From positions 124,001-188,000 of the forward strand of contig JACRQG010000032.1 of assembly GCA_016222805.1 (NCBI GenBank): a stretch of DNA of 64,000 bases, given 5' to 3'. The notes below the pieces were generated by a model. That model saw only the letters and a list, made by a program, of their open reading frames with translations. It was not told where the DNA came from and ran no database searches. This DNA is from Verrucomicrobiota bacterium. Lineage in GTDB: Bacteria; Verrucomicrobiota; Verrucomicrobiia; Opitutales; Opitutaceae. How positions within the stretch are numbered: the first letter of the stretch is position 1; each line of letters starts with the position of its first letter. This document shows positions 1-64,000 of the stretch, piece after piece. The position numbers and the translations under genes were made by a program.

Positions 1-2409
1 CGACGGCAGGACCAGCCGCCGTTCCGGCGCATAGGCCCCGCGTTCATCGGGGGAATAAACAAACAGCCCCACGGTGCGCGTGGTTTCGCCGTGGTAGTTG
101 CTGAACAGCACGTCGAGTTGGCCGCGGGCGCGGGTGTCGGCCACCGCCACCCAGTGGCCGCCGAAAGTTGGAAGGGCCGTGCGATCCTCGAGCCGGAACT
201 TGCCGCCCCGGTTCCAGTAGATCGCCGAGTCGATCGCATTGCGCCGGCCGGTCATTTCCCGGTAGTGCGTGGCGACAACCTCGGGCCGGCCGTCGTTGTC
301 CAGGTCCGCCACGGTCAGTCGCTGAATTTGGAAATCGGAGGCCACCCGCTGCGCCCGCCCGAGGTCCGGCCGTCCGGCTCCATCCACCGGACAAGACAAC
401 CAGCCGCCGCGCCCGCCCAGGACGAGATCGAGTTTCCCGTCGCCGTCGAGATCCGCCACTGCCGAAGCGAGGATGGGCAGGCCGGGTTTGTAGAATTCGG
501 CCGCGGCCAACCCGTCCGGCGTGCCCCGCAAAATCGCGAGGTTGCGGCCTTCGCCGTCGATCAACCCGACGATCAGGTCGAGGCGGCCGTCGCGATTCAG
601 GTCCGCCAGCGTGGTGGTGTAGCCGCGAGACGGCAGCGGCCAGCGGCGGACGTCGCGCAGTTGCCGATCGCGCCCGAGTCGTGCCACGGCTACTCCGCCA
701 AACTCGGTGAAGGCGATGGCGGCCTGCCCCTCGTCGAAGAGATCACCCGCGCTCGAACTGAACCCGGTGGTGAGCGGGATGCGGGTCAGCGTGCCGCTGT
801 GAAAACTCCGGTGCGGGTTGCCCCAGTGCACGAACGAGTCGATGGGGCCGCCGCGGTAGGATCGGCCGCTGTTACGGTTGGCGATAAACAGATCCGGCAC
901 GCGGTCGCGGTTCAGATCCCCGATGGCAACCGACACCGCACCGAAACTCGTCAGCTCCGTGCGCCGCGCGACGGCGAAACCGTCCGCGCCTCCCCAGTAG
1001 AGGTAGCTGGGCACATCGAAGGTGGCGTGATCCTGACTGTTTGCGAAAGCGAGATCGATGAAACCGTCTCCGTTCAGATCGCCTGCTCGCACCGCCGTGG
1101 CGTTCAGCACCGGCAGCTCGGCGCGGCGGTCGGCCGCAAATCCCCCGGCCGAGTTCCAGTAAACGCGTGCCGCCGCCTCGGTCTGGTCCCGCCGGTGGGC
1201 GGCAAAGCCCGTGACGGCGAGATCCACCCGTCCGTCCCGATTCAGATCGACGGCCACAACCGAGAGCGGCCCCTGGGCCGGCAAGGTGCGACGCTCCCAG
1301 GCGGCGAAGTCGCGGCCGCGGTTGAGGAGCAGTTCGAGTGCTTCCCCGCCGGCCGCCACTGCGAGATCGAGGCGTCCATCGCCATCGAGGTCGGCCACGG
1401 CGAGTTCACCGGCAATGCCGTCGACGAAGCCGCGGCCTGTGACCGAGATCTCCTGCACGCGCTCGGTGGAATACCCCCGGACGTCACGGAAGTAGACGCG
1501 CACGGAAGGCCAGTCGCCACCCTGCAGGAAGACCACGTCCAGGCGTCCGTCGCCGTCCAGGTCGGCAATTTTCACGTCGACGGCATGCCGGGTCGGGAGA
1601 TCCGTCACCCGCTCGAGGGCGAATCCGTCCTCGTGCTGCCAATAAATGCGCGAGCGCGCGGTGGCGCCGGAGACGAGGGGCGGCGCTGCGGCGGCCCGCG
1701 GTCCGGCCGAGGCAAACACGGTGTCGTCCTCCTTCCCCATGTTGGCGATCACGAGGTCGGGCCGGCCATTGCCGTCGAGGTCGGCCACGGCGAGGCCGGT
1801 GGCGGACTCGGTGGGAAAGTCGGAACGCCGCGTCGCGGAGTACCCCTGGTCGGTGCCCCAGTAGACGAACACCGGGAAGTGATCGTGGGTGGAGCCGTGG
1901 ATGAAGTTGGCAAACAGGATCTCCGGGCGGCCATCACCGTCCAGATCCGCGATCAGGCTGCGCCCGCCGCCCATGGACGGGAGGAAGTCGACGCGGCCCT
2001 GGGCCGCCCGCAACCAGGCGATCTTCTCAAAGGCACCGGCCTCGGTGGAGGCGGTGGGGAGCAGGGAACGGAAGCCGTCGACTGGGTGTTGGTAGTAGAT
2101 CAGGCTGTCGGAGTTCTCGTAGGGGCTGTGATCGTTGTTGATCACGAGATCGGCCAGGCCGTCGCGATCGAGATCGAACCAGTTGATGAGCTTCAGCTCG
2201 CCGCGGGCGGAAACAAAGAGGTTCTGGCCGGCGTTGCCCAATTCCCCCCGGGAAAGCTCGGCAAAGCCGGAGTGGCGGAAAACGGTCTCGGCCGCGGGGA
2301 GCGGGAGTGAGGCGAAAGCCAGGGAGACTGCGCCGACCAGGCCAAGGCAGGTCTCACGCCAAGGCGCGAAGGCGCGAAGGGCGCGGGAGCATGGGTTCGA
2401 TTCCCTCAT
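1..2409 (-). CDS. FG-GAP/VCBS repeat secreted protein, 3' end cut by window edge
   Basis: The minus strand is open from the ATG at 2409 to the left edge (803 codons visible). It carries many repeats of the type ADLDGDGRxDLV, for example around 2170, 1925, 1550, 1390 and 590; these are the calcium-binding FG-GAP/VCBS repeats that build beta-propellers in secreted or surface proteins. A signal peptide is visible: basic start, hydrophobic LGLVGAVSLAFASLPL, then a PAA/ET cleavage site. The start is supported by AAGGA placed 8 nt upstream of the ATG. Ligand and function cannot be told from the sequence. The long open frame on the plus strand here is its antisense shadow. Confidence 0.85.
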   Translation of the reverse strand, partial: MRESNPCSRALRAFAPWRETCLGLVGAVSLAFASLPLPAAETVFRHSGFAELSRGELGNAGQNLFVSARGELKLINWFDLDRDGLADLVINNDHSPYENSDSLIYYQHPVDGFRSLLPTASTEAGAFEKIAWLRAAQGRVDFLPSMGGGRSLIADLDGDGRPEILFANFIHGSTHDHFPVFVYWGTDQGYSATRRSDFPTESATGLAVADLDGNGRPDLVIANMGKEDDTVFASAGPRAAAAPPLVSGATARSRIYWQHEDGFALERVTDLPTRHAVDVKIADLDGDGRLDVVFLQGGDWPSVRVYFRDVRGYSTERVQEISVTGRGFVDGIAGELAVADLDGDGRLDLAVAAGGEALELLLNRGRDFAAWERRTLPAQGPLSVVAVDLNRDGRVDLAVTGFAAHRRDQTEAAARVYWNSAGGFAADRRAELPVLNATAVRAGDLNGDGFIDLAFANSQDHATFDVPSYLYWGGADGFAVARRTELTSFGAVSVAIGDLNRDRVPDLFIANRNSGRSYRGGPIDSFVHWGNPHRSFHSGTLTRIPLTTGFSSSAGDLFDEGQAAIAFTEFGGVAVARLGRDRQLRDVRRWPLPSRGYTTTLADLNRDGRLDLIVGLIDGEGRNLAILRGTPDGLAAAEFYKPGLPILASAVADLDGDGKLDLVLGGRGGWLSCPVDGAGRPDLGRAQRVASDFQIQRLTVADLDNDGRPEVVATHYREMTGRRNAIDSAIYWNRGGKFRLEDRTALPTFGGHWVAVADTRARGQLDVLFSNYHGETTRTVGLFVYSPDERGAYAPERRLVLPS

Positions 2410-2468
2410 GCCCGGAGTCCTTGGATCCCGACACTCGCGGTGCACACGTTTCGTTTCCCAAACCAGGG

Positions 2469-2540
2469 AACTACGGATGGACACCAAGGAGCACCCATGA
2501 AGCTGACACCATCTGGTCCATTCGTGTTCATTCGTGGTTA
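2469..2540. repeat. Long-palindrome repeat with AACYACGRATG...CATTCGTGGTT ends (short copy)
   Basis: The left arm AACTACGGATGGACACCAAG is answered by a right arm ending CATTCGTGGTTA, making a 72-bp imperfect palindrome just upstream of the FG-GAP gene. Two longer elements with the same ends lie at 35576-35701 and 49785-49905. It is non-coding and could be a REP-like or MITE-like element. Confidence 0.55.
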
Positions 2541-2584
2541 AGGAAGGTCCGCGGCGTTGCCTGCCTAGCCCGGATAAGTCACTC

Positions 2585-2825
2585 CCTCGAATGCAGCTTG
2601 GACACACCCCGTCGCTGGCGCGACACCCCTCTCGAGCCGGAACGATGCAGTCGGGCTGACGCACCTGCGGGAGTCCACTGACGAAACGGTGACCTGTGGG
2701 CGGGGCGACCGCGCCCCGCTCCGCGACGAGGTCGTCGCGGCTACATTGCTGCGGTGCACGTCGACTTCGACTGCATCGTTCCGGCAGGGCGGGGTGTGTT
2801 GCTTCGCAGATGCACTCGAATGTGG
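2585..2825. repeat. Hairpin-rich intergenic element (REP/BIME-like)
   Basis: This fills most of the 441-bp gap between the receptor stop and the FG-GAP start. A 17-bp perfect inverted repeat (CCGGAACGATGCAGTCG at 2637-2653 and its complement at 2768-2784) encloses two back-to-back hairpins. The first has an 8-bp stem, 2700-2707 with 2712-2719; the second has a 9-bp stem, 2721-2729 with 2732-2740. Outer sequences (ACACACCCC near 2603 and GGGGTGTGT near 2791) extend the symmetry. It may act as a terminator or mRNA stabiliser between two minus-strand genes. No coding frame here looks real. Confidence 0.6.
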
Positions 2826-2850
2826 CATCGAAAAGTGCGATGAATGCAGG

Positions 2851-5800
2851 CTAGAACGTGCCTTTCACGCCCATGGTCCAGAGGGCGCCGTAGTAGGTGT
2901 AGGTGCGCGGGCGGGTGTAGGCGGGAGCGTTGGCGGAGATGGTGACCAGCGGCCGCGGCTCGTTGGCGAGGTTGCGCACCGAGGCGTAGAGCGCGAACCG
3001 CTTGTGGAAGCGGTACTCGATGTTGGCGTCCTGCACCATGCGCGTGTCCTGGGCGTCGTAGGTGCCGGGCGGCACGGACGCGCTGACGTTGGTGAGCGCG
3101 GCGCGCTGGCGGGCGATGCGAGAGACATTGTAGCGCACGAGGAAACGGCTGGAGGCGAAACTGGCGCCCCAATTCAGGACGCGCGGCGAGTAGCCGGAGA
3201 ATTCATCCACGCCCGATCCGGTGAGGCGCAGGTGGGTGCCGTTCAGCCAGAATTGGACGCCACGGGTCCACTTCGGCAGGGCGGTGAAAGGCTTGAGGGA
3301 CTGGCGCCAGCTCCACTCGAGGCCGTTGGTCCGGACGGAATTGTTGGAATTCTCCGTCGTGATCACGTCGTAGTCGAGGTAGTCGTCCGACAGCCCCATT
3401 TCGGCGAGCAGCGCCGGCGTGGCGTCGGAACGGCGCGACGTGAAGAAGCCGGTAATATCCTTGCGGAACAGGCTCACCGCGATGGTCGCGCCCTTCACGC
3501 TGTAGGATTCGAAGCTGAGGTCGAAGTTGTCGGCCGTCCAGGGCTCGAGGCCGGCGTTGGTGGTGGTGATGGTGCGGTTGGCCTCGACGGCGCCGGGATC
3601 GGTGATGGAGCGCGACGGGATGATGAAGTTGAGGTCCGGCCGGCCAATCGTGGCGGCGTAGGCGGCGCGGGCGACGAAGTTCTCACTGAACGAATAGCTG
3701 GCGTTCACGCTGGGATACACGTCGGCGTAGTGTTTCTTCGCGAAGGCCGCGCGCTCCTTGTACTGGAGCTTCGCGAGGGCCAGCGTGTCGGTCGTCACGC
3801 GGATCGGCCGGCCGGCGGCGTCGCGGATCAGGTTACCTTGGGCGTCCTGCTGGTAGGTGGCGCGAATGTCGTTGAGGCCGCCGGCGCCCTCGTCGTCCGT
3901 GCGTTCATAGCGGGCGCCGGCGACGAGCCAGAGGCGGTTGTCGAAGAGCTTGGCATCGGCGCGGAGATACCCCGCCGAAATTGTCTCCTTCAGTTCCTGC
4001 GAGCCGTTGACGCGCGAGGTGTGGTAGGACGCCTCGTTCAGGACGAAGTAAGAGGGGTTGGCCTCGTACAGCGCATAGACCTTGCGTGGATCGATCCACT
4101 TCACGCGGTCGCCGTTGCGGAAGGTTCGGACGCCGGAATAGGACCAGTTGATGAGATCGTAGTTGCCGACGAGGCGCTCGGGCGCAGTGGCGGCAAAGGT
4201 GGGCCGGAAGCTCCAAGAGCGGGTTTCGACGCGGATATCCCGCTCGGCTTTCGAATAGTCGAAGCCGGCCTTCAGGAGCACCGGCAGGCTCAGGCCCAGC
4301 GGTCGGCTCGCATTCAGCTTCAGCGTCGTGAGGTCGCTCTTCATGATCGGCTCCTGCGGAGAGGTGACGCTGTTGAGGGTGTAGAGCTGTCCGTCGGTGA
4401 TATCAATCGGCTGGCCGGCGCGGGTGGCGCGAACCACGGGAGGCGTGCCGAGGCGTTGCTGACCGAAGTTGTCCGCGCGCAGCACAAGGCCGGTGAGGTT
4501 GGCACTGACGGTCCCGAAGAAGTCGGCGCCGGGTTGCGCGCTCAGGGTTTCGCGGCGCGAATGGGAATGGGCCACGGTGGCCTCGGTCTTCCACCCATTG
4601 AAGTCACCCCGGTGTCCGAGGGCGCCGTGGCGCGTGGACTTGATCTGCTCCCGGTAGGTGTTCGCCAGGGTCGTCGTTCCCGCGCCCACCCCGGCGGCGT
4701 TGGCGGGAGCCCCCTGGGTGAAGTTCTCGCCGCCCGTAGCGCCAGCCCCGTAGGCCTGCGTGAATGTGCCGATGCGCGTGTGCACCACGTCCGTGGTGTA
4801 CTGGAAATTGGCGAAGAACGAGTGCCCGGGCAGCGGACGCCAGTCGGCGCGCACCGAGGCGACGTCGCGATCGCGCACCGCAATCTGGGCAGCGATGGCG
4901 CTCTGCGTCTGGACGAGCGTGACGCGGTTCCACGTCGGCACGAGGTTGTCCTTGTCCTCCCAGCGTGCGTTCTGGCCGAGGCTGAAGGTGAGCGCGAGTT
5001 TGCTGCTGATCGGCCGCGTGTAGGTGAGATCGTAGCCGGGGCGGAAGTGCGGCCCGTCGGTGCCCTTGTCGGCGCCGCCCACCTTGAACAGCTCGCGTCC
5101 GAGCGACGTGATGGGCTCGATGGTGGTGAGCAGGCCGAACAGGCTGTAGTTGAGTTGCGGATCGCGCCGGGCAAAGCCGCTCTTGCCGACCACGTTGATC
5201 ATCCCGCCCACCGCGTTGGCCGGCATGTCGGGCGTCGGCACCTTGGTCACCTCGATCCGATCCATGTTGGCGACGTTGGAGGCGGAGAACACGGCGCCGC
5301 GGGTCGAGGGCGAGTCGGTCGAAAGCTCGACGCCATCCACGGTGAGGATGGTGCCGCTGCCGGGCATGCCGCGGATCGTGGCTTCGCCGGGAATCGCGGG
5401 GCTCATCGAAACCTGGATTCCGGGCACGAACTTCAGGAACTCCCCGGGGTTGCCGTCGCCAAGGTCGCCGAATTCCTCAAAGGCGACGACGTTCTTGATG
5501 TTGGGAGCAATGCGCTGCTCCTGCAGGGCGGCGGACTGCGCGCTGAGCTCGCGTTCGGCCACCGTGAAGGTGTCGAGCACGATGGCCTGGTCGCGCGGGA
5601 CGCCGGCGGTCGAGGGCGCGAGGGCTTCGCGGGCACCGAGGTCGAAGTCCTGGCGGGCGGTCTGGCCAGCGGCGACGCGCACGCGGGCGGATTGCTGGCC
5701 GAGGCCGGCGACCGAAGCCCGGACGGTGACTTCACCCGCGGGCACGCCGGCCAGACGAAACTCACCGGCCTCATCCGTGAAGGTCTCGAGGGCCGTGCCG

Positions 5801-5973
5801 TCGACGACGACGCGCACCTGCTTCAGGTTGTTGCCGGCGGCGGCATGAATCACGCGACCGACGATCGTGCCAGCGGCCGTCACTTGCGCAGTGAGGTGGG
5901 GATTCAGCAGCAGCGCGAGGGCGAGCGCCACCAGGGGGAGCAGGGTACGGAAGGGATGCTTGGTCGGATTCAT
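2851..5973 (-). CDS. TonB-dependent receptor with N-terminal carboxypeptidase-like domain
   Basis: A 1040-residue outer-membrane receptor that would take up a ligand using TonB energy. Signal peptide (residues 1-30, LLPLVALALALLLNP core, cleavage near TAQ), then a carboxypeptidase-regulatory-like beta-sandwich (about 35-110, GTIVGRVIHAAAGNNL), a plug domain (about 150-280, with GMPGSGTILTVDGVEL and GGMINVVGKS) and a 22-strand barrel ending in the usual aromatic terminus GVKGTF. It resembles the receptor at 39421-42573 (shared APNIKNVVA-type stretch before the plug), so the two are probably paralogues. The substrate is unknown. It stands alone, downstream of the sialidase-like gene on the same strand, with a GC-rich hairpin (6042-6062) between them. 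Confidence 0.93.
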   Translation of the reverse strand: MNPTKHPFRTLLPLVALALALLLNPHLTAQVTAAGTIVGRVIHAAAGNNLKQVRVVVDGTALETFTDEAGEFRLAGVPAGEVTVRASVAGLGQQSARVRVAAGQTARQDFDLGAREALAPSTAGVPRDQAIVLDTFTVAERELSAQSAALQEQRIAPNIKNVVAFEEFGDLGDGNPGEFLKFVPGIQVSMSPAIPGEATIRGMPGSGTILTVDGVELSTDSPSTRGAVFSASNVANMDRIEVTKVPTPDMPANAVGGMINVVGKSGFARRDPQLNYSLFGLLTTIEPITSLGRELFKVGGADKGTDGPHFRPGYDLTYTRPISSKLALTFSLGQNARWEDKDNLVPTWNRVTLVQTQSAIAAQIAVRDRDVASVRADWRPLPGHSFFANFQYTTDVVHTRIGTFTQAYGAGATGGENFTQGAPANAAGVGAGTTTLANTYREQIKSTRHGALGHRGDFNGWKTEATVAHSHSRRETLSAQPGADFFGTVSANLTGLVLRADNFGQQRLGTPPVVRATRAGQPIDITDGQLYTLNSVTSPQEPIMKSDLTTLKLNASRPLGLSLPVLLKAGFDYSKAERDIRVETRSWSFRPTFAATAPERLVGNYDLINWSYSGVRTFRNGDRVKWIDPRKVYALYEANPSYFVLNEASYHTSRVNGSQELKETISAGYLRADAKLFDNRLWLVAGARYERTDDEGAGGLNDIRATYQQDAQGNLIRDAAGRPIRVTTDTLALAKLQYKERAAFAKKHYADVYPSVNASYSFSENFVARAAYAATIGRPDLNFIIPSRSITDPGAVEANRTITTTNAGLEPWTADNFDLSFESYSVKGATIAVSLFRKDITGFFTSRRSDATPALLAEMGLSDDYLDYDVITTENSNNSVRTNGLEWSWRQSLKPFTALPKWTRGVQFWLNGTHLRLTGSGVDEFSGYSPRVLNWGASFASSRFLVRYNVSRIARQRAALTNVSASVPPGTYDAQDTRMVQDANIEYRFHKRFALYASVRNLANEPRPLVTISANAPAYTRPRTYTYYGALWTMGVKGTF

Positions 5974-6041
5974 GGCGGAAAGGGAGTCGATCGGATTACC
6001 CGAGTTGTCGGGCCGTGTCGCCGGGCGCGAAGACCCCGGGT

Positions 6042-6062
6042 GCCGGCCTCCCCGCGGCCGGC
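6042..6062 (-). terminator. GC-rich hairpin after the sialidase-like gene
   Basis: GCCGGCC (6042-6048) pairs perfectly with GGCCGGC (6056-6062) across a 7-nt loop, just downstream of the sialidase-like stop in the direction of transcription. There is no U-tract, so intrinsic termination is uncertain. Confidence 0.3.
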
Positions 6063-6115
6063 TGCCGCCAGGGCGGTACGGGTGTCGCGGCGCAAGCTTC
6101 GGCTGGGGGGCGCGA

Positions 6116-7291
6116 TCATTTCCAGGGGTTCCGCCAGCGGGTGACTTCCACGCCGGTGATTCCCTCGCGCGTGAGGTAGTAGGCGGTCACGAGTGTGCCA
6201 TCGGGCAACTCGGTCGTGAGCGGATAGCCGTTGTCGCCGGGCCGGCCACCGCCGTCGGCGCGCAGGGAAACGATGTCCTGCTCCCGCCAGGTGCGGCCAT
6301 GATCCCGGCTCAGCGCCGCGCGAATGCCGATCGGCGGGTCGCGAAAGCCATAGGTGCAGAGGAGCGTGCCATCGCGCAGGCGCAGGAGGTGCGGAGGGTG
6401 TCCGTGCAGCGGAGTCTCCTCGGCGCGCGACCAGGTGCGGCCGCGGTCGGAGGAGCGGGTGGTCCACATCTTCGTGCCCAGCGCGGGCTCCGTGCGCATC
6501 ATCGCGATGACGTCTCCATTGGCCGCCTCGACCAGGGCGGTTTCCCCGAAGCTGCGCTTCTTCTCCGGATCGGCGGCCAGCGTGAGGAAATCCCAGGTGG
6601 CGCCGTCATCCTCGCTGCGGAGGAGCCACGCCTCATAGAAACGAACGTTGGCCGTGGGCCGGCCGTAGACCGCGCACAGCAGGGTGCGGGCATCGAGGCG
6701 CAGGTCGGTGGCGGGATCGAGAAATCCCATGATCAACGCCTTCGGTGGCACCGGAATCTCGGTGTGCTGCCATGTGGCGCCGCCGTCCTCGCTGGTGCGC
6801 ACGTAGCAGCCGTAGGCGTAGGTGACGCGCCCGTCGGGCGAGTTGCGCACCTCGATGCCGCGCGCCTCGAACTCCCCGCGCCGTGCGGCCTCGACATATC
6901 GCCAGGCGTGCGCGCCGGGATTCACGTACCGGCCGGGGCGCGTCGAGCCGGTGGCCCAGGCCGGGTTGGGCACTTCGCGCGTGGTGCGCTGCCAGGTGCG
7001 GCCGCCGTCCGTCGAGGTGAAACGCATCGTCTCGCGGCGCGGCTCGAGGTGGCTCGAGGTGACGCCCGCACCAAAGTGCACGTACAAGGTGGGGGCGGCA
7101 TCCGGCAGCTGGTAGAACACCGGAAAGGCGGAGTACTGGCCGGCCTGCCGATAAACGACGATGTGTTCGGCGCCGGGGACCACGGCGGGAACCGAACCGG
7201 CCGCCGCCACCAGCGGGCCGGCGAGCCCGAGCAGCGCCCGGAGCGGGCCGGCCGGGAAGAACCGGCGGGCGGAGGACAGGGGCGCGCGCAT
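6116..7291 (-). CDS. BNR/Asp-box sialidase-family glycosidase, exported
   Basis: A 391-residue six-bladed-propeller type hydrolase. At least five Asp-boxes are visible in order: STDGGRTWQ, TSEDGGATW, SEDDGATW, SSDRGRTW and SRDHGRTW. Also seen are HPPHLLRLRDGTLL and DNGYPLTTELPDGT, common in bacterial sialidase-like (BNR_2) proteins. The N-terminus has a hydrophobic stretch (LRALLGLAGPLVAAAG) that fits a signal peptide, so it should act in the periplasm. Its ATG shares one base with the stop of the upstream receptor (TGATG), so the two are translationally coupled. The family name does not fix the substrate: true sialidase, rhamnosidase or other glycosidases use this fold, and I could not place a clear FRIP motif. 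Confidence 0.85.
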   Translation of the reverse strand: MRAPLSSARRFFPAGPLRALLGLAGPLVAAAGSVPAVVPGAEHIVVYRQAGQYSAFPVFYQLPDAAPTLYVHFGAGVTSSHLEPRRETMRFTSTDGGRTWQRTTREVPNPAWATGSTRPGRYVNPGAHAWRYVEAARRGEFEARGIEVRNSPDGRVTYAYGCYVRTSEDGGATWQHTEIPVPPKALIMGFLDPATDLRLDARTLLCAVYGRPTANVRFYEAWLLRSEDDGATWDFLTLAADPEKKRSFGETALVEAANGDVIAMMRTEPALGTKMWTTRSSDRGRTWSRAEETPLHGHPPHLLRLRDGTLLCTYGFRDPPIGIRAALSRDHGRTWREQDIVSLRADGGGRPGDNGYPLTTELPDGTLVTAYYLTREGITGVEVTRWRNPWK

Positions 7292-9450
7292 CAGAAGGAA
7301 CGCGAGATTCGGAACCGGAAGTTGCGCTGGGGCAGCGTGCTCACGATGTTCCGGTTGACGGAGGTGTACTCGTCGTCGGCGTTCGCGAGGTTGTAGACGT
7401 TCAGTTGGAAGGTGTACTGCCCGCGGCGATAGGAGACGAAGGCGTCCATCGTGTGGTAGGCCTCCAGAAAGAAGCTGTTGGCGGTGTCGCCCGGGCGCTC
7501 GTCGTAATAGAGGTACGCCAGCCCGAGCGCCAGGTTCTTGAGCCGTCCCCGCATGAACTCATAGCGCGTCAGCACGCTGTACTGGACGTCCGGCAGGCTG
7601 CGCGTGTAGATGCTGCCGAGGTTGTTCACGTTCATGTAGGTGTAGCTCAGGCTCAGATGCAGCCCGGCGGCGGGCGCGATGCCGGTTTCGAGTTCGTAGC
7701 CGGTGATTTCATCGCCCGGAACCTGCTGCCGCCAGCCGAGGCTCGCGAGCGCGGGATCGGTATGCAGGATGATCCGGTTGAGTTCGCGCCGGCGATACAC
7801 GTTGGCCAGGGAGGAGATCTTGCCGTCCAGGAGATCCAGCTTGAGACCGACCTCCTCGCTGCGGGAGACGTTCGGGGCAAAGAGGGATCCGTCCGGCTGC
7901 ACGCCGCTGTTGGGCGTGAAGATCTCGGAGCGGCTGACGTAGGCGGAGATTCCCTTCGCCACCTTGAACACACCGCCGAGCACCGATTCCGGATCGCTCC
8001 GGTTGTTCGTCTTGTTGCTGGTCGTCCTGACGCCGGTCACCCGGTTCAAACCGGTGTTCGGGCCGCTCTCGTCGTAGCGGATGCCCGCCTGCAGAATGAG
8101 CCGATCCCGGAAAAAGTACGCCTGCTCCTGGAGCGAGAGCGACAGGCTCTTGCTCTCGCTGGTGGTCGAGGAACTGAGGAAGATCGACGCCGGCTGCCCG
8201 CCGTAGACGGGATTGAAGATGTCGAGGAGCGGCAGCACGTTGGTCGTGTTGCCGGTCGTGCTGCGGCCGAGGTATTGGGTGGCCCCGCTTTCGCCTTCCG
8301 CGTATCTGCCGTAGGCGAGCAGCTTGTGCCGGGTCGGGCCGAGCGGGAAGTTCCACACCGAGTCGATCGACACGTTCCTCGACTTGTTTGGGTTGAACGC
8401 ATTTCGCCAGCTGCGCTGCATCTGCCGCGCATTGATCATGTCCCGGGGGATGGCCGTGAACTCCGTGTTCAGGTAGTCGAGATCCGAAGCGGTGAGCCGG
8501 GCCGACCACCAGTCGGTGAAGCGTTGGTCGATGATCAGCGTGTAACGGCGGGTCTGCTCCTGGTTGTACGAATACGGCTCGGTCGGGGAGAACGTGCGCG
8601 GGATGCCGATGTCGTTGGCCAGGACCGACGCGCGACCGGCGTTGTAGGGCGGCAGCACCCAGCTGTTGCCCCAGCCTTTGAACTTCTTGTCGTACAGGTC
8701 GCTTACCTGGAGGATCACCGACGTGCGCGGCGTGATGCGCCAGCCGAACATCGGGGCCAGGGAGCGCCGGCGACCATAATCCTCCACCCGGTCGCCCTTG
8801 CGGTCGAGGACCGATCCGATGAACCGATAGGAAAACTGCCGGTTCGATCCGAACGGCTGGGTCGTGTCGAGCGTGAGACGGAAGTACTCCCAGGAGCCGA
8901 TGTCGAAATCGATGACGCCGGCGGCGCGGTCGAAGCGCGGCTTCTTCGAGGCCCGGCTGATCACGCCCGACTTGTTGCCGTCGCCATAGATGATCGACGA
9001 AGGACCCTTGAGGAACTCCACGCGATCGAACAGCGACATGTCGAAGACGCCGGCGCTGTTCAGGCCGTCGATCGCCCCGGAAACACTGAAGCCACGGATC
9101 ATCTGGGTCGGTGCATCGGTGACTCCCGCCACGAACTTCCCGGCCTCGATCACGTCATCGGGCAACCAGTCGCGGATGTACTGCTGGTTGATGACCGAGA
9201 TCGCCTGCGGGAGCTCGTTGAGCGGGGTGTCGGTGCGCGTCGCGCCGATGGCATGCGAACTGGAGTAGCCCTTGTCCTTCGCGGTGCTGACCTCGAAGGC
9301 CGAGAGTTGCACCACCTCCCCCGGGCCGCTGCCGGAAGCGGACGGCGGGGAGACGGCCTGGGCGCGAAGGAAGACCGGAGCGGCGAGCAGACAACTCGCG
9401 AAGAGAGCGGCCCGGTGGCGGGCCGACACGAACGGGCGACGGGTGGTCAT
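7291..9450 (-). CDS. TonB-dependent receptor (FhuA/siderophore-like architecture)
   Basis: 719 residues: signal peptide (ALFASCLLAAPVFLRAQA), then VVQLSAFEVSTAKDKGY, the verrucomicrobial N-terminal stretch that may serve as TonB box, a plug (about 65-200, ELPQAISVINQQYI, MIRGFSV, LKGPSSIIYGDG) and a barrel ending FRFRISRSF. No carboxypeptidase-like extension is present. It is the first gene of a two-gene operon with the sialidase-like enzyme and is divergent from the GntR-type regulator at 9807. A near-perfect GGTATACC palindrome lies 70 bp upstream of the ATG. The context suggests uptake of a glycan fragment or sugar acid rather than iron. Confidence 0.93.
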   Translation of the reverse strand: MTTRRPFVSARHRAALFASCLLAAPVFLRAQAVSPPSASGSGPGEVVQLSAFEVSTAKDKGYSSSHAIGATRTDTPLNELPQAISVINQQYIRDWLPDDVIEAGKFVAGVTDAPTQMIRGFSVSGAIDGLNSAGVFDMSLFDRVEFLKGPSSIIYGDGNKSGVISRASKKPRFDRAAGVIDFDIGSWEYFRLTLDTTQPFGSNRQFSYRFIGSVLDRKGDRVEDYGRRRSLAPMFGWRITPRTSVILQVSDLYDKKFKGWGNSWVLPPYNAGRASVLANDIGIPRTFSPTEPYSYNQEQTRRYTLIIDQRFTDWWSARLTASDLDYLNTEFTAIPRDMINARQMQRSWRNAFNPNKSRNVSIDSVWNFPLGPTRHKLLAYGRYAEGESGATQYLGRSTTGNTTNVLPLLDIFNPVYGGQPASIFLSSSTTSESKSLSLSLQEQAYFFRDRLILQAGIRYDESGPNTGLNRVTGVRTTSNKTNNRSDPESVLGGVFKVAKGISAYVSRSEIFTPNSGVQPDGSLFAPNVSRSEEVGLKLDLLDGKISSLANVYRRRELNRIILHTDPALASLGWRQQVPGDEITGYELETGIAPAAGLHLSLSYTYMNVNNLGSIYTRSLPDVQYSVLTRYEFMRGRLKNLALGLAYLYYDERPGDTANSFFLEAYHTMDAFVSYRRGQYTFQLNVYNLANADDEYTSVNRNIVSTLPQRNFRFRISRSF

Positions 9451-9516
9451 GGTGGGGATGGGGGAGGGACACCGGCGGCGGGCGGGCCGCGAGGCGCGGA
9501 AAATCGGACCAGGTAT

Positions 9517-9530
9517 TTAGGTATACCAAA
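9517..9530. promoter_or_regulatory. GntR-type operator site 1 (TTnGGTATACCnAA)
   Basis: TTAGGTATACCAAA: an 8-bp perfect palindrome GGTATACC flanked by TT and AA. It is centred about 74 bp upstream of the receptor ATG and matches the published ExuR/UxuR-style consensus ATTGGTATACCAAT as I recall it. An additional half-like AGGTAT lies just before it at 9511-9516. Confidence 0.6.
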
Positions 9531-9728
9531 ATTCCGAAGGACGGCGGTTGTCAAATCGATTTGCCCGGCGCCGCGGTCGTCCGGCGGACCGGCTCCGGTT
9601 TCCCACACGCCCGGAAAACCGAGCGGCGCCTTCCCCGGGGCCGCGGGGCCAATCCGGCGGGAGGGAAACCGGCGCTCCGGCCGGCCAGGCTCGCGACAAC
9701 GCCGGGACCACGCGCGGCGCGGCCCTTG

Positions 9729-9740
9729 TTGGCATACCAA
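9729..9740. promoter_or_regulatory. GntR-type operator site 2 (TTGGCATACCAA)
   Basis: TTGGCATACCAA, a 12-bp palindrome with one mismatch in the centre, 66 bp upstream of the regulator's ATG. With site 1 it makes a pair of the same motif, consistent with autoregulation by the adjacent gene. Confidence 0.55.
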
Positions 9741-9806
9741 AAACCACGCGGGGGACCAACTCCGGTCTTTCCAGGCTGCCCGGGCTGCGCTTCACTGCGG
9801 CACCGT

Positions 9807-10529
9807 ATGCCGAAACGCCGCCGGTTCTTCGAACCCAAGATCGACCGCACCCCGCCCAACCTGCAGCGTTTGGTCCGGCTGATCTTCTCGGAGGAGTACC
9901 TGCCGGGGGATCGCCTGGTAGAGCGCGACCTGGCCGCAAAACTCGATCTCAGCCGTATTCCGGTCCGGGAGGGCCTGCAGAAGCTGGTCTCGAAGGGCAT
10001 CCTGCTGAAGGATGACGTGAACCGCGGCCTCCGGCTGCGCGACTACAGCCCGGCGGAGGTCACGCACCTGCACGAGTACCGCGAAGCCATCGAACTCGCC
10101 GCGGCGCGGGCCGCCTGCCACAACCGATCGGCCACCGACCTCGTCCAACTGGATCTCATCTGCGACGCCATGGAGCGCGAGGCCCCCAACGCCCCGTCCG
10201 CCCGCTGGCTCGAGCTCGACTGGCAATTTCACCAGACCATCGTCGAGGCCAGCGGCAACGAGAGGTTCATCAATGATTTCGATCTGCTGATGATCGAGTG
10301 CAACTACGTGTTCTACCGGCTGCCCGACACGATGATCCCCGCCAAGAGCCGCGAGAACCCCCTGCTCGCCACACTAGTGCACGGGGTGGTCGAGGCCCAC
10401 CGGCAGATCGGAAAGCTGATCGCCGCGCGGGATACCAACGGCGTCGTCGAGGCGATGCGGCTGCACCTGGCCGGACTGAGCAACCGCGTGCACCGCGATG
10501 TGGTGCGCAGCCAGCTGGCGAAGGCGTAG
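9807..10529 (+). CDS. GntR-family (FadR/FCD subfamily) transcriptional regulator
   Basis: 240 residues. The N-terminal winged helix (about 15-75, LVERDLAAKLDLSRIPVREG) is the GntR signature; the C-terminal all-helical FCD ligand domain (about 85-225) has EYREAIELAAARAA, ELDWQFHQTIVEASGN and HGVVEAHRQI, including the His/Asp residues that usually hold a metal near the effector. The start MPKRRRFFEPKIDR is chosen because upstream codons look non-protein-like. FCD regulators commonly sense sugar acids or other carboxylates. The gene is divergent from the receptor/sialidase operon, and matching palindromes sit at both promoters. Confidence 0.9.
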   Translation: MPKRRRFFEPKIDRTPPNLQRLVRLIFSEEYLPGDRLVERDLAAKLDLSRIPVREGLQKLVSKGILLKDDVNRGLRLRDYSPAEVTHLHEYREAIELAAARAACHNRSATDLVQLDLICDAMEREAPNAPSARWLELDWQFHQTIVEASGNERFINDFDLLMIECNYVFYRLPDTMIPAKSRENPLLATLVHGVVEAHRQIGKLIAARDTNGVVEAMRLHLAGLSNRVHRDVVRSQLAKA

Positions 10530-10565
10530 CGGCGGGGACCAGCGATCAGGACCGCGCGGGTCCAC

Positions 10566-13340
10566 TCAGAAGCGCAGCGTGCTGGTGAGACGGGCCTCCG
10601 GGGGGTTCATGCGCCGGAAGCCATAGGGGACGAGGCGCGTGCCGACCACGAACATCCCGTTGACCATCGGATCATCGTGGTTGAGCAGGTTGTCGACGTT
10701 CATCTGGAGGTCGAGGCGGGCCCGGCTCAGCTTCACCTGGTAACCGAGCGAACCGGAGACCAGGTAATAGGAGCGGGAGTAGACGTAGTCGTAGGGTCGA
10801 TCGATCTGGTTGCCGATGACCCGCGGACCGTAGATCTGCGCCCCGGCCCCCACCCGCAGTCCCTTCACGATCCCGCTGCGGAGCGTGTACACCCCGGTGA
10901 GGTTGTACCGGTACTTGTAGGTGCCGTTCTGGACCCGCTCATCCTGGAAGCCGTTGATTCCATTCTGAATCGTCCGGACCTGGTTGGCGTCGCTGACGCG
11001 CGTCGGGTTCGCCGAATCGTTGGCCCACTGCTCCCACTGCGGCAGGTTCTTCGCCACATAGGCGCGGTAGTCGGCCGCGGTGTCGAACTGCCGTGTCTGC
11101 GGCCAGGCGGCATTGAGCACGAGCCGGAGGGTGTTGGCGACATTCGCGGTCAGGCTGCCCTCGTAGCCCTTGCCGGAGAAGCTGCGCGTGCTCTGGATCG
11201 AGTTGAGCGCGGCGGTCACGGTCGGGGAGGCGCTGAAGGTCTCGATGTACCGCTCCGGCAGGCGATGGTTCGACCAGAGGGTGTTGATCGCGCCGACGTT
11301 GATGCTGATCGCGCTGTCGTTCTGCTCCGCCTGGTAGAAGCCGGCGGATCCGACGAGAGTAAACTGATCGGTTTTCGCGATGCGGAAGCGCAGCCCGGCC
11401 GATTCCGCCTTGGAGGGCACGATGTTGGCGCCGGCAAAGGTGCCATCGAGCTTCGGGTAGGCGTTGGTCTGGATCGTGAATCCCTCGGAGTAGTCGGCAT
11501 AGGCGCCGACGACCTCCCAGGGGAAATAAACGACGCCAAACGTGCGGGTGTTGTTGAACGCGACGCGCTCCTCGACGGTGTAGGTTCCGAACGCACCCGT
11601 GACGCGGTCGCGCGAGGCCGTGTCGCCGTTGCGACTGACCAACTCCGACTTGTCGCGGCGGAAGCCGGCCACGTAGGTCAGGCGTCCGCGCAGATAGCTG
11701 CCGGAAGCCGCCACCTCGAAGGCATCGTTGCGCTTTTCCGTATAACCGTCCGCGGATGGGACCGCCCGGAGGTCGTAAAGCTTGGAAAAGTCCGGGAGGC
11801 TCGGCGGGAGGTTGTCCCAGTACCGGTAGAGGTTGATTCGGCGGTTGTTGTCGGTGATCGCGGTGGTGAGGCGCGGGTCCGCGTTTTTCATGTCCCAATA
11901 GACGACGCGGGAGTTCGCCTCCTGGAGGTGGCCGAAGGCGCTCAGGCTGGTGGTCCCGCCGAATCCCCTGATCGGATAGGCCGCGACGAGTCGCAGGGTG
12001 CGGGCGTCGCGAAAGGTGCCGTCGATGTTCCGCCCGAGGTAGGAGGCGCTGTAGATCTTGCCGAAGTTCGGATTCGGGGCGCCGCCAGGCAGGGTCACGT
12101 TGGGATCGGTGAGCGCGCCGGTGAACGGGTTGTTGCCGCCCTCCGCCCGATACTTCGCGTACTGGGCGGCGAGTTGCACGGAGAGCCCGCTGGCGAAGCG
12201 GTGATCCACGCTGCCCTGCAGATCCACCGTGGTGGAGCGGACGTTTACCTCCGTGGGGTTGACATTGAAGCTCTTGTCGGGCGGCCGGATGTCCGTCAGA
12301 CCCGCGGGGTACGAACTCAGGAGCGGAATGCCGGAACCGCTCGTGAAGGCGGTGTTCCGCAGATCGACCATGCCGAGCCCCTCGACGTAGGTGAGGAAGC
12401 CGGTCGAACCCCGCAACGTGAGGCCGGCCGCCGTCGCCTGCGCCGCGGTGAGCGTGCCGGTGACGGGAACCTTGTTCCAATCCGAGCTCTGGTCCGTGTA
12501 GCTCGACATGACGAAGCCGGGCCGCTGGACGCGCGTGAAGTCGGCGTCGAGATTCACCCGGGTCCGCTCCCACGGCCGATAAGCCGCGCTCAGCGCATTG
12601 CCAAAGCTCCTGGTCAGGGAGCGATCGATGAAGGTGCGCTGTTCCATCACGCCGGCGTTGTAGCGCACATCGAACCGGTCGGTCACCGGCCGGTTGAGAT
12701 CGATCGCCATCCCGAACGACCCGAGCGTGTCGGTGCGGAGGCGGATGCTGCCGAAGGGCCGGCGCTCGGCCTGCTTGGTGATGTAGTTGACGCCGCCGCC
12801 GGGGCCGCCCTCGCCGTAAAGGATGGCGTTGGGCCCGCGACCGGCCTCGACGCGCTGCACGTTGTATTCCATCGGCGTGGTCGCGCTCGGGAAGTAGTTC
12901 CGCGTGCTCGGCTGCGTCGCCAGGCCGCGGAGGTTCACGTTGCTGCCGGCATCATGGAAGGCGAGGCTCGCGGGGTTCATGCTGTTGCCGTTGATCCCGT
13001 TGGTCTCGAGCGGATGCGAACTCGTCAGCCAGGCCGAGGCCTCGTCGGTGTTGAAGATCCCGAGATCGTCGAGCAGATCGCGGGTGAACACCTCCATTGT
13101 GCCGGGCGTCATCAGCAGGTTGGTGCTCAACCGGCCCGCGTTGAGTGTGTCGGCGGCGATGTAGCCGTTGTCCTTGTCGGTCGACACGACAAACGGCGAA
13201 AGGCTGACGGTCTCTTCGGCGGCCGATCCCCGGGCTGCGGGAGTGGCGGGCGCGAGGCTCTGGGTGCGCGCCGCGGTCGGGGCGAGGACCAGCAGGGTGA
13301 GCAGGCCACAGGCAAACGAGGGGCGGAGGGTGTTCTTCAT
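10566..13340 (-). CDS. TonB-dependent receptor
   Basis: 924 residues from the ATG at 13340 (MKNTLRPSFACGLLTLLVLA, a good signal peptide); codons further upstream look like leader. After cleavage comes VSLSPFVVSTDKDNGYIAAD, the group's conserved N-terminal segment, then a plug (NVNLRGLATQ, EAGRGPNAILYGEGGPGG, VNYITKQ) and a barrel ending LTSTLRF. It lies 49 nt downstream of the FAD oxidoreductase stop on the same strand, so the two are likely one operon. Convergent with the GntR gene, from which it is separated by only 36 bp. The ligand is probably the substrate of this carbohydrate locus, but this is inference. Confidence 0.93.
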   Translation of the reverse strand: MKNTLRPSFACGLLTLLVLAPTAARTQSLAPATPAARGSAAEETVSLSPFVVSTDKDNGYIAADTLNAGRLSTNLLMTPGTMEVFTRDLLDDLGIFNTDEASAWLTSSHPLETNGINGNSMNPASLAFHDAGSNVNLRGLATQPSTRNYFPSATTPMEYNVQRVEAGRGPNAILYGEGGPGGGVNYITKQAERRPFGSIRLRTDTLGSFGMAIDLNRPVTDRFDVRYNAGVMEQRTFIDRSLTRSFGNALSAAYRPWERTRVNLDADFTRVQRPGFVMSSYTDQSSDWNKVPVTGTLTAAQATAAGLTLRGSTGFLTYVEGLGMVDLRNTAFTSGSGIPLLSSYPAGLTDIRPPDKSFNVNPTEVNVRSTTVDLQGSVDHRFASGLSVQLAAQYAKYRAEGGNNPFTGALTDPNVTLPGGAPNPNFGKIYSASYLGRNIDGTFRDARTLRLVAAYPIRGFGGTTSLSAFGHLQEANSRVVYWDMKNADPRLTTAITDNNRRINLYRYWDNLPPSLPDFSKLYDLRAVPSADGYTEKRNDAFEVAASGSYLRGRLTYVAGFRRDKSELVSRNGDTASRDRVTGAFGTYTVEERVAFNNTRTFGVVYFPWEVVGAYADYSEGFTIQTNAYPKLDGTFAGANIVPSKAESAGLRFRIAKTDQFTLVGSAGFYQAEQNDSAISINVGAINTLWSNHRLPERYIETFSASPTVTAALNSIQSTRSFSGKGYEGSLTANVANTLRLVLNAAWPQTRQFDTAADYRAYVAKNLPQWEQWANDSANPTRVSDANQVRTIQNGINGFQDERVQNGTYKYRYNLTGVYTLRSGIVKGLRVGAGAQIYGPRVIGNQIDRPYDYVYSRSYYLVSGSLGYQVKLSRARLDLQMNVDNLLNHDDPMVNGMFVVGTRLVPYGFRRMNPPEARLTSTLRF

Positions 13341-13389
13341 GGTGCGGGGAAAACGGATGTCGGCGCGAGGGGACGAACGCGGGCTCAGC

Positions 13390-15807
13390 TCACGGAGGGA
13401 GTCTTCGAATGACACTCTCATGGCGGGAGAGGTTGCGCAGGAGGATCGCGACGTTGCGCCCGGCACAGCGGCCGCCGGGTACGGCGTTCTTGGCCCAGTA
13501 ATCGCGCGACGACACCACCTGTGCCTGGATCAGCACATCGATGGCACGCTCGGCGGTGGTCGCCGGATCGAAGATCCGCGCCGCCTGGAGCAACAGGTCG
13601 GCCACCCGGGCGCCGTCACAGTCCCGGTCCGGCCGGGCCTCGGCGGCCCAGTAATCGACTCCGGTGATGAGGCCGGCGGCCTGTAATCGGCGCAGCCGCA
13701 CGATTTCCGTCCCTTCCGCGACCGATTTTGGAGAGGCCGGCCGCAGGGTGTGCCACGCCAGTTCAAGGGATTCCCCCCGCAACCGGGCCAGCGCCCGCAA
13801 CTCGAAAAACTCCGCCAGTACCTGCGCCGCCTCGGAGCGCGTGGGGACCAGCACCGCCTCGGCGGGACCGGCGCGAAACGACACCCTGACCTCGCCCCCT
13901 CCGGCGGCGACGAGCGCGCGGGCCAAATCGGCCCGGGCCAACGATTCCATTCCCGATCCCAGCTCCTGGCCGCCGAGCGCCGTACGAATCGCCGCCCAAT
14001 CGGCCGCCGTCACCGGCTGGTCCGGCAGGCATTGTCCTTCTTCCACGGTGAGCCAGCCACGGACGGCCGCCAGCTGGAGCGCCGGCCAATCCGGAGCCGA
14101 GGAGGGCAAATCCTGCAAGGGAGTGACGAAGAGGGTGCTGCCCGCGGCGAGCAGGACCCGCTGGACCAGGAGAGGATCGATGGCCCGCGGCGCAACGCGG
14201 TGGCGCACCGCCAGCGCGGCCAGCGCCCCAGCCGCCTGCCCGACGTGCAGCGTGTGGGGCTGCATGCGGGTGGCACCGTTGACGAGGCGGGACTGGGAGT
14301 AGTTCTTCTCCGCGGCAAGGAAGCCGTCGACGGCAGGGGGCAGCAGGCACTCAAGCGGGATCGCAAACGGTCCCGCCCGGCCGGGCACGGCATCCTCGAG
14401 ATCCTCGATCCGATCGAGATCGAGTTCCAGGTCCCGCGGGGCGCGACCGCCATGCAGGTCCAGCCGGTAGTCCCCCAAGGCGATGGTGGTGGGGAACGGG
14501 ATCGGCCGGCGGCCGGGACCGCGGGAGATTTCGCGCGCCAGCAGCGTGTGCCGGCCCACGAGACGCCGGCTCTCGCGCACGTAGGGCAGGACCGAGAAAT
14601 GATCCAGCACCCGACGGAATGGCTCCAAGTCCGGCTCCTCCCGCAGCCAGGCATCGATTTGCGCCCGGTTCCAAGGCGAGTCGAAGCCTTCGTCATCGGC
14701 CACCGACCAGTCCGCCATCCCCAGATCCCGCTGGAGGAAGTACAACAGCTGGAGGGTGCGCAGCCGCATCGCGCGGTCCGTCGCCCGCCGCTGTGCCGGA
14801 TCCTCGAGGTAGGCGACCGAGCAGGGGTAATCGTTGGAGAAGTTGAGGTGGGTGCGGGTCACTTCGCCCGGCCGGGTGGAATCGCCGCTGTCGGGCATGC
14901 CGCGATACTCGATGAACGCCTTCCAGCTCATCGGTTGCCCGCGCCGGAAGTCGGCGTCTCCCGGCACGATGCGGGCGGCGAAATGCGCACGGCTCTTCTC
15001 GTAGCCGGGTGGCGGTGCCGGCAGCCGCAACTCCGGCGGCACCCCGCGGGGATAACGCCGCACGACGGCCGTCCACGTGTTTTCCTGGATCAGCCGCGAG
15101 GGGTCGATCGCGTCGTTCGTGCGATTGCCGGCGCGGTAGGACACCCCGGCGAGCGGCAGCACATCACCCCACTCGGTCGCGTCGATCAGGACCTCGCTGG
15201 AAATCCGGCGGACCACGGGGCCGGTTTCCGCCGCAAACTCCACGTCAATGCCGACCACCCGCGCTCCCTCGCGGTGCACGCGCCGGACGCGGGCCTGCAA
15301 CGCCACGTCCAAGCGGGCCGCACGACCCGCTTCCTGCAACATCGCGTGCACCAACCGCCGGCCCACCCGGGGCTCGAAACGCACGTTGGTGTACCGCCCG
15401 ATGGTAAACGGATTGAGCCCGCGCGTCGCGTAGTACGCCGCCACGCGTTCCACCAGCTCCCGGTACAGTCCGCGCCCACGGACAAGGTTGCCCGCCCCAC
15501 CCTCGTCGATCGCCGTGACCGCGGCCGCCAGCATCTGTCCGCCAATCCAGTCGCTCTCCTCGAGCAGGAGCACCGAGGCTCCGAGGCGGGCTGCCTGAAT
15601 CGCCGCCCCGATGCCTCCGGTGCCGGCGCCCGCCACCACGACGTCGTAGGCGTCCCGCGCCGCCGCCGGTCCCAGCGAAGGTGGGACGAAGTCGTCGGCA
15701 TGCGCGATGGGCACCCAGGCCGCGATCCACAGGGCCGCGGCGAACCCACCGCCGGCGCGACGACGCCCCCGGTCCACCCCGAATAACCATTCGGTTACCT
15801 GGCTCAC
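13390..15807 (-). CDS. Exported FAD-dependent oxidoreductase with C-terminal repeats
   Basis: 805 residues from a GTG preceded by AGGAAG with 7-nt spacing. A signal peptide (GGFAAALWIAAWVPIAHA) predicts export. The FAD-binding GAGTGGIG (about 60-67) and LLLEESDWIGGQM identify the FAD_oxidored family, often labelled xanthan-lyase-associated. Catalytic body about 55-580. After about 600 comes an SLH-like helical stretch (LAAVRGWLTVEEG), then two copies of a short helical module: AAGLITGVDYWA...CDGARVADLLLQAARI and AQVVSSRDYWA...CAGRNVAILLRNLSR. The module's role is unknown. First gene of an operon with the receptor, divergent from the epimerase. The substrate might be a sugar or uronate, not provable here. 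Confidence 0.82.
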   Translation of the reverse strand: MSQVTEWLFGVDRGRRRAGGGFAAALWIAAWVPIAHADDFVPPSLGPAAARDAYDVVVAGAGTGGIGAAIQAARLGASVLLLEESDWIGGQMLAAAVTAIDEGGAGNLVRGRGLYRELVERVAAYYATRGLNPFTIGRYTNVRFEPRVGRRLVHAMLQEAGRAARLDVALQARVRRVHREGARVVGIDVEFAAETGPVVRRISSEVLIDATEWGDVLPLAGVSYRAGNRTNDAIDPSRLIQENTWTAVVRRYPRGVPPELRLPAPPPGYEKSRAHFAARIVPGDADFRRGQPMSWKAFIEYRGMPDSGDSTRPGEVTRTHLNFSNDYPCSVAYLEDPAQRRATDRAMRLRTLQLLYFLQRDLGMADWSVADDEGFDSPWNRAQIDAWLREEPDLEPFRRVLDHFSVLPYVRESRRLVGRHTLLAREISRGPGRRPIPFPTTIALGDYRLDLHGGRAPRDLELDLDRIEDLEDAVPGRAGPFAIPLECLLPPAVDGFLAAEKNYSQSRLVNGATRMQPHTLHVGQAAGALAALAVRHRVAPRAIDPLLVQRVLLAAGSTLFVTPLQDLPSSAPDWPALQLAAVRGWLTVEEGQCLPDQPVTAADWAAIRTALGGQELGSGMESLARADLARALVAAGGGEVRVSFRAGPAEAVLVPTRSEAAQVLAEFFELRALARLRGESLELAWHTLRPASPKSVAEGTEIVRLRRLQAAGLITGVDYWAAEARPDRDCDGARVADLLLQAARIFDPATTAERAIDVLIQAQVVSSRDYWAKNAVPGGRCAGRNVAILLRNLSRHESVIRRLPP

Positions 15808-15850
15808 GCGGGGCTTCCTAGGAGACCGGGGTGGGCAGATCAACAACGGG

Positions 15851-15866
15851 CTCGTCTGCGCACGAG
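15851..15866. promoter_or_regulatory. Palindrome in the FAD oxidoreductase/epimerase divergent promoter
   Basis: CTCGT (15851-15855) is inverted at ACGAG (15862-15866) with a 6-bp spacer, inside the 90-bp gap between two divergent starts. The layout fits an operator, but it does not match the GGTATACC sites, so another regulator would be needed. Confidence 0.3.
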
Positions 15867-15897
15867 TTTTGGTCGGAAATGTCAGGAAACCTCCGTC

Positions 15898-17058
15898 GTG
15901 AACCGGCCGCAGCTCCTCCGCCTCTACCGCGAACTCCTGCTCGACGGCATCGTGCCGTTCTGGGCCCGCCACGGGATCGACGAGGAGCATGGTGGGGTTC
16001 TGTCCTGCCTCTCGGAAGAAGGGGAGCGCCGTGGGACCGACAAGTACCTCTGGTCACAGGCCCGCTGGGTCTGGACCTGCTCAGCCCTCTACAATCGCGT
16101 CGAGCGGCGGCCGGAGTTCCTGCGCTGGGCGCGGGACACGATCAGCTTCCTCCTGCGCCACGGCCGCGATGCCAGCGGCCGCTGGGTTTACCGCACCACA
16201 CGCACCGGCGAGGTGGTCGAGGGAGCGATCAGCATCTACGCGGACTGCTTTGTCGTGTACGGGCTGAGCGAGTATTGTCGCGCCGATCCCGATCCAGAGC
16301 TGCTCCGGGTTGCCCGGGACACCTTCGACCGGATCGTCCGGCGGATCGAGGAGCCCGATTTCGCCGAAACCGCCCCGTATCCGCTGCCGCCCAATCGGCG
16401 CAACCACGGCGTGCCGATGATCCTCACCGAGGTGGCGGGAGAGCTGGCGCGCACGCTGCGCGATCCAGACGTGGCGCGGTTGGCGGACGAGTACTCGCGC
16501 CGCGTGCTGCGGCATTTCGTGCGGCCGGAGCGCCGGTGTCTCCTTGAATTCCTCGATCGCGACTATCGCGAGATCCCCGGGCCAGAGGGCACCTACGTCA
16601 TGCCGGGCCACGCGATCGAATCGATGTGGTTCACGCTGCACCGCGCGCGGGATCGCGGCGACGGGGCGACGATGCGCACGGCCGCCGAGGTGCTGCGCTG
16701 GCACCTCGAACTCGGCTGGGATCCGGAGTACGGCGGGATCCGCCTCGGGCTCGACGTGGCGGGTTATCCACCCTTCCTGCCGCACGCGGACACCAAGATC
16801 TGGTGGCCCCACACGGAGGCCCTGTACGCGTTATTGCTGGCCCACGACCTCACCGGCGAAGCGTGGTGCGCGAATTGGTACGACCGCGTGCACGAGTGGT
16901 CCTTTGCCCACTTCGGGATGCCGTCGACGGGCGAATGGCGCCAGCGGCTGGATCGCGCCGGGCAGCCAATCACGACCGTGGTCGCCCTGCCCGTGAAGGA
17001 TCCCTTTCACCTGCCCCGCGCCGCCATCCTCGCCGTCGAGCGCCTGCGCGGATCCTGA
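15898..17058 (+). CDS. AGE-family N-acylglucosamine 2-epimerase-like isomerase
   Basis: 386 residues, close to the family's usual 390-410. It is predicted to be a cytoplasmic (alpha/alpha)6 barrel that interconverts C2 epimers or aldose/ketose forms. Visible family motifs: KYLWSQARWVWTCSALY, GEVVEGAISIYADCF, MPGHAIESMWF and WWPHTEALYALL; the His of GHAIE and of HTEAL are the expected catalytic pair. The GTG start at 15898 has AGGA 10-11 nt upstream. Family members act on N-acylglucosamine, mannose or cellobiose, so the exact sugar is open. It begins the plus-strand unit epimerase - toroid protein - MFS carrier, with 4 bp to the next gene. Confidence 0.87.
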   Translation: MNRPQLLRLYRELLLDGIVPFWARHGIDEEHGGVLSCLSEEGERRGTDKYLWSQARWVWTCSALYNRVERRPEFLRWARDTISFLLRHGRDASGRWVYRTTRTGEVVEGAISIYADCFVVYGLSEYCRADPDPELLRVARDTFDRIVRRIEEPDFAETAPYPLPPNRRNHGVPMILTEVAGELARTLRDPDVARLADEYSRRVLRHFVRPERRCLLEFLDRDYREIPGPEGTYVMPGHAIESMWFTLHRARDRGDGATMRTAAEVLRWHLELGWDPEYGGIRLGLDVAGYPPFLPHADTKIWWPHTEALYALLLAHDLTGEAWCANWYDRVHEWSFAHFGMPSTGEWRQRLDRAGQPITTVVALPVKDPFHLPRAAILAVERLRGS

Positions 17059-17062
17059 CGCC

Positions 17063-18226
17063 ATGAAACACCTGCTCCTCCTGCTTGCGATCGGCAGTCT
17101 CATCACCAGCGGTCGCGCCGCCCATCCCTACCTGGCGGACGAGGCGCAGACCCGCGCCCAGTTCCGCGACCTGTGCGACTTCACCGTCCGGGAAAGGGCC
17201 CAGGTCGCGGTGATCTTCACCGGCGGCTACTACATGCGAAATCTCGTGGCGGCGTCGCAGATCTTCGGCGACCGCCGCTATCTCGACGTCGCCGTGGCCT
17301 ACGGCGACTGGCTGCTGGAACGCCAATCGGACCGGGGCTACTGGCAGACCGGATACGCCGGGCGGATTTACCTGGCCGACACCGGCAGCGCGCTCGGCTT
17401 GTTCATCGTGTTGCACCCGCACGTAGATGCCGCCCGCCAGCGGAACTACCTCGCGGCGATGCGGCGGTACGTCGACGCGATCGAGCGTGATCGGCTGATC
17501 CGGCCGTCCGGCGCCCTCGACGTGGGCCTGCGCAACGATCCTGGTGGCGCAGCCACGGTTCCGTACGACCAGGACTACACCACCTCGTCGTGTCTGACCG
17601 GCGGCGAAATCTTCACCTGGATGTACCATGCCACGCGGCAGGAGAAGTACCGCGAGATCGCGTATCGCAGCCAGCGCTGGATCCTCTCAACCATGCGGGA
17701 GGATGGGGTGATTCCCTACAACCATCCCGGCGGCAAGTCGGACCTGCGCATCCAGGGCAATCCGAAGAACGACCACATGCTGTGGGTCAACTCCGCGTAC
17801 CTCAACTCCGCCTACGTCGGCGAAGGGCTGCTGTCCTTCGATCTCCACTGCGGCCGGAGCGACTGGCAGCAGGAGTTCCGGGGCAAAATCAAACCGCACA
17901 TCGACTGGGTGCTGCGCACGCAGAATCCCGACGGCACCTGGGCGCCGCCGGGCAACTGGGACCAGAAGCGGAGCCCGGGCATCATCAATTTCCTGCTCTG
18001 GTATCACCGCCACGTGGAAGCCGATCCGCGCGTGCCGGCCGCAACCCGGAAGTTCGCCGACTTTCTCGCCGACCCGGCCCGAGCCCGGACCTTCGGGCTG
18101 CTTTCGGCCGGCGCCGTGCCGGATCCGAAGGATCAGCAGGCGGTGATCGGCTATGACTGTGTGACCGGCCTGACCGGCCGCGCCCTGGCGGACCTGCTTC
18201 AGCCGGGAATCGAAACGCAGTGGTAG
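17063..18226 (+). CDS. Secreted (alpha/alpha)-toroid protein, likely glycoside hydrolase or lyase
   Basis: 387 residues with a clear signal peptide (MKHLLLLLAIGSLITSGRAA). The body alternates helices with aromatic, GYW-type loops typical of (alpha/alpha)6-7 toroids: GGYYMRNLVAASQIFG, RGYWQTGYAG, SSCLTGGEIFTWMYHATRQ, NPDGTWAPPGNWDQKRSPG. This shape is shared by GH88/GH105 unsaturated uronyl hydrolases and several polysaccharide lyases; I cannot assign a family with certainty. The gene sits between the epimerase and the MFS carrier and overlaps the likely carrier start, so it is probably the periplasmic depolymerase of this unit. Confidence 0.65.
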   Translation: MKHLLLLLAIGSLITSGRAAHPYLADEAQTRAQFRDLCDFTVRERAQVAVIFTGGYYMRNLVAASQIFGDRRYLDVAVAYGDWLLERQSDRGYWQTGYAGRIYLADTGSALGLFIVLHPHVDAARQRNYLAAMRRYVDAIERDRLIRPSGALDVGLRNDPGGAATVPYDQDYTTSSCLTGGEIFTWMYHATRQEKYREIAYRSQRWILSTMREDGVIPYNHPGGKSDLRIQGNPKNDHMLWVNSAYLNSAYVGEGLLSFDLHCGRSDWQQEFRGKIKPHIDWVLRTQNPDGTWAPPGNWDQKRSPGIINFLLWYHRHVEADPRVPAATRKFADFLADPARARTFGLLSAGAVPDPKDQQAVIGYDCVTGLTGRALADLLQPGIETQW

Positions 18227-19551
18227 CGCCCCCCTTCCCGATGCGACCGCACCCCACCCTGCCCCGCCTCCGCTGGATCATCGCCGGCCTGCTGCTGGTC
18301 GTGACGCTGATCAACTACACGGATCGCATGACCCTGTCGGTGCTGATCGGCGAGGTCGGGCGGGATTTGCAGCTGTCGAGCGAGGACTACGGGCACATCG
18401 TCAGCCTGTTCTTCCTCGCCTATGCGATCATGTACGCCGGTTCCGGCTACGTGGTGGATCGGTTGGGCACGAAGCTCGGCATGGCGGTGTTTGTCGGCGC
18501 CTGGTCGGTCGCCCAGATGTTGCATGGCCTGGCCACGGGCAAGTGGTCGCTGGCGGCGTGTCGCTTCGGGCTGGGCCTGACCGAACCGGGTTCGTTTCCC
18601 GCCGCTGCCCGGGCCGTGCGCGAATGGTTTCCCGCCGATCAACGGGCGCTGGGCACGGGCATCTTCAACGCCGGTTCCTCGCTGGGCGCCGCCGTGGCGT
18701 CTCCCGTCGCCGCTTTCCTCGCCCTCAACTACGGCTGGCGCGCGGCGTTCTTCTTCACCGGCGCCATCGGCTTCGTCTGGCTCGCGGCGTGGTGGTTGTT
18801 CTACGATTCCCCCGCCCGCAATCGCTGGCTGGGCGCCCGGGAAGCCGCGGAGATGCGGAACAGCGGCGTGCTGGCCGCGACGGCGCCCGACGAGGGCCCG
18901 GCCCTGAAGACCGACTGGTGGGGGGTGTTGCGCAGCCGGCCATGCCTGACGCTCATCCTGGTGCGTTTCCTCACCGACCCCGTCATCTACTTCGTGATCG
19001 TCTGGTTTCCGGCGTACCTGCAGAAGGAGCGGGGCTTCGATCTCGCGATGATCGGCAAATATGCCTGGGTGCCGTTCGTCTTCGGCGACATCGGCTACAT
19101 CACGGGCGGGTGGATCTCGGGTTGGATGATGCGGCGCGGCTGGAGCCTGCCGAAGGCCCGCAAGGTCTCCCTGGCGATCGGCGCCGCGTTCCTTCCGGTG
19201 GCGATCCTCGCCCCGCTGGCGCCCAACGCCGCCCTGGCGATCGCCGCCACGTGTTCGGCGGTGATGGGACACGCGATCTGGATCGCCAACCTCCTCACCC
19301 TACCGACCGACATCTTCCGGGCCAACGAAGTCGGCACCGCGACGGGCTTTTCCGGCATGGGCGGTGCGATCGGCGGCGCCCTGGCCAACCTCGCCACCGG
19401 CTGGATCGTCACCCACTTCAGCTACCTGCCGCTCTTCATCTGCGCGGGCCTGATGCATCCCCTCTCCGTCCTGCTCGTGTGGTGGCTGCTGCCGATGCGG
19501 GTCTTCGGGATCGACCAGGGTAACAGCGCTCCGGTGGCGAAGCCCGCGTAG
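18220..19551 (+). CDS. MFS transporter, ACS family (hexuronate/organic-anion type)
   Basis: 443 residues and about 12 membrane helices. The first helix block INYTDRMTLSVLIGEVGRDL, then SLFFLAYAIMYAGSGYVVDRLGTK and GLTEPGSFPAAARAVREWFP match the anion:cation symporter family that includes E. coli ExuT, so an acidic sugar is a plausible cargo. I use the GTG at 18220 (GGGA 11 nt upstream, overlapping the previous gene by 7 nt); the ATG at 18241 is the alternative and has no visible ribosome site. Last gene of the plus-strand unit; convergent with the threonine dehydratase. Confidence 0.88.
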   Translation: MVAPPFPMRPHPTLPRLRWIIAGLLLVVTLINYTDRMTLSVLIGEVGRDLQLSSEDYGHIVSLFFLAYAIMYAGSGYVVDRLGTKLGMAVFVGAWSVAQMLHGLATGKWSLAACRFGLGLTEPGSFPAAARAVREWFPADQRALGTGIFNAGSSLGAAVASPVAAFLALNYGWRAAFFFTGAIGFVWLAAWWLFYDSPARNRWLGAREAAEMRNSGVLAATAPDEGPALKTDWWGVLRSRPCLTLILVRFLTDPVIYFVIVWFPAYLQKERGFDLAMIGKYAWVPFVFGDIGYITGGWISGWMMRRGWSLPKARKVSLAIGAAFLPVAILAPLAPNAALAIAATCSAVMGHAIWIANLLTLPTDIFRANEVGTATGFSGMGGAIGGALANLATGWIVTHFSYLPLFICAGLMHPLSVLLVWWLLPMRVFGIDQGNSAPVAKPA

Positions 19552-19602
19552 GGCGGCCACCTTTTCACTCCGTTCAGGCGCGGCTACTCTGGAGGCGCGT
19601 GG

Positions 19603-20823
19603 TTACCGGCGTCGCGTGTCCCGCAGCGGAAAACCGTGCTGGCGCAGGGCCCGGCGCAAGGCGGCCACGTGGGAGGCGTCGCGGGTCTCGACCGTGCACA
19701 CGGCATTGACCGCACTGACGTCCGGACCGCTGAAGGCGCGGTCGTGCGTGATGTCCTTGATGCTGGCACCGGCGGCGGCAATCACGCGGCACAGTTCGGC
19801 GAGCCCGCCGGGACGATCGCTGATCACCGCGGTGAACCGCGTCAGCCGTCCGTCGTGGACGAGCCCCTTCTCGATCACGCGGCTGAGGATCGCCGGGTCG
19901 ATGTTGCCGCCGCCCACGATCAACGCCGTGCGCCGGCCGGCGAGCCGCGGCAGCTTGCCAGCCATCATCGCCGCCAGCGGCGCCGCCGCCGCCCCCTCGA
20001 CCACGGTCTTTTCCAGTTCCAGCATGCGCAGGATCGCGAGGGCGATGGCATCCTCCCCCACGGTCACCACCTCGTCGACGCGGGCTTGCAGGATGGCAAA
20101 GGCATTCGCCCCCACCGTGAGTGTGGCGAGGCCGTCCGCGAGCGTCGCGCGGCGGGGGCTTCGCACGGGCCGGCCGGCCTGCAGGGCGGCGGTGAGGTTC
20201 CGGGTTGCGGTGCTTTCCACCCCGATCACGCGGATCCGGGGACGCAGCGACTTGATCGCCAGCGCCACTCCCGCCAGCAAGCCCCCACCGCCCACGGGAC
20301 ACACCACCGCCTCGAGGTCCGGCACCTGCTGGAGCAGCTCCAGTCCGATCGTGCCCTGACCCGCGATGATGTCGGGGTCATCGAAACCATGGATATAGCT
20401 GAGCCCCTCGGCTGCCACGAGCCGATCGGCTTCGGCGCGGGCCTCGGCGAAGTCCTGGCCGTGGATTTTGACGCGGGCGCCGAGTTTCTCGCAGGTGGTG
20501 ATTTTGATCAACGGCGCGTAGTCCGGCATCACCACGGTGACCGGGATTCCCAGCATCTTGCCGTGGTAAGCCAGGCCGAGGGCGTGGTTGCCCGCGCTGG
20601 CGGCAATCACCCCCCGCCGGCGACGAATCAACGGGAGCCGGAGCAGGGCGTTGCGGGCCCCGCGTTCCTTAAAGGAGCCGGTGCGCTGGAAGTTCTCCAG
20701 CTTGCAGACCAGGCGGGCCCCGGTGATTTCCGAGAGCGGAATCGAGACCGGACAAGGCGTGACAATGACGCCACCGGCAATGCGACGCTCGGCTGCACGG
20801 ATCTCGGCAAGTGAAAGCGACAT
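19603..20823 (-). CDS. ilvA: Threonine dehydratase (threonine ammonia-lyase) with ACT domain
   Basis: 406 residues. A PLP enzyme that deaminates threonine to 2-oxobutanoate, feeding isoleucine synthesis or catabolism. The Schiff-base lysine is in RTGSFKERGA (about 53), the glycine-rich phosphate loop is PVGGGGLLAG (about 180), and a single ACT domain occupies about 330-400 (FTAVISDRPGGLAELCRVIA), which makes it closer in length to the short TdcB/IlvA forms than to E. coli IlvA with two ACT-like domains. It is a cytoplasmic, stand-alone gene convergent with the MFS carrier. Confidence 0.9.
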   Translation of the reverse strand: MSLSLAEIRAAERRIAGGVIVTPCPVSIPLSEITGARLVCKLENFQRTGSFKERGARNALLRLPLIRRRRGVIAASAGNHALGLAYHGKMLGIPVTVVMPDYAPLIKITTCEKLGARVKIHGQDFAEARAEADRLVAAEGLSYIHGFDDPDIIAGQGTIGLELLQQVPDLEAVVCPVGGGGLLAGVALAIKSLRPRIRVIGVESTATRNLTAALQAGRPVRSPRRATLADGLATLTVGANAFAILQARVDEVVTVGEDAIALAILRMLELEKTVVEGAAAAPLAAMMAGKLPRLAGRRTALIVGGGNIDPAILSRVIEKGLVHDGRLTRFTAVISDRPGGLAELCRVIAAAGASIKDITHDRAFSGPDVSAVNAVCTVETRDASHVAALRRALRQHGFPLRDTRRR

Positions 20824-21066
20824 GAGGAAATTCTAACCGGTCTGGTGAGCGACGAGAAACAAATTGTGCCTGCCACGGATCGCCACCAAGGCGCTCCCCG
20901 GCTGGCGACACCCGCGTCGCTGGCGCGCCGGAATAGCGTTGCCGCAGGAGGTTGCCGGGTTAGACCGGGCCGTGATGGAGCGATTGCCCACGAAGCCCGC
21001 CACCCAGGTCGCGCCGCCGTCCATGCCGACGCGACTTTCGCGGCGTTTTCCGGTCGGAGGGAACCC

Positions 21067-21417
21067 ATGTACCAGGTGACCTTTTCGGAGCAGGCGATGC
21101 GGGAGCTCAACCGCCTCGACAAGTTGGCGCAGCTCGATGCCATCGAGCCGATCAGCGCGCTGAAGGCGACGGATCTGGCGAACCCGCGCGAGCCTTTGGG
21201 CCAGTTTCGCCGCGGCCAGCGCTCGCTCTACCGGCTTCGCTCCGGTGACTTTCGGTTCTACTTCGAGGTCTCCGGAGATAACCTCCACGTCCTTTACATC
21301 CTGCACCGGAACTCGCTCGAGGATTTCCTCCTCCGCAACAAGCTGCCCGTGACCGAGCAGCAACTCGTCGAGCAGCATTCGAAGTTCTGGAAGTACCTGG
21401 AGAGTCTGACGAAATGA
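21067..21417 (+). CDS. RelE/ParE-superfamily protein coupled to pssA
   Basis: 116 residues: MYQVTFSEQAMRELNRLDKL, LRSGDFRFYFEVSGDNLHVLYILHR, the compact beta-alpha fold of RelE/ParE mRNA-interferase-like proteins, with a longer C-terminal helix than typical toxins. The start is well supported by GGAGG 6-7 nt upstream of the ATG. Its stop overlaps the pssA start (ATGA), so the two are co-translated. I see no antitoxin gene in the 243 bp upstream. It could be a domesticated relative rather than a toxin. That upstream gap holds no other gene, only a short GGCGACACCCGCGTCGCTGG-type repeat fragment near 20904. Confidence 0.75.
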   Translation: MYQVTFSEQAMRELNRLDKLAQLDAIEPISALKATDLANPREPLGQFRRGQRSLYRLRSGDFRFYFEVSGDNLHVLYILHRNSLEDFLLRNKLPVTEQQLVEQHSKFWKYLESLTK

Positions 21418-22319
21418 TGAAGCGACCGCCGGCGGCGCCCCCGAATCCGGACGACCCTTACTCTGTCACCAAGGCGAGCCGGATCTATTTCCTGCCCAAC
21501 TTGATGACCGCGGGGAATCTCTTCTGCGGCTTCATGGCGATCCTGCAGTGCATCCAGGCCCGCCTCGCGGAGACTTCCGTCACCGGCCAGTACGGCGGCT
21601 CGACCAGCGCCGAGCATTATCGGTACGCCGTCTGGTTCATCTTTGGCGCCGCCGCCTTCGACACCCTCGACGGTCGGCTCGCGCGGATGGGCGGGCGGGA
21701 ATCGCTGTTCGGCGCGGAGTTCGATTCCCTGGCGGATGTCATCTCCTTCGGCATGGCACCGGCGCTGCTAATGCTGTACCTGATCATCTCGCCGACACAG
21801 GCGCAGGATTACGAGTGGTTCCGCAACATCGGCTGGTTCGTGGGTTTCATCTACCTGCTGTGTGCCGCGATGCGCCTCGCGCGGTTCAATGTCATCACCA
21901 ATCCTTATGTCCGCCCGGGAGTGAAGGACTCCAACAAGGACTTCGTCGGCCTGCCGGTGCCCGCCGCCGCCTCCACCGTCGCCGCGACCGTCCTCTTCCT
22001 TCTCAAGCTCGGGGAGGCCGATCGCGGGTTGAAGTCCTGGGCGCTGGCCCTCCCTCCCTTGATGCTGCTCGTCTCCTTCCTGATGATGAGCACCGTGCGC
22101 TACCCGAGCGGCAAGAATGTCAGCATGCTCACCCAGACGCGCCTGCGGCCGTTCGTGGGCTTCCTGGTGGTCATCGGCCTGGTGGTTCTTTACAAGGAGT
22201 ACGCCGCCCTGGGCATCTGCCTCAGCTACGTCTTCTTCGGCCTGCTCCGATATGTGCGGCGAGGCCGCCCCGGGATCGAGCACGCCGAAGGCCCCCGCCC
22301 CCCCGCCAACAGTGTGTGA
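21414..22319 (+). CDS. pssA: CDP-diacylglycerol-serine O-phosphatidyltransferase
   Basis: 301 residues. An integral membrane enzyme making phosphatidylserine, the precursor of phosphatidylethanolamine. The CDP-alcohol phosphotransferase signature D-G-x2-A-R-x8-G-x3-D-x3-D is complete in DTLDGRLARMGG followed by GAEFDSLADVISFG (about 83-110). Several hydrophobic helices follow (LIISPTQAQ, WFVGFIYLLCAAM, LMLLVSFLMM, LVVIGLVVLY). It begins with two consecutive ATG codons overlapping the stop of the RelE-like gene, so translation is probably coupled. Confidence 0.93.
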   Translation: MMKRPPAAPPNPDDPYSVTKASRIYFLPNLMTAGNLFCGFMAILQCIQARLAETSVTGQYGGSTSAEHYRYAVWFIFGAAAFDTLDGRLARMGGRESLFGAEFDSLADVISFGMAPALLMLYLIISPTQAQDYEWFRNIGWFVGFIYLLCAAMRLARFNVITNPYVRPGVKDSNKDFVGLPVPAAASTVAATVLFLLKLGEADRGLKSWALALPPLMLLVSFLMMSTVRYPSGKNVSMLTQTRLRPFVGFLVVIGLVVLYKEYAALGICLSYVFFGLLRYVRRGRPGIEHAEGPRPPANSV

Positions 22320-22438
22320 GGAACCTGCGGGTGCTTTCCCAACAACCCGCCACGTGCGAACAACCCGGGAGTTTTTCGCAGCTTATTCGGAGTTCTTCAC
22401 TGCGCCGAAAGCCGGCTTTGCCGAGCGAACGGAGCCGC

Positions 22439-22467
22439 TTGTTGGTCTTCTTCGCAGCCTCTATGAA
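22439..22467 (+). promoter_or_regulatory. Possible sigma-70 promoter upstream of dnaN
   Basis: TTGTTG (22439-22444), 17-bp spacer, TATGAA (22462-22467), 80 bp before the dnaN ATG. The surrounding 227-bp gap is noticeably more AT-rich than neighbours, has a direct repeat AACAACCCG (22341 and 22359), and holds no recognisable DnaA box, so it does not look like oriC. Confidence 0.35.
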
Positions 22468-22546
22468 TACGGATAGAATTCCTTATTGAACCGGTATTCT
22501 TTTAGCCTTTGTTAGCTTCTTCAGCAGACTGACTCAAGTCGCCCCG

Positions 22547-23671
22547 ATGAAATTCAAAATCAACCGCGATCATTTTGCCAACGGACTGGCCCAGGTCCTC
22601 AACGTGGTCGGCTCCAAGGCCACGATGCCCATCCTGAGCAACGTGCTGATCGAAGCGGAAAAAGACCAGATTTCGCTGACCACCACCAACCTCGACCTCG
22701 GGATTCGCTGCAAGATCAAGGCGGAGGTGAAGGAAACGGGCGCGGTCACGCTTCCGGTCAAGCGCCTGGCGGGCATCGTGCGGGAGTTGCCGAACATGGA
22801 CGTCACGCTGGACGCCTCCCCGAATCATCAGGTGAAGCTGACGTCGGGCGGTTCCACCTTCCGCATCATGGGCATCGGCAAGGAGGAGTTTCCGCCACTG
22901 CCGGAGTTCGGTGACGAAAAGGCCTACAGCCTGGAACAGGGCGAGCTCGTCACGATGCTGCGAAGCGTGGCGTACGCCCAGTCCACCGATGAGACGCGTT
23001 ACATCCTCAACGGCGTGTACTTCAGTTTCCGCGACGGCAAGCTGGCGCTCGTGGCGACCGATGGCCGGCGGCTGGCGCTGGTTTCACGGGAGATGGAAGT
23101 GCCCGCGGAAAGCGCCGGGGCGATCATCCTCCCGGCCAAGACCGTTGGCGAACTCACGCGCCTGCTCGACAAGGGCGAGAAGGTGAAGATCAGCTTCAAC
23201 GATCGGCGGGCGGCGTTCCAGATTGCGACGGACAAGGACACCAGCGGCCTGGTGGAGAGCGTCTATCTCTACTCGAAGGTCGTGGAAGGGAATTACCCGA
23301 ACTACCAGCAGGTCATCCCGAAGGAGACCCACCAGCGCATCAAGCTGGAGCGCGAGCTTTTCCTCCAGTGCGTGCATCGCGCGGCGCTCGTGTGTTCGGA
23401 GAAGGCCAATTCGGTGAAGATCAAGCTCTCGAGCAACCTCCTCGAACTCACGGCCCAAAGTCCCGATTTCGGCGAGGCGCACGAGTCGATGGCGATCGGC
23501 TACAGCGGGCCGGAACTGCAGGTGGCGTTCAACCCGGCGTTCCTGATGGATCCCCTGAAGGCGCTCGCCAAGGACGAGGTGTTCTTCGAAGTGAAGGACG
23601 AGGTCAGCCCGGGTGTGTTCAAGACGCTGGAGAATTTCGTCTGTGTCATCATGCCGGTGCGCCTGAGCTGA
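22547..23671 (+). CDS. dnaN: DNA polymerase III beta subunit (sliding clamp)
   Basis: 374 residues. Forms the ring that tethers DNA polymerase III to DNA. Three repeated clamp domains of about 120 residues are present: start [37 protein letters not shown], middle [12 protein letters not shown] and [14 protein letters not shown], and the C-terminal [12 protein letters not shown] with the usual last strand [13 protein letters not shown]. It is not next to dnaA or recF here; the neighbours are pssA and a membrane protein. Confidence 0.97.
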
Positions 23672-23748
23672 AGCTTCGGGCGTCTCCCCGGTCTCACTTC
23701 CCCCTGATTTCCTGACTTCCTGAATCCGCCGGCGGTCCTCCGTCCACC

Positions 23749-24639
23749 GTGCCGAGCCCCCATTTCATCCTGGCGGCCATTCTGGCCGCGATGCTGGTGT
23801 CCATCCTGCTGATGCGGGTTAATCAGCAGATGGCATCGCCAATCGTGCTGATCGTGGATCGCTGGCTGCGCTGGTTTCTCTTTGCCTTCGGCTCGGCACA
23901 GATTTGCACCGAGTACCAGCTCATCGACCGTCCCTTCTGGGTGCTGGCGATCGCCTTCTTCCTGATCTGGTTCCTGCTGATCACGCTCTATGACTGGGCG
24001 GCGATCACGGCCCACAGCCTGAGTCCGCTGCCGTTGTTTCCGCGGTATTCGGTCAATGCCTCCGGCGACGAGTGGCCGGTGCAACCGCGCCTCCTTCGGA
24101 TGCGCGAATGGCTGCGCGGCCAGGGATTCCGGCAGGTGCAGGCCCTGAAGGCCGAGATCGGCGGGGGGATCTATCTCCGCACCTCCATCTATCAGGATGC
24201 CCAGGCCACACTGCGCGTGCAGGTGAGCTTCCTGCCGCAGGCGTCGGGGGCGGTCACGGTGTGTTACGCGATTTCCTCGATCACGGCGGACGGCAGCCGT
24301 TACCTGACCGACAATCTCTTCATCCCCTTCGGCGGTTTCTATCCGGAGAATTGGTTTGTGGATCGGGCGCCGTGGCGGCGCTCGCTGCCAAAGCTCATCG
24401 AGCATCATCGCGCCCGCCTGGGCCGCGCGGCGGCGGAAGTCGTGCCCTTTACCAACGAACCGCTGAGTGATCTGAACGCCGTCCAGCAGGAGCTGGATCG
24501 CCTTAACACGGAGCTCGGTTTCCTCCATCCCCACGCCGAACGCGAGGATCACGGCAAGTTCACCACCGAGGGCCGCTATCGCGTCTGGAAGGAGATCTGG
24601 ATGCTCAACTACCTCGGGCGCTCCGCGCGTTACGAATAG
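23749..24639 (+). CDS. Hypothetical inner-membrane protein with cytosolic domain
   Basis: 296 residues that I do not recognise. Two or three membrane segments lie in the first 85 residues (FILAAILAAMLVSILLM, WFLFAFGSAQI, WVLAIAFFLIWFLLITL), followed by a soluble region of about 200 residues with mixed beta/alpha content (IGGGIYLRTSIYQDAQATLRV, DNLFIPFGGFYPENW) and a Gln/Glu-rich helix near 245. Start is a GTG without an evident ribosome site. It follows dnaN by 77 bp and may be co-transcribed with it. Confidence 0.65.
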   Translation: MPSPHFILAAILAAMLVSILLMRVNQQMASPIVLIVDRWLRWFLFAFGSAQICTEYQLIDRPFWVLAIAFFLIWFLLITLYDWAAITAHSLSPLPLFPRYSVNASGDEWPVQPRLLRMREWLRGQGFRQVQALKAEIGGGIYLRTSIYQDAQATLRVQVSFLPQASGAVTVCYAISSITADGSRYLTDNLFIPFGGFYPENWFVDRAPWRRSLPKLIEHHRARLGRAAAEVVPFTNEPLSDLNAVQQELDRLNTELGFLHPHAEREDHGKFTTEGRYRVWKEIWMLNYLGRSARYE

Positions 24640-24660
24640 CCCGGTCGGCCATCGCGGCCC

Positions 24661-25680
24661 TCAGCCGCCGATGTAGCTCATCTCGACCTTCGAATGCGTC
24701 TCGCCCGCCGCGAGAATCTCGGCGCGTTCATCGCTATAACGATCGAGCCGGCCTTCCCAGATGCGGCGCAGAAACTGCGCCAGCGCGGCCTCTGTGACGC
24801 CCGGCGCCCGGACGGCGCCCAGTACGTCCCAGCCGAGCGAGGTGAAGAGGCAGGTATACAGCCGGCCATCCGCCGACAACCGCGCGCGGTGGCAATCCCG
24901 GCAGAAGGGCTCGGTCACGGAACCGATCAGCCCGATCTCGCCGGCTCCGTCGCGATAGCGGTAACGCGTGGCGACCTCTCCGCGGTAGGTCGGCCCGATG
25001 GGCTCCAGCGGCCAGTGAGCGCTGATCCGGGCGAGGATTTCGCGGGCCGGCACGACGCGGTCCGAGGACCAGTGGTTGGAATTCCCGACATCCATGAACT
25101 CGATGAAGCGCACGGGATGGCCGCGGGCGCGGAAGTACGCGCACACGTCCGGAATCTCGCCCTCGTTGATGCCCCGCTGCACCACGCAATTGATCTTCAC
25201 GGGCAGCCCCTGTGCCGCCGCTGCGTCGATGCCGCGCAGGACGCGGCCGACCTTGAAGCCAAGGCCGTTGAGGCGGCCGGCGGTCGCATCGTCGAGGGAA
25301 TCGACCGAGACATTGAGACGGTCAAGCCCCGCCGCCCGCAGGTCCGGCGCCAGCTTCTCCAGCAGCCAGCCGTTGGTGGTCAACGCGACATCCGGCACCC
25401 CGATCTCCTGCTTCAGGATGCGGATCAAGGCGGGCACATCGGCGCGCAGGAGCGGTTCGCCGCCGGTCAGCCGCACCTTCTGCACCCCGAGGCTGCGGAA
25501 CGCCCGCACGATGCGCGTGAGTTCCGGCAGGGTCATCAGCTGGGGATCGCGCAGGAAGGCGTGGCCCGGCCCGAAGACCTCCGCCGGCATGCAGTAGGGG
25601 CAGCGGAAATTGCAGCGATCGGTCACGGAAATCCGGAGATCGTGCAACGAGCGGTTGAATTGGTCGGTGGGTGGACCCAT
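24661..25680 (-). CDS. moaA: GTP 3',8-cyclase (molybdenum cofactor step 1)
   Basis: 339 residues. A radical-SAM enzyme converting GTP to the cyclic intermediate of molybdopterin synthesis. The N-terminal SAM cluster is C-x3-C-x2-C in RCNFRCPYCMP (about 23-30); the second 4Fe-4S cluster uses FCRDCHRARLS plus a Cys in YTCLF. The LTGGEPLLR motif and the C-terminal MSYIGG, with the double glycine needed for GTP turnover, are intact. I start at the ATG at 25680, which fits the usual MoaA start; longer frames run antisense into moeA. Divergent from moeA. Confidence 0.94.
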   Translation of the reverse strand: MGPPTDQFNRSLHDLRISVTDRCNFRCPYCMPAEVFGPGHAFLRDPQLMTLPELTRIVRAFRSLGVQKVRLTGGEPLLRADVPALIRILKQEIGVPDVALTTNGWLLEKLAPDLRAAGLDRLNVSVDSLDDATAGRLNGLGFKVGRVLRGIDAAAAQGLPVKINCVVQRGINEGEIPDVCAYFRARGHPVRFIEFMDVGNSNHWSSDRVVPAREILARISAHWPLEPIGPTYRGEVATRYRYRDGAGEIGLIGSVTEPFCRDCHRARLSADGRLYTCLFTSLGWDVLGAVRAPGVTEAALAQFLRRIWEGRLDRYSDERAEILAAGETHSKVEMSYIGG

Positions 25681-25759
25681 GGTGGGCGGCCTGGCGCCGC
25701 CCGGGAGCGAGATGAAACTCGAAACCCGGTGGCGTAAAGTCGCCGCTACCGATTTCTTC

Positions 25760-26971
25760 ATGCTCACCCCCGCCGAGGCCGAGAGGATCATCCTCGAAAA
25801 CGTGAGTCCCTTCCATCGGGAGGACTGCCCGCTCACCCATGCGGCCGGCCGGGTGCTGCGCGAGGCCGTGCGCGCGGATCGGGACCTGCCGCCGTTTGAT
25901 CGTGTCACGATGGACGGCTACGCGCTGCGGGTCGCCGCCCTGGCGGCCGGGCAGCGGGTGTTTCGTGTCGAACACACGCAGGCGGCCGGCATGCGGGCCT
26001 TCAAGCTCGGTAACGGACCGGACGTCTGCATCGAGGTGATGACCGGAGCCGTGCTCCCGCAGGGGGCGGACACCGTGATCCCGTACGAGGAAACCCGGCG
26101 CGACGGCCGCACCGTGACGGTGACGGAAGGAGCCGCGGCCCTCGGGGCCGGGTACGCGGTGCACGCGCGCGGAAGTGATCACCGGGTCGGAGAGGAGATT
26201 GTCCCCGCCGGCACGGTGATGACCGGCCGCGAAATCGCCGTCGCCGCCGCGTGTGGTTACGGCGTCCTTACCGTGAGCCAGACGCCGAAAATCGCGGTGG
26301 TGGCCACGGGAGATGAACTGGTGGAGGTCGAGTCACCGGTCGCGGCGCACCAGCTGCGGCGGAGCAACGATCACGCCCTGCGGGCGGCGTTGCAGTTGGC
26401 TGGCTATACGCGCGTGGAGCGGTTTCACCTGCGCGATGTGCGGGCGGAGATTGAGCACCTGCTCTGGCACATCCTCGCGGAATACGACGTGATCGTGATC
26501 ACGGGCGGCGTCTCGAAGGGGAAGTTCGATTTCCTGCCGGAGGAGCTCGATCGGCAGGGCGTGCGCAAGGCCTTGTGGGGAGTCGCGCAGCGCCCCGGCA
26601 AGCCCTTCTGGTTTGGTCTCAGCCCGCGGTACAACCCGGTCTTTGCGCTGCCAGGGAATCCGGTTTCCGCCTACACCTGCCTGCACCGTTACGTCCTGCC
26701 GGCGCTCGCCCACGCCAGCGGGGCCCGGGCGCCGCGTCGGTTGCAGGTGGCGCTCGAATCCCCGATCACGTTTCGGCCGCGGCTCGCATTGCTGTTGCCG
26801 GTCAGCCTGGCGAGCGGGCCGGCCGGAGAGCTCCGGGCCACCCCGCATCCGGGCAACACCTCCGGCGACTTCGCCGGCCTCGTTGGGACGGATGGTTTCG
26901 TGGAGCTGCCGGCGGAGCAGGAGACCTTTCCAGCGGGAACGGTGGCGCCGTTCTTCCCCTGGGTGGGATGA
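25760..26971 (+). CDS. moeA: Molybdopterin molybdenumtransferase
   Basis: 403 residues against about 410 in E. coli MoeA. It inserts molybdate into adenylylated molybdopterin. Seen in order: N-terminal LTPAEAERIILENV, PPFDRVTMDGYALRV, MTGAVLPQGADTVIPYEE, the molybdopterin-binding VATGDELVE and VIVITGGVSKGKFDFLP, and the PGNPVSAYTCLHRYVLPAL motif near 300. I chose the ATG at 25760 as closest to the family start; ATG at 25712 and 25679 are in frame and have slightly better upstream purines. First gene of the plus-strand moco run. Confidence 0.92.
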   Translation: MLTPAEAERIILENVSPFHREDCPLTHAAGRVLREAVRADRDLPPFDRVTMDGYALRVAALAAGQRVFRVEHTQAAGMRAFKLGNGPDVCIEVMTGAVLPQGADTVIPYEETRRDGRTVTVTEGAAALGAGYAVHARGSDHRVGEEIVPAGTVMTGREIAVAAACGYGVLTVSQTPKIAVVATGDELVEVESPVAAHQLRRSNDHALRAALQLAGYTRVERFHLRDVRAEIEHLLWHILAEYDVIVITGGVSKGKFDFLPEELDRQGVRKALWGVAQRPGKPFWFGLSPRYNPVFALPGNPVSAYTCLHRYVLPALAHASGARAPRRLQVALESPITFRPRLALLLPVSLASGPAGELRATPHPGNTSGDFAGLVGTDGFVELPAEQETFPAGTVAPFFPWVG

Positions 26972-27127
26972 CCGCGGCCAAAGAAGCAACCTCGCGGGGT
27001 GGAGACGGCCGCGCCGAGGCCGGTCTCCACCACAAGGTCGCAGGTGGCGGCCGGGGTCACCCACGCCGGCTACCACCGACTCGTCGCGAAGTGGGGCGAC
27101 CGGATTGGAATTGAGAGTTGGCGGCGG

Positions 27128-27625
27128 ATGCCCGATTTCTGTCCGGTGTTTTCCCACCTCGATGCGCAAGACCGTCCGTCCATGGTCAACGTGGGCGAAA
27201 AGCCGGTGACCCGGCGGACGGCCCATGCCATGGCGGTGGTTACCCTCCCGGGTCCGCTGGCGGCCTTGCTGCGCGACGGGGAGATTGCGACGAAGAAGGG
27301 CCCGATCTTCCAGACCGCGATCCTGGCGGGGGTGATGGGGGCCAAGAAGACCAGCGAACTCATTCCGCTGTGCCACCCCCTGGCGCTCGACGACTGCCAG
27401 GTGGAGATCCAGCCCGACGCCGCCCGCGGCGAAATCGCCCTGCATTGCCGGGTCCAGACCCACGCGCGGACCGGAGTGGAAATGGAAGCCCTGACCGGGG
27501 CCACCATCGCGGCGCTGACGATCTACGACATGGCGAAGGCGGTGACCCATGGGGTGGTGATCAAGGAAGTGCGACTGCTGGAAAAAACGGGCGGCAAGAG
27601 CGACTATCGGGCGGCGCTGCCATGA
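27128..27625 (+). CDS. moaC: Cyclic pyranopterin monophosphate synthase
   Basis: 165 residues, matching the family length of about 160. Converts the MoaA product into cyclic pyranopterin. Motifs FSHLDAQDRPSMVNVGEKPV, KKGPIFQTAILAGVMGAKKT, SELIPLCHPLALDD, GVEMEALTGATIAALTIYDM and the final KTGGKSDY are all conserved, including the KxxGGK-type end. The start MPDFCPVFSHL is chosen over longer frames. Its stop overlaps the moaD start (ATGA), so they are coupled. The 156 bp back to moeA contain no separate gene. Confidence 0.95.
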   Translation: MPDFCPVFSHLDAQDRPSMVNVGEKPVTRRTAHAMAVVTLPGPLAALLRDGEIATKKGPIFQTAILAGVMGAKKTSELIPLCHPLALDDCQVEIQPDAARGEIALHCRVQTHARTGVEMEALTGATIAALTIYDMAKAVTHGVVIKEVRLLEKTGGKSDYRAALP

Positions 27626-27864
27626 TCCGGGTGCACCTCCAGTATTTCGCCCTCCTGCGCGACCAACGCGGCTGCAGCGAGGAGTCGATCGAGACGACCG
27701 CCACGACACCGGCGGCGTTGTATGAGGAACTGCGGGCGCGCCACGGCTTCACCCTGCCGGCGGACCGGGTGCGCGCGGCGGTCAACGAGAGCTTTGTGGC
27801 CAACGACGCCCCCTTGCGGGAGGGCGATCGCCTCGTCTTCATCCCGCCGGTGGCGGGCGGGTAA
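27622..27864 (+). CDS. moaD: Molybdopterin synthase small (sulfur carrier) subunit
   Basis: 80 residues. A ubiquitin-like sulfur carrier that is thiocarboxylated at its C-terminus and donates sulfur in the MoaE-MoaD complex. It starts MIRVHLQYFALLRDQRG and ends FIPPVAGG with the required Gly-Gly. Overlaps moaC by 4 bp. Its partner moaE lies 2.5 kb further on, beyond an unrelated Ig-domain gene. Confidence 0.93.
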   Translation: MIRVHLQYFALLRDQRGCSEESIETTATTPAALYEELRARHGFTLPADRVRAAVNESFVANDAPLREGDRLVFIPPVAGG

Positions 27865-27907
27865 CCGCACTGCTGCGTCCCCGTACCCCGGGCCCGACCT
27901 TCGCCCC

Positions 27908-30196
27908 ATGCTCATCCCCCGCTGGCTGTGCGCCCTGTTCCTCTCGGTGTCGGTCCCGGCAGGTGCGCTCTGGGCGCAGGCCCCCTACCTCGTCGGCTCC
28001 GCCTACGGCCTCAATTCATTCTCCCAGGGCGGCACGCTGATGGTGGTGACGTTTGCCAGCGGCGCCGCCCCCCTCTCGTATCAGTGGTACAAGGACGGAA
28101 GCCTCATTCCCGGCGCCACGCAGGCGAGCCTGTTGCTGCAGAACATGCAGGCCACCCACGCGGGATTCTACCGGGCTGTGGTGACCAATCCCCTGGGTTC
28201 AGTCACGTACGAGACCGAACTGCGGATGGGCACCTTGTTGTCCTGGACGGTGCCCTCCAACCGCACCGTGACGCAATTCGTGGATGTCGCGGTGTCGCTG
28301 AACGCGCAGAGCGTATTCGACCTCCTTTTCCAGTGGAAAAAGGACGGGGTGGCGATTCCCGGCGCCACCACCGGCACGCTCGCCCTGCGCAACGTGCAGC
28401 CGGCCGACGGAGGGATCTACTCCGTGGAAACGTCGTTGACCAACGGGAGGGCGGTCGTGCCAAACCGGGGACTCTCGTTCTTGCTGACCGTCAACCCGCG
28501 TCCGCTACCCTATTTCCGACAGCAGCCCGCGGGGGCCCAGACGATCGAGGCGGGCGCGCCCTTCCGGCTCGAGACCGAGGTGCGCAGCGCGACGCCAGTG
28601 ACGTATCAATGGTACAGGAACGGCGTCGTCATTCCCGGCGCGACGGCCGCAACGTTCGAGTTGGCGGCGGTGACCCATGCGGACGCCGGTTCGTACACGC
28701 TGGTGGTGCGCAACACACAGGGCAGCGTGGAATCGTCGCCGGCCACGCTGGTGGTGACAGGGTCGCGTTACGCCGGTACCTACCTGGGCACGTTCGACCG
28801 GGGTGACGTCTGGGGAATGCAGGTGGCCGCGGATGGCACGGGGACTCTTGTGGGCCTCCTGAGTTGGCGGGGAGCCCTGCTGCTCGGGCGCGGCTTCAAG
28901 GTGGCGGCGGACGGAACCTTTGCGTTTCGCGGGGAGCGGCGCGAGGGAGTCGGGCAGAGCGTGCTGGGGGCGCGGTTCCAGGCGGCCGCGGTGGTCGGGG
29001 CGATTAACTCCACCACTGCACGGGTGTCGGGATCCCTGCCGGAGGAGGGGGTGTCGTTCCTGGGCAATCTGGAATTAGGCGCTACGGGAGCCGCGGGTGG
29101 CGGCGGGTATTTTCCGGCCGTGCAGGTGGCGGCCGGGCTCGGCGAGGTTCACTTGGTGACAGCGCCAAGCGGAGCGGCCGTACTGGTGGCGGCCGACGAG
29201 CAGGGTGTGCGGGGCGGGCGCGGGGCGATTTCGGCTGCTGGGGAATTTTCGTTGGTGCAGGCAGGCCACCTCTACACGGGAGTGGTGAGCCGCACCGGGC
29301 GCGACATGCTGACGGGAACGCATACGCCACCCGACGGCGGCCGACGTGTGACGCTGGCGGGTGTGGGCCCCCCGACGGGCCGCGAGCGTCTCGCCAATGT
29401 CTCGATTCGTGCGGATGCAGGCATCGGAGAGCAGCCCTTGGTTGCGGGTTTCGTCGTGGGGGGACGGGAGACGAAGAACGTAATGGTGCGTGCCGCCGGG
29501 CCGGCGCTGGCGAGCTTTGGCGTGACGGGTGCGCTGGCGGACCCTCGCCTGCAGATTTTTCGCGGTGGGGCGCTGCTCCACGAGAATGACGATTGGGATT
29601 CGGTCGCGACGGTGGGCGGGGCGATTGCGGCTGCCGCGGTGCGTCACGGGGCATTTGCCTTTGCCCCCGGGAGTACCGATGCGGCCTATTTCGGCGGGGT
29701 GGTTCCGGGTAGCTACACCGTGCATGTGTCCGGGAAAGGCACTTCGCGCGGGGTGACCTTGGTTGAAGTTTATGACTCCGATGTGGGGACGGAGGCGGGC
29801 AGTCGGCTGGTCAACCTGTCGGTCCGTTCGAGTGTATCCCCCGCTGGCAACCCACTGACGATGGGTCTGGTGGTGGACGGCGTCTGGCCGAAGCGACTGT
29901 TGCTTCGGGTGGTCGGGCCGGGGCTGGCAGGATTCGGGGTGGAAGGAACGCTCGCACAGCCAAAGCTGGAGTTGTTCCGCGGGGCCCAGCGGGTGTGGGA
30001 ATCGTCCACCCGGTCCGCCGCGCAGGAAGTGCTGGTGGCGGACGCAGCCACGGCGGTGGGGGCATTTGCCCTGCCGCGCGGCGGTAGTGACGTCGCGCTG
30101 GTCCTCGATCTTGAACCCGGGGCTTACAGTGCGCTGATCACCAGTGGCAGTGGGAATCCGGGGGTCGTGCTGGTCGAAGCCTACGAAGTACCGTGA
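27908..30196 (+). CDS. Secreted Ig-like domain protein with verrucomicrobial C-terminal repeats
   Basis: 762 residues starting at the ATG at 27908, which opens a signal peptide (WLCALFLSVSVPAGALWA). Three Ig-like domains follow (about 20-110, 110-195, 200-290); the first has YQWYKDGSLIPGATQASL and the third YQWYRNGVVIPGATAATFEL. A middle beta domain (about 290-490) may resemble lipocalin-like or spore-coat repeats. The end holds two copies of one module: VSIRADAGIGEQPLVAGFVV...VMVRAAGPALASFGV and LSVRSSVSPAGNPLTMGLVV...LLLRVVGPGLAGFGV. Such proteins are usually cell-surface or extracellular; the function is unknown. It interrupts the moco gene run between moaD and moaE. Confidence 0.8.
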   Translation: MLIPRWLCALFLSVSVPAGALWAQAPYLVGSAYGLNSFSQGGTLMVVTFASGAAPLSYQWYKDGSLIPGATQASLLLQNMQATHAGFYRAVVTNPLGSVTYETELRMGTLLSWTVPSNRTVTQFVDVAVSLNAQSVFDLLFQWKKDGVAIPGATTGTLALRNVQPADGGIYSVETSLTNGRAVVPNRGLSFLLTVNPRPLPYFRQQPAGAQTIEAGAPFRLETEVRSATPVTYQWYRNGVVIPGATAATFELAAVTHADAGSYTLVVRNTQGSVESSPATLVVTGSRYAGTYLGTFDRGDVWGMQVAADGTGTLVGLLSWRGALLLGRGFKVAADGTFAFRGERREGVGQSVLGARFQAAAVVGAINSTTARVSGSLPEEGVSFLGNLELGATGAAGGGGYFPAVQVAAGLGEVHLVTAPSGAAVLVAADEQGVRGGRGAISAAGEFSLVQAGHLYTGVVSRTGRDMLTGTHTPPDGGRRVTLAGVGPPTGRERLANVSIRADAGIGEQPLVAGFVVGGRETKNVMVRAAGPALASFGVTGALADPRLQIFRGGALLHENDDWDSVATVGGAIAAAAVRHGAFAFAPGSTDAAYFGGVVPGSYTVHVSGKGTSRGVTLVEVYDSDVGTEAGSRLVNLSVRSSVSPAGNPLTMGLVVDGVWPKRLLLRVVGPGLAGFGVEGTLAQPKLELFRGAQRVWESSTRSAAQEVLVADAATAVGAFALPRGGSDVALVLDLEPGAYSALITSGSGNPGVVLVEAYEVP

Positions 30197-30379
30197 CAGC
30201 TTGGCGGGAGCGCTGGCCCGGATATTCCACGATTCGAGGCTCGCCCCGACTGGTCGGGAGAGGGCGCGGACTTCGTTCCGCGCCGCGGCGGCCAGCGGAG
30301 TGGCCGCCCGCCCGATGCGATTCCTCTTTGGTTGCGGCCTCCGGCCGCGTGGGGAAGTGTCCGGGCTAGCGTCAGGTCT

Positions 30380-30838
30380 ATGAATTTCTCCCTCACAGCT
30401 CAGCCCTTGGATCCGGCCTCGCTGCAGGCCACCCTCGCCGACACCCACGCGGGCGCCTGCGTGACCTTTGAGGGCTGGGTGCGCTCCCGCAACGAGGGTC
30501 AAGAGGTCCGTTCGCTGGAGTACGAGGCCTTTGTGCCGCTGGCGGAGGCGGAGGGGACGCGCATTCTCGCCGAGGCCCGGGAAAAGTTCGGGCTAATCGG
30601 ATGTGTTGCCACGCATCGCGTGGGTCACCTGCAACTGGGAGAACTGGCCGTCTGGGTGGGGGTTTCCGCCGCGCACCGGGACGCGGCCTTCGAGGCCTGT
30701 CGTTACATCATCGACGAAACCAAGGCCCGGGTGCCCATCTGGAAGAAGGAGCACTACCAGTCCGGATCGACCGCTTGGCTCAACTGCGCCACCAAAGGCG
30801 AGTTTGGGGGCTCAGGCGGTGGGCCAGGTCCGGTTTAA
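30380..30838 (+). CDS. moaE: Molybdopterin synthase catalytic subunit
   Basis: 152 residues. With MoaD it converts cyclic pyranopterin to molybdopterin. Motifs GACVTFEGWVRSRNEGQEV, LEYEAFVPLAEAEGTRI, ATHRVGHLQLGELAVWVGVS, HRDAAFEACRYIIDETKARV and the active-site PIWKKEHYQSG with its two essential lysines are intact. The ATG at 30380 gives the normal N-terminus. It is the fifth moco gene but separated from moaD by the Ig-protein gene and a 183-bp gap in which I see nothing certain. Confidence 0.95.
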   Translation: MNFSLTAQPLDPASLQATLADTHAGACVTFEGWVRSRNEGQEVRSLEYEAFVPLAEAEGTRILAEAREKFGLIGCVATHRVGHLQLGELAVWVGVSAAHRDAAFEACRYIIDETKARVPIWKKEHYQSGSTAWLNCATKGEFGGSGGGPGPV

Positions 30839-30982
30839 GTCAATCTGAGAGAAGGGTCTGTGATCCCGGCGGGTCGGGAGCACACCACTGGCGGCGACAA
30901 TCGCGCGAAAATCCCGTCAATCCGGCCCCGGTGTGCTTTGGCGCTGGCGTCGCGCCGAGCGTCGTCCCTTGTTCGCCGCCCC

Positions 30983-31276
30983 ATGCCGTACCTGTTTGCC
31001 GTTGCCACCCAAGCCCAACTCGCCGCCGGAGAACGTCTGCGGGAGGTGCCGGGCGAAGTCTGGTGGAAACTGCTCGCCGTCGTGGCCGCCGTCATCGCGG
31101 TGGTGACCATCATACGCAAGATAGCTCAGATGAACCACTTGTTGCTTGGCGTGGCCCTCTTCATCGCGACGACCGCCGTGGGCTTCAATTGGATTTACGA
31201 GCGCAATGAGCCCACGTGGGCGACGCCGGTGGTGCGAATCCTGGCGGGTTTCTTTCCGAGCAAGGGCCGGGTTTGA
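30983..31276 (+). CDS. Small two-helix membrane protein
   Basis: 97 residues that I do not recognise. MPYLFAVATQAQLAAGERL, then two hydrophobic helices (KLLAVVAAVIAVVTII at about 34-49 and LLLGVALFIATTAVGFNWI at about 57-75) and a short basic tail ending in FFPSKGRV. Start chosen at the ATG at 30983, since upstream codons are Arg/Pro/Ala-rich and non-protein-like. It stands between moaE and gnd. Confidence 0.6.
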   Translation: MPYLFAVATQAQLAAGERLREVPGEVWWKLLAVVAAVIAVVTIIRKIAQMNHLLLGVALFIATTAVGFNWIYERNEPTWATPVVRILAGFFPSKGRV

Positions 31277-31412
31277 GCCGGGTGTCTGGCCGGCGAGGTT
31301 ATTAGCTCGCGGGCGCGGGGTCTTTGGCCGGGGTCATGCCGGTCCTTCCGGCTGAGAATGGGGTTGGTTTTCCGGGGTATTCCCGTAGTCCTCGTGCTTC
31401 CCTTCTTTCGCC

Positions 31413-32918
31413 ATGGCCAAAACGCATTCCGACATCGGACTCATCGGGCTCGCCGTGATGGGTCAGAACCTCGCGCTCAACATCGCCGACCACGGCTTCC
31501 AAATCTCGGTGTACAACCGGACGACCGAGAAGACCGAGAAGTTCGTGGCGGAGAACCCCAACACCCCCGGCGGGGTGGTCGGCACCAAGACCCTCGAGGA
31601 ATTCGTCCAGTCCCTCGCCAAGCCGCGCAAGATCATCATCCTCGTCCAGGCCGGCAAGGGCACCGACGCCGTGATCGACAGCCTCGTGCCGCTGCTGGAG
31701 CAGAACGACATCGTGATCGACGGCGGCAACGCCCTCTGGACCGACACCATCCGTCGCGAAAAGACGCTGCGCGAAAAGGGCCTCCGTTTCATCGGCTCCG
31801 GCGTGTCCGGCGGTGAGGAAGGCGCCCGTTTCGGCCCCGCTCTCATGCCCGGCGGCGACATCAACGCCTACAAGGAACTCGAGCCCGTCTGGAACGCCGT
31901 CGCCGCCAAGGTCGACGCCACCACCGGCCGGCCGCTCACCGGCGCCGCCCCGGGCAAGCCCGTGGTCGGCGGCGTGCCCTGCGCCACGTACATCGGCGAA
32001 AATGGCGCCGGTCACTACGTGAAGATGATCCACAACGGGATCGAGTACGGCGACATGCAGATGATCTGTGAGGCCTACGCCGTGATGAAGGGCCTTCTCG
32101 GCATGAAGGCGCCGGAGATGGGCGCGGTCTTCTCGGAATGGAATCAGGGCATGCTCGGCAGCTTCCTGATCGAAATCACCGCCGACATCCTGAAGCAGAA
32201 GGATCCGATGACGAAGAAGCCGATCGTCGACGTGATCCTCGACACCGCCGGCCAGAAGGGCACGGGCAAGTGGACCTCGGTCAACGCGCTCGACATGGGC
32301 GTGCCCGCCCCGACGATCGCCGAGTCGGTCTTCGCCCGCTTCCTCAGCGCGATCAAGGAAGAGCGCGTCGCGGCCTCGAAGATCCTCAAGGGCCCGAAGA
32401 AGAAGTACAAGGGCTCGAAGAAGGCGCTGATCGCGGCGATCCACGACGCCCTCTACTGCTCCAAGATCTGCTCGTACGCGCAGGGCTTCCAGCTGATGCG
32501 CGAGGCGCAGAAGGAGTACAAGTGGAAGCTGAACTTCGGCGAGATTGCGCAGATCTGGCGGGGCGGCTGCATCATCCGCGCGGTCTTCCTGCAGAAGATC
32601 ACCGAGGCCTACGCGCGCAACCCGGAGCTGGCGAACCTCCTCCTCGATCCGTACTTCAACAAGACGGTGAAGAAGGCGCAGGAGAACTGGCGCAAGGTCA
32701 TCGCCCTCGCGGTCGAGTGCGGCGTGCCGGTCCCGACCTTCAGCTCCGCCCTCGCCTACTACGACGGCTACCGCTCGGCCCGCCTGCCGGCCAACCTGCT
32801 CCAGGGCCAGCGCGACTTCTTCGGCGCGCACACCTACGAGCGCACCGACAAGCCCCGCGGCCAGTTCTACCACATCGACTGGCCGGAAGCCGGCCGCCCG
32901 CAGCTCGAGATCAAGTAA
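31413..32918 (+). CDS. gnd: 6-phosphogluconate dehydrogenase, decarboxylating
   Basis: 501 residues. Oxidises 6-phosphogluconate to ribulose 5-phosphate with NADP in the pentose phosphate pathway. The Rossmann motif [18 protein letters not shown] is at about 10-27, the substrate signature [17 protein letters not shown] at about 130, and the helical C-terminal domain contains [17 protein letters not shown] and ends with the [15 protein letters not shown] tail. It is somewhat longer than the 468-residue E. coli enzyme. Codons are strongly GC-ending, suggesting high expression. Confidence 0.96.
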
Positions 32919-33062
32919 GGCCCCGCGCCTGTCCGTCGCCACTCCATCGTGGCGCCTCGATCACGGGAGTGTAACTCCGGCAATCGAGGTGTCACGTGGA
33001 AGGGCGGCGAGAATTCCGGTTGGTTATCGACGTTTCGTCCCGCGTCGCTGCTTGGGAGCGCA

Positions 33063-33083
33063 GCCTGCCGGCGGCGGGCAGGC
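33063..33083. terminator. Hairpin between convergent gnd and LysR genes
   Basis: GCCTGCC (33063-33069) pairs with GGCAGGC (33077-33083) across a 7-nt loop in the 176-bp convergent gap. No T-run follows on either strand, so it is only a weak terminator candidate. Confidence 0.3.
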
Positions 33084-33094
33084 GCTCTGGGAAA

Positions 33095-33988
33095 TCAAAC
33101 CGCCGCACACACCTCGCGGACGAGGTTCCGCAACCAGCGATGTCCGGGATCGGCCTCGAAGCGCGGATGCCACAGCAGCGAGACGGTGAACTCCGGCGTG
33201 GCGAAGGGCAGCGGGAAGCTGTGCAGACCCGCGCGCAGGTTGCCCGTGTGGCGCTCGGGCACCGTGGCAATAAGGTCGGATGATCGGGCGAGCGCCAAGG
33301 CGGTCGAGAAACCGGCGACGAGCGAAACGACGATCTTCCGTTTCAAATCGAGGGCCGCAAGGGCGTCGTCGATGGGATCACGGCTGGGGTCGCGCGCCAC
33401 CCCGATGTGCCGGCCCCCGGCGTACCGCGCCGCGGTGATCCGTCCCCTAGTAAGCGCGTGACCCTTGCGCACGACGCCGAGGTAACGATCCCGAAAGAGC
33501 GCCTGCGTCCGGAGTTCCGGGCTGGTGGTTGGCTCCACAACGCCCGTTTCCAGATCCACGGTTCCTTCCCGCAGCAGCGTGCTGTCCTTGGTCGGCTTCT
33601 GCAGAAAGCGCAATTGTACGCCGGGGGCTTCCGCACTCACGCGGGCGAGCAGGCCCGGACCGAAATTCTCCACGAAGCCCTCGCTGGTGCGCAGCGTGAA
33701 CGTCCGGGCCAGCTGCTGAATCGCCAGCTTTCCGACCGGACGCAGCATCGCCTCTCCGTCCTGGACGAGTTGACCGACCCGCCCGCGAACCTCCAGGGCC
33801 CTGGGGGTGGGCACGAGTCCGCGGCCGGCCCTTACCAGCAACGGATCTCCCGTCGCGGCCCGCAGGCGTGCCAACGCCCGGCTCATCGCCGAAGGGCTGA
33901 GCCGCAGGCGTTGCGCGGCCCGCGCCACGCTCCCCTCCGCGAGGAGCACATCCAAAGTGACCAGCAGATTGAGGTCGGGTCTCGTCAT
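33095..33988 (-). CDS. LysR-family transcriptional regulator
   Basis: 297 residues. The N-terminal helix-turn-helix is clear (NLLVTLDVLLAEGSVARAAQ, LSPSAMSRALARLRAATGDP, about 6-55), followed by a periplasmic-binding-protein-like effector domain (about 90-295: LRTSEGFVENFGPGLL, IGVARDPSRDPIDDAL, SLLWHPRFEADPGHRWLRNL). It is divergent from the MFS exporter at 34087 and a short dyad lies between them, the classic LysR arrangement, so it probably controls that exporter. The effector is unknown. Confidence 0.92.
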   Translation of the reverse strand: MTRPDLNLLVTLDVLLAEGSVARAAQRLRLSPSAMSRALARLRAATGDPLLVRAGRGLVPTPRALEVRGRVGQLVQDGEAMLRPVGKLAIQQLARTFTLRTSEGFVENFGPGLLARVSAEAPGVQLRFLQKPTKDSTLLREGTVDLETGVVEPTTSPELRTQALFRDRYLGVVRKGHALTRGRITAARYAGGRHIGVARDPSRDPIDDALAALDLKRKIVVSLVAGFSTALALARSSDLIATVPERHTGNLRAGLHSFPLPFATPEFTVSLLWHPRFEADPGHRWLRNLVREVCAAV

Positions 33989-34023
33989 GCTTCGCGCGGG
34001 GTCAGGGGTGACATGGCGTCTGG

Positions 34024-34040
34024 TGCACGAATACAGTGCA
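34024..34040. promoter_or_regulatory. Candidate LysR operator between regulator and MFS gene
   Basis: TGCAC (34024-34028) is inverted at GTGCA (34036-34040) with a 7-bp spacer, near the middle of the 98-bp divergent gap. Size and position fit a LysR-type binding site, though the spacing differs from the strict T-N11-A form. Confidence 0.45.
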
Positions 34041-34086
34041 TGGCGTGCGTCTTCCGCCCTGTCAAATGGCAGGCTAGACTGGGACG

Positions 34087-35547
34087 ATGAAGACCAACCT
34101 CACCCCTGCGGCGGCCACCAGCCTCGGCCGGGATCCCGTGGAACGCTCTCCTCGCTGGGCGCTCGCCGGCCTTTCCCTGTCGATGCTGCTGGCATCGCTC
34201 GGCACCAGCATCGCCAACGTCGCCCTGCCGGCGTTGGTCGAGGCTTTCGGCGCCACGTTTCAGGAGGTGCAGTGGATTGTGATCGCCTACCTCCTGGCGG
34301 TGACGTCCCTGATCGTCAGCGTGGGGCGACTGGGTGACATCCTGGGCCGCCGGCGACTGCTCCTCTTCGGGATCGTCGCTTTCACGCTCGCCTCAGCCCT
34401 GGGCGGTGCGGCCACCACGCTGGGGTGGCTGATTGCGGCCCGGGCCGTCCAGGGGATCGGGGCGGCGGCAATGATGGCGCTTGCCACGGTATTCGTGGGC
34501 GAGACGGTCCCGAAGGATCGGACCGGACGCGCGATGGGACTGCTGGGGACAACGTCGGCCATCGGCACGGCCCTCGGCCCCTCCCTGGGCGGACTCCTTC
34601 TCTCCGGGTTTGGTTGGCGGGCGATCTTCCTCCTGCAGGTCCCCCTTGGCCTTGGGTCTTTCCTGCTGGTCCGCCGGTTCCTGCCGGAGGACCGTGGAGG
34701 TTCGCGGCAGCCGTGGAAGCGGTTCGATCGCCTTGGCACGCTGTTGTTGGCACTCTCGCTGGCCGCGTACTCCCTTGGGATGACGATCGGCCGGGGGCAT
34801 TTCGGTCCGCTCAACGTGGTTTTGTGGGGCGCGGCCGCCGGTCTGGCTGGGATCTTTGTTTTCGTTGAGGCAACGACGGAGACTCCCCTGCTCCGGCTGG
34901 GGTTGCTGCGGAATCGCACCGTCAGCGTGGGTTTGCTGACCAGCGCGCTCGTCGCCACGGTGATCATGACGACCCTCGTGGTTGGCCCGTACTATTTGTC
35001 ACTGGTGCTGGGGTTGAGCGCCACGTCGGTCGGAATTGTCCTGTCGATCGGGCCGCTCATGGCGGCTTTGACCGGAGTGCCGGCAGGACGGGCCGTGGAC
35101 CAATGGGGGACCGAGCGGGTGATGCGGTTCGGTTTGCTGGGCGTTGGGGGCGGTTCGGTGGTTTTTGCCGCACTTCCTGCTCCGACCGGCGTCGCGGGCT
35201 ACCTCGCACCGCTGGTGATGATCACCGTCGGCTATGCGCTGTTCCAGACCGCCAATACCACCGCGGTGCTGCGGGATCTTCCGAGTGATCAACGCGGGGT
35301 GGTGTCGGGAATGCTGAATCTGTCGCGCAATCTGGGTCTCATCACCGGAGCGTCGGTGATGAGCGCCGTGTTCGCCTTTGCTTCGCGAGTGCCAGCGATC
35401 GCTGAGGCAGGCCCGGAAGCGCTGGGTAGCGGTCTGCGGATCACGTTTGCGGTGGCGACCGGGTTGATGGCGGGGGCGTGGATCCTGATCACACGCCACC
35501 GGGGGACCGAATCACTGACTTCACTCCAAACGGAGCCGGCAAGATGA
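34087..35547 (+). CDS. MFS drug exporter, DHA2 (14-helix) family
   Basis: 486 residues with about 14 membrane helices. Family features: LASLGTSIANVALPALVEAF in helix 1, VQWIVIAYLLAVTSLIVSVG, the LGDILGRRRLLL loop (motif A), RAVQGIGAAAMMALATVFVG (motif B) and GLLGTTSAIGTALGPSLGGL (motif C, typical of antiporters). These proteins export drugs or metabolites using proton exchange. Divergent from the LysR gene, which is its likely regulator. Confidence 0.9.
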   Translation: MKTNLTPAAATSLGRDPVERSPRWALAGLSLSMLLASLGTSIANVALPALVEAFGATFQEVQWIVIAYLLAVTSLIVSVGRLGDILGRRRLLLFGIVAFTLASALGGAATTLGWLIAARAVQGIGAAAMMALATVFVGETVPKDRTGRAMGLLGTTSAIGTALGPSLGGLLLSGFGWRAIFLLQVPLGLGSFLLVRRFLPEDRGGSRQPWKRFDRLGTLLLALSLAAYSLGMTIGRGHFGPLNVVLWGAAAGLAGIFVFVEATTETPLLRLGLLRNRTVSVGLLTSALVATVIMTTLVVGPYYLSLVLGLSATSVGIVLSIGPLMAALTGVPAGRAVDQWGTERVMRFGLLGVGGGSVVFAALPAPTGVAGYLAPLVMITVGYALFQTANTTAVLRDLPSDQRGVVSGMLNLSRNLGLITGASVMSAVFAFASRVPAIAEAGPEALGSGLRITFAVATGLMAGAWILITRHRGTESLTSLQTEPAR

Positions 35548-35575
35548 CGCCCTTAGCCGGAGCAATTCAGTGGAA

Positions 35576-35701
35576 AACCACGAAGGGACACGAATCAACA
35601 CGAAGGTCCTCCGGCGCACCGCGGTCACCTTTCGATGGGCGGCAAACCCTCCGTCTTCGCAGGGATTTTCCGTTCGTGTTTGTTCGGGTATACTCGTGGT
35701 T
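35576..35701. repeat. Long-palindrome repeat with AACCACGA...TCGTGGTT ends
   Basis: The left arm reads AACCACGAAGGGACACGAAT and the right arm TTCGGGTATACTCGTGGTT, so the 126-bp unit could fold on itself. It is related to elements at 2469-2540 and 49785-49905. It occupies most of the 256-bp gap before the Gre-like gene; no coding sense was seen. Confidence 0.6.
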
Positions 35702-35803
35702 CAATGGCATGGATACGGCTTGGCCACGAGGTTGCAGGTCATCAGGTGCGCCGGAACCACGGATTGCCTTTCGAGGCGGGCGTGGCTTTTTGAGCCCCGC
35801 ACC

Positions 35804-36424
35804 ATGCCGCTCCATCGCAAGAAGATCTTCCGCCTCGCGCCACCCGCGCCGACGACGATCTACGTGCGGCCAGGCTACAATCGCGTGCTCGCCGAGGAAT
35901 TCGAGGCGCTCAAGGTCAAGCGGGCCGCCCTCGTGCTGGACAAGATCGAGGCGCACAGCCAGGGCGACCTGCGCGAGAACTTCGGCTTCAAGGCCGCCAA
36001 GGAGGCGATTCGCGCCGTCGACCGCAAGATGACCGCGCTCGATCGCTTCGTCGCCCGCAACACCTTCATCGAAGTCGATCCGGCGACGTGGCTCACCAAG
36101 CCGACCGACACCCTGCAGCTTGGCCATGTGGTCTCGCTGGAGAAGGAGGATCTCGCGACCGGCCGGAGGCACCGCTTCCTGTTTCTCGTGACCACTTATG
36201 GCGAGACGGCGGTCGATCCCGAGTCGGGACTCGAATGCCTGCCGCACAACTCTCCGCTGGCGGGCGCCATCCTCGGCCTCGCGGCCGGAGCATCCGCGCA
36301 GGTGCGGCTCCCGGCCGGGGAATCACGCCTCACGGTGCGCGCCATCCGCAACCCGACGAAGACCGAGATCGATCGGCTGCTCTCCGTGATCAAGCCGCCG
36401 GAGATCGAGGACGCGGAAGAGTGA
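35804..36424 (+). CDS. GreA/GreB-family transcription elongation factor-like protein
   Basis: 206 residues. N-terminal coiled coil with GDLRENFGFKAAKEAIRAVD (about 55-74), corresponding to the acidic tip GDLSENAEYHAAKE of GreA, and a C-terminal FKBP-like domain (about 105-190, LQLGHVVSLEKEDL, NSPLAGAILGLAAG). Gre factors enter the RNA polymerase secondary channel and stimulate cleavage of backtracked transcripts. The extra N-terminus MPLHRKKIFRLAPPAPTTIY is longer than in GreA (158 residues), so it is a divergent family member. Only one of the two tip acidic residues (Asp-Leu-Arg-Glu) pattern can be judged by eye; activity is not certain. Confidence 0.75.
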   Translation: MPLHRKKIFRLAPPAPTTIYVRPGYNRVLAEEFEALKVKRAALVLDKIEAHSQGDLRENFGFKAAKEAIRAVDRKMTALDRFVARNTFIEVDPATWLTKPTDTLQLGHVVSLEKEDLATGRRHRFLFLVTTYGETAVDPESGLECLPHNSPLAGAILGLAAGASAQVRLPAGESRLTVRAIRNPTKTEIDRLLSVIKPPEIEDAEE

Positions 36425-36446
36425 CGGGAGAACGGAGGCGGCCCGC

Positions 36447-37031
36447 TCAGATGCCGGCGACGACCTTCGGGCGATCGAGCACTTCAACGCGCGTCTCCTT
36501 GGAGCCATCCGCCCGCGTGATCACCGTGGTCCGTTTGGTCTGGCGGTCGGGTGCGCGGTTGGTGGTGGTCTCGTAGGTCGAAACGGCGCCGTCCTCGTCG
36601 ATCATCTTCCCCCGCACCACCGCGCCTGCGGACGGGCCGGTTGCAATCTCCGTGTAGTTGTAGGATCGCCCGTCGAAATCAGTGAAGGTCCCGCGGGCGG
36701 TGATGGAGCCGTCGGGGTTGCGGGTGAGGTTGGCCTCGCGCGAGGAGACTCGACCGTCGGGCGTGGCGGCGGCTTCGTTGAGAGTGCCGGTGCCGGTCTT
36801 TTCGTCCCACTTGCGGTCGCTCGAGGTGATGGCGACCTGGCCATCGGGCGCGGTGGTGGTGCCGGAGCGCACGGATTCAGTGGAGCGGTCACGATCGGCG
36901 CGGCCGCGGCGGGATTCGCCGCCGGTCTTGGGTTCGGCGGCCGGCACGCTGCACAGGGTGGAGAGGACGAGGGCAAGAGTGACCGGAAGTGCGGGAGCGA
37001 GGAGCGACGGGCGCAGGGACGTGAATTTCAT
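36447..37031 (-). CDS. Hypothetical secreted repeat-like protein
   Basis: 194 residues, not recognised. A signal peptide (LLAPALPVTLALVLSTLC, cleavage near PAA/EP) is followed by a basic, Arg/Ser-rich linker and a region of short beta-rich units with DG turns: SSDRKWDEKTGTGTLN, TRNPDGSITARGTFTDFDG, MIDEDGAVSTYETTT, ITRADGSKETRVEV. This looks like a small repetitive beta structure. Start chosen at the ATG at 37031, where the signal peptide begins. Convergent with the Gre-like gene. Confidence 0.6.
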   Translation of the reverse strand: MKFTSLRPSLLAPALPVTLALVLSTLCSVPAAEPKTGGESRRGRADRDRSTESVRSGTTTAPDGQVAITSSDRKWDEKTGTGTLNEAAATPDGRVSSREANLTRNPDGSITARGTFTDFDGRSYNYTEIATGPSAGAVVRGKMIDEDGAVSTYETTTNRAPDRQTKRTTVITRADGSKETRVEVLDRPKVVAGI

Positions 37032-37162
37032 GATCGTGAATGGACTCAACCGATCGACGGCCGGGCCGGCGGAGGGATGCGCCGGCACGGAGGAGTATTC
37101 CGGAGAATATTACGCTCCGCCGGGTAACTTATCCCCGGAGCAGACGTCCCGGGCGCGCTCGA

Positions 37163-39364
37163 TCAAGGAGACGTGGGAGGCTTGCCTTCGGCTGCTCCCG
37201 GAGGGATCGGCAGAGCAAAAGCCACCAACGCATCGTCACTCCTGGCGCCGAGTTTTCCTCCGCCGCAGGCGATCACGAGGAATTGGCGGCCATCAACGCT
37301 GTAGGTGGAGGGGGTCGCGAAGCCGGCGGCCGGCAGCGAGGCCTGCCACAACGGGCGACCGGTCCGGGCGTCAAAGGCGCGGAGCTTCTCGTCGCGCGTG
37401 GCGGCGATGAAGACCAGGCCGCTCGCCGTCACCACCGGGCCGCCGTAGTTGTCGGAGCCGGTGATAGGCACACCTTGGGCCGAGAGTTCCGGGTATTCGC
37501 CGAGCGGCACGCGCCAGCGATACTCGCCCGTGTTGAGGTCGATCGCATTGAGGGTGCCCCAGGGGGGCTTCACGTTCGGGTAGCCCTCGTCGTCGAGCCA
37601 GCGCCCGCCCCCGGCCCGCACATAGGGCACTTCGAAATAACCGGCCGGTGCACCGCTGGCCCCCGAAGGTGGCGCGGACTTCGCGTTGCGGGGGCGGCTG
37701 AGCCCCAGGAGAAAGTCCGCGACCTCCTCCCGCTGCGCCTTCGCAAGAAAAGAAAAAGCCGGCATGGATCCCTTGCCTTCCTGTAGGCGGCCGAGGACCT
37801 CCGCCCGCGGCATCCGGGCCGCGAGTTCCACGAGCGACGGAATGCCCTGTGGTACGTTTCCCGTGCGGTCGAGGCCATGGCAACCAGCGCAGTAGAGGGT
37901 GTAGGTGTTGCGGCCGAAGTCGTACGCCGAACCGCGGGCGGTCGCCTCGATCATCGGCAGGATCCAGGCCATGTCGCTGGCGTTGACGTAGAGGACGCCC
38001 TCCGGATCGGCGGCGGCCCCGCCCCACTCCGCGCCGCCGTCGAGACCGGGAACCAGCAGCGTTCCCTCCCGGCTGGGCGGCAGGTAAGGCACGGATGGGC
38101 GCAGGCGCGCGAATTGATCGAGGGCGGCCCGGTGGGCCGCTGGCGTGCGCGTGGTGAGATCCGCCGCCGTGATGGTCTGGCGGGCGAACGGGGCGGGTTT
38201 CAGCGGAAGCGGCTGCGTTGGCCAGGCTTGCTCGCCCGGGAGATCCGAGGAGGGGACCGCGGCTTCCTCGATCGGAAAGAGCGCCTCCCCCGTCTCGCGG
38301 TGAAAGACAAAGACGTGGCCGGATTTCGTGACTTGGGCGACGGCGGGAATCTCGCGGCCGTCGCGCCGGAGCGTGAGCAGTGTCGGCGGCGCGGGCAGAT
38401 CGCGGTCCCAGATGTCGTGGTGCGTGATCTGAAAATGCCACCGGCGCCGGCCGGTGCGGGCATCGAGGCACAGGAGGGTGTTGCCGAAGAGATTCTGACC
38501 GGCGCGGTTGCCGCCCCAATAGTCATAGGTGGGTGAACCCGTGGGCACGAACAGCAGGCCGCGGACAGGGTCGACCGCCATGCCGGCCCAGCAGTTTGCG
38601 CCGCCCGCATACCGCCAGGCTTCCGGAGGCCAGGTGTCGTGGCCGAACTCGCCCGGCCACGGGATGGTGCGGAAGGTCCAGACCACCTTGCCGGTGCGCA
38701 CGTCGAAGGCCCGGATATGCCCGGGGGCGGACGGGCCGGGGCCTTCGTTGGTGCGGATCGAGAGGAAGTAGAGGTTCTCGAACAGGGCGCCGGGCGTGGT
38801 CGAGGAATGCAGCGCCATCTTCGTCGGATCGCGGTCGAGCCCGAGGTTGAAATCGACGCGGCCACCATCGCCGAACGACGGGATCGGCCGCCCGGTGCTC
38901 GGATCCAGGGCGAAGAGGAAATGTCCGGCGGTGTGCAGCACGCGGCGTTCCTCGTGCTGCGACCAGAAGGTCACGCCGCGGCTGCGATTCGTGACGAGTT
39001 CGGCCCGCGGCCGCGCCTCCCCGCGGGCGGCGGCATCGGCGACCGGATCGAAGCGCCACACTTCGCGGCCGGACGCCGCCTCCAGCGCGATCAGCTTCGC
39101 GCCCGGCAGCGTGACGTACATCACCCGGCCCACGACGAGCGGGTTGCACTGCAATTCGGTGGTCTGGCCGGGCTTCACTTCGCCGGCCCGATAGGTCCAG
39201 GCCGGAACGAGCGTGTGGACATTGGCCGGCGTGATTTGCGCCAGCGTGGAATAATGGGTGCGACCTTCGTCGCCGAGATACGAGGTCCATCCCTGGTCCG
39301 CTTCAGCCGCGGAGACCGTGAAGGCCGCCACGACGGACGCGAGGAACTGCCGCCGGACGAGCAT
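37163..39364 (-). CDS. PQQ-dependent dehydrogenase with embedded cytochrome c site
   Basis: 733 residues. N-terminal RRQFLASVVAAFTVSAAEA resembles an export signal. The body is the eight-bladed quinoprotein propeller, with tryptophan-docking repeats such as TYRAGE, LIALEAASGREVWRFDP, FDVRTGKVVWTFRTIP and LDARTGRRRWHFQ. A haem-c motif CAGCH (about 490, near 37876-37890) lies in an insert of about 70 residues before the last propeller blades (IDLNTGEYRWRVPLGE, FDARTGRPLWQAS). It should oxidise an alcohol or sugar in the periplasm and pass electrons from PQQ to the haem. Likely co-transcribed with the upstream receptor (56 bp). Confidence 0.88.
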   Translation of the reverse strand: MLVRRQFLASVVAAFTVSAAEADQGWTSYLGDEGRTHYSTLAQITPANVHTLVPAWTYRAGEVKPGQTTELQCNPLVVGRVMYVTLPGAKLIALEAASGREVWRFDPVADAAARGEARPRAELVTNRSRGVTFWSQHEERRVLHTAGHFLFALDPSTGRPIPSFGDGGRVDFNLGLDRDPTKMALHSSTTPGALFENLYFLSIRTNEGPGPSAPGHIRAFDVRTGKVVWTFRTIPWPGEFGHDTWPPEAWRYAGGANCWAGMAVDPVRGLLFVPTGSPTYDYWGGNRAGQNLFGNTLLCLDARTGRRRWHFQITHHDIWDRDLPAPPTLLTLRRDGREIPAVAQVTKSGHVFVFHRETGEALFPIEEAAVPSSDLPGEQAWPTQPLPLKPAPFARQTITAADLTTRTPAAHRAALDQFARLRPSVPYLPPSREGTLLVPGLDGGAEWGGAAADPEGVLYVNASDMAWILPMIEATARGSAYDFGRNTYTLYCAGCHGLDRTGNVPQGIPSLVELAARMPRAEVLGRLQEGKGSMPAFSFLAKAQREEVADFLLGLSRPRNAKSAPPSGASGAPAGYFEVPYVRAGGGRWLDDEGYPNVKPPWGTLNAIDLNTGEYRWRVPLGEYPELSAQGVPITGSDNYGGPVVTASGLVFIAATRDEKLRAFDARTGRPLWQASLPAAGFATPSTYSVDGRQFLVIACGGGKLGARSDDALVAFALPIPPGAAEGKPPTSP

Positions 39365-39420
39365 CGTTGGCCAGCGGGACGAGGTCGTCCCGCCGACCGG
39401 ACGCCCGCGGGCCGCGGGCC

Positions 39421-42400
39421 TCAGAAGGTGCCTTTGATGCCGAAGGCCCACTGGACTCCGTAGGAGCGGGTCGTGCTGATCTTCGCGTAGGCGGGCGTCT
39501 GCGAGCCGTAGCGGAGATTGGTGTAGTGCACGTTGAAGATGTTGCGGCCGTTGGCGAAGAGGGAGATCTGCCGCTTGAACTGCCAGGTGAAGTTCAGATC
39601 GGTGGTCGTGCGTTTCTCCTCGTAGAGGCTGGCATCGGGCCCCTGGGCGGCGGAGGCGGCCTGCCGCTGCTCGCCGCGGCCGTTCCACTTGAGCATGAAG
39701 GTCACAGGATTCCGCGTGAGGGTGAAACCATAGTTGAAGCTCTCGGGGATGAACCGTGTGAAGGACGCGTTGCGGCTGCCGTAGAGTTTGAGCTTGGTGC
39801 CGTTGGCGAAGACCGAGAAGTGGCGGCCCCAACCCCCGAGGGGGGCGAGCGACTGCCGGATGCTGGCCTCGACGCCGTCGACGCGGGCATTGCCGCCGTT
39901 GACGGTCGTGCGCACCTCCCAGCCGACGTAGTTGGGATCGAGGCTGAGTTGCTCCAGCAGCGCCGGGGTGGCGGTGACCCCGGTGATGTTGTCGTGGAAA
40001 TTGCTGATCTGTTTCCGGTACGCGCCGAGGCTGAAGAGCCCGCCGCTGTCGGTGTAATACTCGGCGGACAGGTCGTAGTTGCGCGCAAGCCAGGGCTTGA
40101 GGTCCGGGTTGCCCACGATCAGGACGCCGGGATAGCTGCCCGGCGTCGGGTTGGCGGAGTTGTAGGTCTCGTTTTCGTCGATGGTGGCGTTGGGGATGAT
40201 GTTGGCGAAGTCGGCGCGACCGTAGGTGCGGGCGTAGGCGGCGCGGAGCAGGAAGTTCGAGGTGAGGTTGTACGTGAGATGGAGGCTTGGGTAGTAACCG
40301 TCGGTGGCGGTGTTCATCGTGCGTCCGAGTTCCTTGCGGATGAGCCTCAACTCCTCGAGAGAGCCGGCCGTGCCCGCCTCCGCCTTGCGGATCCGCGCGC
40401 CGGCGGCGTCGCGAGCAAAGGTACCGTTGGCGTTGCGCACGAAGGCCGCGTCGGGATCGGAGAGCGGGCCGGCGGCCTTGTCGTGGATCTTCTCGTAGCG
40501 GACGCCGGTGAGGACCAGTAGCTTGTTGTGGAAGAGGCGGGCCTCGCCCTGGGCGTAGAAGGCCGAGGTGATTTCCTTGAAGTTCTCGGTGCCGTTGATC
40601 CGGTTGGTCTCGGTGGTGATCTGATTGGCCAGGGTCTGTGTGAAGAGACCGGGGTTCTTGCCCCAGGCCTCGACCATGCGGTTCGGCGACGGCCAGGGAA
40701 TGTAGTCGTAGTCGAAGTACGTCCGCCGCGGGGTGTAGACCGTCATCGCATAAGGTGCGAGCGTGCGGTCGGTGCCGACGCCATTGTAGGTGTAGACGCG
40801 CGACTGGCGGCGGTGCTGGCGGTCCTGGGACTTGAGCTGGGTGCCGGCCTGCACTGCGGTCGGGACGCCCCGCACGCTGAAGGAGCGCTTCACACTGGCG
40901 TCGAGGCCCATGGTGTCGTCGCGGTGATCCCGGAGGACCCCGTCGGTGGCGGTGTTGAGCACGTAGTTGCGGAGATCGTTCAGATCCAGCGGGCGGTTGT
41001 TCTGGTCAAAGGCGGTGATCGATTTCGGGCCTTCGGGCGTGATGTCGTCGAAGTTCACCCGCACGCCGGTGGTGGTCGCGAGGGCCGAGGCGAAGGTGTT
41101 GAAGTGGCCCTTGCTCACGTGGCGCATCCAGGTTTTCGAATTCGAGGCGAAGCCGCTGGTATCGACGACCCAGCCGGCATTCTGCCAGCGCCAGCGCAGG
41201 TTGCTGCCGAGCGTCCGGGCGTCGATGTGCAGGAGATTGCTGGCGAAGACCGAGGTGCCGCGGCCGGTCGCGGAATGAGAGAACGTCTCGCCAAAGGTGA
41301 GCGGCACTCCGCCGGCGAGCGTCGAGGTGGCGTTGGTGCCGACGCTGGTGGTGCGGTTCACGTTGCCGTTGGTGTCGATGTAGTAGGTGGCCTGGAGACC
41401 GAAGCTGAGCACCGAGTGGGGCGTGACGCGCCAGTCGGCCTTGAGGCCGATCGAATTCCGTTCGTACCACTTGGGCGCATCGATGACCTGGTGCGACGCG
41501 AGATACGGCTTCGCCGGTGTCGCCCCGGTGCCGGCGGCGGTGCCGTTCCAGGTCGTGACCGTGTAATTCTGCTCGTTCCAGGCCTTGGAGTGCAGCGCGG
41601 TGAGGACGATGCCGAAGTCCTTCGTGATCGGCAGCGTGTAGTCGAAGTCGAACCCGGGATTCACGCGGCGCTCCCAGGTGTCGTACGGGAAGGGCTGTTT
41701 GTTGATCATCAGGCCATCGCTGCTGGCGGAGAGGAAGACGCGGTAGTTGAGCTGCGCGCGGCTGCGCTCGAAGGCGCTCTTGCTGACCATGTTCACCGAG
41801 CCGGAGATGCCGCTCGCCGGGTTGGCCGGGGTCGGCACCTTGGTCACCTCGATCCGGGAGATGTTGTTGATCGAGACCTGCATGAAGTCGAACTGCCGCG
41901 AGGTGGCATTGCGCGAGGCGTTGGCGAGGGTGGCGCCATCGCTGGTCACGTTGGTCATGTTGGGGTCGAAGCCGCGGACGGAGACGGCGAGCGGCATGAC
42001 GTCGGAATACTCCACGGTGATGCCCGGAAGGGACTTCATGAACTCGGCCACGTTGCCCTCGATCACGTCGCCGTAGGCGTCGGTCGCGACGACGTTCTTG
42101 ATGTTGGCGGCGAACCGCTGCTCGTTGGTGGCGAGGGCCTCGCCTTCGGTCAGCTTCGAGGTCGTGAGCACGAACGGATCCAACTTCACGGCCTTGCCCT
42201 GGTCGCCGTACAGCGCGCGGTTGGTGAGGGAAAAGTCGCGCTGCACGGTGCCGCCGGCGGGCACCTGAACCGGAATTCGCGACGGGTCGAGTCCCGAGTA
42301 GAGGGCGTCGAGCACGACCTGGCCGGCCGGGACGTTGGCCAGCAGGAAGAAACCGGTCTCATCGGTGAAAACGGTCAGCGCGGTGCCGGCCACGGTGATC

Positions 42401-42573
42401 CGGACGTTGTTGAGGTACTGGCCGGTGACCTCGTTTTGCACCCGGCCGGAGATCGTGCCGGTCGAGGTCTGGGCGGGCAGGAGCGAGGTGAGGTGTAGAC
42501 AAACGGTCACCACGAGGGCGGTGAGACCGGTGCGAAGGCGAACGACAGCAACAGTTGGGGCGGGTGGGTTCAT
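39421..42573 (-). CDS. TonB-dependent receptor with N-terminal carboxypeptidase-like domain
   Basis: 1050 residues from the ATG at 42573; signal peptide TGLTALVVTVCLHLTSLLPAQ. Domains: carboxypeptidase-regulatory-like (about 38-120, GTISGRVQNEVTGQYLNNVR), plug (about 150-280, NIKNVVATDAYGDV, PGITVEYSDV, GISGSVNMVSKSAFER) and a large barrel ending QWAFGIKGTF. It is a paralogue of the 2851-5973 receptor. It precedes the PQQ dehydrogenase on the same strand, so ligand and dehydrogenase substrate (or PQQ itself) may be linked. A weak hairpin with an A-run lies in its leader. Confidence 0.93.
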   Translation of the reverse strand: MNPPAPTVAVVRLRTGLTALVVTVCLHLTSLLPAQTSTGTISGRVQNEVTGQYLNNVRITVAGTALTVFTDETGFFLLANVPAGQVVLDALYSGLDPSRIPVQVPAGGTVQRDFSLTNRALYGDQGKAVKLDPFVLTTSKLTEGEALATNEQRFAANIKNVVATDAYGDVIEGNVAEFMKSLPGITVEYSDVMPLAVSVRGFDPNMTNVTSDGATLANASRNATSRQFDFMQVSINNISRIEVTKVPTPANPASGISGSVNMVSKSAFERSRAQLNYRVFLSASSDGLMINKQPFPYDTWERRVNPGFDFDYTLPITKDFGIVLTALHSKAWNEQNYTVTTWNGTAAGTGATPAKPYLASHQVIDAPKWYERNSIGLKADWRVTPHSVLSFGLQATYYIDTNGNVNRTTSVGTNATSTLAGGVPLTFGETFSHSATGRGTSVFASNLLHIDARTLGSNLRWRWQNAGWVVDTSGFASNSKTWMRHVSKGHFNTFASALATTTGVRVNFDDITPEGPKSITAFDQNNRPLDLNDLRNYVLNTATDGVLRDHRDDTMGLDASVKRSFSVRGVPTAVQAGTQLKSQDRQHRRQSRVYTYNGVGTDRTLAPYAMTVYTPRRTYFDYDYIPWPSPNRMVEAWGKNPGLFTQTLANQITTETNRINGTENFKEITSAFYAQGEARLFHNKLLVLTGVRYEKIHDKAAGPLSDPDAAFVRNANGTFARDAAGARIRKAEAGTAGSLEELRLIRKELGRTMNTATDGYYPSLHLTYNLTSNFLLRAAYARTYGRADFANIIPNATIDENETYNSANPTPGSYPGVLIVGNPDLKPWLARNYDLSAEYYTDSGGLFSLGAYRKQISNFHDNITGVTATPALLEQLSLDPNYVGWEVRTTVNGGNARVDGVEASIRQSLAPLGGWGRHFSVFANGTKLKLYGSRNASFTRFIPESFNYGFTLTRNPVTFMLKWNGRGEQRQAASAAQGPDASLYEEKRTTTDLNFTWQFKRQISLFANGRNIFNVHYTNLRYGSQTPAYAKISTTRSYGVQWAFGIKGTF

Positions 42574-42666
42574 GGGGTCTTGCGCCGGTGGGCGGAAGGA
42601 GAAAACAGCCGTGGGGGGCGGCCGGGGGGAGGACGGAACCAAGCAGAACCCACTGGAAGGGAAACC

Positions 42667-42689
42667 AAAAAAACCGCGGGGAGAGCGGT
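42667..42689 (-). terminator. Weak intrinsic terminator/attenuator in receptor leader
   Basis: On the minus strand ACCGC-7 nt-GCGGT is followed directly by seven T (seen as the A-run 42667-42673). It lies about 95 bp upstream of the receptor ATG with no minus-strand gene before it, so it might be an attenuator; the 5-bp stem is short. Confidence 0.35.
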
Positions 42690-42776
42690 CGTTTGTCAGG
42701 AGTGACAAGATCGGCGCAGGATGACCCAAGGGGTGCGGAGACGGCAGACTGTCGGCGCGTTAATCTGATCGGCGTC

Positions 42777-42926
42777 ATGTCGCGAAGCCTCAGCCATTCG
42801 TCCTCCAGCCGCCGCATCCCTCGCAGCGCCGAAGCGACAGCGACCGTGACAGGTCTTGTCATTGGCGCGGCCCTCCTGGCGGTGCTCGGGGTGGGCGTGT
42901 GGCTGGTGGTGCGGGGTTTGGTCTGA
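42777..42926 (+). CDS. Very small single-helix membrane protein
   Basis: 49 residues, unrecognised: a Ser/Arg-rich start (MSRSLSHSSSSRRIPRSAEA) and one hydrophobic helix (VTGLVIGAALLAVLGVGVWL). No strong ribosome site. The reading frame is short enough to be chance, but a clean helix right up to the stop argues for a real peptide. Confidence 0.4.
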   Translation: MSRSLSHSSSSRRIPRSAEATATVTGLVIGAALLAVLGVGVWLVVRGLV

Positions 42927-43153
42927 GCCGGGGCGGTCCGAAGCCGAATTTCGCCAACGATCGCGCACGAGTGGGCAACGGCTGCGGAGCGTAAGGTCGC
43001 CCTTTCTGGCAAAGTGACCAACTCAGCGCACTTGGCCGGTCGGCGAAAGCCGGCTGGTGGACCACATAACCGCTTCGCGGGAGTGAAGCGGCGGTGGTGG
43101 GGGCGCACCACTTTCTTATCATGGTCAGTCGAGACTACACACAGGAACTGGGA

Positions 43154-43312
43154 ATGGAGCCGCGCAGCAAACGCGTGCCGATGCCGATCGCCTTTGCGAT
43201 CATCGCCGTGCTGGGCGCGGTCATCTGGTACGGGGTGGCGCAGATCACGGCGCACTCGCCGCTGAGAAACCACGCGGAGGCGTCCGCCCCGGCCAAGCCG
43301 CCGGGCAAGTAG
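43154..43312 (+). CDS. Very small single-helix membrane protein
   Basis: 52 residues: MEPRSKRVPMPIAFAIIAVL, one membrane helix (IAFAIIAVLGAVIWYGVAQI) and a polar Ala/Pro/Lys tail ending AKPPGK. The ATG at 43154 has AGGA 7-8 nt upstream, better than the in-frame ATG at 43121. Function unknown. The 227 bp before it contain no other gene. Confidence 0.5.
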   Translation: MEPRSKRVPMPIAFAIIAVLGAVIWYGVAQITAHSPLRNHAEASAPAKPPGK

Positions 43313-43570
43313 GAGGGCCTGCGGAGCGGGTCCGCTTGATGGGCCGAAAAGGGCGAAAGAAGGCGAAAAGGGGCCGGAACGACGGTTGAAAAGGTCCGTC
43401 TTGGACGCGGAAGCCGCTGACTCAAGCCCTGGCGGCGAGTCGCACGCAGTCTTCCGGCGTCACCGCCTTCACGGGTGGCCGGCGAAAAAGGCTTCGTCGT
43501 TGTGCCTGCCGGCGGCCGGGGTGGAGCCGATCAGGTGAGAAGAGTCCGTCTCCACCGAGATTCCCGCCCT

Positions 43571-43597
43571 CCTGTAGGCGCGGCGACCCCGCCGCGC
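43571..43597. repeat. CCTGTAG + GCGCGGCG hairpin repeat, copy 1
   Basis: CCTGTAG is followed by GCGCGGCG (43578-43585), a 4-nt loop ACCC, and CGCCGCGC (43590-43597): an 8-bp perfect stem. Inverted copies of exactly this unit are at 48929-48954 and 50358-50383. Confidence 0.65.
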
Positions 43598-43715
43598 GGA
43601 GCAGGAATTGGGCGCCGGTTTGTCTGCTTCACTTGGTGTCTTCGCGCCGCGTGCACCAGGGGTTTGGCGGCGGGGATCTTGTCGGATTCGTAGCGCCTGG
43701 TGCTCAAACCGGAGG

Positions 43716-43746
43716 CTCACGCGAAGCCGCGAAGAGCGCGAAGGAG
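43716..43746. repeat. TCACGCGAAGCCGCGAAGAG boilerplate repeat
   Basis: The same purine-rich repeat (ACGCRAAGCCGCRAAG-type) recurs inverted at 50050-50078 and 50312-50340, and a shorter-period version at 2351-2385. Non-coding, intergenic only. Confidence 0.5.
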
Positions 43747-43797
43747 CAAGCGGGAAGTGATGAAGAGAGCGGGACGGAAGACGTGTGAGGGAGAGGC

Positions 43798-43845
43798 GAT
43801 CCCCTCTGGCAGAGGGGTGGCGCGCAGCGCCGGGGTGTGTTCCGG
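43798..43845 (-). repeat. ACACACCCCGGCG / CCCCTCTGCC-GAGGGG repeat, inverted copy
   Basis: Reverse complement of the unit found at 50162-50247 and 50401-50484: CCGGAACACACCCCGGCGC, then CCACCCCTCTGCCAGAGGGG with a 7-bp hairpin. Confidence 0.55.
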
Positions 43846-43892
43846 CCAGGGCGGGGCGAATCAGGCGAGAACCACCGTTTTTCCCAGCCACC

Positions 43893-44387
43893 TCAGTTTC
43901 CGCCCAACGTCCGGCGCAGCCGGGCCAGCGTGCGGGCGGCGCGAGCGCGGGTCAGGGCATGCTCCCAGATCCGCAACACGCGCCAGCCGGCGCGGTGCAG
44001 GAGACGATTCACCTCCCGATCGCGGCGGCGGTTGGCGAGGAGCTTCTTCCGCCAGAAGGCGGCGTTCTTCTTTGGCCAGGTGGCGTGGAGCGGGCAGCCG
44101 TGCCAGAAACAACCGTCGACAAACACGGCGAGTTTCGCGCGGGAAAAGACGAAGTCGGGCCGGCCTGGCAGGGTCGATCCGCGCCGCCAGCCGGTGAGAC
44201 CATGGGCCCGCAGCAGCGCGATCAGGCGCAATTCGGTGTCCCGGTTGCCCGCGCCGCGGATGCGGGCCATGACGGCGGAGCGTTTCGCCTTCGAGAAGAC
44301 ATCGCTGGGCGTCAGGCGGGCGGATGCAAGTTTGCCGGGTTTGCCAGGACGAGACCGGCCGTGGGGTCCTTTTCCCTCCTTCTTCAT
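43893..44387 (-). CDS. vsr: Very short patch repair endonuclease (Vsr)
   Basis: 164 residues. Nicks next to T:G mismatches arising from 5-methylcytosine deamination. Family motifs are present: RSAVMARIRGAGNRDTELRL, PGRPDFVFSRAKLAVFVDGC, FWHGCPLHATWPKKNAAFWR, KKLLANRRRDREVNRLL and GWRVLRIWEHAL; these include the catalytic Asp of FVDG and zinc-type Cys/His. The ATG at 44387 has AAAGG 8 nt upstream. Vsr genes usually sit beside a cytosine methyltransferase; none is visible here. A truncated second copy lies at 45106-45384. Confidence 0.9.
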   Translation of the reverse strand: MKKEGKGPHGRSRPGKPGKLASARLTPSDVFSKAKRSAVMARIRGAGNRDTELRLIALLRAHGLTGWRRGSTLPGRPDFVFSRAKLAVFVDGCFWHGCPLHATWPKKNAAFWRKKLLANRRRDREVNRLLHRAGWRVLRIWEHALTRARAARTLARLRRTLGGN

Positions 44388-44482
44388 GCCGTTCGCCTTT
44401 GGTGGATTCAACCGCGGGTGCCCTCACTGAGGGGGCAGGAAATAACTTCACTCGTTGGTACCGCCCTCCGGGCTCCGCGGTA

Positions 44483-44824
44483 TCAGGCGACCACCTCCAC
44501 CCGATCGGAAAAGACGCGGATCAGTTTTGCCTGAGGAAGCTGCCGTTCGATTTCGGGCCACCAGCGGGCGAGCGTGGCATGGTATTCGCGGCGCCCGAGA
44601 TTTCCGAAGCAAAGGTGCACCACCCAGGGCGGTGGCCGACGCACGATGATCCGGTCGGAGAAGTCGGCATCCTTGGTGACGATTGCCAGCTCGTACTCCA
44701 GCGCGAAGGCCCAGATTTAACTGTCGGTTGGACTGGGGCCGACGCTGGTTGCCGCGATCACGGGCAACTGCGGAGCGCACGTCAGCCGCGCCGGAACATT
44801 CTGGTCGAGCAGCCAGCCCCTCAT
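44483..44824 (-). pseudogene. DUF5615 (PIN-like) toxin with in-frame stop codon
   Basis: Read from the ATG at 44824, the frame gives MRGWLLDQNVPARL, SVGPSPTDS, then TAA (44717-44719), then continues in the same frame as IWAFALEYELAIVTKDADFS, PPPWVVHLCFGNLGR and RVFSDRVEVVA to a TGA at 44483. These are the landmarks of DUF5615 Mut7-C-like PIN toxins (LDxNxP, DxxIW, TKDxDF). A single change (probably GAA to TAA) explains the interruption. Its ATG overlaps the stop of the DUF433 antitoxin gene (ATGA), the normal toxin-antitoxin layout. Confidence 0.85.
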
Positions 44825-45045
44825 GCCACCTTCACGACGGAATAATGGTTGGCCATCAAGCGGGACGCATAATCGAGGCAGGCTTGCACATCCGCGCGGG
44901 TTAGCGCCGGATACTCCTCCAGCAGATCCTCGACCGAGTCACCGGCGGCCAGGAACTCCAGCACGGTTTGAACGGTAATCCGGGTACCCCGCACGATGGG
45001 ACGCCCATTGCAGACGTCGGGTTGAATCGTGATGCGGTCGGACAT
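44821..45045 (-). CDS. DUF433 antitoxin (VapB-like)
   Basis: 74 residues: ITIQPDVCNGRPIVRGTRIT, VQTVLEFLAAGDSVEDLLEE, YPALTRADVQACLDYASRLM. This is the small helical DUF433 family that pairs with DUF5615 toxins. It would neutralise the neighbouring PIN-like toxin and bind their promoter. Here the toxin is interrupted, so the antitoxin is probably a leftover or could now act alone. It overlaps the toxin start by 4 bp. Confidence 0.9.
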   Translation of the reverse strand: MSDRITIQPDVCNGRPIVRGTRITVQTVLEFLAAGDSVEDLLEEYPALTRADVQACLDYASRLMANHYSVVKVA

Positions 45046-45105
45046 GGCGGGAAGGTAACGCGTCGGGCGAGGATTCCAAGCGCCGAGTCGGGTCCCGATG
45101 ACTGC

Positions 45106-45384
45106 TCAACCGGTGACCCGCAGCCGCCGCAGGCGGGCGGCGGCGTGGGCCTTGGTCAGAGCGTGCTCCCAGATGCGCAACACCCGCCAGCCGGCGCGGC
45201 GGAGGAGGCGGTTGACCTCCCGGTCGCGGCGGCGGTTGGCGAGGAGCTTCTTCCGCCAGAAGGCGGCGTTCTGCTTCGGCCAGGTGGCGTGGAGCGGGCA
45301 GCCGTGCCAGAAACAGCCGTCGACGAAGACGGCGAGTTTCGCGCGGGGAAAAAGGAAGTCCGGCCGGTCTGGGTCGCTCAGTTG
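45106..45384 (-). pseudogene. 5'-truncated second copy of vsr
   Basis: The frame ending at the TGA 45106-45108 reads PDRPDFLFPRAKLAVFVDGC, FWHGCPLHATWPKQNAAFWR, KKLLANRRRDREVNRLLRRA, GWRVLRIWEHAL. It is nearly identical to the last 90 residues of the Vsr at 43893-44387, and the DNA is also very similar. Similarity stops at about 45375, right after the RPDF motif, where an in-frame stop and unrelated sequence follow. The catalytic Asp is kept but the N-terminal third is lost. Same orientation as the intact copy, with the toxin-antitoxin pair between them. Confidence 0.85.
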
Positions 45385-45703
45385 TCATTCGATCCAGCCG
45401 CTGCTCCAGCCAAGGTAGAGTTCCTGCGGAGCATCGGAGCCGCGGATACAGAAAGGGACACCCCAAAAGGGCCGGCCATATGGTGTCAGGTTTTTGTTTC
45501 TTGGGTCGGACCAAGGGATGGCGGTAATTCCCGAAACCCAAGAATCTGGCATCATCCAGTTTCTACGGACGGATGCGGATGAACACAGATTCGTCATGAG
45601 AAGAAGTCCCCTGGCGGTTGCCGGGCCTGAGGCAACCTGGGGTGCCGTGCTGAAAACGATCACGCCTTGCTTGGAAGCCACGTCGTGGTTGATCTCTTAG
45701 ATC
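45385..45703. other. Gene-free junction with inverted repeat, upstream of helicase
   Basis: About 320 bp without a recognised gene. It contains a 9-bp inverted repeat TTCTTGGGT (45498-45506) and ACCCAAGAA (45536-45544), and one arm of the CGGATG...GAACACAGAT repeat near 45572-45595. A 98-codon minus-strand frame crosses it but resembles nothing I know. Confidence 0.5.
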
Positions 45704-48418
45704 ATGGGGGTCGCCCGCAATTTAGTCCCGGGACTTTACGAGCAACTGATCGACTCCGAACTCGCAGAGGCGCTCGACGCCCAGCCAGAACTCAAGGCGT
45801 TTTTCGGCAAGCTCGACGACGAAGATGCTCCCCACGCCTACACGCAGTTCGTCTCCCAGCTTCTCGCACACGCGCTGCGCACGCGCAAACCGGAGGAACG
45901 TCTCCCGCTCGTCAATCGACTCATCACACTCATTTCCGCCACCGACGGGCTCGATTACCTCCAGCGTAGAACCCTCCTCGCCACAACTGAACCCCTTCTC
46001 CTCTCCCTTCAGTGCGTCGCCTCTGGCCAAACCGTCGCGCTCGGCCGACCGCAGACACCGCTCACCGCCAGCAGTCTCCTCACCGGTTCCCGCCACGATC
46101 CTCAACTTGAACACGAGCTGCGGCAAGAAATGGCTACTGCCGACCGGGTTGATATCCTTGTCGCTTTCATCAAGTGGACTGGCCTGCGTTTGCTTCAACC
46201 TGCGTTTGAAGTCCTCGCCGGTCGCGGTGTGCCAGTGCGGATCGTCACCACGTCCTACATGGGTGCTTCCGATCCCAACGCCATCGCTTGGCTCGCCGCC
46301 CGCCCCGGTTTCTCAGTAAAAGTTTCATACGACACGGAGCGCACGCGTCTACACGCCAAAGCGTACCACTTCCATCGTCGCAGCGGATTTTCCACCGGCT
46401 ACATCGGATCGGCGAACATGTCGCAGGCGGCCATGACCAGCGGCCTCGAGTGGACCATCAAAGTCACCGAGCAGGACCTGCCCCACATCCTCCAACGCTT
46501 TACCGCCGAGTTTTCCACCTACTGGGCCAGCCCTGACTTCGAAACCTACGACACCAGCCAAGCCACCCGCCTCTCCACCGCCATCCACCATGCCAAGACC
46601 GGCAACGACCCGAACAAATGCCGCTTCTTTGCTGACTTGCGTCCGCATCCGTTCCAAGAACGCATCCTCGAAGCGCTTGCCGCCGCGCGCGCTGCGGGCC
46701 AATTCCGAAACCTAGTCATCGCCGCTACTGGCACAGGCAAGACCGTTGTCGCCGGGTTCGATTACGTCCGCTTCGTTGCCCAAGCTACCGCCACTTCTCC
46801 CGGTGCCGCCGCGCCCGCACTCCTTTTTGTCGCTCACCGCAAAGAAATCCTCGAGCAGGCGCGCGACTGCTTCCGGACCCTTCTGCGCGACCCCAATTTC
46901 GGCGAACTCCTCATCGGCGGCGAACGTCCGCAAGACTGGCGCTATCTCTTCGCCTCGGTACAGAGCCTTCGATCCGCCGAGCCCTGGCATCACCACGGTG
47001 CCACTCACTACCCTTTTATCGTAATCGACGAGGCTCACCACAGTTCGGCCGACAGCTACCGACCGATTTTTGAGCATTACCAACCGGCCATCTTGCTCGG
47101 TCTCACTGCTACGCCGGAGCGCATGGACGGCACCTCGATCCTACCCGACTTTGGCGGTGAGTTTACCGCCGAAATCAGGCTCCCTGAGGCCCTCGAAGAA
47201 AAGCTGCTCTGCCCTTTCCATTATTTCGGCATCACCGATCCCGTTTCTCTTGCTGACGAACACTTCTGGAAAGCCGGCAAATACGACGTCGGTGCGCTTA
47301 CCACCGCTTACACCGGCGACGACATTCGCGCTCGCCAGCGCCTCGACGTCATCCTCTCCAGCCTTCGCCGCTACCAACCTGACCTTCGCCAAGTCCGTGC
47401 CGTTGGCTTTTGCGCCAGTGTGGACCACGCCAATTTCATGGCGGCCGCCTTTAAAGAGCAGGGCCTGCAGGCCGAAGTCATCGTCGGTGAAACGGTTCCC
47501 GACGTCCGCGCTGAACGTGTCCGTGATTTTCGCGCCGGTCGCCTGCCCTTTGTTTTCACCGTCGATGTTTTCAGCGAGGGCGTGGACGTTCCCGAGATCA
47601 ACCTCGTGATGTTCCTCCGCCCGACCGAGAGCCTCACCGTCTTTCTCCAACAACTCGGACGCGGCCTCCGTCACCATCGCGGCAAAGATTGTCTCACCGT
47701 CCTTGATTTTATCGGCCAGAGCCACCGTCGGTACCGCATCGATCGCAAATTTGCCGCCCTGCTGACTCGCGACCGACAGCGCATGGATCAGGAAGTCGAG
47801 AACGATTTCCCTCACCTACCGCCCGGCTGCAACATCCAACTCGAACGAATCGCCCGTGAACACGTCCTCGGCAACATTCGCGAAAATCTCAAGAACATCG
47901 GCACGCTTGTCACTGAAAGCATCGCGACCTTCGAACAAGATCACGGCTGCGCACCGACCTTCGCCAACTTCGTTCGCGCCACCGGCATATCGCCGCTTAC
48001 GCTTCTGAAGAACAAGACCTGGTCCGAATGGAAGGCCCTCGCTCGCCATGGCATCCTTCCCACCGACCCTGACCTCAAGGCCTGCCGCCAAGCCCACCGC
48101 CGCATCCTTCTGCGCACCGACCCGACCGCGCTCGCGCAACTCTCTGCTTTCGCGAGTAGCGAAAGTGCCGCAGGCGCCACCGACGGCCATTCTGGCGAAG
48201 CTGAAGATATCCGCTTGCACTATCTTCTGTGGGGCAAGAAAGGCGGTGATATCGGCGTGACCACCGTCGGTGAATCACTGGCGAAATGGCGCCGCAACCC
48301 AACCGCCCTACGCGATCTCGGCGAGATCGTTGAGCACGTTCAACGGCAGCACGCCTATCCAACCCCATTGCTTCAGTTTCCCTTCCCCTGTCGGTTTCAC
48401 CTTCATGCCGCCTACTGA
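45704..48418 (+). CDS. PLD-nuclease/DEAD-box helicase, stopped early (lacks DUF3427 end)
   Basis: 904 residues to the first stop. N-terminal segment GLYEQLIDSELAEALD, a phospholipase D-like domain (about 120-280, RLHAKAYHF with the HxK motif near 215 and GYIGSANMS), then superfamily 2 helicase motifs: AATGTGKTVV (Walker A, about 340), IDEAHH (about 442), LTATPERMDG, VFSEGVDVPEIN and QQLGRGLRHH. The family normally ends in a DUF3427 domain; here the TGA at 48416-48418 cuts it right after FPCRFHLHAAY. The rest is still present downstream (next entry). Base composition is visibly less GC-rich and codons less biased than in neighbouring genes, a sign of transfer. Such proteins occur in defence islands; the exact role is unknown. 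Confidence 0.85.
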   Translation: MGVARNLVPGLYEQLIDSELAEALDAQPELKAFFGKLDDEDAPHAYTQFVSQLLAHALRTRKPEERLPLVNRLITLISATDGLDYLQRRTLLATTEPLLLSLQCVASGQTVALGRPQTPLTASSLLTGSRHDPQLEHELRQEMATADRVDILVAFIKWTGLRLLQPAFEVLAGRGVPVRIVTTSYMGASDPNAIAWLAARPGFSVKVSYDTERTRLHAKAYHFHRRSGFSTGYIGSANMSQAAMTSGLEWTIKVTEQDLPHILQRFTAEFSTYWASPDFETYDTSQATRLSTAIHHAKTGNDPNKCRFFADLRPHPFQERILEALAAARAAGQFRNLVIAATGTGKTVVAGFDYVRFVAQATATSPGAAAPALLFVAHRKEILEQARDCFRTLLRDPNFGELLIGGERPQDWRYLFASVQSLRSAEPWHHHGATHYPFIVIDEAHHSSADSYRPIFEHYQPAILLGLTATPERMDGTSILPDFGGEFTAEIRLPEALEEKLLCPFHYFGITDPVSLADEHFWKAGKYDVGALTTAYTGDDIRARQRLDVILSSLRRYQPDLRQVRAVGFCASVDHANFMAAAFKEQGLQAEVIVGETVPDVRAERVRDFRAGRLPFVFTVDVFSEGVDVPEINLVMFLRPTESLTVFLQQLGRGLRHHRGKDCLTVLDFIGQSHRRYRIDRKFAALLTRDRQRMDQEVENDFPHLPPGCNIQLERIAREHVLGNIRENLKNIGTLVTESIATFEQDHGCAPTFANFVRATGISPLTLLKNKTWSEWKALARHGILPTDPDLKACRQAHRRILLRTDPTALAQLSAFASSESAAGATDGHSGEAEDIRLHYLLWGKKGGDIGVTTVGESLAKWRRNPTALRDLGEIVEHVQRQHAYPTPLLQFPFPCRFHLHAAY

Positions 48419-48831
48419 ACCTCCGAGATCAAAGCCGCACTCGGTCTTTGCACTCTGGAAAAACCGGGTCCGACCGGCGTCGGAGTGTTTCACGCTGAAA
48501 GCCACAAATGCTACGTGCATTTAGTGACATTTCGGAAATCGGAGCAGGATTTTTCGCCCACGACCCAGTATCGCGACTACCCAATCAGTCGCACGCAGCT
48601 GCACTGGGAAAGCCAGTCCACTACCACGCAAGACAGCCCCACCGGACAGAATCTCCTGCAGTTTAAGGAGCGCGGTTACACCATCCTCTTCTTTGCACGG
48701 CTGGAGAAGAGAATTGAGGACGCACCAGCTCCGTTTATCTTCCTGCAGATGGAAACCGCCCTATCTCAATCGTGTGGGAACTAGCCCACCCAATCCCCGC
48801 TGCGTTATTTGAAGAGGCGCGGGCCGTGTGA
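48419..48831 (+). pseudogene. Detached DUF3427 C-terminus of the helicase, frameshifted
   Basis: Directly after the stop, the same frame continues TSEIKAALGLCTLEKPGPTG, FRKSEQDFSPTTQYRDYPIS and LHWESQSTTTQDSPTGQ, clear DUF3427 signatures. Near 48745-48750 the frame changes: the family's terminal PISIVWELAHPIPAALFEEA is found in the -1 frame, running to the TGA at 48829-48831, while the original frame ends at 48783. So there are two lesions, a nonsense codon and a small deletion or frameshift that removed part of the segment before DGNRP. Confidence 0.8.
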
Positions 48832-48928
48832 GCCCGATCCCCAAGGTCTGACATCATTCGGAGTATTCTGTCGGTTACCTATCCCTTCACGCCCTTGGCG
48901 GCTCGGCGCGGGTTGTTTCTCTCGCTGC

Positions 48929-48954
48929 GCGCGGCGGGGTCGCCGCGCCTACAG
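48929..48954. repeat. GCGCGGCG hairpin + CTACAGG repeat, copy 2 (inverted)
   Basis: GCGCGGCG (48929-48936), loop GGGT, CGCCGCGC (48941-48948), then CTACAGG: the reverse complement of copy 1. It sits at the 3' end of the vapC-like gene. Confidence 0.65.
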
Positions 48955-49362
48955 GGGTTTCAACCAAGTAATCTGAATCTCCGTCTCTAGCACCTTGAAT
49001 TCCGGATCGCCCGTGACCAGGTCGGCCTTCTTCTCCTTCGCCAACGCTGCCGCCAGCGCATCGGCCAGGCTCAGGCGGTGGCGGGCTTTGAACACCGCCG
49101 CCTGACGGGCGAGCTTCAGGTCGTCACCGATGCCGACGATGTCGATGGGCAGGGAGGCGATGACGCGGGCGTGCTCCTCGGCCGCCTCCTGGGAAACCTC
49201 GCGCATCGTGCTGTAGTAGATCTCGGCCCAGTTGATCGATGTCAGGTAAAGCCGGTACCGGTCGCGGCTCGCCTGGTGGAGGATTTCCTCGACCGCCGCC
49301 GCCGCCGGCTCGTCCTCGAAGAAGGCCAGCAGTGCCCAGCTATCCAGCACCTTGCCTGCCAT
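48949..49362 (-). CDS. vapC: VapC-type PIN-domain toxin
   Basis: 137 residues. PIN ribonuclease fold: LDSWALLAFFEDEP with the first acidic residue at Asp7, NWAEIYYS with Glu, LSLADALAAALA with Asp, and the final LVTGDPEFKVLE with Asp, giving the usual acidic quartet that holds Mg. Toxins of this family cleave RNA when free of antitoxin. The ATG shares one base with the antitoxin stop (TGATG). No damage visible, so this pair should be active. Confidence 0.92.
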   Translation of the reverse strand: MAGKVLDSWALLAFFEDEPAAAAVEEILHQASRDRYRLYLTSINWAEIYYSTMREVSQEAAEEHARVIASLPIDIVGIGDDLKLARQAAVFKARHRLSLADALAAALAKEKKADLVTGDPEFKVLETEIQITWLKPL

Positions 49363-49607
49363 CAGACGGCCCTCTCCTGTTTGCGATCCTGCAGCATCGC
49401 CTTCATCACTCCGCGGCCCTTCAACGAGCCGCGCAGGCTCCGGAGGTACGCGCGCGTGATGGGGCGGATCAGGATGCCCTCCGGCGTGATCGAAACCGAG
49501 GCTCTGGTGCCCTTTTCAATCTGGAATTCCCGGCGCAGTCGCGCCGGGATCACCACCTGGCCCTTAGTGGTGAACTGGACGGTTTCGGCCGCCGGTGTGG
49601 TAGTCAT
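49362..49607 (-). CDS. vapB: AbrB/VapB-type antitoxin
   Basis: 81 residues. SpoVT/AbrB swapped-hairpin DNA-binding domain: TVQFTTKGQVVIPARLRREF, QIEKGTRASVSITPEGILIR (about 8-50), then a C-terminal tail (LRGSLKGRGVMKAMLQDRK) that would wrap the PIN toxin. The ATG at 49607 gives the expected family start; longer frames upstream lie in repeats. Likely represses its own operon. Confidence 0.9.
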   Translation of the reverse strand: MTTTPAAETVQFTTKGQVVIPARLRREFQIEKGTRASVSITPEGILIRPITRAYLRSLRGSLKGRGVMKAMLQDRKQERAV

Positions 49608-49708
49608 GGTCAAATGGCATACGTGCTTCGCTTGGTAAGCCAAGAAAGGAAAGTAAGCCACAGCAGTGGAAGGACAGCTTGCACGGCCACGGCCGCCCGA
49701 CGTACGCC

Positions 49709-49979
49709 TCCCGCTCGCACGAGGATTCGCCTGCCCGGATTGGCGTGAGTGTGTCTGGATCCCTGAACCGAAGAAAGGCAGTTGAACCACGGATGAACGC
49801 GGTTGGACACGGATAAGGCCGGACTTCCGAAGGCTCCCCAACTCACCTGCCAGAGGAAGGTCCCGGCACCGGTGAATCCGTGTGTAGCGGTGTCCATCCG
49901 TGGTTAAAGGGTCCTGGTCTGTAGTTGTACTGCGGAATCCAGGCAGAAACCTCGTGGCTTCCCGCTCGCACGAGGATTC
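49709..49979. repeat. 20-bp direct repeats flanking the long palindrome
   Basis: TCCCGCTCGCACGAGGATTC occurs at 49709-49728 and 49960-49979, both on the plus strand; the second copy also pairs with CCTCGTG just upstream to form a 7-bp hairpin. The long palindrome 49785-49905 lies between them. Confidence 0.6.
49785..49905. repeat. Long-palindrome repeat AACCACGGATG...CATCCGTGGTT
   Basis: 11-bp perfect terminal inverted repeats, AACCACGGATG and CATCCGTGGTT, with further pairing inside (GGACACGGAT and ATCCGTGTGT), 121 bp in all. Best copy of the family also seen at 2469-2540 and 35576-35701. Confidence 0.7.
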
Positions 49980-50161
49980 TTCTGCTCGTTTTGGCTCACG
50001 CCAAGGTTCAGGCAGGAAATCCGGATCCGCCGAAGTCTGACCCGGTCTTCTTTGCGCTCTTCGCGGCTTTGCGTGATCCTTCCGTTTGAGAGCCAGGCGC
50101 TACGAAGCGCTGCAATGCTGCCGCGACGACCTCGCCGCGCCCACAGCAACTCGAGGTTCCT

Positions 50162-50247
50162 GAGTGTCGTAAGTTGGACCGCACGTTCCGGAACACACCC
50201 CGGCGCTGGCGCGCCACCCCTCTGCCAGAGGGGATCTCGGGCAGACG
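50162..50247 (+). repeat. GTGTCGTAAGTTGGACCGCA repeat, copy A
   Basis: The unit starts GTGTCGTAAGTTGGACCGCA, continues through ACACACCCCGGCG, and ends with the hairpin CCCCTCTGCCAGAGGGG and ATCTCGGGCAGACG. Copy B at 50401-50484 is nearly the same; an inverted partial copy is at 43798-43845. Confidence 0.65.
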
Positions 50248-50357
50248 ACGCTCCACAAACGTCACCCTCCGACTTTTCGCCTTTTTTCGCTCCTTTCGGC
50301 TAGTTGACCGGCCCTTCGCGGTCTTGGCGGCTTTGCGTGAGCCACATCTTCCGCTGC

Positions 50358-50383
50358 GCGCGGCGGGGTCGCCGCGCCTACAG
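50358..50383. repeat. GCGCGGCG hairpin + CTACAGG repeat, copy 3
   Basis: GCGCGGCG (50358-50365), loop GGGT, CGCCGCGC (50370-50377), CTACAGG: same orientation and sequence as copy 2 at 48929. Confidence 0.65.
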
Positions 50384-50400
50384 GGAGCCGGAGGTTTCGG

Positions 50401-50484
50401 AGTGTCGTAAGTTGGACCGCACGTTCTGAAACACACCCCGGCGCGGCGCGCCAGCCCTCTGCCGGAGGGGATCTCGGGCAGACG
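50401..50484 (+). repeat. GTGTCGTAAGTTGGACCGCA repeat, copy B
   Basis: Second copy of the 50162-50247 unit, about 240 bp downstream. It differs by a few substitutions (CCGGAGGGG in place of CCAGAGGGG), so the stretch is a partial tandem duplication. Confidence 0.65.
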
Positions 50485-50603
50485 CCTCTCCTCAAACGGC
50501 ACCCTCCGACCTTCTCGACCTTTTTCGCGCCGTTCGGCCAGTTGACGCCGGCGACCACGAGAACGGACGTTGCCCGGAGGACTGACGCGGGCATGCTGCC
50601 GCC

Positions 50604-51467
50604 ATGCCCCCGCTTTCCTGCCCCCGCAGCGCGGCCGTCCTGCTCGGGTTGATCCTCCCGGTCTTAATCGACGCCCAGGTGCCGCCGGCGAAAGCCCCGG
50701 CGCGGCCGCCGATCACCGACGAAGCCGCGGCAGCCGCGCGCTACACCGCCGCCGACTGGCGGTTGATCTGGAGCGATGAGTTTGATCGTCCCGGCGCACC
50801 GGACTCGGCGAAGTGGGGCTACGAGCACGGTCGGGTGCGGAATCGCGAGGCGCAGTTCTACACGCGGGATCGCCGGGAGAATGCGCGGGTCGAGGGCGGC
50901 CATCTTATCCTCACCGCCCGCCGCGAACCGTGGCAGGGCGCGGCGATCACCTCGGCCAGCGTGGTCTCGGAAGGGAAGTTCTCATTCCAGTACGGCAAGC
51001 TGGAGATTCGCGCCCGGATCCCCACCGGGCGCGGCACCTGGCCAGCCCTCTGGTTGCTCGGCACCAATCACCGGACCGCCGGTTGGCCGCGTTGCGGGGA
51101 AATCGACCTCATGGAGAATGTCGGCTACGATCCCGACCGCGTGCACTTCACCGTGCACACGCAGGCCTTCAACCATACGAAGCACACCGGCGTAGGCCGC
51201 GCGATCACGCTCCCCCGCCCTTACGAGAACTTTCACGTCTACGGATTGATTTGGACGGCGGAGCGGATCGAGTTCTTCTGCGATGGCCGAAAGGTGCACG
51301 AGTTTCACAACGACGGGCAGGGACCCGACCACTGGCCGTTTGATCAGCCCTTCTACCTGTTGCTGAACCTCGCCATCGGCGGCGACTGGGGCGGGCAGAA
51401 GGGCATCGACGAGACGATCTTCCCGGTGGAATACCGGATCGATTACGTGCGGGTGTGGCAGCGCTGA
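50604..51467 (+). CDS. Secreted GH16 family beta-glucanase (laminarinase-like)
   Basis: 287 residues. Signal peptide CPRSAAVLLGLILPVLIDAQ, short linker, then a complete GH16 jelly-roll (about 50-287): LIWSDEFDRPGAPDSAKWGY, FSFQYGKLEIRARIPTGRG, WPALWLLG, and the catalytic CGEIDLMENVG (ExDxxE, about 165) with nucleophile and acid/base Glu. It ends YRIDYVRVWQR. These enzymes cut beta-1,3/1,4-glucans or related polysaccharides outside the cytoplasm; the CGEIDLMEN form fits laminarinases. Convergent with gltD. Confidence 0.92.
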   Translation: MPPLSCPRSAAVLLGLILPVLIDAQVPPAKAPARPPITDEAAAAARYTAADWRLIWSDEFDRPGAPDSAKWGYEHGRVRNREAQFYTRDRRENARVEGGHLILTARREPWQGAAITSASVVSEGKFSFQYGKLEIRARIPTGRGTWPALWLLGTNHRTAGWPRCGEIDLMENVGYDPDRVHFTVHTQAFNHTKHTGVGRAITLPRPYENFHVYGLIWTAERIEFFCDGRKVHEFHNDGQGPDHWPFDQPFYLLLNLAIGGDWGGQKGIDETIFPVEYRIDYVRVWQR

Positions 51468-51537
51468 TCGGCGGGCGGACCCGGCGGGCGCGGAGGCAGG
51501 GCGCGGGGCGGGGTCACCCCACCCGCAGGGACGCTCG

Positions 51538-53034
51538 TTACGGCAGATCGGTATAGCCCATCAGGTAGCGATCGCACTCGCGGGCCGCGCCGCGACCCTC
51601 GTTGATCGCCCAGACGACGAGGCTCTGGCCGCGGCGGCAGTCGCCGGCGGCGAACACGCCCTTCAGGTTGGTCGTGTACTTCTCGTGCTCGGCCCTGATG
51701 TTGGAGCGGGCATCGGTCTCGAGGCCGATGTCCTTGAGCAGCGTCTGTTCGGGCCCGAGGAACCCCATGGCGAGCAGCACGAGCTGCGCGGGGCGCGTCT
51801 TCTCGGTGCCGGGGACTTCCTTGGGGATGAACTGGCCCTTGTCGTTCTTCTCCCACTTCACCTCGACGGTCACGAGTTCCTTCACCTGGCCCTGGGCGTC
51901 GCCGACGAACTTCTTCACCGTGGTGAGATAGGTGCGCGGATCCGCGCCATACTTGGCGGCCGCCTCCTCCTGACCGTAATCGACCTTGAGGGTCTTGGGC
52001 CATTCCGGCCAGGGATTGTCGGGCTGCCGCTCAAGGGGAGGCTTGGGCAGAATCTCGATTTGGGCGACGCTCTTGCAGCCGTGCCGGAGGGAGGTGCCGA
52101 CGCAATCGGTGCCGGTGTCGCCGCCGCCGATGACCACGACGTCCTTGCCGCGCGCGTGGATCGGGGACTGGTCAGTGCCGGCGCCGAGGAGGGCCCGCGT
52201 GTTGGCGGTGAGAAATTCCATCGCGAAGTGCACGCCCTTCAGCTGGCGGCCCTCGATGGGGAGGTCGCGAGGCTGGGTGGCGCCGGTGCAGATGACGGTG
52301 GCGTCGTACTCCTTGAGGAAGATCTGCGGCTCCACGTTGTCGTGCTCGCCGGAGCCGACGCTGGCGTTGCAGATGAACTTGATGCCCTCCTGCTCGAGCA
52401 GCTTGATGCGGCGGAGGACGACCTCCTGCTTGTCGAGCTTCATGTTAGGGATGCCGTACATCAGCAGGCCGCCCGGGCGGTCGGCACGCTCGAAGACGGT
52501 CACGCTGTGACCGGCCCGGTTGAGCTGGGCGGCGGCGGCGAGCCCGGCGGGGCCGGAACCGATGATCGCGACGCGTTTGCCGGTGCGGGCCCGGGGCGTC
52601 TCGGGCAGCACCCAGCCCTCCTCCCAGCCCTTGTCGATGATGGTGGCCTCGATGTTCTTGATCGTGACCGGCGGGTTGATGATGCCGAGGGTGCAGGAGC
52701 CTTCGCACGGGGCGGGGCAGACGCGGCCGGTGAACTCGGGGAAGTTGTTCGTCTTGTGGAGCCGTTCCAGGGCCTCCTTCCAGAGGCCGCGGTAGACGAG
52801 GTCGTTCCACTCCGGGATGAGATTATTGATCGGGCAGCCGCTCGCCATGCCGCCGATCAGCCGGCCGGTGTGGCAGAACGGGATGCCGCAATCCATGCAG
52901 CGAGCCCCCTGCTGGCGGAGCTTCTTCTCTTCCAGGTGGGGGTGAAATTCCTTCCAGTCCTTGATGCGCTCGGTGGGCGTGCGATCGACGGGAAGTTCGC
53001 GCAGGTACTCGATGAAGCCAGTTGGTTTGCCCAT
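51538..53034 (-). CDS. gltD: Glutamate synthase small subunit
   Basis: 498 residues. Supplies electrons from NAD(P)H through FAD and Fe-S clusters to GltB. The N-terminal Fe-S region has [12 protein letters not shown] and [18 protein letters not shown]; two nucleotide-binding motifs follow, [20 protein letters not shown] (about 150) and [20 protein letters not shown] (about 290). It ends with the usual [20 protein letters not shown] and a short tail. Directly downstream of gltB (67 bp), so one operon. Role: ammonia assimilation with glutamine synthetase. Confidence 0.95.
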
Positions 53035-53101
53035 GGGAAGGGAAGAAGGGTGTGAGGGAGAGGGAGGGGGCGGGAGGGAGGAAGTGGCGGCGCGCTCCGC
53101 A

Positions 53102-57766
<4,665 letters not shown>

Positions 57767-57828
57767 GTCGTCGGGAAAGGGAGGGTCGGCGGAGGCGGAG
57801 GTGGGAGCGAAGCGTGGGAGGTAAGCAC

Positions 57829-57863
57829 AAAAAAGGCCGTTCTCGTCATCTGCGAGAGCGGCC
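57829..57863 (-). terminator. Intrinsic terminator between glutaredoxin and gltB
   Basis: On the minus strand an 11-bp stem (GGCCGCTCTCG with CGAGAACGGCC, one G-T pair) closes a 7-nt loop and runs straight into six T (A-run 57829-57834). It ends the glutaredoxin transcript, about 63 bp before the gltB start, so it may also act as an attenuator for gltBD. Confidence 0.85.
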
Positions 57864-57903
57864 CGTGGAAAGTAGTTTGGCGGAGAGCTCTCTCAGCGAC
57901 TGG

Positions 57904-58239
57904 TTAGAAGAAGCGGATCGTTTTGGTGGCCATTTTGGCGTGCTCGTCGTCCGAGCAACCCGCATTCGTCGGGACGTCCACGGGGACGTCCACCGGTTTG
58001 ACCAGGTCGTTGCTCAGCAGGTAGTTTTCCACTTCCTCGCCGGAGACATCGGCGAGCATGACCCCGTCGATCTCGACGCAGGGGGAAAGGGGCTGGCCGG
58101 ACTTGCGCACCATCTCCGCGTAGTTGTCGCGGTTGTTGATGATGTCGATGTCGTCGAACGGCAGATTGTGTTTCCGCAGGATCGCGCGGACACCGTTGGA
58201 CCAGCCACAATGAGGCTTCAAGTAGGCTTTGATCTTCAT
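57904..58239 (-). CDS. Glutaredoxin-like protein (CxxS active site)
   Basis: 111 residues. Thioredoxin fold with KPHCGWSNGVRAILRKHNLP at the start: the active site is C-G-W-S, so only one redox cysteine is available, as in monothiol glutaredoxins. LSPCVEIDGVMLADVSGEEV is the cis-proline/glutathione region. An unusual tail (NAGCSDDEHAKMATKTIRFF) adds another Cys. It could reduce glutathione mixed disulfides or carry an Fe-S cluster. It precedes gltBD on the same strand but the terminator separates them. Confidence 0.85.
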   Translation of the reverse strand: MKIKAYLKPHCGWSNGVRAILRKHNLPFDDIDIINNRDNYAEMVRKSGQPLSPCVEIDGVMLADVSGEEVENYLLSNDLVKPVDVPVDVPTNAGCSDDEHAKMATKTIRFF

Positions 58240-58329
58240 TCGGTGAACGTGGGCGTGGGCAAAATCGGCGCAAGGTAAAGGGCTGGATTTTCCGCGATCA
58301 AGCGCCGTTTTGAAAAAGTTTCCTGCCAG

Positions 58330-61300
58330 TCAGGTCGGGCGCAGCGCGCGATCCACGGCGGCGAGGAGCTCCGCGACCTCGGTGGGTTTCGCCACGATTT
58401 CCCTCACGCCGAGCTCCTCCAGCTCGCGGCGCGTGCGATCTTCGATCAGGCCGCTGATCGCGATCACACGCGTGCGCGGATCGATGGCGCGGAGTGCCCG
58501 GATCAGCGCGACGCCACCCATCACCGGCATCATCAGGTCCGTCAGGATCAGGTGGATTTCCCCGCGCTGGACCAGGTACTGCTTCAGGGCGTCCTCCCCG
58601 TTCTCCGCGAGGATCACGCGATGGCCGTGTTGCTCCAGGGCCGCCCTCGTCGCCAGGCGGACGGCGATTTCGTCGTCGACGACGAGGATGAGATCCCGCG
58701 CGGGGGCCGCCTGCTCCTCGACGCGGGAGTCTTCTGCGCGCGCCGCGCCCTCCCCGGTCATGGCCGGAAGCAACACCCGGAACGTCGTCCCCTTCCCGAG
58801 GGTGGAATCCACGGTGACGGCACCGCCGTGCCCACGGACGATGCCCAGGACGGTGGCCAGTCCCAGGCCGGTTCCCTGGCCGCGCGGCTTGGTGGTGAAA
58901 AAAGGATCGAAGATTCGCTGCCGGATTTCCGGGGGAATGCCCGTCCCGCTGTCCCGCACGGACAACACCACGTAGGCGCCAGCCTTCAGGCCGGGAGGCA
59001 GCGACGGGTCGTTCGAATCCAGGATGGCGTTGGACGCGGACACGACCAGGATTCCTCCCTCCGGCATCGCGTCGCGGGCGTTGACGCAGAGGTTGAGCAC
59101 GACTTGGTGCAGCTGGGTCGGGTCGGCCTCGACGGTCCAGAGATCCACCGGGGACTCGAGGCGCAGGGCGATGCTGCGGGGAAAGGTCTCGCGCATGATC
59201 GCCACCATCTCCTTGAGCAGATGGCGCGGCTGAACCGCGGAGCGTTCCCCGGCCTGGCCGCGGCTGAAGGTCAGCAACTGCCGCACGATGTCCGCGCCAC
59301 GGCGCGCGCTGGCCTGGGTCATGGACAGCAATTCCCGGTCCGCCTCCTCCACCAACCTCCCGCGCACGACATCGGTCACGAGGAGAATGGGCGCGAGGAT
59401 GTTGTTGAGATCATGGGCGATCCCGCTGGCCAGCGTGCCGATGGCCTCCATGCGTTGCGACTGGATCACCTGCGCCTCGAGTGCCTTCTGCCGGGTGATG
59501 TCCTGCTTGACGGCGATGAAATGAGAAATCTCCCCCGCCTCGTTGCGCACCGGCGCAATCGTCATGTCCTCGGTCCAGCACGTGCCATCCCTGCGGCGAT
59601 TCACCACTTCGCCGCGCCAGACACGTCCGGCCATGATGGTCTCCCACATCCCCCGATAGAAGGCCGGGTCATGCTCGCCGGACTTGATGAGATCGCGGGG
59701 GTTGCGACCGATGGCCTCAGCCAGGGACCAACCGCTGAGTTCGACGAAGGCCGGGTTGGCCCACTCGATCACGCCGGATCGGTCCGTGATGACAATTGCG
59801 TTGGCCGCCGCCTCCAGGGCCGCGCCCCGCAGCCGCAGGGTCTTCTCCGCCGTCCGGCGCGCGGTGATGTCGCGATCCATGCCGCGGTAGCCCAGCCACG
59901 TGCCATCGGCCGCGAACACCGGGACGCCGCTGGTTTCCAGCACGACCAGGTGACCGTCGCGGTGACGGTTGACGTTTTCGATGGAGGCGAACGGCTCCCT
60001 AGTGGCGACGATCTGCTCGAACGCGGCGCGCACGCGCTGGGCCTCCGCGGCCGGCATGAAGTCAAAGGGCATGCGCCCCACCACCTCGTCCGGCGCGTAG
60101 CCCAGGAGTTCGCGCACGCGGGGGCTCGCGTAGGTGTAGCGAAACCGGGTGTCGATTTCCCAGATCCAGTCGAACGATGTCTCCACTAGGCTGCGGTAGC
60201 GCTCCTCGCTCGTCCGGAGCGCGGCTTCTGCCTGTTTGTGATCCTCGATCACGCTGAGCAGCGCCTGCCGGGTCGACTCGAGCCGGTGGCGGGTTTCCTC
60301 CTGTGCCGTGACGTCCAGGGCGAGCACCAGGCGGGCGCCCCGGTCTTCCCACACCAACTCATGGGAGGCGACCTGTATCCGGACGACCCGGCCGCCCTTC
60401 GTCCGGTGCCGCCGGACTCCGGCGTCCTCGATCTCGTCACCTCCGTCCAGAAGGTCCTTCGATTGTGGCGTGGATTCCTCTTCGGGGCGGAGGTCGCGTA
60501 CCGTCATGCCAGCGAACTCCTCCGACGAGAAGCCGTATTGGGCCACCGCCGCCCCATTCACGGCCAGGAAGCGCCGGCTTTCCCGATCGGAAATCCACAT
60601 CGGATGGGGGTTCGCCTGGAAGAGCGCGCGGTACTGCTGCTCGGACGCACGCAGCACCCCCGAGGTGCGCTCCAGTTCCTGCACGGTGGCGGACAGCCGG
60701 GTCCGCATGATCTCGGCCTCGGCCAGGGCGGCCCGCAGGCCGGTTTCGCTTTCCGCCAGGGTCTGGGCGGCCTTCTCCTGCGCGAGGCGGTTGACGAGCA
60801 GAAGGGAGAGGGCGGTCGTCACCGCGGGATAGATGAGCAGCACCGGCACCCCGACCGTGGCGAGCACGGCCCGGGAGTCCTCCCGCGGAAGCAGCAGCAT
60901 CAGGGCGAGCATGACCAGGTGCACGATCACCCCGAACAAATAGAACTCGCCGACGGACATCTCCCCGAGTCGCTTCCCCCGGTAGTGGCGCCAGACCACT
61001 CCCAGCAAACCGCTCGACACAATCACGGCCAACCCGGGGCCGGCAGCGATCCCTCCCTGCCAGAGGCGGAAGGCTCCGGTGATCAGCACCGCCACCATGG
61101 TCGGCACGGGACCAAGGAAGAGACCGCAAACCGCGAGAAGAACGGAGCGGGTGTCGAAGATGATCCCCGGCCGGAGCCGGTAGGCGCTCAGGATCAGCCC
61201 CACGCCCAGGAGTCCGACGGCGATACCGACCAGCGCCTGCCGGAGGCGTTTCCGCGGCAACCGCTGGCGGCTCGTTGCGATGTCAAACAGCACCACCAGC

Positions 61301-61353
61301 GCCAGCAGCAGCGCCGCATTCTGAAACAGGGACAGGAGCGCGGCCTGGTTCAT
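58330..61353 (-). CDS. Hybrid histidine kinase: LytS-type membrane domain, PAS, kinase, receiver
   Basis: 1007 residues. N-terminal 5TM-LytS-type domain (about 5-200; FDTRSVLLAVCGLFLGPVPT), coiled linker, three PAS domains (about 240-360, 385-500, 515-625, each followed by a PAC segment such as YRGMDRDITARRTAEKT), HisKA with phospho-acceptor His in LASGIAHDLNNILAPIL (about 650), HATPase (NLCVNARDAMPEGG, GTGIPPEIRQRIFDPFFTT, GQGTGLGLATVLGIV) and a C-terminal receiver with phospho-Asp in LILTDLMMPVMGG (about 935). It lacks a fused output domain, so an unseen partner is needed. It overlaps the upstream PAS gene by 4 bp. Confidence 0.93.
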   Translation of the reverse strand: MNQAALLSLFQNAALLLALVVLFDIATSRQRLPRKRLRQALVGIAVGLLGVGLILSAYRLRPGIIFDTRSVLLAVCGLFLGPVPTMVAVLITGAFRLWQGGIAAGPGLAVIVSSGLLGVVWRHYRGKRLGEMSVGEFYLFGVIVHLVMLALMLLLPREDSRAVLATVGVPVLLIYPAVTTALSLLLVNRLAQEKAAQTLAESETGLRAALAEAEIMRTRLSATVQELERTSGVLRASEQQYRALFQANPHPMWISDRESRRFLAVNGAAVAQYGFSSEEFAGMTVRDLRPEEESTPQSKDLLDGGDEIEDAGVRRHRTKGGRVVRIQVASHELVWEDRGARLVLALDVTAQEETRHRLESTRQALLSVIEDHKQAEAALRTSEERYRSLVETSFDWIWEIDTRFRYTYASPRVRELLGYAPDEVVGRMPFDFMPAAEAQRVRAAFEQIVATREPFASIENVNRHRDGHLVVLETSGVPVFAADGTWLGYRGMDRDITARRTAEKTLRLRGAALEAAANAIVITDRSGVIEWANPAFVELSGWSLAEAIGRNPRDLIKSGEHDPAFYRGMWETIMAGRVWRGEVVNRRRDGTCWTEDMTIAPVRNEAGEISHFIAVKQDITRQKALEAQVIQSQRMEAIGTLASGIAHDLNNILAPILLVTDVVRGRLVEEADRELLSMTQASARRGADIVRQLLTFSRGQAGERSAVQPRHLLKEMVAIMRETFPRSIALRLESPVDLWTVEADPTQLHQVVLNLCVNARDAMPEGGILVVSASNAILDSNDPSLPPGLKAGAYVVLSVRDSGTGIPPEIRQRIFDPFFTTKPRGQGTGLGLATVLGIVRGHGGAVTVDSTLGKGTTFRVLLPAMTGEGAARAEDSRVEEQAAPARDLILVVDDEIAVRLATRAALEQHGHRVILAENGEDALKQYLVQRGEIHLILTDLMMPVMGGVALIRALRAIDPRTRVIAISGLIEDRTRRELEELGVREIVAKPTEVAELLAAVDRALRPT

Positions 61354-61946
61354 GGATCCACGGCGGAGGGACGGTTCTGCTCACCCGGCGGATCGACCGG
61401 GGCGACGACACTGGCATACCGGGGAGGCTGGCCCGCCTGTTGCAGTAACGCGTTCACTTCACGCTTGAGCTGCAGGATGCGACCTTCGCGGCCCAGCGTC
61501 GCATCATGCCACCGCTGCAACTCCCGGAGGTGTGACGCCACGGCCTGGTCGGCCCGCTTTCGCTCCGTGATGTCCCGGAAGACGGTCAACACGAGGGGGG
61601 TGCCGTTCCCGGTATCCAGCAAGGCGGTCGTCACGCCCAGCCAGATTTCTCGTCCGTTCCAGAGCGCCAGCGTTCTTTCGCTGTAGGCCTCGAAATTCCG
61701 ATCTGCGAAGCGAGCCCGGTAGCTCTCGAGGACATGGTCCTGCTGGTGAGGGGCGTAGATCTCGGCCAGGGAGTGACCCTCGATTTCCGCGCGGCCGCGT
61801 TCCACCAGATCGCAATAAGCCTGGTTGACCAGGACCACGGTTCCTTCCCGGTCGGTGAGGCGCATGGCGTCGCGCGAATGTTCCCAGACCGAGCGAAACA
61901 AATGATCGGTTGCGCGCACGGCCGCGGCTGGATCAGTGGGGGTCAT
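61350..61946 (-). CDS. Small PAS-domain protein coupled to the hybrid kinase
   Basis: 198 residues. One PAS domain with PAC (about 15-130: RSVWEHSRDAMRLTDREGTV, VLVNQAYCDLVERGRAEIEG, LVLTVFRDITERKRAD), then a coiled coil (LQRWHDATLGREGRILQLKR) of the type that normally links to a kinase. No output domain. Its stop overlaps the kinase ATG (ATGA), so both are made together. It may have been the first PAS of the kinase, now split off by a stop. Confidence 0.85.
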   Translation of the reverse strand: MTPTDPAAAVRATDHLFRSVWEHSRDAMRLTDREGTVVLVNQAYCDLVERGRAEIEGHSLAEIYAPHQQDHVLESYRARFADRNFEAYSERTLALWNGREIWLGVTTALLDTGNGTPLVLTVFRDITERKRADQAVASHLRELQRWHDATLGREGRILQLKREVNALLQQAGQPPRYASVVAPVDPPGEQNRPSAVDP

Positions 61947-62179
61947 CGGCGGTGCCGGACGAAGGACCCGGACAAAGGTAGCGGTTCGGCGCCCGGCGAC
62001 GGGTTGGAGGAATGCACGGTGCGACGATGGCGGGCGATCTTCGCTCCGGCAAGGATCGGTCCGACCGGCTGGCGCGCGTTTTCCGGCAAGCCGACCGGTC
62101 GCCGGAGGGGGATGGCCGATCCTGAAGCGGCGAATATTCGGGCTAGCCGCGCCCCGTGCGGTCGCCTATCACCCGCCGG

Positions 62180-63229
62180 ATGAAAGTTCTCGTCACGGGC
62201 GCCGCCGGTTTCATCGGCTACCATGTGGCGCGGCGCCTCGCCCTCACGCAGCGCTGCGAAGTGCTGGGCGTCGACATCCTCAGCGACTATTACGATGTGG
62301 GCCTCAAGCGGGCGCGGCTGGCGGAACTCGGGAAGATCTCCGAGCGGGTGGAACCGAAAGGCGGGGGAAAGGCCTTCGACACCTTCCGGTTTCTGCAGGC
62401 GGACTTTGCCGACAGCGGGAAGTTTCCCGCGCTGCTGGCGCACTTCAAACCCGACTACCTCGTCCATCTCGGAGCCCAGCCCGGAGTGCGGTACAGCATG
62501 GAGCACCCCGCGGCGTACACGCGCAACAACCTCGAGGGTTTCGCCGTGGTGCTCGAGGCGTGCCGGGCCACCCCGCCGAAGCACATCGTCTTCGCCTCGA
62601 GCAGCAGTGTGTACGGGGCCAGCGCGCAGGCGCCCTTCCGGGAGGATGCCAGCACCGACCGGCCGGTGTCCTATTATGGCGCGACCAAGAAGGCCAACGA
62701 GTTGATGGCGCACAGCTACGCGCACAACTACGGCCTCAACCTGACGGGCCTGCGCTTCTTCACGGTCTACGGCCCCTGGGGCCGGCCCGACATGGCCCCC
62801 ACCCTCTTCGCGCGCGCCATCGGCGAAGGGCGGAAGCTGCCCTTGTTCAATGCCGGCCGGAATCTCCGCGACTACACCTACATCGACGACATCGTCGATG
62901 GCGTCGTGAAGGTGCTGCTGTATCCACCGGCGGTGCGCCCCTCCCCTCCCCTGCGGATTTACAACCTCGGACACCATCGTCCCGTGGAGACCCTGCTGTT
63001 CGTCCGCATGCTCGAGGAACTGCTGGGCCGCAAGGCGGATGTCGAACTGCTGCCCGCCCAGCCCGGCGACATGGCGGAAACCTGCGCCGATCTCACGCGC
63101 ATCCAGCAGGAGATCGGTTTTGTGCCCAAGGTGCCCCTGGAGGTGGGCCTGCGGCACTTTGTCGAGTGGTTCCGGGCGTATTACCAGATCGGAGACACTC
63201 CGCCCGCGCCCGTCACCGCGACGGTCTGA
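62180..63229 (+). CDS. UDP-glucuronate 4-epimerase-like NAD-dependent sugar epimerase
   Basis: 349 residues. Short-chain dehydrogenase/extended type: NAD motif VTGAAGFIGYHVARRL (about 5-20), DILSDYYDVGLKRARLAELG typical of UDP-glucuronate epimerases, FASSSSVYGA, the catalytic YYGATKKANELMAHSYAHNY (Y-x3-K) and GLRFFTVYGPWGRPDMAPTL. It probably makes UDP-galacturonate for surface polysaccharide. The ATG at 62180 gives the family start. Its 3' end overlaps the convergent next gene by 17 bp. Confidence 0.88.
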   Translation: MKVLVTGAAGFIGYHVARRLALTQRCEVLGVDILSDYYDVGLKRARLAELGKISERVEPKGGGKAFDTFRFLQADFADSGKFPALLAHFKPDYLVHLGAQPGVRYSMEHPAAYTRNNLEGFAVVLEACRATPPKHIVFASSSSVYGASAQAPFREDASTDRPVSYYGATKKANELMAHSYAHNYGLNLTGLRFFTVYGPWGRPDMAPTLFARAIGEGRKLPLFNAGRNLRDYTYIDDIVDGVVKVLLYPPAVRPSPPLRIYNLGHHRPVETLLFVRMLEELLGRKADVELLPAQPGDMAETCADLTRIQQEIGFVPKVPLEVGLRHFVEWFRAYYQIGDTPPAPVTATV

Positions 63230-64000
63230 CGGGCGGCGGCGGGGGGTTCCCCGCTGGTGTAATGGTGACCGTGCCGGTGAAATTGGCGCCGTGGATCGGG
63301 ATCACGACAGGAGTGCCGGTCCGGGGCGACGCCCGTTGCGGGGGAAGTTCCGGCAACGGCCTGGGTCCGCCGGGCGGGACGAAGGTTGCTCCGGGGGTGA
63401 GGTGCGGGTGGCGCGAGTAGAACTCGGCTCGCATCTCCGCGGTCTCGGTGAACTGCAGCGGAGAATCATGGAGCACGCCGTGGTCGATAAGCGGCCGGGT
63501 GAGGACCGCGATTTCCCGCAGCCGGAAGTCCCACTCGGTCCGCGTCACCTCGAAGAACTGCCGCTGGGGTCCGTGCGCAGACGTGGAGTGGATCGCGAAT
63601 TCGGTCCGATCCTCGTGCCACACCGCGTGACCGCCAAAACGCCGAAACCAGTCCAGGGCCTGTTGCTCGGTCAGCGGGCCCGTGGGCAGCGCGGCGGCCC
63701 GCGCGGGAGCGGCGGGCAACATGTTCGCGGCGCGGTTCGCCCCGGGATGGATCACCGCCCGCAACCCTAACTGAGGGCTGATCGCCCCGGTGCCGCCCGT
63801 CCCGGTCTGACTCAGTTCGCGTGCCTGCACGTCGACGTGAAACGTCAGTTCCTGCCCCGCGGGCACCAGCACGGGCTGTCGGGATCCTCCCGGCGGAAGC
63901 AGCTGCGCCTGCCCGCGGGCACAACTTAACGTAAAAATCACCGCACCCGTCGGGGTCGGGCGTAACAACACCCTGATCTCACCGCGAAATTCGATCGCTC
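63213..64000 (-). CDS. Hypothetical protein, 5' end beyond the right edge
   Basis: The frame is open from the right edge to the TGA at 63213 (262 codons visible). A GTG at 63971 could be a start, but the residues before it (IEFRGEIR) continue a beta-strand-like pattern, so the gene probably begins outside the window. Seen: a Pro/Gly-rich beta region (PGGSRQPVLVPAGQELTFHV), a mixed part (LTEQQALDWFRRFGGHAVWH, QFFEVTRTEWDFRLREIAVL) and a Pro-rich end (NPPPPPVRPSR). No family recognised. Confidence 0.55.
   Translation of the reverse strand, partial: AIEFRGEIRVLLRPTPTGAVIFTLSCARGQAQLLPPGGSRQPVLVPAGQELTFHVDVQARELSQTGTGGTGAISPQLGLRAVIHPGANRAANMLPAAPARAAALPTGPLTEQQALDWFRRFGGHAVWHEDRTEFAIHSTSAHGPQRQFFEVTRTEWDFRLREIAVLTRPLIDHGVLHDSPLQFTETAEMRAEFYSRHPHLTPGATFVPPGGPRPLPELPPQRASPRTGTPVVIPIHGANFTGTVTITPAGNPPPPPVRPSR

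Follow-up and report, generated by a model that had tools for sequence, protein, structure and literature searches.

A SauUSI-like gene broken twice near its 3' end

The window, the whole stretch of 64,000 nucleotides that was analysed, carries on its plus strand a SauUSI-like open frame of 904 codons (45704-48418), which starts with ATG, ends with TGA and encodes a PLD-type nuclease, an SF2 ATPase and a coupler. The nuclease domain covers residues 148-274 (46145-46525, PF13091), and the two halves of the ATPase domain lie at residues 313-473 (46640-47122, PF04851) and 564-657 (47393-47674, PF00271). The terminal TGA (48416-48418), at about residue 810 of SauUSI, is the first lesion. Past it, on the same strand, sequence of the reader domain (DUF3427) resumes in the frame of the body (48419-48745), as seen both in the alignment of relatives and in a match (E 4.8e-13) to positions 151-237 of the PF11907 profile, which has 280. 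A second lesion at 48746-48756 shifts the frame, so that the last codons of the reader (48757-48831) stand in another frame and finish at the original stop codon (48829-48831). When read past the TGA, the frame of the body meets a shifted stop at 48782-48784. A search of the genome to which the window belongs with the DUF3427 model of Pfam returned a single match, the broken gene itself, with one TGA within it.

We compared this arrangement with 33 loci of relatives taken from GTDB contigs. The tail alignment comprised 29 of them (L061, L062, L064 and L065 were left out), and the codon alignment 26 (L063, L066 and L067 were also left out). The frame was open to the end, 141-176 residues beyond the match end, in all loci except L065 (51% identity), which is interrupted near its start. 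A sense codon was found at the place of the TGA in 29/29 aligned relatives, and equally in the 26 of the codon alignment. The spacing between two conserved anchors was 11 nt in the broken gene versus 36 nt in 25 relatives and 33 nt in the remaining one, so that the second lesion amounts to a net loss of 25 nt. As judged from these alignments, both breaks are real departures from the relatives. The preliminary description, which had reported an in-frame TGA at 48416-48418, a frameshift or deletion near 48747 and an otherwise intact body of 904 codons, was thus borne out on all three points.

Homologues that naturally lack the end of the protein were also looked for, and 32 of the 33 loci have it. 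We extended the comparison to a phylum sample of 383 genomes, 25 of which, including that of the window, gave a match at 1e-150. Of the other 24 holders, 22 showed open frames of at least 1026 aa, a count that refers to frame length only. In G349 the frame runs to the contig end. G450 (L113, G450:C77; 39% identity) was the only one of the 24 to stop inside the reader, at locus position 3891-3893. Some 70 residues of its reader precede this stop, which corresponds to position 166 of a profile of 250 and thus lies in a different place from the TGA of the broken gene and not at the border between coupler and reader. Since the G450 contig ends only about 0.1 kb past the stop, a second case of decay and a faulty contig end fit equally well, and the odds of the readings weighed below are unaltered by it.

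The gene belongs to the SauUSI family of type IV restriction enzymes

The best PADLOC family for both the body (E 3.1e-177) and the tail (2e-18) was mREase_IV (PDLC03659), which is the name of a profile and not a tested function. The best sequence match in the PDB was 7clg, that is SauUSI of Staphylococcus aureus, with an E value of 2.2e-75 for the gene alone and 2.2e-125 with a family profile that covers residues 42-915 of the 953 of 7clg. The N-terminal PLD nuclease domain (PF13091, 2.1e-08; PF09565, 8.4e-08) and the SF2 helicase-like ATPase domain (PF04851, 2.5e-32; PF00271, 7e-14) are both present. The gene is therefore a SauUSI-like type IV (methylcytosine-dependent) restriction enzyme gene, and it shares with SauUSI the order PLD nuclease, SF2 ATPase, coupler and DUF3427/SRA reader. 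Unlike SauUSI, the copy in the window is interrupted twice, once where the reader begins and once near its end. The SRA-fold reader is still encoded, but it lies outside the predicted product, behind the TGA, and is split again by the second lesion; because the reader is missing from the product, we classed the gene as a broken copy and not as a working member of the family. According to PMC7913695, SauUSI is a dimer composed of a nuclease (1-191), an ATPase, a coupler (618-805) and a reader of the SRA fold (806-953); recognition of 5-methylcytosine by this reader activates the ATPase. ATP-dependent cleavage by the S. aureus enzyme of 5mC- or 5hmC-containing DNA with two sites is described in PMC7913695 and PMC3874153. 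Among the literature matches listed, no paper was evidently on SauUSI-like genes of Opitutaceae.

The stop falls at the border of the reader

An intact relative, L037, carries the C-terminal DUF3427 reader, and we modelled the fold of its last 250 residues with an alignment of 26 rows (L037 and 25 relatives). The model reached a mean pLDDT of 91.9. Its residues 91-245 matched SauUSI 7clg_B (Z 12.3, rmsd 4.3, 160 aligned) and the SRA domain of SUVH5 (Z 8.0, rmsd 3.1, 122 aligned), as well as other readers of cytosine modification, and Foldseek returned 7clg_A for the model at 2.7e-6. The intact relatives are nevertheless remote from SauUSI: where the C-terminal folds align, identity is 18%. Counted by hand in the profile alignment, the TGA stands at about residue 810 of SauUSI, whose reader starts at 806; the stop is thus no more than about five residues from the border between coupler and reader. 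In the L037 model, the same place is residue 105, as read from the alignment, which would leave about 14 residues of the fold in the product. Behind the second lesion lie most of the strand 211-224 and all of the strand 230-235 and of the helix 241-248. Either lesion by itself removes reader sequence, and the predicted product would be a nuclease, motor and coupler without a reader. The earlier statement that, with UGA as a plain stop, the C-terminal domain is missing from the protein was therefore right, and the place of the stop at the border between coupler and reader makes it more precise.

UGA does act as a stop in this DNA, where TGA ends nine of the 11 window genes checked. The genome gave nine matches to the tRNA-Sec model, two of them above the cut-off. 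ARAGORN assigned the eight matches that have a locus to tRNA-Ser (four), Leu, Cys, Trp and Gly, so that no selenocysteine tRNA was present among these eight (the ninth match, the weakest, has no locus). Selenocysteine insertion or a general recoding of UGA was rejected on these two grounds.

The tail shows no detectable decay

We compared the 904 codons of the body and 105 codons of the tail with those of intact relatives. The pN of body and tail of the broken gene were, respectively, 0.106 and 0.104 against L036, 0.091 and 0.078 against L037, 0.116 and 0.135 against L038, and 0.113 and 0.121 against L042. With pS values of 0.56-0.83 against the broken gene, synonymous sites are near saturation, which makes dN/dS rough. 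On a fixed tree of 15 genes (the broken gene and 14 relatives, L045 being omitted as a near-copy of L043), the ratio of tail to body on the terminal branch was 0.81 for the broken gene, 0.36-2.23 for the other 14 genes and 0.63 for the whole tree. At otherwise invariant columns, the broken gene had five private changes in the body and two in the tail, compared with 1-10 and 0-4 in the other genes. Its body retains 196 of 197 family-invariant columns; in a leave-one-out comparison, the 26 relatives missed 0 to 12 of 197-209. Relaxed selection in the tail was thus not detected by pN, private changes or the branch ratio on the 15-gene tree. The body, which looks undamaged, together with a tail in which no decay is detectable, indicates that the lesions are either recent or artefacts. 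So little decay beside two lesions calls for a loss that is recent or was selected, or for an artefact.

Origin of the gene

The preliminary description considered that the gene looked acquired and then damaged. The identity rankings of two neighbouring genes support the first part: GltB is 87% identical to that of G006, from the same genus, and 75% to that of G239, from another genus, whereas the broken gene is 76% identical to its relative in G006 and 85% to that in G239. This conflict supports horizontal transfer, and the absence of both lesions from the relatives compared supports the damage that followed. The argument from composition held only in part. The body has a GC content of 0.606 and a GC3 of 0.691, below the GC3 of 0.78-0.92 calculated for six large reference genes of the window. 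Its codon-usage index of 0.50, however, is not unique: the six large genes range from 0.495 to 0.81, one of them being equally low. Among five smaller window genes, two have a GC3 of 0.71-0.73, and the index of the AbrB gene is lower still (0.41). Low GC3 is moreover mostly a family trait, being found in 13 of 14 close relatives (0.55-0.74, versus 0.82 in one), and accordingly argues only weakly for a recent acquisition.

A match at 1e-60 or better was found in 19 of 252 family genomes, that of the window included. The congeners G019 and G025 gave no SauUSI-like match at this threshold despite conserved gltBD, which indicates that the neighbourhood of gltD is variable. We did not find an insertion boundary beside gltD in six relatives: L110, L111 and L112 extend at most 2 kb past gltD, and conservation in the remaining three was confined to gltBD, plus Vsr in two. 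At E 1e-5, searches of plasmid and phage collections returned only relatives of less than 60% identity (458 plasmid and 2129 phage records).

Cytosine methylation and the neighbouring genes

In the genome of the window, which is 95.6% complete, a search with PF00145 (C5-methyltransferase), the one model used, gave no match. The idea that the gene was lost because it clashed with cytosine methylation by the host itself thus has no present support. Among the 252 family genomes, PF00145 was found in two of the 13 that carry a close relative (identity of 72% or more) versus 105 of 239 others (Fisher p 0.047), in a comparison that, like its variants, was post hoc and uncorrected for kinship. The values were 1/13 versus 105/239 (p 0.009) when only matches over the cut-off were counted, 0/9 versus 79/156 (p 0.003) in good-quality genomes, 2/12 (p 0.076) without the genome of the broken copy, and 5/19 versus 102/233 (p 0.16) with all 19 holders at 1e-60. 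The scarcity was not repeated in the phylum sample (13/25 versus 206/358, p 0.68).

Two Vsr sequences lie on the minus strand of the window, a full gene (43893-44411) and, upstream of it, a fragment of 70 residues (45163-45372), with a DUF433 gene (44821-45045) between them. Both copies share a direct repeat of 254 bp, 88% identical (43915-44168 and 45119-45372). They are the only Vsr matches of the genome at E 0.001, despite the lack of a PF00145 match. Vsr genes or fragments were also present within about 2 kb of SauUSI-like genes at L036:4203-4673, G238:C35:17518-17727 and G120:C327:28216-28461, and about 1 to 7 kb from gltD in the congeners G006 and G019 (L107:2283-2726 and L108:3828-3965). 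Of the 13 genomes with close relatives, six have Vsr, near the gene in three, including that of the window, and on another contig in three.

Directly downstream of the broken gene, on the minus strand, is a pair composed of a PIN-domain toxin and an AbrB/MazE-type antitoxin (48949-49841). Copies of a short interspersed repeat (44-49 bases, 93-98% identity) occur at 43798-43845, 50188-50236 and 50430-50473, the orientation on one side of the broken gene being opposite to that on the other. The nearest relative genome (G239:C60, L037 and L035) carries a second, remote SauUSI-like gene (32% identity, about 1260 residues) about 1.7 kb behind the intact one. Beside intact relatives we observed endonuclease-like genes that formed BLAST clusters of seven and three among 25 loci; the cluster of seven includes both L043 and L045, whose genes are near-identical. 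Examples, delimited by a crude ORF caller, are L037:6404-7234, L048:11181-11990, L040:6328-7335 and L044:6561-7499, and HNH family matches were found in those of L037, L040 and L044, the three that were scanned.

Discussion

The locus very probably contains a SauUSI-like type IV restriction gene that arrived by horizontal transfer and whose function was recently lost. In an intact enzyme, the SRA-fold reader at the C terminus would bind methylated cytosine and turn on the SF2 ATPase via the coupler, and the translocating dimer would then cut DNA with the PLD nuclease. In the broken copy, the in-frame stop would remove nearly the whole reader, and the deletion of 25 nt would independently ruin the end of its fold. 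A product without the reader switch should not restrict modified DNA, and restriction has most likely been lost. The lesions, the gene family, the reader fold in an intact relative and the place of the stop are observed, whereas this inactivity, like the order and the cause of the two lesions, is inferred.

An error of sequencing or assembly, with one or both lesions false and the gene intact in the organism, could account for a tail protein as conserved as in intact relatives, and the comparison contains one genome per species, so that no second strain backs the lesions. A frame-keeping stop codon and a loss of 25 nt would nevertheless be unlike the usual one-base error in a run, and the neighbouring gltB and gltD align uninterrupted to those of G006 (L107), over 1553/1554 and 498/498 residues; we consider an error unlikely. 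Recoding, in which UGA would be read through and the later frame change would be programmed, is suggested by the fact that both halves of the gene are still recognisable. It can hardly be upheld, given the tRNA matches and the usual role of TGA in the window, and it could not supply the coding sequence missing at the second lesion.

The truncated protein might instead still be useful, acting without a reader by another route, for example through a target-finding partner or by inhibiting dimers. The position of the stop at the coupler/reader border, the conservation of the body with no excess of private changes and the remote relative G450, which likewise lacks the end of its reader, are all consistent with this proposal. 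The reader is, however, read through in 32 of 33 loci, and G450 stops inside the reader near a contig end and not at the border. Moreover, the lesions seem too recent for the conservation of the body to say anything on selection after truncation. A useful truncation is therefore improbable, even more so than an error in the sequence. In its stronger version, the product would be a natural reader-less SauUSI, a complete nuclease-motor-coupler with another targeting factor or a dominant inhibitor, and G450 would be another instance in which the reader was shed; to this version we give slightly less credence still.

Loss of function of an enzyme of this kind also has a known counterpart. PMC4373697 reports loss of sauUSI function in the S. 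aureus laboratory strain RN4220 and in the CC5 strains N315, Mu3 and Mu50, by natural mutation in CC5. There too a type IV enzyme lost its function, in another organism and possibly by a different kind of mutation. Since such loss has already been reported, the event described here is not new in kind. The gene is most likely an ordinary inactivated defence gene of a known kind, whose tidy feature is a stop at the border of the reader. It offers a case in which one lineage gained a methylcytosine-dependent barrier and, apparently recently, lost it, and close intact relatives of up to 85% identity are at hand for comparison. If the strain is cultured, its transformation with cytosine-methylated DNA is predicted to be easier than that of relatives whose copies are intact.
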